A DNA stretch of 64,000 nucleotides from Dermatophagoides farinae (Eukaryota > Arthropoda > Arachnida > Sarcoptiformes > Pyroglyphidae). Shown here piece after piece: positions 1 through 64,000 of this stretch; position 1 is the first letter of the stretch, and every line of letters begins with the position of its first letter. The notes below the pieces were generated by a model. That model searched no databases and was not told the origin of the DNA. It saw only the letters and a list, made by a program, of their open reading frames with translations. The DNA lies in assembly GCF_024713945.1 (NCBI RefSeq), contig NC_134682.1:1116001-1180000 (forward strand). The letters are read 5' to 3'. A program made the position numbers and the translations under genes.

Positions 1-4008
<4,008 letters not shown>

Positions 4009-4272
4009 TCTGATGTTGATGTTGTTGTTATCAGTGTTCGTCGCAGCGAAGAAGTGTTTTTTTTTTTTTGTTGAAATTTTTAATCGATTGACCAACAAAA
4101 AAAAGATGATGTTTTTTTGTTGTCGAAATAACTGATAAAAAAAATTGATGATTTCAGAGACAATTAAAAAAATGTAACCACCATCATCATCATCATCATC
4201 GAACGAAAACGATGATTATTCAAGAAAAACGAGAAATGCAAAAAAAAAATCAACGCTATTGCCGTCACCATA

Positions 4273-4310
<38 letters not shown>

Positions 4311-4985
4311 AAGAGGGGAGGATAGTGTGTGAGGGTGAGAAAAGTTGAAATAGTTTTTTTTTGTTTGCTCTAACATCCGTTTATGCTTCTACTTTTCAGC
4401 ACCTTTTTTTATATATCAATAATAATACAGTGTATTTACGATAATAAAATGAAATAAAATAAAAAAAATTCTTCACAATAAGGTTCACATCGTCGTATTT
4501 CGGTGTTACAAAAAACCACAATATATATTTCAGATATCTCTAATTGATAGATTTTAACAAAATCTAATAATCAAGCAGTAACACACAATTTGTAATTGTA
4601 TTCGTTGATAGACTGATAGTGTGTTTACACTGTATATTTTTATATATTGAGAACATCAGTACGTCTCTTTCTCTATCGCCATTAGCTACAATACACATTA
4701 TCACAGGTTAATCAAGTTTGGCTACATAGTTTGTATATATATATGGAATACGCATGTTCGAAAATCAATATAGAACGGGTGGATACAATTTCTAATGATG
4801 AAGATAATGATGACGATAATGATGATGATGATGGATCTTGCACTGGGGAAAAAAAAGGGAACTATTATTTTTGTTGATCATGCGCAATTCACCTTTATAA
4901 TGTAATCACAAACAGCACCATCTATTGTAAATGTTTTATTACAATTATCATCAAAGTTTTAATTGAAAAGAATAAAAAATTATAA
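4009..4985. other. Intergenic between OGT and zinc-finger gene
   Basis: Upstream region of OGT (minus) and downstream region of the zinc-finger gene (minus). It is AT-rich with ATC/GAT tracts and a GA microsatellite. I see no coding region. AATAAA-like strings near 4440-4460 and on the minus strand near 4975 could be polyadenylation signals. Confidence 0.6.
4275..4305. repeat. (GA)n microsatellite
   Basis: About 15 GA units upstream of OGT. Confidence 0.9.
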
Positions 4986-6435
4986 TTATTCAACATCAGA
5001 ATGTTTGCTTTTTATATGAATATTAAGAATATGTTTAACGCGAAATTTATCATTACAATGTGAACATTGATATGGCCGTTCACCAGTATGTATACGACGA
5101 TGGCTGGTCAGATTAGAGCTCTGAGTAAAGTTCGCATTACAATGTGAACATTTATATGGCCGTTCACCAGTATGTATAAGACAATGGCGGATTAGATTAG
5201 AGTTCTGAGTAAAGGTCGCATTACAATGTGAACATTTATATGGCCGTTCACCAGTATGTATACGACGATGGCAGATCAGATTAGAGTTATCAGTAAAAGA
5301 AGCATCACACTCTTGACATTTGAAAGGCCGTTCATTTGTATGTATACGACGATGTATGATGAGTTTTGATTTAAATTTGAATCGATTACCACAAAACGAA
5401 CACAGATATTTATTACCAGGTTGATGTGTTTTCAAATGATTATCAAGATTACGCGATGTATCAAATCCAAATGAACATTTTGGACAAGGAAATTGCTTAT
5501 TTCTAGTCAAATTCTTTATGATTAAATTTTCGTTTGATGATAATGAATTTTGTTGTTCCGAAAGATTTTGAATTATATTCATATCATCGTCGTCAATTTC
5601 ATCATTTGGATTGTCATAATTGATGGTGATAAGAGAATCTTGAGGATTGGTGCATAAATCACGTGTCTCTTTCGATGACGAAGTGGTTGATTGATCCAAA
5701 AATTCTAGCGTGTTGTCATCGCCGTTATCAATATGGAAATAATCGTGATCGAAAAACAAAACATTCGATCGATTTGGACAAGGAAATTTCTTATTTTTAG
5801 TCAAATTCTTTGTGATTAAATTTTCGTTTGATGATGATGAATTTTGTTGTTCCGAATGACTTTGAATTATATTCATATCATCGTCGTCAATTTCATCATT
5901 TGGATTGTCATAACTGATGGTGATAACTGAATCTTTAGGATTGATGCATAAATCACGTGTCTCTTTCGATGACGAAATGGTTGATTGATCCACAAATTCT
6001 AGCGTGTTGTCATCGCCGTTATCAATATGGAAATAATCGTGATCGAAAGACAAAACATTCGATCGAGCCGGCGTTTGTTCAACTTGTTGACAATCGAATG
6101 GTTGCTGTTGTTGCCGAATGGAATTCATAATCAACGATTCGATATGTTCCAAGATGGAATCAAATTTCGATTCAACATTATCAAAAAGTTTTTCTAATTC
6201 ATCCATTTCGATGTGAATCATTGGATAATGGTCGTTATGATGATCATTAGATTTGAATATCTAAAAATGAATCAAATACAAATTAAAATCAAAACAATTG
6301 AAAAATGCTAAATTTTACCTGATCAAAGTAATCGTTTCCATTCATATTTGATTGATTTGTCGATCTATTGTATTGTTGTTGATATTCATCAAGATTTTCG
6401 CGATCTCGAGATGATGATGAAGCCGGTACAATCAT
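4986..6435 (-). CDS. C2H2 zinc-finger protein, six fingers
   Basis: Probable sequence-specific DNA-binding protein of the nucleus. Two exons: 6435-6319 (MIVPASSSSRDREN..., 39 codons) and 6260-4986, with a 58-bp GT-AG intron; total 463 aa. The N-terminal half is acidic and Ser/Asn-rich, with a short predicted coil near MDELEKLFDNVESKF. The C-terminal third has six C2H2 fingers, for example CPKC...HLKTH, YLCSFCGNRF...HRRIH, FKCQECDASF, YKCSHCNATF, YKCSHCNANF, YQCSHCNDKF, joined by classic TGERPY linkers. The last finger ends HIKSKH. The acidic region is present twice (see the repeat entry). Target unknown; orthology not assignable by eye. A related, broken gene lies at 31762-32357 with a similar coil-then-finger plan. 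Confidence 0.85.
5475..6062 (-). repeat. In-frame 294-bp direct duplication inside the zinc-finger gene
   Basis: Two adjacent 98-codon units, 6062-5769 and 5768-5475. Each opens SNVL(S/F)FDHDYFHIDNG and ends at FPCP, so the first copy stops just inside the start of finger 1 (FPCPNR instead of FPCPKC). Only about a dozen residues differ, and even synonymous positions are largely unchanged, so the event is recent. Confidence 0.92.
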
Positions 6436-6576
6436 GGTTATTGTAATTCAATCGACAAAAAAAAACACCACATGTCTCGAAACCACATGTTATATATAAA
6501 TAAAGTATAATGACTCAATTTACTGCCATCTATCGGGTAATAAAAATTACAATTGTTTTAAAATTTTTATTTTGAT

Positions 6577-8981
6577 TTATTTATTTTCAACAATTCTTAA
6601 TGATAATTTTTTCGCAATAAAATCATTCAACAATTGTTTACAATGGCCAATTGATTCATTCAATTTAGTGTTTATATCCAATTTAGTCTGATCATCTTTG
6701 TTGGCAATAAATTGCAGTACATAATCTTGACATTGTTTCATTAGCTGATAAATTTCATCATTAGTATCTTTTTGTAGAAATTGAAGAATTTGTGGCACAA
6801 ATTTTCCACTTGCATGTAACATATGATGATGAACCATTTGAAATACAAGCAATACAAGAATATGTAAACAAAGAATAGAATCTTGACATTCATTCAATTG
6901 TAACAAAAGTGATTGTTGATGTTCGGACAATATTGATTTCTCTTTTTTTGAATCAATTTTTTTGATCATCATATCAATTTTAACGGCACATTCGTCTAAT
7001 TCACCGATGAAAGTTTTCACTTCATTTGAATTCAGTGAATCATTTAGTTTGAGAAAATCATTTTTAAATTCCACATCAAGTTTATTGATAATTTTCGTGC
7101 GAGCTTCATGTGAAATATTTTCCGATAACAATTCTTCATTGAAAAATGAAATCAATTCATTGGCAATATCTGTTGCTAATGTTCGTAATAAATGTTTATT
7201 CAATCTGGATTGTAAATCTTTGAATGCTTGACTTGATGATTCACCAATAAATTCATTTGTTTTATTGAATAACAATATTTTTGAATATGTTGAATTGACA
7301 AAACACTGTAATTCAGCAAAACTTTTCTTCGATTTATTCATTTCAGCATTTCGTGTAATGAACAATTCTTTTGCATACGATTCATATGATTTACGTAAAT
7401 CTTCATATATTGATTCAGCAATCGATTCAATAAATTCATTCGATACATCTTCAGTTAGTTTTTCAGTCAAAACATTGATTACTTGTTCCATTGGAATGAA
7501 TTCCAATTCATTAATACCGGCATCATCTGGTTCTTGTTCCATTTTTTGTCCTTTTTGACCGGGTTTATATTTCTTTTTGACTGCTTTTGTTTTCACTTCT
7601 CGTCTTTGAGTTGCACCACCACCACCGCTACCAGTACCACCACCACCACCAGTGGAACTTTTTCCTCTGCCTTTTTTGCCACCATGATCATCTTTGGTGG
7701 ATTTTTTACCATCATTATCAGCATCGATAGATTTTGTAGCACTGTTTTTCGATTTGAAAAAATAATTTTGCAATACACCATTTTTCAAATCTTCTTCAGC
7801 TCTATCTTTTTTGATCTGTTCAAAATAATCTTTTGTTTGTTCCATAAATGATTTGCTTGTCACAAAAGTATCACATAATATTTCAATTGAATTTGAATAA
7901 TTTTTATGTTCTAATGTTTGTTTGATCAACAAATCGATATCGACCGATGTCAACACTGATGGAATCATGTCGAAAATATCAACAAATGATTTGTTCTGTA
8001 CAACATCTTCAAAATTGGTTTCAAGTTGAATGCTCAACATTTGATCAACAGCACAGGTATCAAGATAACAAAGTTGATCGGCAAATTTTTTCTTCAAATA
8101 TAATTGTGGATTTGAAATGCCTAATTTGGTCAAAGTTGAATAATCAAGATATCGATTATGTTTGAAAAAACTATTAACATATTCTTGTTGATTTTTCGAA
8201 TAAATATCCGGTATGAATGTTGATCCAGAAACAATACCAAGTATTCGTTTTTTGGCAAACAATTTATCCAATGTTGATGTTAGCATCTTGTCCGAAATAT
8301 TATAACGATTAATTATTGTTTGCAATGCAATCGATCTGGTTATGGCAGAAAATATTCCAATTATTTTTGATTCATATCGAGCAATATAATCATGAGTATA
8401 AATGATTCGAGCATCATTATCAAATTGACCTTGAATCAATGTATCTAATCGTTCTTGGATTAGATTGACAAGAAAATCAGCTGGTAAATCATATTGTTTG
8501 GATAGATCACCAATAGACAATGATCCAGTTTCTTGAAGATGTAAATCAATTTCAGATGCAAGATTATCTTTGTAATAACGTGAAACCAATTGGCCAAGTA
8601 CAATGTTTATTTCACCACCACTGTTTCGAGCTATTTGATTGGCAGTAGCTTCAGCATAGCTATAATCGACATTCAAAATGGAAACTAAATCCGGAATGGA
8701 AATCCGTCCACCAGCAGCATACAGTTCACCTTCAATTTCATATTTAAGATGATCGGCAGTCAAATATTCTTTACCATCATTTGTAAACAATACATTGATC
8801 AATTTCTTTTCGATTAATTTTTTCACAATATCAACACAATTTCTTTCTGAAAGTCTTTGCAAATGGATTAATTCAATTTTTTTTTGTCAATCAATTAAAC
8901 TTACTTTAATACCGAGCTCATCTGTTGAGCTCTCTGAAAATCAGAAGCCAATTTTTTCACCTCTTCCCAATTGGCAGCCAT
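6577..8981 (-). CDS. UFL1: E3 UFM1-protein ligase 1
   Basis: UFL1 transfers the ubiquitin-like modifier UFM1 to targets at the ER surface (ribosome UFMylation, ER-phagy). Exon 1, 8981-8905, encodes MAANWEEVKKLASDFQRAQQ then MSSVLK; a GTAAGT donor and an AAAG acceptor give exon 2, 8854-6577, starting LSERNCVDIVKKL. This spacing equals that of the human protein (ADFQRAQ...RLSERNC), which fixes the intron. The product is 784 aa (human 794). Recognisable blocks are GKEYLT, GGRISIPDLVSILNVDYSY, FSAITRS, FIPDIYSKNQ, a Lys/Gly-rich linker (about residues 390-440), and a C-terminal helical part with HMLHASGKFVPQI. Frame is open. The upstream 150 bp is duplicated at 9671-9828. Confidence 0.95.
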
Positions 8982-9440
8982 TGTGATTTGAAACAAAAAA
9001 AAATTTTGAGTCAATCAATTCAATTTATGTATGGGTAAGCCACGATGGCCACGTAGCCAGAAAAATAAATAAAAAAAAATTCAACAAATCTTTTTAAACA
9101 CTTTTTTACCTGTTGAGTAGAAATAGTTTCATCTTTAAAATTTTTTTTATTTTCTTTATTTAAACCCTGTAATTGATTTTTTTACATCGTTACCATAGTT
9201 CCCCAATTTGATTTTTTATCACAACGTTTCAATTCAAATTTCAAAATTTTTATATCTAAATTTTCATTGTAAACTGCAATTTTTATACTCTGCAAGTGTA
9301 CTTGCACTGTGTACTTGAACTGTGTGTGTGTATTGACTTGGTATTTGATGCGGAGAAGTCCCCTGTTCCTTGCTAGTGAAAATTTGTAATTTTGGCGGCG
9401 GAAATTGAAAATGAAAAAATTCAAAAAGTAATTTGTAAAG

Positions 9441-9465
9441 CTCCTCGTACGGGAATCGAACCCGT
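9441..9465 (-). pseudogene. tRNA-Asp 3'-end fragment
   Basis: On the minus strand the sequence is a T arm ACGGGTTCGATTCCCGT followed by ACGAGGAG, which would pair with the TCCTCGT start of an Asp tRNA. No D arm or anticodon arm precedes it. Confidence 0.7.
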
Positions 9466-9592
9466 GTTTTCCATTTTGTCCTCCAAATTTAATGTTCGAT
9501 ATGAATTTTTACGTTTATTTTCATTGAATGTAAAAAAAACTGGTAATTTTGGCGACGGAAATTGAAAAAAATTCAAAAATTAATTTGATACA

Positions 9593-9665
9593 CTCCCCGT
9601 ACGGGAATCGAACCCGTGTCGCCCGCGTACTGTTTTACCCCTTTTTCTACTATTTGACAGGCGGG
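9593..9665 (-). pseudogene. tRNA-Asp(GTC) fragment with intron-like insert
   Basis: Minus strand: CCCGCCTGTCA (anticodon stem and loop with GTC), a 27-nt insert AATAG...CAGTA at the normal tRNA intron site after base 37, then CGCGGG, T arm ACGGGTTCGATTCCCGT and ACGGGGAG. The 5' third (acceptor and D arm) is replaced by unrelated AT-rich DNA, so this copy cannot fold as a whole tRNA. Confidence 0.75.
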
Positions 9666-9998
9666 TTTAATTTAATTCGATTTATGTATGGGTAAGCTGG
9701 TGGCCACGTAGCAAGAAAAATAAATAAAAAAAAAAATTCAACAAATCTTTTTAAACACTTTTTTACCTGTTGAGTAGAAATAGTTTCATCCTTTAAAATT
9801 TTTTTTATTTTCTTTATTTAAACCCTGTTTATTTCCCTCTGAAAATTGATTTTTTATCGCAACTTTTTGAATCAAATCGGTTTTTTTCTGGTAATTTTGC
9901 AATTTAGTATTGAGAGCTCTAGTTAGCACAAATTCGTTCATAATTAGTGGGACATATCACATGCCCACAATTGGTCAAAAAGTTGTTGTTGTTTTGAA

Positions 9999-10066
9999 TC
10001 CTCGTATAGTGGTCAGTATTTCAGCCTGTCAAACCTTTTAATTCTGGTTGCTGTACGCGGACGACG
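9999..10066 (+). pseudogene. tRNA-Asp-like 5' half with intron-like insert
   Basis: Plus strand: TCCTCGTATAGTGGTCAGTA, then CAGCCTGTCA, a 24-nt insert at the same place as in the other copies, then CGCGGACGA, after which similarity is lost. Compared with the Asp tRNA 5' half it has a 3-base gap in the D arm. No T arm follows. Confidence 0.65.
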
Positions 10067-10430
10067 ACAAATAACGAAGAATAACGACAATGGTCTTCAC
10101 GAAAGCTGGCACTGCTTATGGCAGCGACATCAATCCGGAGCAGCTGAGAGAGGAAGTGAAAAACCTCATCAAACGAATCAAGTTAAATGATATAGCGTTA
10201 TTCTAAAGAATCACGTACAAGACGGTAAAAACGTTATACGACGACTACTATAAATGTAGTAGTAGGTGGATCATCGATGTATTGAAATCGGCATTTGAAT
10301 ACAGGTAATAATATTTGAATTGATGCATTTCCGGCCAAAATTACCAGATTTTTATTATTGCAGCAATTTGTTTTGAATTTTTGCCCTTCATACACAATGT
10401 AATTGTGAAAGTAAATCAAACACTGTTATC
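10067..10430 (+). other. Non-coding or remnant stretch before the copia fossil
   Basis: A short open frame from 10090 (MVFTKAGTAYGSDINPEQLR...) of about 38 codons has higher GC than its surroundings and no family I can name. The rest is AT-rich. Confidence 0.3.
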
Positions 10431-10439
10431 TCTTTTGTT

Positions 10440-12361
10440 GATTCTCGTGATTCAGTCATTACGTGTTCTTCCTGGTCGTTCAATTGTTGGTGTAAGTGTG
10501 GCACGCTATGAACCATCTACGTTCAATGAGGCTATTAATAGTGATGAATCAGAAAAATGGCGAGAAGCAATGGATAAAGAATATAATCAATTAATTAAAC
10601 ATCAGACATGGCAGTTAGTTGATAAACCAGATAATGAACCGATTATAACTGTGAAGTGGATCTTTACAATCAAGGACGATGGAAGATACAAAGCCCGTTT
10701 GGTGGCTCGTGGTTTTGAGCAATACTCAGATTCTTTAGATATTTATGCTCCTGTTGCTCAAATGGATGTGATTCGTTTATTTTTCTCGCTAGTGGCATCT
10801 TGGGATATGGATTTAATACAGTTCGATTGTTCCAATGCTTTCCTCAATGGTGATATTTATGAAACTGTATATATCGATCAACCGTTAGGATATGATGATA
10901 AAACTGGACGTGTTTGTCTGTTGAAGAAAGGTTTATATGGTCTTCGACAAAGTCCACGTAGCTGGAATCGGAAGTTTGATGAAGCAATTATATCTTTGGG
11001 ATTTCGTTCATCAACATTTGATCCTTGTTTATATTTTATTAAGAAGGACAATGAATTTACGATGTTATGTTTATACGTCGACGATGCTCTTTTGGCTTCG
11101 AATATACCTGGAAGAGTGAAAAGTTTATTTGAAGAAATTGGTCAGATCTTTGAGATACGTTCGGTCGATTCTTGTAAATATCTTGGCATTAATTATACTA
11201 GAAATCATTTATCGAAGACGATCATGCTTCATGTTGTAACGATGTATATGAATTAACATTATTGTATTGTATTGAATTATATTGTATGACATTGTTAGAG
11301 TTGAATAATAAATCAATTCGATTTGTGCTCACGTTGATTAAACACGTGTTATATTTTATTTCACTTTATCAATATGATTATCTTATTGGAAAATTGAAAA
11401 TGTTTAATATGGCTGAGAGTAGAAAAGTTGATACCCCTTTTGCTACTGGAATTGATCCGTATCAACAATCGTCATCGAATATGGTTTATCCTTATAGACT
11501 AGCAATTGGTGCCTTGTTATATCTTTCTTGCAAAACGAGACCAGATATAGCGTTTTGTGTCTCTTTGTTGGCACGTTTTGCTGATAAAACAACAGATATT
11601 CATGTTAAGATGTTGAAACGTGTGTGGCGATATTTATCTGGCACTAGACATTATGGGATTATACTTGGTGGTGATAATCTGAAATGTGTAGCTTATTCTG
11701 ACTCTGATTTAGCTGGAGAAAAAGAAAATAATCGAACAACGACTGGTCATATAGTTTTATATGGTGGCCCGATTATATGGAAAACAAAATTGCAAAAATG
11801 TGTTATCGACAACACAGCAGAAGCCGAATTCATCTCTGTGTCCGTTTGTTCAAAAGATGTCCGTTTCGTTTTAAATGTTCTCGAAAATTTGGAAATCCTA
11901 ATCGATAAACCAGTCATTAATTGTGATAATCAAGCTGCGGTGAAACAACTACTGGCTGAGAATATTTCTTTAAAATTGCGACATATCAATATTAAGTTTC
12001 TGATGGTTCGTGATTTAATTCAACGTGGTCTAATGTCAATTCAATGGATATCATCTGAAGAACAATTGGCGGACGTTTTAACAAAACCGTTAAGTCGAAA
12101 GAATCATATATCTTTTGTCGAGAATTTGCCATTGTATGATTTTGTCAAAACGGGGGAGTGTTGAAGTTGGTTTTTAACAACAATCATACAATCGTAATTG
12201 TAATTGAATTATTGAATATATATATGTCACGAAGGGGTCGTGAGCCAAAACGAAAAACACAACGGTTTTCCAAGAAAAAGAGAGCAACCGATCTAATTTT
12301 TGTATATTCGTTATTATTTTGTAAAAAATAAATAAAGAATTAAATTTTTATCGACGTGACA
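10440..12361 (+). mobile_element. Ty1/copia LTR retrotransposon, 5'-truncated fossil
   Basis: The translation shows the copia-type reverse transcriptase (DMDLIQFDCSNAFLNGDIY, YGLRQSPRSWN, LCLYVDDALLAS) at about 10530-11250 and the copia-type RNase H with conserved TRPDIAFCVS, AYSDSDLAG and LRHINIKF at about 11380-12140. A purine tract at 12148-12158 is followed by what looks like the 3' LTR, starting TGTTGAAG at 12159 and tentatively ending near 12361, with AATAAA strings inside. No 5' LTR, gag, protease or integrase is seen. The element is broken: large 5' loss plus about one or two further breaks. It appears moderately old. Confidence 0.85.
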
Positions 12362-12916
12362 TATATATTGTAGCTAGTTGGTTTTGTTACTATTATTAAA
12401 ATTTATTAAGTTTGACTAAATGTTCAATACATCTTTTTTTTTAAATAAATAAAAATTAATTTATTTCTGTGTTTTTTACAGGCAGAAGTAGTTATCAGAA
12501 CGATTTTTAAAAGTTATTTTTTTAATAAAAAAAAGATTTTTTGCGTATGGAACTAAAGAGCCGCAGCTTCACATCCAAAGAGCCGCATGTGGCTCGCGAG
12601 CCGCAGGTTGCCGACCCCTGGTTTAGGTGATAACTTAGCCGTTCATACTCAGATGTATTTGCAGATATTTTCCATTTTCATTTCACTTATAATTTCATGA
12701 CCGATTATGTTTGGATATCTGTTGTAAAAAAATTACCTATCGCAAGCTTGCAGTCGCAATAAAAAATAATCAAAACAAATGACATAAAAAAGGTTTATTA
12801 AAGTTTACACAACAAAAAGAAAAAACAGGTAATTTAAAAATTGAAAAAAAAATTCAACAACAACCAAAAAAAACATACCGAAGATGATGTGGTAACACTA
12901 ACCATTTGTTTTCTGT
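12362..12916. other. Intergenic between copia fossil and TOP2 paralogue
   Basis: AT-rich DNA with one hAT transposon end (separate entry). No coding region seen. The last 100 bases hold the likely 3' UTR of the TOP2 paralogue. Confidence 0.6.
12557..12620 (-). mobile_element. hAT DNA-transposon terminal fragment
   Basis: GAGCCGCATGTGGCTCGCGA followed by GCCGCAGGTTGCCGACCCCTG is, on the minus strand, the CAGGGGTCGGCAACC-type terminus of widespread hAT elements. The other end and any transposase are not visible, and no 8-bp target duplication could be matched. Confidence 0.75.
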
Positions 12917-15900
12917 TTAACGTTCATTTTTTTCCACGCGGTCAAGTTCTTCAACAAATGCGTCCAAATCTCTTTCCCATAGCATTTGTGGCGTGGAAAG
13001 TTTGAGATCTTCAAGCTCGGATTTTTTTGCATCGCGCTTCTTCATTAATTTATGAACATTTCGTCTTGACATTGTTTGGATTGACATATCGAAAATATAA
13101 TGAAAATCATATTTTTTTTCCTCTTCCGTTTCAGGCATTTTATCATCATTTTCGACGTCTTTATTTTCATTATTCGACGTTGTGTCGGGTTCATTTTGAT
13201 CGATATTAAATTCTTTACGCCATGCTTTCACAGGATCCGAATCATATTTCCGTTCAATCAATATCTTGACAAATTCTTCATCTTCAAAATCTTCCATAAT
13301 GATTTTTTTGTCATTTAAAATAAAACGTATTTGATTTTCTAGCTTTAATAATTCAGCTTTAAACATAGCTTGGTAGTATTTCTTTCGTCGAACATAATAA
13401 TCGAAACGAACGGAGAAAAATTCTCGTAAGATATCCAAAACTGAATCAAAATGGCGAATATTACCATTTTGATCAAACAAAAACATCTTTGAATTTGTCA
13501 TTTTTGTTAGTAATTTGAATTGTTTACGAATGCCAACGCGCTTTACATCTTCCAATGAGCTTTCATTCATTTCAACTAAAAATCTATTGAACAAAAAAAA
13601 ATTTAGGATTGAAGCTCTAGAAAAAAATTAAATCAAACATACTTTACGGTCTTATCTGTATGATATTCTCTATAATTATTAATGATTGCTGGTTTTTTTT
13701 CCGTACCATGTAACATAGGATCTAGCACTGTTTCCTTATAAACTTGAGTCCAGGTGCCAATCGGTAATTCGTTAATTTCAATAAATTGTTCACTCAATTC
13801 GGCAACTTCACCCTTTATAACATATTCCATTGGTGTCACTTTCTCCACGGTTCCTGTGAAACCTTTATACCATGGATTCATGTCCAAAGGTTCTTCATTT
13901 CGAAGCATTCGTTTAATATTTTCCACGATTGCTCGTGGATCATAATTAGGCACCTTAGAATTCCAACCAGTACCAATACCTTCGGCACCATTGATTAAAA
14001 CCATTGGAAGGATTGGAACATAGTATTCGGGTTCGATTTTAAGATTATCGTCATACTTGTAAGTCAATAATGGATCATCCATTGGTGGAAACAATTTCCT
14101 TGCCAATGGACTTAACAATGTGTAAATATAACGAGAACTAGCAGCATCTTTACCACCTTGAAGTCTCGTACCAAATTGACCAAGTGGTTGAAGTAGATTA
14201 ATATTATTACTGCCAACAAAATTATGTGCCAAATTGAAAATGGTTGTTTCCAAAGATATTTCAGCATGATGATATGCACTCAATTCACCGACAGATCCAG
14301 CTAATTGGGCCACCTTAACTTCACGCTTATCATTACGTTTGAAACAAGTATAAATTACTTTTCGTTGAACGGTTCTAAACCCATCTATCAACGATTGTAT
14401 CGTACGTTTGTTTTTCATATATGAGAATAAAAACAAATCATTGTTGATGAAATCTTTGATTATAACTTTCTGTGTATTATGTTCGTGAGAATAAATTGGT
14501 TTTTCACCATTATCGCGTCTTCTTCGACGTTCTTCCATTCCTTTTGTGAGCCATTCTTTTCTTGCTTCGATCATCTTCTTACTGAATGCCAATTCCAATG
14601 CTTTATCATCGTCCTCATCATCATAACAGAATTTGATACGGTGGCGTTCCATGTCAGAAAAATATTCTTTGATTTCTTTCGATGTGAAGGTACCCAAACC
14701 TTTGGACAAGCAAAAGAAAAAATTTTATAAAGAAAATTAAAATAAATAAAAAAAATACCATTGTAGTATTTTATCTTGTAGGATTTGTTGTTTTGTGTTT
14801 GTTGTTTCCATTCATCGAAATCGGGCAGTGAATAGAAGGCACGTATGTAACCATCTTTGCTTACTTTAATGATAGGAACAATAAATTTTTCAAGAAAATT
14901 TTTTTTAATTAGTGACGGCCAATTAATATGTATGAAATCAATAATCAACCCACATAGGTGTGATCCATCAGGATCAGGGTCTGCCATAATCATGAACTTG
15001 CCGTATCTTAATGTTTTTAAATCTTCAATTGTATTATATTCCTTCTTATATCGCAAGCCAAGAATTTCGATTAAATCATTGATTGCATTATTTTCCATGA
15101 TCTGTTTATGGGTCGCCTCCCGAAAATTTATCATTTTTCCTTGCAATGGATATACTCCGAATTTATCACGCCCAATAATATTGATTCCTGCAATAACCAA
15201 TGATTTGGCTGAATCACCTTCAGTCAATATAAGGGTACAATCCAGTGAATTTATTGTTCCCGCATCATTGGCATCTTCCAATTTCGGTATACCTTTAAGT
15301 TTACTGATTTTTTTCGAACTCAATTTCTTGTCCATTTCAGTTTGTTGTTTAAAACGAATCCAACTAAGGATTGAATCCACGATACCGATTTTCATGATTG
15401 ATGTGAAAAACTTTTCACTAGGCGCACATTTAGATCCAAAATTTTTACTTTGTAAAGTCATCGTTTCCTTCGTTTGTGAGTCGAATGTTGGATTTTCGAT
15501 AAGACAATTAACAAAAACCCACAGATGATTGCGTATTTGATGTGGTTTGAGATCTACTTTCGATTTTCCACTTTTCTTCTTGACCGTTTCGATTAATTTA
15601 GAAATAATTTGATCGGTGACATGATCAATATGATTACCACCACCTGTGGTAGCTATGCTGTTTACAAAACTAATTTGTTGGTAACCTTTATCACTTAAAG
15701 CAAGGGCGATTTCCCAACGATCATTGACAACTTCATGTGCCAATTTTAATGGTTCATTATTTCTATCTTTTTTATCTTTGATGAACAAATCAATGTAGTT
15801 TCGAAAACCACTAACAGGAAGACATTGATTATTAAGATAAACTTTCACATCTTTCAATGAGCCAGCTAAATCATATGCACGACGAATGAACAAATCGACT

Positions 15901-17025
15901 ATATCTTTATCTAAATGTGTCATATTGAATTTTTTCAAATCTGGTTTAAATGTCACACGGGTGAAATCACCTGTCGGTGGTCGTTTGATTGGTTCTTCAG
16001 CCGTTTGAATGTTACCATACCATACTTGTGAGAAATAATTATTATTCTTCCGTGATGATGTTTCAATCTTGAAGTATGTGCTAAATATATTGCACAATTT
16101 AGCACCATAACCATTCCTGCCATCAACAATTTTTTTGTCATCATCATTATAATCCGCCAATGATAATAGATGATCAAAAATCAATGAAGAAATATAAATT
16201 TTATTTTCATGTTGTATAACAAACGGTGTACCATGGCCATTATTGTAGACGACGATTTTATTATCTGCGCTATTGATATCGATACAAATACAGTTCATTT
16301 TCTTGTCACAAAGGTTATTATCAGAAATATTCACAATAAGGTCATCAAAAATTTTGTACAAAACGGGTACATATGAAATATCACGTAAAATCATTCCATG
16401 TTGACTGTCATAAACCCACAGTTGCTAATGATAATAAGATTTATCAATTAAATGATTGAATTCTTAATGATCAAAAGATATCTTACCTTGGTGACTTTCT
16501 CAACGGATCCAATATTTGGACGTAACAAGATATGTTCTATCTGACATGGCTCGTCTATTCGACTTTTTTTGACTGGTGGACTACTGCCTTGTGCCTGTGT
16601 GAATGGATGAAAAATTAGAAAATTAGCAGATTATAGAAGGATTTCATTACAATATTTCTGCAGACAAATTGATAAGAATATTTTGTTTGCAAAAACAATC
16701 GCCGTCGTTGTTGTAGACAAAATGAACAATTCAATGACATCCTGAGATTTTATTAATCTAATTAATCGAATTGGATTCATTCGATCAGAATTTTTCTATA
16801 CTAATAGCTAAATAATTAAAACAATGAAAAATTATATTGATGATGAAACTTCATCATCATCAACAGCATCATAAATGATATGATGCTAAATATATGTTTT
16901 ATATGGAAAATATTTGTATTTTGATTCCACTACCACTATCAACAATTTGATGATAAATTTATGATCAGTAATTTTCTATGAAAAACACGCATACAAACCT
17001 CCAAAGACAGTCGTTTATTAGACAT
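12917..17025 (-). CDS. DNA topoisomerase II paralogue, divergent and lacking the C-terminal tail
   Basis: Type IIA topoisomerases pass one duplex through another using ATP. Exons (minus): 17025-16999 (MSNKRLSLE), 16594-16487, 16424-14759, 14699-13643, 13583-12917; all GT-AG, phases join, 1174 aa with no internal stop. Recognised parts: GHKL ATPase with GRNGYGAK (about 148-154) and the DSQTKE loop, TOPRIM with LTEGDSAK (about 447) and D527/D529/D531 in DPDPDGSH, breakage-reunion domain with the active-site Tyr at about 791 (SRYIYT), then the coiled-coil and FVEELDRVEKNER. It stops there, so the roughly 350-residue C-terminal domain with nuclear localisation signals is absent. Odd residues: Asp73 where the ATPase general base is Glu in animal TOP2, RPNIGS for RPDTYIGS, Asn600 for Lys in YYKGLGT, GFRTVQRK for GLKPGQRK. 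Probably a fast-evolving second copy; activity uncertain. Confidence 0.9.
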
Positions 17026-18844
17026 TTTTGTTATGATCGATGATGTTGAAATTAAAAAAATCGAAAAAAAATTGGAAACGAAAAAAAAATTGAAAACAAA
17101 AAAAAACAAAAATGCCCAATGAACGCTAAAAAAGAAACTGTATAACAATCCTATCTTCTACATAGAATGCGGTTAGCCAACTGTTACTGAATGAAAATTT
17201 CAAATATACGAACAATAGCGACAGCTTAAGTAGAAATAGTTCATTTCAATCAAAATTGTATCACTATAGATATATCTTTAAATGAATATAGTTGACAATA
17301 TGGTTTTTTTTTTGAAACTGGTTTTTGAATTTTTTTTATACTAAAATGATGATAATTATTGTCAAAATATGATGAAAAGATTTTCATAGCAAGTGTAAGA
17401 CGCTAGCCTGCCAATATGCGAACTCAATAGAAATAATAGGCTGGACAATAACAACACAACAGCCGGATCATCATCACCCTGAACAACGTATTAATCGTAT
17501 GGATCCGATATTTTTGACCAATTATATCATCAACGTCAGGACAGCAACGACGACGACGACGACGACAACAACAACAACAGCAATGACGACGACAACGAGA
17601 ACATGAAATTTTCGTCGAATTAATTCGAAATTTATTTCATTGTATAAATAAATAATAACCAGAATCGAAATAGACGAATAAATAATGATAATAATCAAGA
17701 TGTATAATCTCTTTCATTTAAACATTTTACAATTCTTTTCTAGACAATCCAATCTTCAATGATGGACGACCATCATCATCATAAATATCAAGCTAAACTT
17801 TACCAACAAATTTCCATTCACCACATGAATGGACCACAAAATTTCAAATCCATTTAGAAGATAATCAACATACATGATAAGTGTTTTTTTTTGCAATTTC
17901 TTATAAATTTAACTAATACATTTTTTTATTGGTCAAATTTTAGTTTCAATTCATTGGATTTACCTGCCTACCTATCTATGAATCTTATGATAAATATCAT
18001 ATGAAGCAAATAATAGCAATCTACGAATGTTAGGAGGGTTTTGGCTTTGCTTGAAAAAAAACCATAAACAACAACATTGATTTGATCTAATAGATTATAT
18101 TTGCAAAACAAAGCAAAAAATTCATTTTGTTGGTTCATAAATTGCTTAAAAATCATTTTTATTCAATCTAAAAAATTTCAAGATTCTTTTTTAAATTTTC
18201 TAATAACACACACACAGAAAATGATACAACAGGAATCCTTTTTTTTTGTTTTTTTTACTATTGTCTCTACTTTTACTTACAACACAATACATATCATATT
18301 ACACACAAACACACACACTACAATATTCATGTTTTTTTTGTTCATTTTCATTCAATTCCATTTTGACCACGATTTCAATTTCAAAAATTATAATAAAAAA
18401 ATTTAAGACATTTGTTTTGGTTTTTTTTTTGTTATTGTCGCTGTTGCAAGCCATTTATCCGGCTTTTTTGCGACAGTTATTTTTTGACAATGGATATCCA
18501 ATCATATTGGTAATTGGATTATAAGTGAAATGAATATTGGAAACTTTTTTTGATTTCATCTTCAAATACTTTGTGAATTTTGAATGGTAAGTCATCACAA
18601 TGTCTACATTGATCTAAGCGATCTAACTATTTTGGCAGTAATATCGTCGTTTGACATCAAATTCTAATATTCGTCTATGGACAACATGAATGATTTCGAT
18701 TATCATCAACGATATCATAAGATATCATATCATATATCATATGAATTAAACTACAAGTCAAGTATCAATATTTTTATCGTTAATATATTCAACTATATAT
18801 TAAATAAACATGCAAAAACAAAGCAGAAATGAGTATTTACCTGA
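17026..18844. other. Intergenic, no gene seen
   Basis: AT-rich with (GAC)n/(AAC)n runs near 17545-17610 and short poly-T tracts. Short frames are low-complexity. Nothing recognisable. Confidence 0.55.
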
Positions 18845-21160
18845 ATAATACAACCATTAAAATGGTCAATTTGATGATCAACGGTGTTTGGTAATGAAAT
18901 TTTTGTTCAATTATAAACCCGAACATAAATCAGTGTTGCTAGATTCTGTTCAATAGTTTTACCAGGTGTACGATCCATTCATATTCCAAAAGAATCATTG
19001 TAATTTGAATAATTGCAGCACCAGAACTGTTATCGAAACCAAATTCTACACTTTTATTAACAATGGCCAATAAAGCATAATCGCCGGTTCTATTTTCAAA
19101 TTGGCCACAATATATAATAATATAATTGATTCGATGATAATGAATAATGTGGCTTTACACGAATGGCTAAATCAAATCGATTCAATGTATTGGATGGTGG
19201 AAGCAAAGCCATATAAGCATCATTATTGAACATTGGTTCCAGAATGGTAATTGATTATTCACAATAGCGACCAGAACGTGCATAAGGACATTAACATTTA
19301 AATTTCTTAATTGGATCTTGGCGACAATAACCATCTGATCAATAGAAATACCTGGTATACAGGTTTCAGCAAATGATTGTGATTGATCAAGACCAAAAAA
19401 TTTTACTGATGAATTATTCGTTACCAAATATTGACCATCGACACGAAATTTCCGATATTACCATTACGTGTTAAGCGTCAATCGAATCCATTGTTTGATT
19501 CATTTTGAACACTAGATTTACGTTCTAATCGAACAAATTCATTTTGTCGTACACGATATATGGTGTGTTCTGTAAAATTCGTACGTGTGGAATTTCTGGC
19601 ATTGAAAATATGTACTATATGCAAATACAAAACAAACATCAATTAATCAATTATCAATTATTTTGATTTTAAACAATTATTATTTACCTGGAACCTTCAT
19701 TAAGAATAGTAACAAGATCAATTTCAATCGATGGTATTTGCCGTGATGATGATGATGATGGTAATCATGATGATGATGGTAATGATGATGATGATGATGA
19801 TGATGATGGTTGACATTCTGAATTTTTGGTTCCATTATGATTACATTGACAATCAGTGTCATCAACGATCGATAATGATCGGCTATTAGCATCATCATGA
19901 TCTTGGTGTTGATAATAATGATTACCACTACCAATTATAGTTGTGCGAAAATCATCAGATGTACCATAGATAGGTAGCATTACCATCATAACCAGTTTCA
20001 CATCGGTCGCAATATATTCCAGTTGTATGATGTTGACAATCCTAGAATTGAATTTAAAATTTAACAAAAAATTTCATTCAGAATTTTTCTACACATACCA
20101 TACAATGGCCAGTCAATGGTTCACAATCAATAGGATGTCCATTACAAAAACAAGGTTCACAACGATGAAATTGACTATTAGTGTCATCATCATAAATACC
20201 ATCTTGATTCATCATTAAATCACGATTCAAAATGGTCAAATGTTAACGATTCGGATGATGATTGTTGTTGAGTAGCCATATGAATCCATTTGAATAACGA
20301 CCAATATTTACTACAATATGATTTCGATATAAATTTGTTGCACCATAACAAACATTGGTAACACCAAAACATAAACATTCTATACATCCAGTATGGCTAT
20401 AAGTGAAATGAATGAATGAAAAGCTACACCATCACAATAATATTGATAATCGATACAATGACCATTAATTTTACATCTAAACATTCTATGATCAGATGCT
20501 TTTGTTTTGTTTTTTTTGTAAAGATATCATGGGTTTCCAATCAACAAAACATTTAATACAATGATGATGATGATAATTAATTCTAATAATAATTTTAATA
20601 AAAAAAAACAAACGAGTTATTTATTTGGAAACTAAATGAATGAAAAAAAAACAAATTGAATTGTGAATCAGGAAAAGATAGTGTGTTTGTTAGTTCGCAG
20701 TACAGAAAATGAATTGAATTTTGTGCAAATTATGAACACAGATTGGATAAATTGGAAAAATGAAAAAAAAATTCAAATGTGTGTGTATGTATGCGTTTGA
20801 AATGTAAGTGTGTATGTTGATGTTTTTTGGTGTATAAAAAAGATAAAAAGATATGGGTATTTAAAAAGTACAGAGACACACCATTCAATAAACATTTTAG
20901 TTCTAACGAATCATCTAAATTGATTAGATCTTTATGGGATTTTTATTAATTAGTATGGCTAATAATTGTGAGAATGTAGAGAATAAAATTAATTTCTGTG
21001 TAGAAGAGAAAAAAAATAAACTTACGAGCACAAAATTCTTCATCCGATCTATCCAAACAATCCACAATCATATCACAACGTAACATAATATGAATACATT
21101 CACCACTTTGAACACATAGAAATTGATTATGGCCACAATTATGATATGTAGGTTCTTTAC
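18845..21160 (-). pseudogene. Decayed perlecan-like gene (LDLa, laminin-EGF, EGF, laminin-G pieces)
   Basis: Perlecan (fly trol) is a basement-membrane proteoglycan. Pieces on the minus strand appear in perlecan order: LDL-receptor class A (about 21155-21025: RCDMIVDCLDRSDEEFCA), a second LDLa-like scrap (about 20490-20410: MFRCKINGHCIDYQYYCDG), a Cys-rich piece CLCFGVTNVCYGATNLYR (about 20385), laminin-type EGF (about 20180-19990: CNGHPIDCEPLTGHC, then CQHHTTGIYCDRCETGYDG) and (about 19850) CQCNHNGTKNSECQ, an EGF-like piece (about 19360-19260) and a laminin-G-like tail (about 19240-18850). Intron borders survive (GTATG at about 20098 to CTAG at 20041), so it is not a processed copy. Several frameshifts and stops separate the pieces, and most perlecan domains (Ig, laminin IV) are missing. 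Could alternatively be a low-quality real gene, but neighbouring genes are clean. Confidence 0.65.
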
Positions 21161-24100
21161 CAGTTAAAATTGATGATGATGATGATTAGTTTTAATTTTC
21201 ATTTTCACCAAATTGTGCAAATTTTGAATTTTCGATTGTATGATGATAAAGATATAAAAAAATAAAAAGCTTCGATCAATCACTAATCGATTTGCTTATA
21301 TTGGGCTCATCAAACTTGCCAGCAATACTGGTCATATTCAAATACACCTCATCTTATACTCATGGCCAATACAATAGCATCGGCGCTGTTGTTTTTTAGT
21401 TTATTTTTCTACATATATTTTTCAATAATGGTGAAACCAATATTGAAATTGATTTTGTTTTTTGCAGTGAGAAAGTTCTGCTATCTTTCGGGTTAATAGA
21501 TAATTGATGAAACTTTATCAATGCAAAATTAAAATTCAATAAAGATGGAAAATTTCAGTTTTTCTGTTCGAATATAATGATGAATGTATTGAGTTATGCC
21601 AGAAATTGATCAGTAGAATGGTTGGAACAATAGTTGCTCAATTCGTATAAGCGTGTTGTTTTTTTTTTTTTTTTTTGACCGACTCGACAAATTCTAGATG
21701 GATGTTTGAGATCGAATGTGTCTTAAGAAGTCAAGATCAGTGGGACGTTGTCCAGGATGCGTATCCAGAATCATCAACTGAATCAAGTAAAAATTATCAT
21801 ATCCTAGTCATTGGATGATATTAATCATTAGCGAATCATTGGCTGCAAACCACATGTTTAAGAAGTTGATTTTGTTTCATGAAGAATCATCGACGACATC
21901 GATTGCGAAATTGAAACAAAAGTTTTATGAAATTTCTTGAACCGGAAACGTTTGGAAATGGTTTTTTCTTTCAATTTCATTCAATTTTTCTTTGATTTCA
22001 TTTGACAAATTGATCGGTGTCGTTTGATTACTATTATCAGCAGCCAAGGTGTTAATGCCAGCATAATAATTTGTGTAATTATGAGAATAAAACGATAAGT
22101 TAAGTTCAAACACAGCTTTCTTGATAATATTATGTGATAATAGATTGTGTAATTGTAAAAATGGTGAACAACCGACCAATTATGATCGTGTGTTGGATGT
22201 GTTTAGTGAACGAAACAGGATCGATTTCCATGATAGATACAGTTTGAAGATTTGATTACGTGGCTAAGAGAATGAAAAATAAAGAAAGTAATTGATTAGA
22301 ATTTCGATATATTTTGAGCAAAGAAAGCTTAGAATGGAATTACTTGCTTTTGTGAATTTCTGAACATTAAAAAAAATTTAGGGGTGGTTTCTCTTTGTGG
22401 TTGTGGTTCCAATGTTTTCATGTGGTGGTTGATCTTTGATAATTGTTTAGAAAATGTTTTTTAGTCAAAGAAATATAATCATGTCCAAAACATTACGACA
22501 GACGAACAATAAAGCCAGTGGGTTGGTTGAATTCGCCGGTTGATCTATACGATTTACTACTACTAAAAAAGAAACGAATCGAGCTGAATTGACTATCATG
22601 AATGATTATTAGGACCAAGGGCCAAAATTGATGAAATGGCCTTGTAATTTTATAGGTTTTAGTTTTCACAATGAACAACGGTAGTAAATTTGCACTAGAT
22701 TATTGAGGAACGAAGAAATAACCATCTGTCGTAGTGTAGCCATCAACATTTCTAACCGAAAAGCTTGTATTTATTTGTTTCCACCAACTTTGAATGGTCA
22801 ACCAATCGTAACGTGATGCAGGAGGGCCTAAGGTTGAATAAAAAGTTTGGTTATTCATAAAAATTGACACTAACAAAAATAACCAAATTTCACTTACCTG
22901 TTGATTGTGAAAATGGTAAGATGGCTGAATTACAATCGAAATGTCCATCATGAATTGGAGCCGATTTCGTTTTTCATATGTTCATATTCTCGTCTAAGTG
23001 TTTGTTTGTGCTAGTTTCATTGTTGCTTGAAATGCCAGAAGCTGTATTATCATTTGGTTTTGAATTACCTGAAGAATGATGATCAGCTGAAATAACAACA
23101 TCGTTACATTATAATACGAAGAAAATATTCAATGCCGATTTTTAAAATGTATCACTATCTCACGATATATTTGCAGCCAGACTGAAACGACAAAACAAAA
23201 AATTTTAGTTGACGTATGAATGAATTTGGTGATGAATTTGTTTGAGTATAAAGAATCTTATCCATTGATGTTTTCAATGATAAACTGTTGTCTTCCATTG
23301 GAACAAAACTTGGAAAAATTGAACAATTGTTGAACCATATTTTCAACAAAAACGATTGATGTCATTCTTTTTGACTAATAAGCATACATTATACATTACA
23401 TTATATCAATCCACAAATATGATCCATTTTCAAACCTAGCAATAATTCGTGATTGAAAATAATAAGCTTCCATTAATGCAACCGATTTGTGTGTCCATTC
23501 AATGGCAGTATTTTTTGTCGATTATTCTTGTTGTTTATCAGCTGATATAGCAAGATCATCATCACTAGAGAATCCAATTCCCTATAATGTCTGAACATTT
23601 GCATTCAGTTCAGAACAACGATTGAGATAATGATGATAATGATGATGATTAGTATTCACCACAACCAACACTACTGAATATAATAATTTCACTTGTTGAT
23701 TCAATTGTAAATGTCATAGCATAAACAACACTAGCAATTGATTATTTAGATGTAGATGTTGTCTAAATTCGTTCCATCATCAACTTTTGTTATGCCAAGA
23801 TGTTTTTCAACTATTGATTGTTTCACCTTTGATTAAAACACTTGATTGATATATACGATATAATTTGTTATTCCATAATAATTCCATTATGATACAAGGG
23901 AATAGCTTTCTGTGTATGTTTACGAATCAAATGTTGAGTCGATTCCAAAAGAATATCATCCAATTGATCAAATTGCGTTCATTCGTTTCAATGATGATGA
24001 TGAATATGCATGTTGACAGTCAAACCATCCAATAGTAAATTATTTTATTTTTGCTTGCATATGCCAAATTAAAACCATGAAAAAAATGCTTCCTGACCAC

Positions 24101-24250
24101 CACTAATTAAGTATGAAAATTGAAATGAAATTTTTTGTATCATACGGTATGGATATATAATAACGATCACGATCATCAAACTATGTCATTTGACTTGAAT
24201 TTAGAAACCGTTTGAATTAACATGGAAACACAAATGAGAAATTAGCCAAA
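21161..24250. other. Degenerate region, origin unclear
   Basis: Minus-strand frames at 22179-21925, 22951-22700 (SRYDWLTIQSWWKQINTSFS...) and 23349-23155 are short, not low-complexity, and read like pieces of decayed protein genes, possibly further upstream exons of the perlecan-like pseudogene. I cannot name a family. The rest is AT-rich with GAT runs. Confidence 0.35.
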
Positions 24251-26180
24251 ACTAGATAGTGCTATAGATAACGCCATCTGTCTAAATAAAATTAACCGCT
24301 TTACTGATATTAAAATAACAAAGCGTCATAGATATTCACGTTTGTCTTAATTTCTATTGTTGAATAACATCATCGATTTTTATTACTCCAATGTCATCAT
24401 CATCATTTTTTAATGTAAATATGACAGATATCAATTTATTTCATGGAGAATTCAATAACTTTCATCCAAAATTTCTCCAATCAATCATTTATATTTACAC
24501 TTTTACTAACAACGATGATGAAAGTGAAAAAGAATTTTTATTGATGACCAAACAAGCTACATATGCATATGGTGAAGTTAATTGTCGACCATTTCAATGA
24601 AACGAATTAAACAAAGGCTTGAAACTTCAAATTGATTCCATTGCTGTAACGACTAAATCAATTGTTAAAGATCTAATCAATCGATAATCATTTTTACCGA
24701 AAAAATACAATGGCGAATTCCGGTCATTCTCATTGTTTCATGTAAGCATAACATTTCGATAGCAAGGTAATCTGGTATTTCTTAATTGAGTTTTAGAATT
24801 TTGATTACCGAATTTGAGCAATTTAATTCCCTTGCCCAAGATCCATTTATATTGTCCGAAATCAACGAAATTGACAGTCAAAGAAAAAGTATTTATTTTC
24901 ACAAAGTTTATATTGAACGAATAATGGCTTCTTATCCAATCGGTGAATTACATTCCATCAATCTACTCTTCTAACTTGATCCAATTTATCACGACCGAGT
25001 AGAATTATTGTAAACACGAGGTAAGTTATGTAAATACCGGATTTTTTTTGATATTATTTTTCATTTTTCAATCAGTGCCTCATTCATCGTTCATCATTGT
25101 TCGCATGAAGATGAATCATTTCTAATTTTCGTCGTTCTGGTCAATGGATCTGGATATTCAAATGAATCTTTTTCAAACTCAAATGATGGTAAATTTCTTT
25201 ATTTTAACAACAACCCTTCTAATTCTCATTTTTTAATCTGAGCAATGAACTTTGACAAACCATGCCAATTCGGAGGAAATTTCTTTACGAAAAACATGTC
25301 AAAACTGAAGATATGAATGTTGAATTGTCATGAATTTTTACCGAAAGACTTTGAATGGCAACATTAACAACTTTCGTAAGGAAATTCTCAAGAATTAAAA
25401 TTATTGATTGGCGACCAAGTTCAATCATTGTCGTAGAAATTGTCATCATGAAAATCAATCAATAGGATGGATTCAACTTTTAATCGTTTGGATCAATAAC
25501 TGAGTTCCAGAAAATTGATTGCCAAACATGAAAAATATATGATTTTATGGCTCAAGATTCGTTTATTAAGATACCACGAGATTGACACGAAGAAAAAAAC
25601 TCATATAATAATGATTTTTTCATCTATCGACTTTTTAAAATGTTAATCTCTGTATTGAAATGTTCAATCAATGAATCATAATTATTGTCTGACGATCAAG
25701 TTCAATCTTTGCCACATTCATCCGTCACACACATTGGCTACATGAAAATCAATCATTTCGATGGATTCGAATTCTCATCGCTCTGAACAAAAGAAAATTT
25801 TCTTGATATTCAGGCGAATCTTTCAATTAATGGTAAATTTCTTTATTTCAACGTGACTTATCTCTAATTCTCATTCACATTCTAATTTCAGATCATAAAT
25901 ATAAAATATTAAACATCATCATAGAGGAATACAACATTCTAGATGAATGATAAATGATTAAATTTTTATCAACTCAGATTCTAATTGTAATTCTTTTTCT
26001 TAGACATCAATAAATGTTCCTGCAAGATCGCCCAATCATCAATAAGTCAATCTGGCCATTTGTCTGACCATCTCCACTTTTCATCACCATCATTTATGAG
26101 GATATGGATGATTGAATGGAGATTCTCGAAATAAATCTAAGTTATTGAATTTCTATTATTTCTGATTCTAATTATCTTTT
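24251..26180 (+). other. Degenerate region with repeated modules
   Basis: Short plus-strand frames (24391-24600, MTDINLFHGEFNNFHPKFLQ; also about 24610-24690) look like gene remnants of unknown family. Between 25070 and 25880 three diverged copies of one module are visible, each with CA(A)GTTCAATC(A/T)TTG..., ATGAAAATCAATCA, and two with GGTAAATTTCTTTATTT preceded by CGAATCTTTC-like text (about 25125-25230, 25390-25500, 25685-25880). No intact gene. Confidence 0.4.
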
Positions 26181-26199
26181 TCATTCGCAGGCCTCGATT

Positions 26200-26335
26200 G
26201 GATTATCAGAATTCAGATGATATTTTGGTAGCCAGCACCAATGAAAATGAACATAAAGAGCATCTTAAAATGGTTTTCGACCGATTACAACAAAACGGTA
26301 TCACAATCAATGTAAACAAATGCAAATTACATTGA
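26200..26335 (+). mobile_element. Ty3/gypsy reverse-transcriptase scrap (fossil)
   Basis: A short stretch translates to DDILVASTNENEHKEHL and VFDRLQQNGITINVNKCKL, the catalytic-motif region of gypsy-class reverse transcriptases. No LTRs or other parts were seen; only a broken fragment remains. Confidence 0.8.
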
Positions 26336-26823
26336 TTGTACCTCAAAATTCGACCGTTTTATCAATTTGAAACTTTTAATTTGAATTTTTATTTTTTATT
26401 TTATCTTATAATAATTTTTTAATTTCCGGATTTATTCCGAAAATCAATAAAACAATCTTTTGCGTAATTGTCCGATTTATTTCACAAGGAATCATTCGTT
26501 TCAATTGGTATTTTATTCAATAATGAATTTTTTTTTTATTTTTTTCAAAAAAAATTCGTCACTTACGAACAGATCCATCAGACCAAATAAAGTTCCGAAG
26601 ATAGTGGTACAGAAGAATGGTGATAATATACCAACCAGTACTATTAATTTAAACAAACACCAACGTTTGAATTGAAATCAATGTTTTGGCGAATATATTC
26701 AATAATAATTTTAGTAGTAAAAATTCATCTGTTGCATCATTGATTGTTCACTGAATATAATATTGTTTGTCTATAAAATAATACATTTATTTTCATCATT
26801 ATTTTCATTGTTATATTTTGAAT

Positions 26824-29589
26824 ATGATGGCAAATAAATTAACTCAAAAATATCATCAACAACATTCTCAAAATATGAATATGCTACGAAATTGGAATCT
26901 ATCGGAACAAATTTTGGATCACTATGGCCAAAAGGGTATAACCCGTTTATTCGATTGGCAAATTGAATGCCTTCAATTACCTGGTGTTTTGGGCAAACAA
27001 AAAAATCTCTTATATTCTGCGCCAACAAGTGCCGGAAAAACAATGGTTGCCGATATCCTTTTGTTCAAAACATTATTGGAAAGGCGTAAAAAAGCCATTA
27101 TCGTTTTGCCATTTGTTTCGTTATCATTAGAAAAAGTGGAAAATTTAAAACCGCTATTCAATCAAGTTGGTATACGAATAGATTGCTTTGCTGGACAAAC
27201 AAATATTCGTGGTGGTATACAAGAAGTCGATGTAGCTGTTTGTACCATAGAAAAAGCAAACAATATGATCAACCGATTGATTGAAGATAGAGAAGTGTAT
27301 CGTATCGGCCTTGTTATTGTTGATGAATTGCATATGATTGGTGACACATCAAGAGGTTATATTCTCGAATTATTGTTATCCAAATTGATACACATGAAAT
27401 CAAATCCAGATATCGATCTTCGTCAGTTACAAATTATCGGTATGTCAGCAACGATACCGAATCTCAATGATATCGCCAAATGGTTGGATGCTGAATTATT
27501 TGTTACCGATTATCGACCGGTACCATTGATTGAACATATTGTGGCTGGCAATAAAATTCTCAAAATTTCGACAAATTCAATTCAATCACCAGACACACAG
27601 TTTGATTCATTAGCATCGACAGTTGTTTCAAGTGGTGGTCCGAGTAATGATGACAACAATGGTGAAATCGAATGTATACCATTGAAGACAATTGATTATA
27701 ATCAATTGAAATTAAATACAACTTTTTCTCAATCATTGATTTACATGGCCATTGAAACATTGGCTGAAGGATTCTCTACGTTGATTTTCTGTCCAACTCG
27801 TTCAATGTGTGAATCGATGGCGAAAAATATCGCTTCCAATATCTTTAGCATTGGCCAGAAAGATCGAATTCCACAGAATGATTTTGAACGTAATATTCGA
27901 AACAGTATCCATTCTGATCATATTCTATCCTATCAACGATTGGTTTCACTTATAAACACATTGAAACGTTCATCTTCTGGTTTTGATCCCAATCTTGAAC
28001 TTGTATTGAAATTTGGTTGTGCTTTTCATCATGGCGGTATGACAATGGAAGAACGTGGTACAGTTGAACAAGGTTTTCGTGATGGTACATTAAGAATACT
28101 TTGTTGTACAACCACACTTTCAACCGGTGTAAATTTACCAGCACGACGTGTGATGATCATATCACCATACGATTATTCCAGTAAACTATTGGCCGTTGGT
28201 ATTTATCGTCAAATGATTGGCCGGGCTGGACGTAAGGGAATCGATACCATGGGCGAAAGTTTTCTTTTCTGTTTGGACAAAGATATTAATATGGCTCGTC
28301 GACTTATTACGGCCAAAATGCCATCAATTAAATCGAATTTAATTACGATACAAAAATTGAATAATAACAAACCATCGGCAACAACAACAACAACTAGTGT
28401 TGGACAACAAATTCCAATTACATCTAATAAACAATGGGAACCTATAGTTAATGATCCAATTTTACGTGCTGTTCTTGAAGTGATTGCAAATGAAATGGCA
28501 AAAAATATCGATGATATTCATGTTTATCTTGGCTATACTTTTTTCCATAATTGTCCATTGAATTTATTGTTGGCATCTGAACAGCAATCACAAACAAATA
28601 TGGTAGAATTAAGAATGGAAAAGGTTGAAATCATTAATGAATGTATACGTATGGCATTGGATAAATTAAAAACTTATGAATTTATCTCTATTGATTCATC
28701 TGAAGAAGCGAATAACAGTAGTGAAACAAAATCGGTTGATTCATCATCACCAATTAATGTTACTGAACTTGGTCGAGCTGTAATAAGTTCAGGTGTATCA
28801 CCATCGGATGGCCAATTCATCTATGAAGAATTGATACGTTTCCGATCAAATCTATCATCACCGTTGCCTGACTTATATCTGGTATATCAAACAACGCCAG
28901 TGTATATTATAAATCAGCTTCCCGATATCGATTGGCATCATTATTTAAATCTTTATGAACGTTGGGATGAAAACACTAGGCATATAGCTGAATTGATTGG
29001 CATAAGCCAACAATTTCTCTGTATTCTGATATCAACGTCTGGCATGAAGACATCTACACAAGCTCAAATGCATCGACGTTTCTATGCAAGCCTGGCTCTT
29101 TGTGAATTGATTGAAGAAGTGCCGATGTGGAAAGTACAACAAAAATATCATCTCGATAAAGGAATTCTTCAATCATTGCAACAACAAGCATCCACTTTTG
29201 CCGGTATTTTAGTAACATTTTGTAAGCGGCTAGAATGGGAAACATTGGCCAAATTATTTGAAGAATTTCAACCACGACTATCATTTTGTGTTCAACATGA
29301 CCTCATTGATTTGGTTCGAATTCCATGTATAAATTCCATGATTGCTCGACAATTGCATAGTAAAGGTTATGAAGATATTTCATCGATAATACAACTTGAG
29401 CCAAAAGATATTGAAATTGCCTTGATGTCAACGAAAGATTTAATATCCAATAATAATAATAATGATCAAAATGATGCGCGTATTTATCTCTCAACAATTG
29501 ATTCTACTATAACCATATCCGAATTATCAAAACTTATCATTGAAGAAGCCCGGAAATTAAAAAAAAAAGAGATTGGGCAAGATATTTGA
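26824..29589 (+). CDS. HELQ: HELQ (POLQ-like) superfamily 2 DNA helicase
   Basis: HELQ is a 3'-5' Ski2-like helicase that acts with RPA and RAD51 paralogues at stalled forks and double-strand breaks. A single uninterrupted exon encodes 921 aa from ATG 26824 (MMANKLTQ). Motifs: Q-like FDWQ, Walker A APTSAGKT (66-73), DELH (167-170), SAT (208-210), LSTGVNLPARR, QMIGRAGRKG (about 462), then the winged-helix/ratchet part with WDENTRHIAELIG and MHRRFYASLALCELIEE, and a C-terminal HhH-like end (ARQLHSKGYEDISSIIQLEP). The pattern matches HELQ rather than the POLQ helicase half, and no polymerase domain follows. The N-terminal extension of about 250 aa in vertebrate HELQ is missing. AATAAA lies at about 29631. 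Confidence 0.9.
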   Translation: MMANKLTQKYHQQHSQNMNMLRNWNLSEQILDHYGQKGITRLFDWQIECLQLPGVLGKQKNLLYSAPTSAGKTMVADILLFKTLLERRKKAIIVLPFVSLSLEKVENLKPLFNQVGIRIDCFAGQTNIRGGIQEVDVAVCTIEKANNMINRLIEDREVYRIGLVIVDELHMIGDTSRGYILELLLSKLIHMKSNPDIDLRQLQIIGMSATIPNLNDIAKWLDAELFVTDYRPVPLIEHIVAGNKILKISTNSIQSPDTQFDSLASTVVSSGGPSNDDNNGEIECIPLKTIDYNQLKLNTTFSQSLIYMAIETLAEGFSTLIFCPTRSMCESMAKNIASNIFSIGQKDRIPQNDFERNIRNSIHSDHILSYQRLVSLINTLKRSSSGFDPNLELVLKFGCAFHHGGMTMEERGTVEQGFRDGTLRILCCTTTLSTGVNLPARRVMIISPYDYSSKLLAVGIYRQMIGRAGRKGIDTMGESFLFCLDKDINMARRLITAKMPSIKSNLITIQKLNNNKPSATTTTTSVGQQIPITSNKQWEPIVNDPILRAVLEVIANEMAKNIDDIHVYLGYTFFHNCPLNLLLASEQQSQTNMVELRMEKVEIINECIRMALDKLKTYEFISIDSSEEANNSSETKSVDSSSPINVTELGRAVISSGVSPSDGQFIYEELIRFRSNLSSPLPDLYLVYQTTPVYIINQLPDIDWHHYLNLYERWDENTRHIAELIGISQQFLCILISTSGMKTSTQAQMHRRFYASLALCELIEEVPMWKVQQKYHLDKGILQSLQQQASTFAGILVTFCKRLEWETLAKLFEEFQPRLSFCVQHDLIDLVRIPCINSMIARQLHSKGYEDISSIIQLEPKDIEIALMSTKDLISNNNNNDQNDARIYLSTIDSTITISELSKLIIEEARKLKKKEIGQDI

Positions 29590-30601
29590 TACAAGTTTTT
29601 TTTTTCTTTTTATTTTGTATGCATATATATAAATAAACGTTTTTTATTGACAAATAAATCGGTTTCTATTATCTTTTATTTGTTTTTTTTTCGAATATGT
29701 TTGATTTTTAATTGAATTAACAAATGATTTTGGAATTATGAATTATTTACAATTGGTATATTCGAACGGGAAAAAACGGAAAGAAAACAAATATTTATGC
29801 TCCAAAACAGATGATTCCGATTCATGATCATTTTTATTTTCGTTTATTATCAATAATTGAATGATTGCCATTTTGAGATAATTCAAAAACATTAGAATTA
29901 TCGAATTTTGATATATCAATCTTTGACCAATAATCGTAACTTATTTATAGCGTGCCAATGGTACCAATGATGATCTTGATGATGATTATATTTGGATTAT
30001 AATCACTTTATCCTCAATGTATATATTTATGATTGGAAGTTTTTTCGTTTCACCAGAATAGTTACAAGAATATGGTATTGGATTTTCTTTTGTTTTTTAT
30101 CATCATTGATGATGTCTAGTGGATTAATATTTTGATGGTGGAATTTGTTGTTAGTGTTGATCAAAAAAACAATCTTGTAAATGATTAATTATCATATTTT
30201 TTGATCATCATTTGATTTTTTTATTTTTTTGAGTACGTCATATAAGAATGGTGCGTGTGTGTGTGCGTCTTTTTGTGTGAGTCAGTGAGTTGATTGTTCT
30301 ATTAATAATAGTGATGATGATGAAACAAACGTTTCAATTCCGTTTTTGACTGAAAAGTGAATTTATTTTTTTCCACATTCTTATCATCATCATCAATCCA
30401 CCAGAATCAGATTGTTTCAAATCATCTATCTCAATAAATTCTTGATCGAACAATTCTACAGTTTGTTTTTTTGGTTTGGTTTGTATGATTTTACCCTTTG
30501 TTTATTATTTTTTTATTTGATTTTTTTTCATTAACGTTGTCTATTTTTCCTTTTTCCATAAAGGCACATTTTTGATTTTGTTTTCATTTCAGCATATTAA
30601 A
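29590..30601. other. HELQ 3' UTR and intergenic DNA
   Basis: AATAAACG at about 29631 and AATAAATC at about 29655 are likely polyadenylation signals. The rest is AT-rich; no coding region seen. Confidence 0.6.
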
Positions 30602-30912
30602 ATGTCCAACAATCAAGGTGATTATAATATATAATATAATAATACTTTTTTCATTAATGATATTTTATTTCAGATTTCGATAATATAATGTGTAATAATT
30701 TGAATGATATGGCTAATTCACATCATTCGATACCATCAATGTTGGATGGACTTAAACCTGGACAGCGTAAAGTAATTTATTTTGACATTCAACGTAATGA
30801 TGAAGAACTTAAACGTACCACACCAGAAATGCTTTGGGAGAAAGATTTGGATGCATTCATTGAAGAACTTGAACGTGTGGAAAAAATTAAACGTAAACAG
30901 CTCTCCGGATGA
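30602..30912 (+). pseudogene. Chimeric TOP2-derived mini-gene (84 codons)
   Basis: Exon 1 30602-30617 (ATG, MSNNQ) joins across a 56-bp GT-AG intron to exon 2 30674-30912. The product reads MSNNQDFDNIMCNNLNDMAN, then SIPSMLDGLKPGQRKVIY (start of the TOP2 breakage-reunion domain), then directly LKRTTPEMLWEKDLDAFIEE and LERVEKIKRKQLSG (end of the TOP2 coiled coil). About 500 residues that lie between these in TOP2 are absent, yet the frame is preserved. It resembles canonical TOP2 more than the paralogue at 12917-17025 (GLKPGQRK kept). It is either an internally deleted pseudogene or a new microprotein gene. Confidence 0.75.
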
Positions 30913-31761
30913 CAATCTCATCATAATATTGTTGATGATGATGATAATGATATGTATAGTTGTCATCGTTTTATACGTCAATTAAGGTTGTGATTAATTT
31001 TGGAATCCGAAAAGAATGTATAAAGAATTTATGTTGTAGTGATAGTCGTAATCACATTTTCCATATTCATTACGTTTCTGGTTAATTAAAAATTGATTTT
31101 CATGTTATTTTTTGTGTGTGTGTCTGTTTGAATTTTTTTTCCAGTCTTTTCATCTTTTCTGGCTAACAAACCAACCAACTAACTGACTAACTACTATTTT
31201 CTTGGTGGTTATTTTTCATCTTTTTCTTTGTTCGATTATATATATATATAATTGTGTGTGTGTTTAAGATACAAGAATTTTGTGGCCAAGAAAAATGAAC
31301 GAAACAAGTGAAAATAATCTCCATGTGTGTGTATGAGTTGTTCGTTGGATATATTACTGTTGTGTTGTCATTTATAATTCCCTTGAAAGAATTTCCGGTT
31401 TTTTTGCATTGTTTTGTTTTTGTTTGTATTTGAGTTTTGTTTTTTTCTACTAAAGCTTTTCCAGCAAGGTGCTGTTCTCAGCTTTCCATGGTGTGTATGT
31501 GTGTGTGTTTATTTTTAGTTCATCAATTCAGGTTTTACACAATGATATGAAGATATGGTGGTGGTGGATGTAAGAGAAACAAAAAAAAAATCGTTTAATT
31601 ATGGGTAATCAATATTGGTGGTATTGGTAGTGAGAAAAACCATTTGAACTTTTAAATCAGAATTTTTCAGAAATGTTTCAAGAATTTTTTTTCAAAATTA
31701 AATTAAAATAAGGTATAATCAACGACTAAATAATAATGTGCATAAAAATCGACCAATAACA
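30913..31761. other. Intergenic, no gene seen
   Basis: AT-rich with short GT and TA runs (31235-31262) and poly-T. Nothing recognisable. Confidence 0.55.
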
Positions 31762-32357
31762 ATGGATCGTTCAACACAGGTAACCATGGCCAACAAACAT
31801 TTGTTGATTATTGTGATATATTATGAATATAATTTGTTTTTTTTATTCAATTCATCCAGACAGAAGATACCATGGCTACCATAAGTGATAACCTTTGCGA
31901 AATGATATCATCCAAATTGGAGCGAATGGAATCTCAATTTGACAATTTTTCACAACAAATCCAATCTACGAGTAATGTTTTCAACCCTGATCGACAACAA
32001 TCACCGTATCATCAAGACCAACAAACATCTGTTTCAACGAATGTGGCATCTACTAGTTCTGAAGATAGTTCGATCAATAACGACAATATAAACATGATGG
32101 ATAATCGGAAATTTTCCTGTCCAAAATGTCGATTCAAATTCGAAACAAAAGCTACGTTTAATCGTCATTTAAGAAGTCATCGTCATGGTCAAAGATTTTT
32201 ATGTAAAAAATTTGCCAATCTTTTCTAAAATAGAATAACTCTCCGCAAACATTATCTTTTACATTCGAATTTGAAACCATATAAATGTCCCAAATGTAAT
32301 GGTGAATTTAAACGTCGTGATTATCTTAACAACCATATGAAACGTATACATCCTTAA
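31762..32357 (+). pseudogene. C2H2 zinc-finger gene broken by one in-frame stop
   Basis: Exon 1 31762-31779 (MDRSTQ), GT-AG intron 31780-31859, exon 2 from 31860 (TEDTMATISDNLCEMISSKL...). A coil-like start, Ser/Gln-rich linker, finger 1 FSCPKCRFKF...HLRSH, then finger 2 RFLCKKFANLF stops at TAA 32226-32228. The same frame continues NRITLRKHYLLHSNLKPYKC and a third finger CNGEF...HMKRIH, ending at TAA 32355-32357. The stop sits where finger 2 needs a residue, and its second Cys position reads Lys-Phe (CKKF), so finger 2 is doubly damaged. Architecture resembles the gene at 4986-6435. A truncated one-finger protein could still be made. Confidence 0.75.
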
Positions 32358-32566
32358 TTTGTGATTATGATGATATTGATGTGATTCACAATAGAATTTT
32401 TGGAAATAGATTTAAATTCAATTCCAACCAACCCATAATGTAATTCTAAATTTCAACAAAAAATAGAAATAAAAATTAATAGTCTTAATTTACTTAATGC
32501 AACTATAATATCAAAAAATGTTGAAAAAGATATTGATCAAAAATCATTGTCAAATATAGCGGATGA

Positions 32567-35138
32567 TCATTTAATTGCATCTGTTGAATTTAATTCCAAA
32601 TCTGATGCTGAAAAATGTTTTCGATCACAAAGAATATTATCGTTAGTGGTTGGTATTTGTTGTGGTAATTGATTGTGATTGTTTGAATCGTAATGCAAAT
32701 TTATCGATTTCGTTTTTTCACCATCATCATCATCATCATCATTTTTGTTGTCATGGTTGATTCCATCTGAATGAATGTCATTGACAGGCAAAACGGCAAT
32801 ATTCGTATTGTCAACTGATTTTAGTTGATGATTTTGATGGCTTCCGTTTGGATGAATGGAATAAATTTTCATTTGATCAGATGATTTTTGTTGTTGTTGT
32901 TGTTGATGTTCGTTTTGTTTGTTGCCATTATCATCATCAACATATTTAGGTGATAATGTTTCCATTTCATGACTAAAAATTTGACTCCTGTTAACAGCGG
33001 AAAATTTTTTTTCACCATTTTCAAGATTGATAGTAGAATCTATAGTCGAAATCAAATATGGAGATGGAGTTGTAAAAGTTGAGATTGTGTTATGAATAAC
33101 TTTGGGCAATGATTTATTTGATAATGATGTAGAAGATTCAACCATGACGAACAACGAAGACGATTTGAGTTTTTTAATAATACCATTATTGACAAATGTT
33201 GAATTGGAATCAATCAAATCGTTGTTGGTCTTTGCTGTAGTTGTTGTTGTTGAAATATTCAATACATTTATTGTTGTCGAGGTGTTTTATCCTGCCATTG
33301 TTGTTCGTGGTCGTCATGATAATGATCTGGATGCACATATATATCATGTTGTTGTTGTAGCTGCTGCTTCTGATGTAATGATGCTGACGACGACAATTTT
33401 TTCCATTCTTCGTCCTTTTTGTCATTGATAAGAATTTGGTGATTGTAATTAGTTGAAACATGTTTATGTTTGACAAGAATATTGTCATCATTGGACATCA
33501 CAGCAACTACGATGGATTGTTTATCATTTTTCGTTTTAATCATTTTTCCATTTCCATGTACAATTCTTTTTTTGATATTATTATTTGCAATAATAATCGG
33601 ATCAGAAATGTTTGATTCCTGTTCAAATTCAGTATTTTTGTTCATCTTATTATTATCATAATTCACGGAAATTGTTCCAATATCACTATTAGTATTATTG
33701 TTAATCAACAGCAGATGTTCATTTTTATTTTTCTCATTTATTCCATCCACTATATGTTTGTGGTTATTATTATTCTTTTTATTCTGGACAATATGATGAT
33801 CATTATTGACGGAATATAAATCTTTGAATACATACACACAAAACAAATATGAAAACATAGAATGAATAAAAATATCAAATTAGAACATCTGAAGGTTAGA
33901 TTAATCATTCATTCATTCTTACCTGTTTTATCCATGATTAACGTTGACAATATTGTTTCATTTTGATGATTGGCTATTATTGGCCATTGTTGGAAGATTT
34001 GTGAATTAGGAAAAGAATTTTGGCCAATATTTTTTGTTTGACTATGATGTTGTTGTTGTTGTTTATGATCAACATAATTATGTATGCTTCGGCTTATGTA
34101 TTGTTGATTTGTTAGCTGTTGTTGTTGTTGTTGTTGTTTTTCTATTTCGTGCTCCACTATCATTTCCGTTGATCTAATCAAATTATTATTCTTGATGATT
34201 CTTAAGTTCATGCTCATCATTGTTGTATCATTATCATGATCATGTTGATGATCTTTTTCCTTTTTGTTCGTTGTATTTTCCGGGATCAATTCATTCATTT
34301 CATTCTGTTGTTGTTGTTTTTTCATCTCATTCTTTATAATCATCATCATCATCATCATCAAATCATTCAACTGATGATTGTATTGATTGCTCATTATTTG
34401 TTGTCGGCATATGTTGTCAATATTGTTGATGATACTTTCATTCAATAATGAATAATTCAATGACAATAGATTTTGATTCTGTAATGAAAGTGACGGCCAT
34501 TTTTGCTTTGATTTTAAAAATTGAAGCAATTCTGTTGCTATTGTTGTTGTTGTTTGATTATTCAAATTAGTTTCTGTTTGAATTTTATTATTCTTCTGAT
34601 TATTTTGCTTTGATTGCTGTTGACAAATTCTTTCAAGCAGCTGTATTACGCGTTTCTCATAAGATTGTTCGTTGATTTTTCTTTGTTGTTGTTGTTGTTG
34701 TTGTTCAATAATCAGATTTTCATCGTCTGACTTTTTGTTTTGTTGTTTATAATCAACGACCTATTCTTTATTATCATTATTTTCAACGATATTGATGTCA
34801 TTATAAATAATGCCAACATTTTTATCATCATAATATTTTTCTTTTTTAGGATTTTCCGTTTTTTGATTCTGCTGCTGCCGTTGTTGATGATGGTGATAGC
34901 TGCTGTTGTTAATGATGAATGAATTCAACAATAAATTAACTTGATCAGAATCAAATGCTGATGGTATTGATGAAACAGAATTTTCAGCCCAATGATTATC
35001 AGAATGAGAATCAATGTTAATATTATTGTCATTGTCAAGATGTTCATCCATGATGATAGAATTCCGATTCAGTTTAGAAACAAGCTGATCATGGTGAAAT
35101 TTCTGATTTTGTAGCTGTTGTTGTTGTAATAGAAACAT
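32567..35138 (-). pseudogene. Gln/Asn-rich protein locus, apparently disrupted
   Basis: From ATG 35138 (MFLLQQQQLQNQKFHHDQL) one frame runs to 33909 with a single TAG at 34761-34763; it ends at a GTAAGA donor after LIMDKTG. An acceptor near 33808 opens the next block (DLYSVNNDHHIVQNKKNN...) to 33268, and the following block 33262-32567 (NISTTTTTAKTNNDL... to FSASDLELNSTDAIK) is in another frame with no obvious intron between. Composition is dominated by Gln, Asn, His and Asp. No domain recognised. Either an intrinsically disordered regulator with intron borders I failed to find, or a gene damaged by one nonsense and one frameshift change (polyQ slippage or assembly error possible). Confidence 0.5.
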
Positions 35139-35658
35139 TGATCCGATTTGTGTTTCACAATATAAATTTCAATGATGACGATACGTATACGTATTGTAGA
35201 CATAGACAACTGGCTAAATTCAATGAAATTAATTTAGTGCAAAGTAAAAAAAAATACAAGATGCTACTTAGCCTTTTTTGAATTGACAGAATTTATTTTG
35301 TTCATGTTTGTTCGAAAATGAAGATGTATAACTATCATCATTATTATCATTGTGGCCATTGTATATATAGGATGTGATGAGGATGATCCAAGACATCGAT
35401 TTAGATATGGTTTCAATGATCTCGTAATGCATGCACAAATAATCATTTGCTATGATAAATTGAAAAATTTTTTTTTTGTTTCAAAAATTATATCGATAGT
35501 ATCGATTATAATCTTCATCAATTCATAAAAAAATTTTTCTTTCATCATTTTCGAGTTTTGATTGTGCTTTCTCATTATTACATCATCCAACTCAATTGAA
35601 TATTTAGAATTTTTTAACGATTAATTTTAATTTAATTTCGATATTTTGGACAAAAAAA
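35139..35658. other. Intergenic between divergent genes
   Basis: Shared upstream region of the Gln/Asn-rich locus (minus) and RPA2 (plus). AT-rich, no gene seen. Confidence 0.6.
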
Positions 35659-36519
35659 ATGAACAAATTTTTCAAACGTAAAAATTCTGATGCACCCGAA
35701 GAATCGGGTAATGCTGCTGCTCGTTATGGGAAAATGAGATATGAAAATCAATCCAATCAAAATATTGTTCATGTGTCATGTTCACAAATCGCCCGTTTGA
35801 CACGTAAAGAAGATGGATTAATTATACATCGACAAAAAGTCCATACTGTTGTGGTCATTGGTGTAGTGCAAAGCGTTGAAGAACATACGGCCAAAAACGT
35901 TTACATCATTGATGATTATACTCCTGGTGGTCCAATCGAGGTTCAATATTGGAAAAATGATCCCGACGGTTTGTGATTGTAAAATTTGATGTGAAAATGA
36001 AAATGTTGATTTTGTTCATTTCATTTAGAAATCGAGGGATTGAGGGAAATTCCACGGTTGGCACCACCGACCGTTTTTGAACGAAAATACATTCGTGTGA
36101 CCGGAAAAGTTTCCTATAGTGGACCAAAACCATTTGTTATTGCTTTCCGTGTGAACATAATCAATGATCCAAATGAAATTCCAGAACATTTTCTTCAAGT
36201 CATTAATGATTCATTGTTTTTGGAAAAACGTAAAAATGTTACTGTCGATAGAATGAACAAAGGAGATATGGCTGGAACATCAAACGTAAATCGAATTGGT
36301 GGTAACAATAATGATGGTTATACTCAACTTCAACGTAGAGTTATGAATATTCTGTCCGAACATAAGGATTCACCAGCTGGCTTAAAACGAATTGAAATTC
36401 ATAACTATATGACTGGTGTCGATCCTTCACAAATTGATGACGCCATTCAATTCTTAGCTAATGAAGGTCATATCTTCAGTACAATCGATGAGGATACATT
36501 CAAAGCTATGCCTATCTAA
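35659..36519 (+). CDS. RPA2: Replication protein A 32 kDa subunit
   Basis: RPA2 is the middle subunit of the RPA heterotrimer that coats single-stranded DNA in replication and repair. Exons 35659-35968 and 36029-36519, 60-bp GT-AG intron, 266 aa. OB fold: IVHVSCSQIARLTRKEDG, HTVVVIGVVQSVEE, NVYIIDDYTPGGPIEVQYW, then EIEGLREIPRLAP and YIRVTGKVSYSGPKPFVIAF. A linker rich in Asn/Gly leads to the C-terminal winged helix (YTQLQRRVMNILSEHKDSPA...GHIFSTIDEDTFKAM). The N-terminal phospho-region is short and Ser-poor compared with vertebrate RPA32. Frame is clean. Confidence 0.95.
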
Positions 36520-36800
36520 AAATTTGATTTCAACAAACATTTCCATTTTTATATTTGATTTCCATTAACATTTCCATTTATATATTCCTCAAAAATTTAA
36601 ATTCAACAAACATTTCCATTTTTATATTTGATTTCCACAAACATTTCAATTTATATTCCTCAAAAATTTAAATTCCACAAACATTTCCATTTTTATATTT
36701 GATTTCCACAAACATTTCAATTTATATTCCTCAAAAATTTAAATTCCACAAACATTTCCATTTTTATATATATTCCACTTACACTTGATTTCAATAAACG
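36519..36800. repeat. 71-bp tandem repeat, about 3.5 copies
   Basis: The string CAAAAATTTAAATTC recurs at 36590, 36661 and 36732, each followed by AACATTTCCATTTTTATAT. The array starts at the RPA2 stop codon, so it probably forms the 3' UTR. Confidence 0.9.
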
Positions 36801-36950
36801 TTTCAATTTATATATTCCATTTGCAATCGATATTATCGTTTTTTTGATTGATTCATTATCGCTGTTTTTTTTCTGTATTGAAAGTGAGTGAGAGAGAGAG
36901 CAAATATTTATTCATTCAATTCAATTTATTTTTAGCTTTTGTATTTTTAG

Positions 36951-37147
36951 AATTCAGAATCACCGAATTCATTGAAATTGAGTAACAATCGTTATATTAT
37001 CGCAATGAAGATGGTGAACGAAAACCAGGAAAAAAAGGCATCAGTTTATCGATTGAGGAATGGAAAAAAATTGTATCCAACATGGATATGATTAAAAAAA
37101 TAATTAAAGATCAAGCGAATTCAGATTCGGAACTGGAATATTGGTAA
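36951..37147 (+). pseudogene. SUB1/PC4 transcription coactivator remnant
   Basis: After a TTTTTAG acceptor the sequence reads FRITEFIEIE, a TAA stop, then QSLYYRNEDGERKPGKKGIS, LSIEEWKKIVSNMDMIKKII and TAA at 37145. This is the single-stranded-DNA-binding domain of PC4 (RITEF...YY..EGE.KPGKKGISL...W). Compared with intact PC4 about seven residues are missing around the stop. No upstream exon was identified. Likely a broken partial copy. Confidence 0.7.
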
Positions 37148-37530
37148 CAAAAATTTTGATATGATCTCTTCTTCATTGCCGTATCTGTGTTCATGTTGAT
37201 ATCTTGTTTAACAAGATAAAATCCAACCAAATGACACAATTGGTAAGTGATTATTGGCAGTTAAGCCAGCTTTTCATGTATGAACCGATTCGGAAACAAG
37301 AACACTGGTTGATGAACGAAGACAATGTATATTCCTGACATCAATTATACACAATATTTAACCGTTATAGGGTAATCCATTGGCAGATTATTAGTGGTCA
37401 CTTCTAATCCACCCATACATTGGCTATAAATGGCACATCTTCCATAAACAATTAAAAATCCTTTCTTTCGTGTCCAAGTGACTGCATTTTGCATCGTAGC
37501 CATTTCCGGTGTCGTTTGAATAGATTTAAA
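37141..37530 (-). pseudogene. Partial, two-age duplicate of the TOPBP1-like gene
   Basis: 37141-37202 is nearly identical to 39298-39359 of the TOPBP1-like gene. 37385-37530 is a more diverged copy (roughly 70-75 percent by eye) of 39540-39870, which covers the gene's start region. The parts between are missing or unrecognisable. Confidence 0.7.
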
Positions 37531-37904
37531 TGTTAAAAATTTAAAAAACTTGTTCTTTTTTTCAATCTTTCACATGATCATTGTCACACACACACACACA
37601 CAGTATGAAGGTAGTGATTGGGTTGAATAAAATCCAAGATGCAAAAGAGGTTCACATTGTAATGCGACATAGAAACAATCGAGCTAATTGCTTGTGGACA
37701 AACAATGAGATCAACTGAGTGTATGCAGCATTACAATGTGCACCTCAACTGCAAATAATTCATTACTAGCTATTTATAGATTACTATTTATGAAAAATTG
37801 AAAAATTACAGTTTATGGTCATTTTTACATATACTGAATCCATTATATTAGATTGTAGTTCGACGTGTTGTTTGTGATATGGAATAACCATACTGAAATT
37901 AAAA

Positions 37905-37980
37905 TGAAAAAAACAATGTTTTTTGTTTTTTGAACCACTACTCCATTTAATATTTTTGTTTTTTTCGTACGCGCGCATTT
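37905..37980 (-). repeat. Inverted copy of the TOPBP1-like upstream region
   Basis: The minus strand here (AAATGCGCGCGTACGAAAAA..., GGAGTAGTGGTTC, AACATTGTT, CATTTTAAT) matches the plus strand of 40182-40255 with small differences. The two copies flank the TOPBP1-like gene in inverted orientation about 2.2 kb apart. Confidence 0.75.
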
Positions 37981-38325
37981 TTTCAATATACCATGATTAG
38001 AATTTGTTTTTTTAGGCAATTTGTAAATTTTTAATATTAATAAATAACTTTTCATTGTATTGACAGAATTTTGATCTGTTGTTATTCATATACAGGTAGC
38101 ATATAAATTTATTCAAAATTATTATTTATTATAGATATAAAAAACATTTTTTAAACAGGTAAATATTAAGAACAAATAATAAAAATGCCAGGTTCGAAAT
38201 AGTCATCTTGTTTTTTTTTATATGATAAAAAACCACCTAAAGAATTTGAAAAGAAATAAAATATTGTTATCATGTATTGTTCAATATGGTGTTTTGAATT
38301 AAAACTCACGTGTACAATATTAGAT

Positions 38326-39900
38326 TCAATCAAATTTTGATAACAAATTACGGACTTCGTCACTGGTTATTGGATAATCTTTTCGTAATTCTTCCATGTT
38401 GGCATTTTTGGGTGCTTGAGAAATGAATTCGAGAATTATGTAAGCTTCTATCAGACGACCATTCTGATGAAAATAATCAACTAAATCCATGAAATGCTTG
38501 AGATCAAATTTTGGTTTCACTGTCCATTGTGAATTTACTAAGGCAAAATGGATTGATTCACGTGATTCGTTAGATATTTCCTCAATGGTCATAACATCAG
38601 CACCACCAGCACGTAGAATATTTGCAATTTTTTTCAAATATGAATCACCTTGCATTGGATCCAATAATAGCATTTTCATATCTTGAAATGGTTTTCGATT
38701 ATTCTTGTCAATTTCTTGTTTCCATTCCATAGCCACTTTCAACAATTGATATTCATTTATTTGAGATTGATCGCCACTGCTTGATGTTGATGTTGATGGA
38801 ACATTCGAATCTAATCCCCATTGGTAATTTTCTTCTGGCAATAATTTTTTTGATTTGATCGATTCATAAATATATTCAGGCTTCAAAATATATGCACCGG
38901 CAGCAATGGCCCAAAACACTTTCTCAGTAGGTCGTGGTCGATTCAATATTAAATGTGTTACATCTTTCGTTAATATACGATCATCTTTAACGATAATGTT
39001 CAAAACATCTTGTGCCATTTCTTGGAAATTTGTTTTTAAATAATAATCACCAAATTTTGAAAACATGAATACAGCTGTTTTTTTCTCTGTTTGAATTTGA
39101 TCATTAAATAAATGAGATGGTGATGATTGTTTTTTTGATAAATTCAATACGGCTTCATCTTCTTCTTCTTCATTATTATCATCAGCCATGATCACTACAG
39201 CATTATTATTATTGATGACTTTCATGCCCTCATTTATTTTGGCTCGCTTGATATTCATTGTTGCAGGAGTATCATCATCAATGCGATTATCAATTATTGG
39301 TAACCGATATTTTGATATGATCTCTTCTTCATTGCCGTATCTGTGTTCATGTTGATATTTGGACCAACATGATTTAATCCATTCTTCTCTCACGATAGGT
39401 ATGTGATTTTTTGCAGCTATACGGGCTATATGAGTCATAGCTGAACCCGATACAACAACACTTGTTGTGGAACGGAAATAATCATAGTAAACTCCACTCA
39501 TCTTTTTTACAAAAAATTTAATTATTCTACATTGGTCCATTGGTATATCAGTAGTAGTCACTTCTATGTCACGCAAACATTGACTACAAATGAAACTTGA
39601 TGCACAAACAATTGAATATTGTGGACGTCGACAAATTTCATCATCACAATATGTTATGACCAATGGAGAGATAATATGGCAATTATTGCGTAAAGAATTT
39701 CGCACTTCATCATCAATAAAGTGGGTTACGATCATAATTTCGGTATATGGTAATTTCAATATAGAGGATTTCAACATTTCTTTGTTTATCCATCTTGCTT
39801 TTAATCCTTCCTTTTGTATCCAATTGAATGCTTTTTGCATTATAACCGTTCCTGATGTTGATGATTGATTAGATTCAAATTTTAAAAAGAAAAATTCCAT
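38326..39900 (-). CDS. TOPBP1-like BRCT protein (short)
   Basis: TOPBP1/Mus101/Dpb11 scaffolds replication initiation and ATR checkpoint signalling through phosphopeptide-binding BRCT repeats. ATG at 39900 gives 524 aa. Residues 1-105 resemble TOPBP1 BRCT0 (MEFFFLKFE..., VITYCDDEICRRPQYSIVCA); 126-182 a BRCT1-like unit ending HIPIVREEWIKSCW; 276-362 a BRCT7-like unit (VTHLILNRPRPTEKVFWAIA, AGAYILKPEYIYES, EENYQWG); 385-500 a BRCT8-like end (VAMEWKQEIDKNNRKPFQDM, LRAGGADV). The middle BRCT units and the acidic ATR-activating region of the 1500-residue vertebrate protein are not present. A non-coding or short coding exon may precede it, since a CAG acceptor lies at about 39935. Could be another multi-BRCT protein. 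Confidence 0.6.
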   Translation of the reverse strand: MEFFFLKFESNQSSTSGTVIMQKAFNWIQKEGLKARWINKEMLKSSILKLPYTEIMIVTHFIDDEVRNSLRNNCHIISPLVITYCDDEICRRPQYSIVCASSFICSQCLRDIEVTTTDIPMDQCRIIKFFVKKMSGVYYDYFRSTTSVVVSGSAMTHIARIAAKNHIPIVREEWIKSCWSKYQHEHRYGNEEEIISKYRLPIIDNRIDDDTPATMNIKRAKINEGMKVINNNNAVVIMADDNNEEEEDEAVLNLSKKQSSPSHLFNDQIQTEKKTAVFMFSKFGDYYLKTNFQEMAQDVLNIIVKDDRILTKDVTHLILNRPRPTEKVFWAIAAGAYILKPEYIYESIKSKKLLPEENYQWGLDSNVPSTSTSSSGDQSQINEYQLLKVAMEWKQEIDKNNRKPFQDMKMLLLDPMQGDSYLKKIANILRAGGADVMTIEEISNESRESIHFALVNSQWTVKPKFDLKHFMDLVDYFHQNGRLIEAYIILEFISQAPKNANMEELRKDYPITSDEVRNLLSKFD

Positions 39901-41393
39901 TTTGAGAAGGAAGAATTGACGATCATTTAAATTCTGCAAACACAATGAAAAGTTTTTTATATTAAAAATAATACAAATACAAATTATAATTACCAAAAAA
40001 AACACAGACACAAATTCAAATCATGATATGATGGTGGAATTATGCAATGAAACGTTATTTTTATTTAAAATAATAATTATAAAACAAATTATTATTATTT
40101 ATTATTATTAGCCAAAAATACAGACATACACACACAGAAATTCAAATCAAGGTATGATGACGAAATGTTGTAGTGAATAAATGCGCGTGCACGAAAAAAA
40201 AATACTAAATAGAGTAGTGGTTCGAAAAACAAAAACATTGTTACTTCATTTTAATGGTAGTGGTGGCGGTAGCAGTGGTGATAGTCACATTTGAGAAATA
40301 GGGACTACGGTCACACTAGCATTGACTAAACAGGCCAAGTCTTTAAGACGTGTTCAACCGGAGTGGTCACATTATCGCAAACTAATATTTGGCTAGAAAA
40401 CCACTATTTTATTTTGACGTAAAAATGCTGAAAATTCGTCAGATTCTTTTTTCTTTTGTGAAACAACAGATGGTAGCACTGTCGACTTTAGCGAACAAAA
40501 AAAAAATTAATTTGTAAAATCTTTGTTATGAGAAAATTCACAAACAATTGATACATATTCGGAAATTCATCAGTAAACCTTTGAATGAGACAAAACAAAT
40601 TATGAGTACGATAATTAATAATAGTTAATTAATTTTGAGTGAAACAACAAACAACGTTATACATATTACATAATTGAATTATATAGAATATATAATATAT
40701 ATATATGTATTTTGGGTTTATTTGAATGTGTGTGTGTGTGTGTGTGTATACCAACCATCATCATACATCATCAATTTATACACTATCGATGATGGATGTT
40801 GATTCATTACATCCCGAATTCTTCAATGGTTATTATTATCACTCTCTCTCTCTCTCATGTGGTCAATGTATATTCTGTGTTTTTGGTGTCATTAATAATA
40901 ACAATAAACTATGTTTGTCTATAGAATATTGATTGATTATCATACACAACAAATCTATTCAAAACATCATTATCCCTTAGGATACATACATCATCAAGGA
41001 AAATCTATTGGAAAAAGATCATATCCATCCACCGTAAAAAAAATCTCATAAAAATGATGTTATTTCCATAAACTGTAATGTTAATTGAAAAGAAAAAAAA
41101 GTATACGTCATTCAAAAAGTTCTGTCTCTTGAAGGGGTGCCATTTTTCCATAGACTCCCATAATAAACTTCAATAAAACAACAGATGGAAAAAAAGGCAA
41201 AACTTCCCGAATAACCTTGTTAACACTTTGCATGCCATCAAAAAAAAACTCCCAATTAACACTTTATAAACCACAATTGCATTGAAACACATTGTCTGCC
41301 ATACACTTTACATTACATTGATCACAATGTTTTCTCTATGGTCATACATTTATCCAAATCAATTTGTGGTTTGTTGAATGCTAATTGTGCACA
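39901..41393. other. Intergenic with local duplications
   Basis: Two direct copies of a short stretch with CAGACA...ATTCAAATCA and ATGATG lie at about 39994-40045 and 40112-40165. The 40182-40255 stretch is copied in inverse at 37905-37980. A (GT)n run is at 40727-40748. No gene seen. Confidence 0.55.
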
Positions 41394-41711
41394 ATGCGAA
41401 TGGACATCGTGCTGTTCATTCTTCTTGATGCCATTCTGGTTTCATCGGTTTCATGTCATCCATTTGAAGAGATCAAACAATGCCAATCCGATCGTGATTG
41501 CGGTCATCGATTGATTTGTGGTGAACGTTCCACGTGTGTTATTGGATGTCGAGATAGTTCAGGATGTTCAGATGAAGGATCCTGTATAAATGATCAATGT
41601 ATATCCGATTGTCGACAAGATAATAATTGTCCTGAAGATGGAATTTGTGTTCATGGTACATGCCAAACAAAATCCTTGCCATTTGCCAAAAGCATGCAGT
41701 TGGTTTGTTGA
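41394..41711 (+). CDS. Secreted cysteine-rich protein
   Basis: ATG 41394 gives 105 aa beginning with a clear signal peptide (MRMDIVLFILLDAILVSSVS, then CHPF). The mature part carries repeated short Cys motifs: CQSDRDCGHRLIC, CVIGCRDSSGCSDEGSC, CISDCRQDNNCPEDGIC, VHGTC, similar to EB-module or EGF-poor Cys-rich modules of arthropod secreted proteins. Ends at TGA 41711. I do not recognise a named family; whether the gene continues through an intron near AAAGCATGCAG is open. Secreted, disulphide-bonded role is inference. Confidence 0.6.
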   Translation: MRMDIVLFILLDAILVSSVSCHPFEEIKQCQSDRDCGHRLICGERSTCVIGCRDSSGCSDEGSCINDQCISDCRQDNNCPEDGICVHGTCQTKSLPFAKSMQLVC

Positions 41712-43750
41712 ATGCCGTTTGTCAACCGTTCAATCAGGCTTGTTCATTGTGTAAAATCAATGGATGTATTGATAAGTTTTTTTTCCATTTTTCCAGCTCA
41801 CCACACACATTGCTGTAGCTTTTGCATCCAATAGATGGTGCAATAGTCATTCAATAAAACACAGGAAGAGTTGGACTTCGAATTTATCAAATTTATCAAA
41901 TTGATCGAATTGATGATTATTGTGATAACACATGTGACACGTGGATTTTCATTTTGTATGCCTATGTGAGTGAGTATTTGATGATGAAATCATTCCAGAT
42001 TTCGAATTCGAATTCGAACCATTTGAGAGAGAGAGAGAGAGATGAATTTGCACAGAATGAGCATATATAAATAGAACTCGTCGAATTATAACCTCAAATT
42101 AAACAATAGCTGCAGTGTATATAAAATTGAGCAGCACATCACTATTTCCATCACCATCATCAGAGATTAAATATTTTATTTTATCTGCTTTTAATTTGTT
42201 TTTATCTGTTTTTAATTTGCTTTTAATATATTGATAGTAAATGATTAAAATCGACATCTATCAAGATTAACAAAAACTATATATAACAAACACACAATGT
42301 TACATGCGAATAATCAAAAGAATTATAATAAAGTTGAAAAATTAAAATTTGGCTTGTACGCGTATCGCTTATAATACGATTATCGAATAATTGTGCCCTT
42401 GGTTTGGCAAATAGTCGTTTGATACGATTCTTATGTTAATTGGATGCACGTGTTATGTCAATCGTTTGTCTTCAATCATTTTGAAGAACTCATCACTGGA
42501 TATCTCGTAAGGCAATCATGCAGATTCGATAATATCCATTAAGAGACCATTTTTGCATCTCACAATTCGAATCGCATGAATGATTGGCAAAACGTAACCT
42601 TCATTGCTAACCAACGATGACAACACCTGGCTCCAATAATAATGGCGTTGGTCATTATTGTAGCGTTCGTTCATTGACACGTTTTAAAAACAATCGATCG
42701 CTAACTATTTCTCCAATATATTCGGGAATAAATTCACCTTTTTACATGATTGTAGATATTTATATGAATTTTTCATCCGTCATTAATAAGATAGAAAATT
42801 CATTTATTACAAACATGTCATAAAATTGCATTGGAAAATGGTGACAATGAAAGTATCGGAATATCTGTTTCTGCAATGACACGGCAAAAATGAATTGGAC
42901 TTCCTGATGCATAGAAAGAATTATTTCAAAATACCTATTTTAATCAACCAGAAGATGCACAAACCACCATTATAAAAGCAGTGGCAAATGTTCATTAATA
43001 ATCATCACATTCACATGTAATTCTCTTTGTTGATATTTTCGCAAGAAACATCACTTTATTATTTTATTTTGCTTCGAAAATAAAAATTCAGAATACACAT
43101 CGATTATTTAAGAACAACAAGAATTTATATTAAATTCACAATCAGAGCAAGGACAATGTCTATTCGACACTTGAAACAAGACCATGCTCGATATGGCTCA
43201 GACATGACATTGATAAAGAACGTAATAAGTTGAACATATCTGAGGAAGAAACAATTATTTATTTACACTCTTCTCTTTGCCAATATTTTAATCATCGTCA
43301 TATTGGGATGTTACTTAGATGTTTGCTTTATATGTTTGATATTGACCCTGTTTGTTTACTGTATATTACTGTATCAACATCATCGTGATAAAAAGAAATA
43401 ATTGTTGTTGTTGTGATACATTTTGTTGTAATAATCTTATGTGATAATTTGATATAATAATAATGTTATATATGCTATAAACTTTTATTGTTGTAGATTT
43501 TTTAAAAACAAATTTAAATGTATACATTTTAATAAAAAAAAATTCTAAAAAAAACATTTCTTGAACAGATTTATGAGTTCCACGTTAATAATTATAATCA
43601 TTACCGGTATGCCATATAACTTTGAGCATTTGTAATGACTCACGTAACAATTCTTTGTGCTAATGGTGCAAGCATCCCATTTGAGCTTGACATTAATCCC
43701 ACATCTTTTCGATTGGTCATGAATCTGGAAAATATGAATTGGACTTAAAA
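41712..43750. other. Intergenic or degenerate
   Basis: A GA run at 42026-42042, then AT-rich DNA. Scattered plus-strand frames at about 42600-43000 (SLTRFKNNRSLTISPIYSGI; NTYFNQPEDAQTTIIKAVAN) look like remnants of a protein gene but are interrupted and unrecognised. Confidence 0.4.
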
Positions 43751-44216
43751 TTGCTGCAACAATAGTGTTGAACGACACTATCGATAGTAAAATCGTTTAG
43801 TCGTTTACTCAAAAATGCAGGTCTCCAAAGGTGGTTTTCGGTCAAAATCTGCCCCCAAGTTTTTATTTTTTTAAAAATATTAGTCATGTCCATTGATGAT
43901 TCTCGAAATGGTTTTTAGTTCATTTGGTCCACCCACTTCCGGTAAAATCGCGAAAAACAACGCGATTTTTCCAGATCTCACTAACTATGAGGTGGTATGC
44001 CTCAATTTTTTCTCACGATAAAACTGATCTAATCAACATTTTATTCTGAAAATATCAAAGAAAAATATTTGGTGGAACATGTTCGAAAATCCGGAAATCC
44101 ATTTTTTCACCATGTAAGTCTATGGAATTCATCATGTGATATCCACAACGTAAGTGTTTATGATGTTCACCACGTAAGTGTATGGTGTTCATTATGTAAG
44201 TCTATGATATTAGTCT
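43751..44216. other. Repeat-like stretch with degenerate GTAAGT motifs
   Basis: Non-coding. Four irregularly spaced copies of (A/C)(A/C)(A/C)TGTAAGT(C/G)TATG-like text at 44110-44205 (spacing 36, 24 and 22 bp). Possibly part of a non-autonomous transposon. Confidence 0.35.
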
Positions 44217-44300
44217 ACAACAGTGATTCTCAACCTTTTTTTTGTTGCGGCATACATTTTACGATTTCAAAATTTGGCGGCACAAAGAAAAAGCACTGCG
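44217..44300 (+). mobile_element. hAT-like transposon end
   Basis: CAGTGATTCTCAACCTTTTT followed by GTTGCGGCATAC and TTTGGCGGCAC is typical of a Charlie-type hAT terminus. No matching opposite end was found. Confidence 0.6.
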
Positions 44301-44570
44301 TAAAATAGATTATGATAATGATTTTAAATGTGCTAAATAAAATAGTATATAATATGTACTACAAAAATAACAGTATGTAGTGTATTTGTTGTTAATTCGT
44401 TTATTCCAGTTCAGAATCGAGAAAATAACAAATCCAACCTAACACAACCAGTTCAGAATTTAAAATTCAAAACTGGTTGTGTTAGTTGAGATTACGACTT
44501 ACGTTGAGGCTTATATTAATTGATTTTATCGATAATTCACAATTTTCACAAATTTATAAATACACTCATA

Positions 44571-44716
44571 CCCCGCTTAACGCTGCCCCGTTTAGCGCTG
44601 ATTCGATATAACGCTGTACAATTACCCTACATTACATTACATTGTTACATTGTATATGAAGGGTAAAAATGCATTATGTAAAGATAGCCCCGCTTAGCGC
44701 TGTTTCGCTTAACGCT
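44571..44716 (+). mobile_element. pogo/Tigger-like terminal repeats
   Basis: CCCCGCTTAACGCTG, CCCCGTTTAGCGCTG, TTCGATATAACGCTG, CCCCGCTTAGCGCTG and TTTCGCTTAACGCTC occur in one orientation within 146 bp. Such C(T/C)CGCTTAACGC units are subterminal repeats in pogo-group elements. No transposase seen. Confidence 0.45.
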
Positions 44717-44734
44717 CAGAATTTCCGGTTTGAG

Positions 44735-45034
44735 TTTGAAAATTTGAAATTTTCCGCATTTTACTAAACCAGTGTGAGTTATAAGAATCAGCCGATGATC
44801 CAAGTTTTTGCCAAAATTCGGGTTAAAATTGGTCGGAAACCCACAATTCAAATAGCTGTATACCTGCATATTCTTGCATAGAAAATTTCATTCAAATGCA
44901 TCGATAAAAACAACATTGCGAAATTGACGCATGCGCAATAAAGTCTTACAATGGATCATATGTTTTTTTTTGGCATATAAATAATCGACAAAAGTTAATT
45001 TTTGGACCAAGAAAAAATGGAAGAAGTCGATTCA
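44735..45034 (+). pseudogene. CCDC22-like promoter plus truncated exon 1, copy 1
   Basis: Shares ACTAAACC...GATCCAAGTTT, GCGAAATTGACGC, TGCGCAATAAAGTCTTA, TTTTTGGACCA and the start codon context with the two copies downstream. ATG at 45017 reads MEEVDSILI then RV and stop. The CATGCGCA string resembles an NRF1-type housekeeping promoter site. Confidence 0.6.
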
Positions 45035-45626
45035 ATTCTTATTAGGGTGTGAAGATGTTAATGAGTATTGATTGTCGACAGAGATGTTCTTATCAAAGAT
45101 GCTTTTTATGGGTTATTGAGAAATGTACTAGAATGTAGCAAACCCAGAAGTTGATAAACTATACTTTGATACTCTGTTCGTTCCATAAACCAGAATCGTT
45201 GATTGCTATAAAACATTTTATCAACATAGTCAAATATGGGAAAATTGTTGTATGAAGATTATGTGAGAGAACAAGAGAATGAATGATTGAACACTCTTCG
45301 AATAAGAGGAATTATATGAATAAAAATTTGTAACAATTATGACAGGGATTGTAGAGATCGAAAGTCTTGAAATTTGTTGAGAGATGAGAAAAAAAGGTAT
45401 TACACCTGAATTTTGGATACATCTGTTTCGTGAGACAGTTACATGAACAGTCATCAACGAAGAATTATGCAAATTATTGATCGAGTTTGGTTTGTCTGTG
45501 TTCAATTGATCTGTTGCATCTCGATAATTATTTAAAAATGATCATCATCATTATTCGAATTTGTTTTCTACCAATTCATTTGAATGAATGAATGAATGAT
45601 ATTTGCCAATTGTTCCACATAATATT
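45035..45626. other. Spacer between CCDC22-like fragments
   Basis: AT-rich with short non-homologous frames and an ATGA run at about 45582-45599. Nothing recognised. Confidence 0.4.
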
Positions 45627-45697
45627 CGCCCGCGTACTGTATTACCCTTTTTTCCTACTATTTGACAGGCGGATATACTCACCACTACTAACGAGGA
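45627..45697 (-). pseudogene. tRNA-Asp 5' part with 28-nt intron-like insert
   Basis: Minus strand: TCCTCGTTAGTAGTGGTGAG, TATATCCGCCTGTCA, insert AATAGTAGGAAAA...CAGTA, CGCGGGCGA, then unrelated DNA. The T arm and 3' acceptor strand are missing. Three bases of the D arm are lost compared with the copy at 46019-46091. Confidence 0.75.
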
Positions 45698-46018
45698 TTT
45701 CCAGGGATTTCGCACTTCGAGGGATTTCGCACATTTTGACTAAACCCACTCGTTGTTGTGTGATTTGGCACATGATCCAAGTTTCAACACTATGGCTTAC
45801 CAGCAAAACAACCTGCGAAATTGACACACGCGCAATAAAGTCTTATTGGATCACAAATCGACAAAATTTTTTGGACCAGAAAAAATGGAAGAAGTCGATT
45901 CAATTCTTATCTCACAGCTTCGAGAAATTGGATGGTAAGTTTTTGAAAAATTTTTTTTGATTGTTTTTTTATTAAAATTTTTTATTCAGTGATTTAGATG
46001 ATGAAAACATTCATGGTA
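45698..46018 (+). pseudogene. CCDC22-like promoter, exon 1 and start of exon 2, copy 2
   Basis: CCDC22 belongs to the Commander/CCC complex (endosomal recycling, NF-kB control). Exon 1 45885-45934 encodes MEEVDSILISQLREIG, a GTAAG donor, a 55-bp intron, and an exon 2 start at 45990 giving CDLDDENIHGIVRAL. The N-terminus of CCDC22 is MEEADRILIHSLRQAG, a close match in spacing. Homology then ends abruptly inside an antisense tRNA-Asp fragment, so this is a truncated copy. The spliced frame would run through the tRNA fragment to a TAG after about 51 codons. Confidence 0.65.
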
Positions 46019-46091
46019 TCGTCCGCGCACTGTTTTACCCTTTTTTCTACTATTTGACAGGCGGATATACTCACCACTATACTAACGAGGA
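46019..46091 (-). pseudogene. tRNA-Asp 5' part with 27-nt intron-like insert
   Basis: Minus strand: TCCTCGTTAGTATAGTGGTG, AGTATATCCGCCTGTCA, insert AATAGTAGAAAAAAGGGTAA AACAGTG, then CGCGGACGA. Acceptor 5' strand, D arm and anticodon (GTC) are perfect for tRNA-Asp; the T arm is absent. Confidence 0.8.
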
Positions 46092-46254
46092 TTAGCGAGG
46101 ATTTTGTACATTTTGACTAAACCCACTCATTGTTGTGTGATTTAGCACATGATTCAAGTCTCAACCAGGGCTTACCCCCAAAACAACCTGCGAAATTGAA
46201 AAAAAATGAAAGAATGGAAAAAGTCGATTCAATTCTTATCTCACAGCTTATATA
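46092..46254 (+). pseudogene. CCDC22-like promoter and truncated exon 1, copy 3
   Basis: Repeats TTTTGACTAAACCCACTC, TTGTTGTGTGATTT, GCACATGAT and CCTGCGAAATTGA of copy 2, has lost the CGCAATAAAGTC box by deletion, then ATG 46214 MEKVDSILISQL and breaks off at CACAGCTT. Confidence 0.65.
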
Positions 46255-46713
46255 TTATATAGATCATTAATATATAATAATAATATTATTATCGACTAGA
46301 AATTGATGATGATTCATATTCAATTCCCGTAAGGGGAGCTTTTTTTGTTTTTGGATGACTTAGAATTTCACTAAACCATTGCCATAAATGAATGAATCAT
46401 TTTGGTTAAAAATGGAAAAATTGTGGGCAAAAAAAGGGGTCGTGGGAATAAAAATAAGAAAAAAGACGATGATGAGAATTTGTAAAAGGTCAACAGATTA
46501 TGAGATTGTTTTTTTTTTGTTTTTGTTCTCATCTTCATCATAGTTCATATAAACACAAACTAATCGAGTATACGAACCGAAACCAAACATGTTTATATTC
46601 AGTTGGTGATAAACGGTTTGTCGGACAAAGAAAAAAAATGGACATTCAGGATTAAGGTGAACGATGACAATTGGTCATTTGTTTGGTTGAAATTCACTCG
46701 TTTTGGTCACACA
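46255..46713. other. Intergenic upstream of coiled-coil gene
   Basis: Contains a weak tRNA-3'-end-like string (TTCAATTCCCGTAAGGGGAG then T7) at 46319-46347 on the plus strand. AT-rich otherwise. Confidence 0.4.
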
Positions 46714-47794
46714 ATGTCATCTTCATCATCATCGTCATTACAAAATAAAAATAACTATTTGAAAGAATTACAAAAAATTATCTATGAATTACAGCAGCAC
46801 TGTATCCATGATGATGTTTCAATGAATCAACCAACATCATCAAAATCATTATCAAACACTATTGATCGTTTGGTTAATTTGTTTGAACTTTGTTCTTTAT
46901 CATCATCATCAGATTCATTGATACGTCAACATGTTGAACAATTGAAATCGGATTTCAAAGTAAGTCATATATTCTGGTGGAAAAATGATAATGGAAAATT
47001 TTCCATTTTTTTTTCTCTTTCTCTATTTTCACCTACACATTTTTAGAAATTGGAAAATGATAAACGAAATGTGCTGCAATCAGAACAGAATGTAAGTACA
47101 CATTACAGAATTAATGGAATTTTTTTTTTTTTGTTATTCCTACCACGTTTTTGTACCAATGTTGCTGTTTTTATGCTGATTTTCTTCTTTTTGAAACAAA
47201 TTTTTTTTTTTCGTTTTGTTTTTTTTTTTGTTTGCATAGCTGAAATTTAAATTGAACAAATTATTTGCATGTTATTATACGTTTCAATCGTTGAATGGAT
47301 CACCATGGAATGCTGCCTACACATTGAATCATAATAACAATGATGATGATGATGATGATGATGATGATCAGAATCGTGATGGTGAATTTGTCAATGAAGA
47401 TTTCAATGTCAAATGTATTGAAGAAGAATTGGTTTATATTCCCGTCATTCGTTTTACGAATAATAATAATAATTCGAATTCAAATGTAATGTTTATAAAT
47501 CATGATGATGATGATGCAGATGATGAGGCTATTAATGTTAAAATAGTCGACAATAATAACAAAACAAACAACATCATCGTTGATGATAATAATGGTAACA
47601 AAAATCGTTCGTTAAAAGGATCATTTTCAAATTTATTCCATCAAATGAATAATAATAATAATAATAATAATAACGATAATAGAAACATGGAACATTTAGA
47701 TAATAATGTTCGTGTTGAACATACAAATTCATCGTCGTCGTCGTCGATAATGTCAACAGCATTTCGTTCGAATTTTATTTTGTTTAAAAAATAA
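46714..47794 (+). CDS. Unknown coiled-coil protein with Asp/Asn-rich tail
   Basis: Exons 46714-46959, 47047-47091 and 47240-47794, all GT-AG and phase 0, give 281 aa. Residues 1-40 begin MSSSSSSSLQNKNNYLKELQ and form a short helix; residues about 50-120 (LVNLFELCSLSSSSDSLIRQ, HVEQLKSDFKKLENDKRNVL) look like a coiled coil. The rest is low-complexity: nine Asp, runs of Asn and Ser, with two ordered islands (EELVYIPVIRF and SFSNLFHQM). No family recognised and no signal peptide. Splice sites are strong and the first two exons are not low-complexity, so I regard it as a real gene. Confidence 0.6.
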
Positions 47795-47834
47795 CAAACA
47801 AACAGACAAAAATTTCAATCTTGTTTCATGAGAT

Positions 47835-49892
47835 TTACACGAGCGTGTTAATCTTTTTTATACTTTCCACCAATATCTGCATTTCATCTGCAAATAAAGA
47901 ATAACGAAATTTGTTGAAAATTGCTTAGATTTCATTTCATTTTTCAAAATAAAACTCACTTTCAATATCACGGCCTAAATGTTCTAGCTGTGTTTTCGAA
48001 TCGATTATCTCAATGTTTGATGTGTACGGATTATAATGTACAGTAAATGGTCGTGGGATGGAAAAGGCAAATTCTCTGTTTGTGTGAGATGTGATTTTTT
48101 TTTGATTTAGAATCTGATTTTTGTATCATTTCATTTCATTTTTACCTTAATTTTTTCTGTGCATCATCAAAACTTTCGGCAAGATAATAGATTGGTTGAA
48201 ATTCAGTGATTGGATACTGTTGTTCACTTGTTTGATTTGGATCAAAATTTTTTATCTCCGGTTTACCGCTTAAACAATACTTTGATTTTGATGGATAAAA
48301 TGATTATTAATGATTAGTAAAATAATAATTAAAAAAAATGTTCAAATGCATTGCTTACTTCAAGTTCACCGAAACTTGATAATAAACCAGCACCATAAGC
48401 TTTTAATTGATTGTCTTGTTTACAAAGACCAAATTCCACTGTAAACCAATAACAAGTGGCCAATTTTTCAATATATTCATCCGGTGCACCTAAACTGGCT
48501 AAACCAATCTCCTGTGAAAATCGTGCAAAACTTGGATCAGCAAATAATGGTGCATGACCTAATAGTTCATGACAAATATCCGGTTCAGGTGTATACATTG
48601 GTTTTGAATGATGACGTATATATTGGGTACAATGAAATACACGAAATGCAAGACCAGCAAGAAAATCTCTTGAACTCAATAGGCCGGCTGTTGGACGTAA
48701 AGTGAATCCGGTGCAATCTTGAATAAGATGACAAAATAAAAAAAATTATTATTCGATATATCGATATATAAATCAATAAATTCTCTTGGGTAATCAGAAA
48801 AAAATCACTAAACAAACCTTTTAAAAAATTGGAAACATCTTCAAGTTGTGGAATATTTGTCTCTGAATAGCCACAATTTTCAATCATTAATGGAAAAATA
48901 TGATTATGTTCTTTACATGCATGTGTTGGATAAAGTTTAATCAATTCACGAAACACTATGCTCCATGTACCAATTTCTTGTTCAGTATATTCAACACGAG
49001 GAATTGGTTGTCCACTACAAATTACATATAACAAAACAAAAACAAACACAACATCAAAAGGGATTAACTTTGTTTGTTTGTTTTTTCCTTTTTCCTTAAT
49101 GGTCAAACAAAAAATCACTACTTACTGTTTATATTTCATGGCCAATTCACCAAAATACGATCGCCGTTCTCGGTACACTTGATCTTTGAAGCCCTAGAAA
49201 CAACAACAAAAACAACAAAAACAACAACAACAAATAATTAATTCGTCCGAATCCAGACACAGAATTGAAAACAAATTTACCGGATGATCAGCATCCAATT
49301 CAGAACCATATGATAGAATATGATTTGCAAATCGATCTAGATCTTTAATTTTTCTTGGAAACCATGGAACAGTTTCTTCGTTGGCTTTATCACGTGAAAT
49401 TACTTGAATATATTGTGTTTGTTTTTTCAATTCATCCAATGCTACTGCCAGACCGATTGCCTGTGCTGAACATTCAACCAAAAATTCATAATCACTTTCA
49501 TAACGTTTTGATGATCGTGATTCAATACGAAAAAGATTAATATTATAATCTTTGAATATTTTCAATGCATCAGCAAGTGAACCAGCTTTTGAGCCATCTT
49601 TCATGGAAAAAATAATATGCACCGGATCACGATGGCTACCCATATTTTGTTCAATAATATATGATCCACTAACACGTGTTGGACGTGGTGGTGTTGTGGC
49701 CAAATTTTTCTTCAAATTCATCAAAAAAAAAGAACAAAAAACAATAAAATCAATAAATCAATGTTTTATTTATACGATTTAGAAACAAAAAACAAAAAAT
49801 GGATTCCTGAAATGAAAGAACAACAACAACAACAACAACAACAATGCAAATCTTACCGGATCGCCATTTTGTTCTTGTTGATTAAAGACCAT
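47835..49892 (-). CDS. PAH: Phenylalanine-4-hydroxylase
   Basis: Tetrahydrobiopterin- and Fe(II)-dependent hydroxylation of Phe to Tyr, feeding tyrosine catabolism, cuticle tanning and catecholamines (fly Henna). Eight exons: 49892-49857, 49709-49281, 49193-49126, 49014-48818, 48717-48359, 48279-48146, 48075-47960, 47887-47835; all phases join to 463 aa (human 452). N-terminal ACT regulatory domain ([30 protein letters not shown]), catalytic core from [20 protein letters not shown], pterin-loop [15 protein letters not shown], iron ligands His293, His298 ([10 protein letters not shown]) and Glu338 (YWFTVEFG), each eight residues beyond human numbering. C-terminal tetramerisation helix ILVESIKKI. 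Most PAH-like rather than tyrosine or tryptophan hydroxylase; fly Henna-type enzymes may have both Phe and Trp activity. Confidence 0.95.
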
Positions 49893-52032
49893 TTTTGTTT
49901 CGTGTGTGTGTGCGATAGAGATAGAGAGAGAGATAGACAAAATTATAGAGAAGAATAAATTGTAGGTGTGTGTGTGTGTGTGAAATTGTAGACAAGAAAA
50001 AGAAAAAAACAAATTATGATGCAAAATAAACGACAAATTGAATCAGCAATTTAAACGAAAACAAAATTGCAATACGATATCGATCATTAGATTGTCAATA
50101 GTGAAATGAATGATAATGTATTATAAACGTAAATGTTTTAAATTAACGTTATTTTAATGTTCTTTGATTCTCTTTTTTCGTTTTCTCTCTCTTTCTTCGA
50201 ATGATTTTCCATCAATAATGATGATGAAAAAAGATTCATTTCATGACAAGTTTGAAACTTGTTTGCTCAATGATTATGGAAATTTTTTTTTTCAATTTCA
50301 ATTTCAAATGCCTCAAATGACTTTGTTTTTTCACCATAGAAACGATTTAATTGCTAAAGATGTTTTTATTTTTTTTTTTTTTTTGAAAATCAATACAAAA
50401 AGAAAAATTATGATTATCAAATACAAAAAATCTCTCTGTTTATTGTCCAATGTTTGATGATGATGGACAGCCCAAAAAAAAACAAAAAATTATCTGATAA
50501 AATAAATTTAGTGAAAACCACCATGCGCACACCATACACGCACAATGTAATTTCCAGTTTTCGATGATGATGATGATCACAAGATGATAATCCATCATCA
50601 TCATCATCATCATTATCAATTAATCTGTTATTCAACAAGAGAAATAATGAGATAGAGACTGAGAGACAAACAAACAAAAACAAAAATCATCCGATCAAAT
50701 GATGATGATCACTAAGTAAAATTCCAAAAAATTCAATTCAATTCAAATTGAATGGATTCAGTTTTTTTATTTTCATTTTAAATTATTATCAATGACAAAA
50801 TCGCATACATGCCGATGGGTATCCACCAATTTAACCTTGAATAGATAGAATTGTTAATAATAAATTCAACAACAAGAATGTTGTCAATCTGGAAAATTAA
50901 AAAAAAAAATGAATTAATGATGTACAAAATGAAAAGAAAAAAAAAATAATTCAGCACCATTGAAAACCTACGTGTACGCTAAAAATAGTCAACTGTTTTT
51001 AATGCCTAGTATCATCATCAATTTATATTTCTGATGAAATAAAAAAAAATCTTTTTTTTTCAAAAAAAAACAAGATACAAAAATCTCATTTCCAAGAATT
51101 AAGTACATCATCAATTTCCATCTCACGAACACAGGTACTATTCATGATTCGGAATAATGAAAAAAAACAGAATGAATATTCCAAACAAAATACATTAGTA
51201 GACATTGATTCATAATCAGATTCATGATAAAATTTTTTTCTCCTTTCATTATTTGTTTCCGTTTTGAAGTTGATTTGGAATTTTTTTTTTGTTCGCATTA
51301 TTCTGTTTTTTTTTCTACCACTAGAGCGACGAATCATGAAGCTTTCTATATATACTTTGATGGTCGAAGTAACACATAATGGTGGTGGTGGTGGTTTCAG
51401 ATTCTTTCTTTCTTATGATCTGGTCAAACTGTTGTTGTTGACGTTTTTTGCTTTTTTTTATTTGTGTATGTATTGCACTGTCTCGGTAAGAAACAAGAAT
51501 ATTGCAAGAATAATGAGACATAAAGAGACATGCACACACACACACAAAACGATTTGCTATTTTGTGTTTCTGAAACATCTGCAATGATTGAACTAGGTTG
51601 CCCTACAAACCATTGTATTGTGTAATAATTCTGTGTTCATGTCTGTGTGTGTGTATGTGTTTCAGCAAAGGTTTCATCGATGAAAATGATGACGAAAACG
51701 TTTTTTTTGAATGTAATGAACAACTTGTGATTCAGTTCCAGAATTGGTCACATACATACACATACACACACACACACATGCGAATAGACCGATCAACCGA
51801 CCAAACTGATTCATTCATTTTATTTTTATTCACAATATATAAATCTACTAGATGTCAGAATACGGAATCTTTTTTTCATTTATTCATTCATTCATTCGTT
51901 GATTTGCTCACTATGTGTAATGTTGTTGAATCCAATTAGAATTCTATATGTTCATGTGTTTGATGTTATTTTTTTCAATTCTCATCATAATCGATAAGCG
52001 AAAATAATTAAAAACGATTGGCTCGAGTAATC
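49893..52032. other. Intergenic between PAH and synaptotagmin-like gene
   Basis: AT-rich, with GT runs (49965-49982, 51640-51656), CA run (51760-51777) and GAT runs. Short frames are low-complexity. No gene seen. Confidence 0.55.
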
Positions 52033-55000
52033 ATGGCAATTATTCTGGATGATAATGATAAATTAATCATCATCATTGTGGCTGCAACATTAATTTTGAT
52101 AACATTATTCATTACATTATGCGTTGTTTGTCCATGGTGTTTGTTTCATCGTTTGATACTTAAATCTAAACAGAAGAAAAAAACCTTACTAAAAACCAGT
52201 TATCCATCATTAGCTGGTGGCCAACAGAATCCAGAATCGCAGCATTTTCATTTTTCCATTGTTCCAGTATATGGAACGAAAACACATTTACAAACAACAT
52301 CAGCGACTACAGCCACAACAATGATGATGAATGATAAACAACATCAATGTAATGGCCATCATTATCAATCAATATTGAATAATCAATTTGAAAATTTAAC
52401 AAATTTAGCTCGATTACGTTATTCATTACATAGTAATAATAATGGTGATAATGATCAAATATCATCATCATCATCATCGACAAATAATCAACAATCAGCC
52501 ACAAATGTTAAATTACCAAAATTGGAAGCAACAATTTATTATAAATCTATATCATCCACAGGAAATAATGATGAATCATCATCGCCATCATCATCATCAT
52601 CCAATATCCGTATCCATATTGCTATTCATCGAATATTTGATCTTACAATGAATGAACTTTCAATTGAACCATCACCATATGTGGTTGCCATTCTAATTGG
52701 TGGTTTTCGTTTACAACGTAAAAGTCTAGTCCTTAATAAAGGTAATATTTTTGTCCATTATTAATAAAAAAATCCATTAAAAATTGTGAATTTCATTCAT
52801 ATGATGAAATAATTCGGGGATTGTTTGTTTCATATAAAAACAGCAACAACTAGTACAGAATTTCTAGATTTCTAATGATTGACTTTTGATATTTTAGTTT
52901 TTATTAAAATGATTTTTTTTTTGTTTTTTACAGAATCAGAATCACAGAATCCTAATGTAACAAATTTTCATACAAATTCTATACAAGTGTGTGCGTGCAA
53001 GTGTGTGGGTTTATGTGAAATAAGATTCTTCATTTCACTGTTTTTCTTCACTTTCACTCATTCTTGTTATTTCATTTTTTTTTCATCAAATAGATGGTAT
53101 TTTTTTTTTATTATTAAATTGCAACGGAAAAAATAAGAAAATGTTCCAAATTTAATAATCTCTTGCTTGTGTGTGTGAAAAACAATTCTGAAGAACAAAA
53201 TAAATCTGTCTGTTTTATAATCAAATTGGTAATACAATATCCAGCCAATGGATTTTTTTTCTTTTTGTTTGGAACGACAAACCACCAAGTTTCTATACAT
53301 GAATGAAAATGAGAAAAAAAATGGCTGACCAACCGAATAAATATATTCTGTATATTCTGAAAAGTTTCATGCTGTTGAAAGTTTCTGACATTTTCAAACA
53401 TTAACATCATGAAAACATCTTTTTGGCCATAATAATTTGTTACTGTAGTGAGAAAACATGAGAAAAAAACAACAACCATGTTTATGTGTGTGCGTGTGTG
53501 TGTGTGTCAGATCCATTGGGAATCAAGAATTAGTTTTTGTTGTTGTTGTTGTTGATACATTCATGTTATTTTTTTTTGAATCATGATAAACAACGATAAC
53601 CGAAATTTTTTTTTCATTTCATTTCCCGTCATATAGGCGTTGTAGTTTTAATTAAAGATTAAATGTGATCGAATAACGTGATAGAATGTCATTTATTTAT
53701 AATAATTTTTCATTTCACCATTCTGATCAGCCAAGATTAAACAAATTTGTTGCCATTATTTACCGAACAGATTTATTGCTGTATTTTGGGCTTCATGTTC
53801 CAAAATCTTCATTCATTTATCCCATTATTCATCCCACGAATCGTGTTTTGTTAGTGCAACAAAAAAAAAACTTTTTTTTTCAGAGAATATTCTTGATTCT
53901 GTCCAATTAATGTCTATGTTTTCTTCTAACTCTCTTCTTTTGTTACTAAAAATAGTTTTACAAAATGAAATGTTTCGCACTGAAACTATTCGACGAACAT
54001 TGGACACACGATTGAATCGAAAATTTATTAGCGAACCATTATCCAGGAATATATTGAAAGATTCGACAATAAAATTACGTTTAATGCATGATGAACGTTA
54101 TGCTAATGATGTCTGTCTTGGTGAATTGTGTATTCCATTGAAAAAAATTCAATCATTTGAAGAGCTAAAACAACGACAACAACAACAACAACAACAACAA
54201 CCATTATTGATGAATGGTATGGATTCTGGTGATAATGATACACAAAATGTTAGCAATGATGATGATGATGATATTGAATCCAATGATTATCAATTTCAAT
54301 CAAATGTTTATACATTATTTCCAATCAAAGAAGTAAGTCAAAAAAAAAATCAAAATCGATGATCAAGAATTCTTAAAATCAATGATGATCAAATCAATTT
54401 TATTTTTTTTTCTTTTATTTATTCATCATTTGATTGAATGTATATAGATCAAAGGCGAAATAATGATGGGCCTTTGTTATTTGCCTACATCTCGACGTGT
54501 AAATATAACAATTATCAAGGGAACAATACGAAATTCAATATCACGATTTATTGATCAATCAACATCGATGATGATGACTACGACGACGACATCAAATCAT
54601 CAAGGCAAGTGTATAAAAATTTTGTTAATTGAACCATTGGACATTGTTTTGTTATTGATTGATTGATTTTTTTTGATTTTCATAATTTAAATTTCCTATT
54701 TTTGTTTTCCATCCTGGAATAGCTTTCTATATAAAAGCATTAATGTTTCACAATGGAAAATTAATTAGAAAGAAAAAAACTTCACTAAGCATACGATTAG
54801 CCTGGGGTAAAGATGAAACAATTTCATTCGATTTATCACCAGAAGAATCCAGTGAACAGATGTCATTGATGTTAATTTTAGCATATAAAATGCAGGATTC
54901 AAATTCTCCAGAATCACCAGATAGTCCTACGGAAAATACACAGCCACCACCACCATCATCATCATTATCATCTGTCATCAATCATCAACAGCATAAACAA

Positions 55001-55225
55001 CATTCACAAACAAATACAAATTCAATACCTTTGTCATTGACAACAACAACAACAACAACAACATCAAACAACATAAACAACATTCAAAAATCATCTAAAA
55101 ATAGTGCCCGAAACAGTTTACGAAAAGAATCCTGTATTGGACATTTTGTTTTGGATCGTCCAACTTGGATTGAAATTGTAAGAAAACCTCGTAAACAGAT
55201 AGTTAAGTGGTATAAACTTTTCTAG
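52033..55225 (+). CDS. Synaptotagmin-like membrane protein with two C2 domains
   Basis: Synaptotagmins tether vesicles and trigger exocytosis. Exons 52033-52741, 52934-52990, 53956-54332, 54448-54604, 54723-55225 sum to 601 codons. Residues about 11-38 are a membrane helix (LIIIIVAATLILITLFITLC) followed by Cys and Lys, as in synaptotagmins. C2A: RIHIAIHRIFDL, SPYVVAILIGGFRLQRKSL, TETIRRTLDTRLNRKF, CLGELCIPL. C2B: GEIMMGLCYLPTSRRVNITI, FYIKALMFHNGKLIRKKKTS, SFDLSPE, IGHFVLDRPTWIEIVRKPRK, VKWYKLF. Calcium-site Asp residues are mostly missing (loop 1 of C2B is Ser/Thr/Met-rich), suggesting a calcium-independent type. Linkers carry Asn/Ser/Thr runs and a polyQ tract. Intron 4 (54605-54722) uses a GC donor (CAAG/GCAAGT), required by the reading frame. 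Exon 2 limits are less certain. Confidence 0.8.
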
Positions 55226-56267
55226 AACTAGAATAATTTATAAACAACTTATTAAAAAAGAGAGAGAGAGAGGAAGAAGAAATGAAATGTAACTCCTACA
55301 CAGAATGTGAGGAAAAGAAAAACAATTTTTTTTTCTGTCTTTAAATATCAACAAAAAAATTTTTTTTTATCCCATTCTACATTTACAAAATCCATTTATT
55401 TCATTCAAGAATTCTTATGGATCACTGAATTATTATTCTGGCCATTCGAAACGTCCAAAACATTTCTTATACAGACACAAATACAAGATAATAACGCATG
55501 AAATTATTCTACAACTAAAAATATGATCATCATTTCATCTATTATGGTTCCTGGATTCTGTATTCTACACATTCTGTGAACAGATAAACAAATATTCACA
55601 CTATACAAACACTAGACACTGGACACATAAATCAACATCATCATCATCATCATTGACGTAATAATAATTCTGGACATTTCTGTCCATTTATTTTTGCTTA
55701 TTATTATTGCAATATGTTACTATGGCTTTTTTTTGTATTCCTGTTATTCATCAAACAAATATATATAAAAATTTGATTGATTCATTCGAATTTCATCCAT
55801 TTTCCTTATTTTTCCCACATACACACACACACACTCTCTAATTCTGTTGAATAAAATTCTTTTTCCATTTCTTATTCCATTTGATCATACATCTATGAAC
55901 GGAATGATGATGATCATCATGTGACATTTAAAATTTCTATTTTTTTTTTGTTTTATTTTTCATTTAAATTTCAATTATTATCATTCATTTATTACTTTAT
56001 TTATCAACAGAACAATGATAATAAGTATATTGATTGATTGACAAGATTTATTCAATATTTATTTCTTTGTGTGTTTGTAGGTGTGTGGGTGTGTGTGAAG
56101 ACTTTGTACAACAACAGCAGAAAAAGGATACATGTGTGTGTTTTGTTTTCTTCTGTCTGTATGTGTGTGTGTGTGTCTGATGGTTTGATGATAAAAAGTT
56201 TCAACAAATAAAAAAAAAGGAAAAGAAAGCTGTATGTAAATAGAAATAGATATATATTCATTCAAGT
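55226..56267. other. Convergent 3' regions
   Basis: Lies between the 3' ends of the synaptotagmin-like gene and the coiled-coil gene. AT-rich, GA run at 55258-55272, CA run at 55822-55834. No gene seen. Confidence 0.6.
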
Positions 56268-57407
56268 TTATGTAAACAATTTATCTCGTATGTCCATTTT
56301 TCTTTCCAATGTTTTTAAATCATCAAATAAAATCAAACTTATATCATGTAATGATGATAATTCGGAAAAAATTTCTTTCATATTTCTTCTTGTTTCGGTT
56401 TCAAATTTCTCTCCAATCAGTTGTTGTTGTTGTTGTTGTGGCTGTAGTTGTGATTGTCGATGATGATGATGATCATCATCATCATCATGTTTCTGGTTGT
56501 TTATTGTTGTACGTATATCTCGTTTTACCATTGGCCTTTTTGTAGATTTTGTTGTTGTCACATCCATCCATGTAGCCTTGTTATTCAATGATGAAGATTG
56601 ATATTGTTGTACAGGCACACCATTAGCCATTTTGATTTTCAATTTCAAATCATTTGATTTTGTTTTAAAATAATGACTACGTTTAATCAGATAAATTATC
56701 TGTTTTTGTTGTTGTGATAAAAATTGATGATCAGCTCTTATTCTGGCCACATCTTCAATCAATTGTTTTTGATTATTTAGATTATCACCATGTACTATGT
56801 CCACATGTTTACTATAATCACGTTGTAATTCATTTAAATCACGACGTAATCTATTTATATTATCAATAAGCCATGCTTTGGTCAGTAACCAATTTTTATC
56901 TTCATTTTGATTTGTATTTGTTGTTGTTGTTGTTGTTGATGTTGTTATAGATTTTGTTCCATGATAAATTTTGTTGTTATTATTACCATTCGTTAATATT
57001 TGATGTGATTGTGGTTGCACAACATCATTTCCATTGAAAATAATTCTCTTGGCCATATTTTTTTTCGATATTGATGATGACAATTGGTGTAGGTTTATTT
57101 TGCCACCATTTTCCAATAAATCAAAACGATAAACATTTGATGGATTTGCATTTAAATTTAATCGATTATTACTTTCATTTTTGTTGTTGTTGTTGTTTAT
57201 TTTTGTTGTTATTATTTGCGGCTGTTGTCTTGTTGTCGATGGTGATACGCGAATTGTCGATTCTGTGGTCACAAAAACTGAGCTATTATTTGATGGATTC
57301 ATTTTTTCTGTCAAAACAATCGGCGTTGAATGTACCGAAGCGTTGGCGTTTATAAATAAAATAAACACGAATATTAGCATCTTTGCCATTGGTGATGATG
57401 ATTCCAT
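56268..57407 (-). CDS. Secreted coiled-coil protein
   Basis: One open exon, 379 aa, from ATG 57407. A signal peptide is evident (MAKMLIFVFILFINANASVH after MESSSP). A Thr/Asn/Ser-rich stretch follows (about 30-165), then a helical coil at about 170-245 (WLLTKAWLIDNINRLRRDLN, ELQRDYSKHVDIV, LIEDVARIRADHQFLSQQQK), a linker with DDDDDHHHH and polyQ, and a second short coil near the end (RRNMKEIFSELSSL, LILFDDLKTLERKM). The coil pattern with a leading Trp-Leu helix recalls the N-terminal part of Scabrous/fibrinogen-related secreted proteins, but no fibrinogen domain follows within the frame; a further 5' or 3' exon may exist. Function not assigned. Confidence 0.6.
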   Translation of the reverse strand: MESSSPMAKMLIFVFILFINANASVHSTPIVLTEKMNPSNNSSVFVTTESTIRVSPSTTRQQPQIITTKINNNNNKNESNNRLNLNANPSNVYRFDLLENGGKINLHQLSSSISKKNMAKRIIFNGNDVVQPQSHQILTNGNNNNKIYHGTKSITTSTTTTTTNTNQNEDKNWLLTKAWLIDNINRLRRDLNELQRDYSKHVDIVHGDNLNNQKQLIEDVARIRADHQFLSQQQKQIIYLIKRSHYFKTKSNDLKLKIKMANGVPVQQYQSSSLNNKATWMDVTTTKSTKRPMVKRDIRTTINNQKHDDDDDHHHHRQSQLQPQQQQQQLIGEKFETETRRNMKEIFSELSSLHDISLILFDDLKTLERKMDIRDKLFT

Positions 57408-58313
57408 TTTCAGATTAATTATCGAGAAAAAAAAATTTGAAGATTCTTGAGAAATTCTCTGTTGAAGAACACTAGAATTAACGTAAGAATAGACTTTTTT
57501 TTATTCACATTCAAAGAAATTCTATTTTTGAGCAAAAAAAAAAAATTCCAAGTTTTTTTTCTGATTTTATTTTTTCTAGAAAAAAAATGGAAGGGTCGTC
57601 GGCCGTTGGTTGTGTTGTGGAAAACTATAGTGTTTTTGGAAATCAAAATGCAGATGGTTTTTATAACGAACGATCCACGATGATGATCAACTAGCGTGAC
57701 CGAATGACTTCTGTTTTTATTTTCTGCTGTTCATTGCATTGTTGCGCTCGCTCATTTGGCCCATTGGTCGGAGGGTATGATTTTTTTTCGTTTTCGTTTT
57801 TGGCTTTTGTTTTTGTTTTGTTGAACAAATGGAACGACCCCTGTGCCACTACACTATGGTGAACAATGGAAAAAAAAGAAAAGAGACAGAGAGAGAGAGG
57901 TTTGCCACGCGTCCCAAAATTTTATTTTGAAAAAAAAACTTGATAATTTCCACCAGTTGTACCAGGGATGAATATTCAGTTTGTCGAGCTTGAATGAACG
58001 TTTCTTTTTTTTTGCTGGTAGGCTGCTGGTTGAATATTATTATCGAATTGGTCGAATGAACACACGTTCGACGTCTGGTTCAATTTTTTTTTCGAGTGTG
58101 TGTGTATGCTTCGTTCTGGACACGTTCTGATAATGATTCACCCTCGCAAATGAATGGTGGATGCTGATTGGATCTGTTTTTTTTTTTGTTTGTTTGTTTC
58201 CAAAAATTTTTCGATAGCGAGAGTGGTATGATGATAACATCCACCACCATGACCTTTACCATTCGACCAGATTTTTTTTTATTTGATTCAATTACACATT
58301 TTATCATTTCATT

Positions 58314-58346
<33 letters not shown>

Positions 58347-61300
58347 CACATCATGCACCTGGTGTTGGCCAATAAAAAAAACAAAAAACATTCGCATATG
58401 TAATATAAACATTACAAGAACTTTGGATCTTTGTGCCAAGGTCAATGAGTGATTATTTACCTGAAAAAATGGACATTTGGAATATTCATTCTGTTGTTCA
58501 AGATTTGGAATTTCGATTTCCTATATTTATGATCCATAAAATCATGTAATTAACCAGGATATTTTAATCATCCATCATCAGGATTTTTTCATTTTATTTA
58601 CCACATCAAGATAGTGAAAGATGGTGGCCACCGCCCAAATGTTTGTTTTTTTATTAAACAAACAAAACTCTTGCTGTTTTTTTTCATATTTTTTTGTTCC
58701 TTAATCTAGTTTGTCAACAACAACAACAAAAACAGTAGCAAACAACAAGTGTAAACAAAATTGACCTTTGACTCTTTGTGTGTGTGTGAGTGATGCAATT
58801 GATGTTATTTAATGACAAACAAAACAAAAAAAATCTCATTTTTTTTCCTACTGATGATGGCCACACCTTTCTTTGATGAAATTTCTTTCTTCTCGAATTC
58901 AACATTCGAGACAACAGGTAACATTGTGTGCGTATGTGATCATCACCGCCGGAAACGATGGCAGTAAGATGATTTTATTATATATTTTAGGACAACGCCA
59001 AACTAATTACTTAACAAATTCATTCATTTATTCATTCATCAAATTAAAGTAATCTGTGTTGATCAATTAATTTTCTTTTCCTACATTATTTCCGTTTTGT
59101 GACCTCGGCAATGAATAATGAATGAATGAAATTGGATCTAGTTGCAATCTACAAAAAAAAAACGAAAGAAAAATTGTCACACAATCTGTCGAAATGTAAT
59201 TTCTGATGTTGAAGACAAAAAACAAAAATGCTCAAATCTTAAGACAAACTTTATTACACGAACATATGGTCCAAGTTCATCAAGTAATCTCATTAAGATA
59301 CAAAAATCCATATGGACACACACACATATGGTGGCACGTGTCAGTTGTCGGTGCTCCTTAAAGAAATTCAACAACAACAGCAAAGAAAAAAAAAAGTTCA
59401 CCTACTTTTATCTATACAATGGCAAGACCTTCTGGTTAAATGTCTGCATCAGAAAAAAAAAATTTTTTCGTCCCAAAATAGAACATATATACTGCAATAT
59501 ATACAAGGTGTTTTTCAAGACGTTCGTTCATTTCACTATAAATACAATTGATTGGTTGTTGTTTTTTAATTTTTTTTTCTTTAAAAAGCACATGTTATTT
59601 GTTTGGATCCAAAAATTCAGTAGATATGAACAGATGGATCAGTTTATGATATGAGATAAACTTGGACATGGTACTGGTGGCTAAAATTTTTTTATTTTTT
59701 TTTTAACGAGTTAAAACCTTGGCCTTATGTTTATTTTATTTTATTTTCGATGGACGCGTGCCAGATGCCCAGGTAAACATCATGACATGTGCAACCATTG
59801 ATTGTACAGGCCCGGTGGTATATACAGTTGGTCACCTACCACCTGGTCATTGGTGATTGAAAAATAGAATTGAAAAAAACATCATCATCATCACATGAAT
59901 AGTAATCATGGATTCAAACACGAGTCTGCCACGCGTCAAATTTGATCAAATTCGATTGAATTGTAAAACCATTAATTAGCTCGATTTCAAGTACAAGCTG
60001 TTGTTGTTGTTGTTGTTTTAATTCTTTTAATTAACAGAATACTTTATAATCAACTAGATCTTCTTAAAGAATAAGAATCAGAAAGAGAGAAAAAAAACCA
60101 ATTCAAGTGGAACGTACGTTTGGTCATTGACGTGATTGTGTGCGTGTGTGTGTGCCAAAGACCTAATGATATTGAAAAAAAGAAAAGCAAAGATAAAATC
60201 CAATAAAAATTTTCAATCAAAACAAAATAAAATGAATGAAACATTACGAGTTCAATAACATTTATTTATTGACAATTTTTTTTTTGTTTGGTCCATTCCA
60301 TATTCGTTGCAGATGTATTCGATTGAATCTACCATCAAATGTGATTGAACCATTGGATCATTGATTTACTTTTAAAACAGGTAACTTTTTACATGTAATG
60401 TAAAATTTAGAACGAACATTGACATTATTGGCCGAGTTTTTGTTTCAGGTCAGTAGCACGATCTTTCTGGCCCTATGTATAGGCCATAGGTATAACGGAT
60501 CATTTTTTTTCTGGTTGATAGTAAAAGTTTTAGCTACTGCCGATTTTCTTGATGATGATGGTGAATACGCTATTTTGGTGACAAAAGAAATGGAAAATGT
60601 CAAATTGTCCCTTGCTTGTTGAGCGTCCGGTCCAATACGGGTAACATTTATATGATCCAGATTGTTATAAAACACACACATACACTGAAAGAAAACAACG
60701 GTTCATTGCCATTGTACGGTATCGGCTGGTTAGTGTCATTCAACTGCTGCTGTTTTTTACTTTTTATTTCTGGTTGTTTCTCGGTGGTGGTGGTGGTGCT
60801 GGTGGTGGTAGTGTCTGGATTACCCTGGAATAACATTTTATTTTTTCATCCTCGATCGATATAAATACACACACCAGGTGTAGGTGTGAAAACAACAACA
60901 ACAACAACAACAACAGTAACAGCAACAATGCAGAACGCATCAACTTTTCATGTGCTAAATGCCTGCTGGTTTTGGTTATATACTGTATTTTCATCATCGT
61001 CATAGTTTGTTGTTGTTTGCTATAATTATAAATAAGTTGACCTTGCTATACTATCATCACCATCATCATCAGTCAGACACACAGTCTGGTCTGATCTAAA
61101 TCGATCCATAATAATAATGAAAAAGATGCGATTGCCACGTGCCAGTCAACAAAACAAAACAACAACAAAAAATGCAGATGGTCAACATACGAATGTTTGT
61201 GAAAACCAGATTTTGACCATACAAACCATATACACATTCATCCAAGGCAGATGATACATATGGATTACAAATAAAAACTGGCACGCGACCATATGCAATC

Positions 61301-61774
61301 CATATGCGGGTGGATAATAATTGATTTTTTTTTAATTTTTTGAACAAAAAAAAGGATTTTTTTAATTATAAAAATAAAAATAAAATAATCATCTCTAAAG
61401 CTTTGACATATGGTACAAATGAAGAGAAAAAAAATTCTGGACGACTCTCTGTCTCAGTGTGGGTGTATGTTATTCTCACTAGAATTATTTACAAAGTTTC
61501 AACATTATAAAGATGTGTGTTTGTTTGTCTGTTTGTTTGCTGATTGAATTGATTTTTGGTGCGGACAAAATCCAATCATGATATTCGGTGGTGTAGTGGT
61601 GTTGGTGGTGGTGGATGAGTACTTTTTTTTCATTCATGTAAACATAGAAATCGATTCATTCATAATACTATGAGATGAGTTGATGAGAAAATTAAAATGA
61701 AATTCTGTATATGGAATATCAATAGTGATGATGATGATGATGATGATGATGAAAATGAAAAAAAAAATTCCAAT
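57408..61774. other. Long intergenic region
   Basis: About 4.4 kb with no gene I can support. It has a CA microsatellite (58316-58344), many TG/CA and CAA runs, and two slightly GC-richer patches (59750-59870 and 61180-61320) whose frames match no family I know. The first 400 bases probably hold the promoter of the secreted coiled-coil gene. Confidence 0.5.
58316..58344. repeat. (CA)n microsatellite
   Basis: About 14 CA units. Confidence 0.9.
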
Positions 61775-64000
61775 TTACGTTGATTTATCATTACCGTTAT
61801 TATCGCCATTGCCCAGCAATGCGGTTGCACATTCTTCAACATTCTCTGGCCAATCACAGACATTTTCTTTTATATTGAATACTAAATTCTGTGGACAAGG
61901 CATATGATGACGACGTGTACCTTCACACATAAAATACATGGTACAATCATTTTTATCTTTATGATAGCTAATATGACCATCGGCTTCATCACATTTTACT
62001 TCATCTTTGTTGTTTTCTAAATACGAAAAAAAAATTGAAATTGAAATAGAAAAACAGAAATTAAAATTTAAATTAAAAAATTTCCATTCAAATGATTATT
62101 CTGGACATTTATTTCATGTGTCCAGAATTTTTTGTTCTCACAATCAGAACAAAATTCAGATGAATGTGTACAATAAACATAAACATCCGAATCTGAATTT
62201 CCCCAAGGAATTGAAAGAATTTTTTTTTCTCATTCCAAAATTGGATTGCCGCTCAAAAACGGAATATACAGAATTTGAGTTGAGTAAACATCGCTATCAT
62301 CATAATGATGAAAGTGGCTCATACAAAATTTTCACATCAAGAAAAAAAATGATGAATGATGATCTCTATTGCAGCTGCTATTTTATTCATGTTCATGATA
62401 ATGGTAGAAATATTACATTTCTCTAAATGTTTCCATTTTGTGCTAGAATTCTGTCGTGAATGGAATATTCTTGAAAATTAATTTTTACCGCTGCTGATGA
62501 TGATGATGTTGTTGTTGTTGTTATTTTTTGCCACATCAACATCAAAATCAAATGTCTTTGACATTTAAAATGAAAGAGAAAAAACAACAAAAATTTTAAA
62601 AGCGCTACATTAAAAGTTTTGGAATCATTTGTTTGTAGAATATCTACACTATCTATCTACTTTGAATACGAAATATGAAATGGAATCCATTTCATATTTC
62701 GTATGAAATTTTCAGAATCAAGAATCAAAATGATGAGTGGTATTTTTGACGAAAAAGCATTAAGTGGTATATATTGAATCTTGAAACTTGGTTATTGCAT
62801 GTTGAAAAAAAGTTATTACATACCAGATTTAGTGGACAAAGTATTCGCTATAGTTTCATCAATATTTTCCACATAATAACCTTTAAGATCATTTTTGGCA
62901 GCATTTATAAGTGGAAATTTTTGTCCCATACATGAACCAGAAAAATCATCCATATCAATTGACCAAATCATAATGCCACTTAAACCGGCTTGTTTAAGCC
63001 ATTGTGTCTGAATTCAGATGTGAAAAAAAATCAGTTAAAATTATCGAAAAAAAAAATTCACAAGACACTTACTTTGACTTTAAAACTTCTTGGATCATCA
63101 AAACCAACCCATTGATCACCAAGATAAGCATATGGTACCATTTGTTCATTATCCCAGACCAATGTTGCACCCATTTTAAGCATATCACAAATCTATGATG
63201 ATGAATAAAAATGAAATTTATTCATTGACCAAAAAAAAAATGCAAAAAAACAAACCTCAAAAAATGAAAGAAATCCCGATTCTTTGGTATATATTCCTGG
63301 ATTTCCACCTTTGATTGCCGGATCACCAATATCGGTCAAATTTGGACTAGCTAATGTGAATGATCGACCTGTATTGTTGTCATACACACATTTATAAAAT
63401 GAAATTCTATACATGAATTTTCATAGCAAAAAAAAAAAAATCACCCATACCATAGGTTGGTAATCCAACAACAATTTTCTCCCTTGAAGCACCTTTATTG
63501 ATCCATTCATTGACACTGAAATCCTACAAATGAAAATAGAAATTAGCATTAGTCATCCATATGTTTTGAGATGTTCTGTGTAAATAAAAAAAATAACGGA
63601 TAACGGACATAAAAAAACTATAATAATAATGGGTCAAACGGGCATCTTTTTTTCAGTGATCATAAGTGAGAGTACAAAAAAAAATGAAATGAAATGAAAA
63701 AATCTGTCAGTCTGCCAAAATATAATGGCTTTAACACGCGTGCAACACGTGCTATTTTATTGTTGTTGTATAAAACAAGAGTTGAATGAGTGTGTGTGTA
63801 TGTCTGTAAAACGAAAGTGGAAACAAAACAAAACAAAAAAAAATTTTGGAAAAGGGTCGCGCAAAATAATACCGTTGTGTTGAGCAACCAGACAGGATTG
63901 GACAGAAAAAAAACAAAACACGGAAGTTTTGGAATGAAAGTGAAAAATAAGTCAACTGTTGAAAGAAACGAGAATTGATTGAATGAATGGAAAAAAAACT
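61775..64000 (-). CDS. GH18 chitinase with C-terminal chitin-binding domain (3' part)
   Basis: Secreted glycosyl hydrolase family 18 enzyme cutting chitin in cuticle or peritrophic matrix. Visible exons (minus): 63523-63451, 63368-63256, 63192-63073, 63007-62824, 62016-61775; phases join. They encode the end of the TIM barrel (VNEWINKGASREKIVVGLPT, YGRSFTLASPNLTDIGDP, SGFLSFFEICDM, WVGFDDPRSFKVK, GLSGIMIWSIDMDDFSGSC), then a short linker and one peritrophin-A domain (CBM14) with six Cys (VKCDEADGHISY, CTMYFMCEGTRRHHMPCPQN, ENVCDWPENVEEC). The catalytic DxxDxDxE motif lies in exons beyond the right edge. 63524-64000 looks like intron. It is related to, but not the same as, mite group 15 and 18 allergen chitinases. 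Confidence 0.9.
62666..62704. repeat. Perfect 19-bp inverted repeat with 1-base centre
   Basis: ATACGAAATATGAAATGGA, one A, then its exact reverse complement. It sits in the large chitinase intron (62017-62823). Confidence 0.95.

Follow-up and report, generated by a model that had tools for sequence, protein, structure and literature searches.

A divergent topoisomerase II paralogue of the mite Dermatophagoides farinae with altered ATP contacts and an unchanged cleavage core

The stretch analysed here (the window) comprises 64,000 nucleotides of contig NC_134682.1 in the Dermatophagoides farinae assembly GCF_024713945.1 and carries on its minus strand a topoisomerase II (TOP2) copy designated WIN (Table 1). 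Spliced, WIN consists of five exons encoding 1174 codons plus a stop, with GT-AG borders at all four introns, in agreement with the earlier note, which had described from the letters alone a frame running from the ATPase part to the coiled coil without a C-terminal domain. At an E value of 0.001 Pfam reports DNA_gyraseB, Toprim, TOPRIM_C and DNA_topoisoIV, human TOP2B and TOP2A lead the PDB matches, and the two comparisons together extend homology over the transducer, TOPRIM, winged helix/tower and coiled coil, which places the protein in the TOP2 family. The residues singled out in that note were all located in the translation: RPNIGS (residues 34-39), FDDLIVN (71-77, with Asp73 equivalent to E87 of human TOP2A), DPDPDGSH (527-534), YYNGLGT (598-604, containing Asn600), GFRTVQRK (707-714), and the active-site pair Arg790-Tyr791, equivalent to human R804-Y805. 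GFRTVQRK shares its L-to-F change with C2a, another TOP2 copy of this genome, and with human TOP2B (GFKPGQRK). About 750 nt downstream of WIN, a Copia-like reverse transcriptase/RNase H in two overlapping frames was recognised by eye.

Table 1. Features of the window (positions counted from its first letter)
Feature	Position	Strand	Remarks
TOP2 copy WIN	12917..17025	-	five exons
Exon 1	16999..17025	-	MSNKRLSLE; ATG start, GT donor
Exon 2	16487..16594	-	contains RPNIGS (16505-16522), which lacks two codons of RPDTYIGS
Exon 3	14759..16424	-	GHKL, transducer, TOPRIM
FDDLIVN (exon 3)	16329-16349	-	
LLSLADYN (exon 3)	16146-16169	-	
FDSQTKE (exon 3)	15465-15485	-	
DPDPDGSH (exon 3)	14958-14981	-	
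Exon 4	13643..14699	-	remaining TOPRIM-C, winged helix, tower
GFRTVQRK (exon 4)	14359-14382	-	
Arg790-Tyr791 (exon 4)	14128-14133	-	
Exon 5	12917..13583	-	coiled coil/C-gate; C-terminus ...VEKNER, stop
Near-identity tract with C2a	15253..15549	-	1 difference in ~295 nt, codons ~337-435
Intron 1 - exon 2 - intron 2 module	16425..16998	-	
Remnant of C2a exon 5 end and intron 5	12802..12889	-	89 aligned columns, 89.9% identical; preceding 366 nt of C2a absent
AATAAA, possible polyadenylation signal	12794..12799	-	118 nt past the stop codon; read by eye
Separate TOP2 remnant ("mini-gene")	30661..30912	+	internal deletion
Remnant with matching flank	30228-30912		
UFL1-like gene (named by eye)	6577-8886		
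Copia-like reverse transcriptase/RNase H	10324-12164		two overlapping frames
HELQ-like gene (named by eye)	26782-29589		

Animals generally have one or two tightly conserved TOP2 genes. The present genome (62.4 Mb, 22 contigs) holds about 30 TOP2 places, grouped by the analyst from search hits and to be read as at least that many, since the search tool returns lower bounds. In what follows, contigs are labelled C1, C2 and so on, C7, C2a, C2b, C4h and C6i denote TOP2 copies, and L with a three-digit number denotes a TOP2 locus. The family comprises the canonical TOP2 (C7; 1702 aa, five exons), an intact second TOP2 (C2a; L011, C2:506-511 kb; 1409 aa, six exons) with canonical motifs and a tail shorter than that of C7, WIN itself, a distant full-length copy on contig C14, and some 26 partial copies. 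WIN is identical to C2a at 909/1174 positions (77%) and to C7 at 696/1162, while C2a and C7 agree at 905/1392; WIN and C2a also share an intron inside TVKFLV, between TVK and FLV, that C7 does not have. In a nine-row tree, which includes neither L020 nor L030, WIN, C2a and three partial copies cluster together (100/100) and adjoin C7 (90/93). The proposal that WIN is an additional TOP2 and that a canonical enzyme is encoded elsewhere is supported, the latter by C7, and WIN is not the only TOP2 of the genome.

The partial copies include L013, L015, L016, L020 and L029-L036, some with common flanks and breakpoints. L015 and L016, on opposite strands, are 96% identical over 2.5 kb, L035 and L036 are 98% identical over 2.2 kb, and L030-L032 (C3:6418, 6428 and 6725 kb) are three 98-99% identical N-terminal pieces of the canonical TOP2, 85% identical to C7 and lying inside larger repeats. 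In the window, the flank of the separate TOP2 remnant is 89-95% identical to sequence adjoining the TOP2 breakpoint of L015/L016, which suggests the copying of rearranged units. TOP1, used as a control, gives a single match in the genome; copying is nevertheless not confined to TOP2, because extra copies, partial or near-full, also exist for the UFL1-like gene of the window (one partial, 93% identical, at C6:1271 kb) and for its HELQ-like gene (83-90% identical, at C1:4768 kb and C6:4049 kb). A scan of the viral_contigs set for related loci returned none.

The tail of WIN ends abruptly. C2a extends 227 codons beyond the point where WIN stops; the codon after VEKNER is TAA in WIN and GAA in C2a, and directly after this stop 366 nt of C2a are missing, with about 26 other nucleotides in their place, followed by an 88-nt remnant. 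The last C2a exon gave no match. The loss of the tail therefore involved a stop together with one or more missing stretches; a single clean deletion is unsupported: the stop aligns with the GAA of C2a just before the missing 366 nt, and the last exon is likewise unmatched. Because translation ends after NER, WIN has no C-terminal tail with nuclear localisation signals, for which the KKSR cluster near its N-terminus could be a substitute.

Superimposed on this structure is a mosaic of sequence similarity. Over the whole coding sequence WIN and C2a differ by 16% (572 nt differences in total), whereas the near-identity tract in exon 3 contains identical runs of 150 and 146 nt, against a longest run of 73 in 2000 shuffles; from this pattern, the tract is read as a recent gene conversion with C2a. 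The module composed of intron 1, exon 2 and intron 2 is likewise read as a product of gene conversion. Identity to L036 is 97.5% in intron 1, 100% in exon 2 (108/108 nt) and 98.4% in intron 2; for L035 the corresponding values are 97.5%, 91.7% (9-nt gap) and 100%. At the start of exon 3, by comparison, identity to either copy is 75.3%. RPNIGS is not private to WIN, since it also occurs in the partial copies L020, L036 and L035 (at two places in the last). L020 has a stop in the RPNIGS exon; L035 and L036 carry RPNIGS yet keep FDEILVN, so that the loss of Thr-Tyr and the E87D replacement were separate events.

The ATP pocket is altered. For TOP2B, PMC9592559 lists N136 and S165 as contacts of adenine and ribose, N107, K184, S164 and N166 as contacts of the phosphates, Q392 and K394 as contacts of the gamma phosphate, and E103 as catalytic; in TOP2A numbering these nine residues are N120, S149, N91, K168, S148, N150, Q376, K378 and E87. 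By this list, four of the nine are changed in WIN (E87D, S148L, S149A and N150D) and five are retained (N91, N120, K168, Q376 and K378), together with the G161-K168 segment, while C7, C2a and C2b have all nine intact. Glu87 positions the lytic water, according to PMC9400105. In addition, WIN lacks Thr49-Tyr50 (RPNIGS in place of RPDTYIGS). With the numbering shifted by 16, these two match T65 and Y66 of TOP2B, residues that PMC9592559 places in the lining of the dimer-interface drug pocket. The HATPase_c profile scores 15.7 bits in WIN, below the cut-off of 26.4, compared with 36.4 in C7 and 36.7 in C2a (matching parts) and 39.5 in C2b; exon 3 of C7 alone scores 19.3, the start of the domain lying outside that exon. 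A Bergerat ATP site with its catalytic Glu and full set of nucleotide contacts is therefore not present in WIN, and the alteration of the pocket proposed earlier is borne out.

The cleavage core, by comparison, is unchanged at all six positions checked (E461, D541, D543, D545, R804 and Y805), with the neighbouring R487Q, Q542P, Q544P and P803S altered. Further changes include R98C, I125T, G160D, P724T, G725V and Lys to Asn in YYKGLGT. Overall, 88 of the 611 positions identical in human TOP2A, TOP2B, C7 and C2a are altered in WIN, and the ATP contacts are affected more often (4/9) than the other invariant positions (84/602; P 0.029); set against the cleavage core alone (0/6), the difference has P 0.10. 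A focusing of changes on the ATP pocket, apparent from an excess of 23/70 against 7/126 (P 1.2e-6), weakens once dS is counted, the excess arising partly from gene conversion elsewhere, and the pairwise omega of the pocket (0.305) is not the highest among eight regions.

Codon models point to purifying selection on the WIN branch. In a three-sequence model, omega is 0.044 for C7 (whose branch is saturated), 0.10 for C2a and 0.25 for WIN, and fixing WIN at 1 costs a 2dlnL of 17.1. In four-sequence models, omega for the N half of WIN is 0.38 or 0.35 depending on topology, with omega = 1 rejected on the two of three topologies for which it was tested (2dlnL 15.8 or 5.5), and omega for the C half is 0.25 and 0.23 (2dlnL 44.9 and 44.2, best topology only); omega = 1 was rejected for the WIN branch in every test run. 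For C2a, omega is 0.04 in the N half (2dlnL against 1: 41.8 and 44.5); in the C half it lies at 0.08-0.20, and the C2a branch there is too short to exclude 1 (2.4 and 0.8). In the N half the omega of WIN is distinct from that of C2a (2dlnL 23.4); in the C half the two do not differ significantly (0.67). Among the other copies, C6i has an omega of 0.74, not different from 1 (2dlnL 0.74), C4h of 0.40 (14.7), and C2b of 0.37 or 0.19 (3.3 or 99.6).

The strength of this constraint is uncertain, because omega depends on the yardstick. Pairwise comparison of WIN with C2a gives dN 0.128, dS 0.434 and a ratio of 0.296 (NG86), with 88/302 fourfold and 258/2257 zero-fold sites different. The introns, at which 69/556 positions differ, are slower than fourfold sites in the comparisons made; measured against them, dN amounts to 0.79 of the neutral rate with intron 1 as yardstick and to 0.94 with all four. 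The expectation of a dN/dS below 1 thus holds by synonymous sites, whereas by introns the ratio approaches 0.8-0.9, and a value near 1, which would speak against a maintained gene, is for this reason only partly excluded.

Retention of the reading frame by selection is firmer than the strength of constraint, and here the codon models and a neutral simulation uphold the earlier note. The introns of WIN and C2a differ by 12 indels, eight of them not multiples of three, while the coding gaps upstream of the tail are whole codons only (3, 2, 1 and 2). When C2a was evolved neutrally for an assumed 390 changes, a mean of 21.7 stops accumulated and none of 400 runs remained stop-free. With stops and frameshifting indels taken together, no more than about 17 changes could have come after the frame was lost (P 0.054). 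The WIN branch carries roughly 400, a total inferred from the three-sequence codon model, so that nearly all residue changes arose under selection on the frame. A simple pseudogene is not supported, in view of the lack of internal stops, the preserved splice borders and introns and the rejection of omega = 1; stops or frameshifts combined with an absence of constraint do not describe WIN, although the intron yardstick is less clear on the latter. Changes relative to C2a also avoid conserved positions, at which human TOP2A, TOP2B and C7 agree (113/687 changed, against 125/420 variable positions; P 2.6e-7). The open pieces C4h (78/286 against 53/206) and C6i (48/182 against 44/177) have no such bias, and WIN in the same C-half region has 52/328 against 74/241. 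The truncated C2b, however, shows a bias like that of WIN (84/423 against 72/225; difference z -0.5), so the bias is no proof of full-length function. The constraint seen on the frame and on conserved positions is a mean over the WIN branch as a whole.

With a probability of about one half, WIN is best explained as a coding TOP2 paralogue of the C2a lineage under relaxed constraint, impaired in its use of ATP, with the DNA gate kept, and originating in a birth-and-death family. On this reading, selection held the frame while constraint on the ATP half was relaxed, and the protein would still fold and dimerise as a TOP2, bind and perhaps cleave DNA, and bind or hydrolyse ATP poorly; with such poor ATP use, its role would be that of a weakly coupled DNA clamp, or of a subunit partnering C2a or C7, and not that of a complete strand-passage enzyme. 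The suggestion that ATP-driven strand passage has been changed or lost is in keeping with the altered pocket; a full loss does not follow, the E-to-D replacement being conservative and N91, N120, K168, Q376 and K378 being kept. The germline- or chromatin-specific function suggested in the earlier note is conjectural. A more specific version, which is rather doubtful, holds that WIN is a pseudo-ATPase topoisomerase II that retained its DNA-cleaving gate and gave up ATP-driven strand passage, serving as a clamp or pairing with C2a or C7 in half-active dimers within a genome that repeatedly generates TOP2 copies.

The main rival is recent decay, in which WIN was functional for most of its history, became inactive only lately and is now one more of the approximately 26 remnants; losing the tail would then have been a disabling event. 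This account falls short of an even chance but is a serious one, because WIN is one member of a TOP2 family that undergoes birth and death, and gene conversion, across the genome. It is favoured by the number of those partial copies, as grouped by the analyst, by the stop beside the missing stretch and the unmatched last C2a exon, by the intron-based ratio, by the partial or extra copies of two other window genes, and by the occurrence of exon 2 in L020, where it holds a stop. The few changes that could postdate a loss of the frame weigh against it, but some disablements could have been removed by conversion, observed here as the tract of about 295 nt in common with C2a and as the module around exon 2. 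Further points count against WIN as a working gene: 88 of 611 invariant positions are altered; the sequence is a conversion mosaic; the locus was chosen for being open, and C4h and C6i also hold open stretches; and its exon 2 has, as judged from the near-identical module, recently been common to pseudogene-like fragments. The remaining alternative, an active isoform in which Asp replaces Glu87, the other changes are tolerated and ATP-driven strand passage proceeds with different kinetics, would fit the retained contacts, G161-K168, TOPRIM acids and Arg-Tyr pair as well as an omega below 1, but is improbable given the altered side chains at S148, S149 and N150, the missing Thr49-Tyr50, an HATPase_c score below a cut-off that C7 and C2a pass, and the effect of S165R in TOP2B (equivalent to S149 of TOP2A), cited in PMC9592559 as lowering ATPase activity.

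WIN resembles canonical TOP2 (human TOP2A and TOP2B, and C7) in its domain order up to the C-gate and in its cleavage-core residues, and differs from it in four of nine ATP contacts, the missing Thr-Tyr of RPDTYIGS and the absent C-terminal tail. It is linked to C2a by 77% sequence identity, by the common intron and by the apparent gene conversion between the two; unlike WIN, C2a retains its tail and the motifs examined, and its omega estimates are 0.04-0.20 compared with 0.23-0.38. In Caenorhabditis elegans, the TOP2-related protein CIN-4 has a role in chromosomes and is likewise a divergent paralogue beside the canonical enzyme; CIN-4 is not known to have any ATPase part, whereas WIN keeps its length up to the tail. 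Rec102 and TOPOVIBL, relatives with degenerate ATPase domains, illustrate how type II topoisomerase parts can be reused without ATP turnover, and serve as precedent only, as they belong to a different, topo VI-like family for which no homology to WIN is claimed. Literature searches turned up no recognised paper on mite TOP2 paralogues among the matches listed, and the word "topoisomerase" is absent from the main text of PMC12105342, of PMC8175442 and of PMC6806590. The coexistence of a canonical TOP2, a second intact TOP2, one with an altered ATP site in a frame maintained by selection, and about 26 sequence-exchanging remnants amounts to a natural experiment on which parts of strand passage can be lost separately, and if WIN is expressed, an ATP-independent role of TOP2 becomes directly testable.

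The distant copy on contig C14 (L010, C14:400-405 kb) is a full-length TOP2 in one open frame, forms a long branch that falls outside the animal sequences in the tree and lies near other long open frames; it perhaps derives from another eukaryote or from a contaminant.
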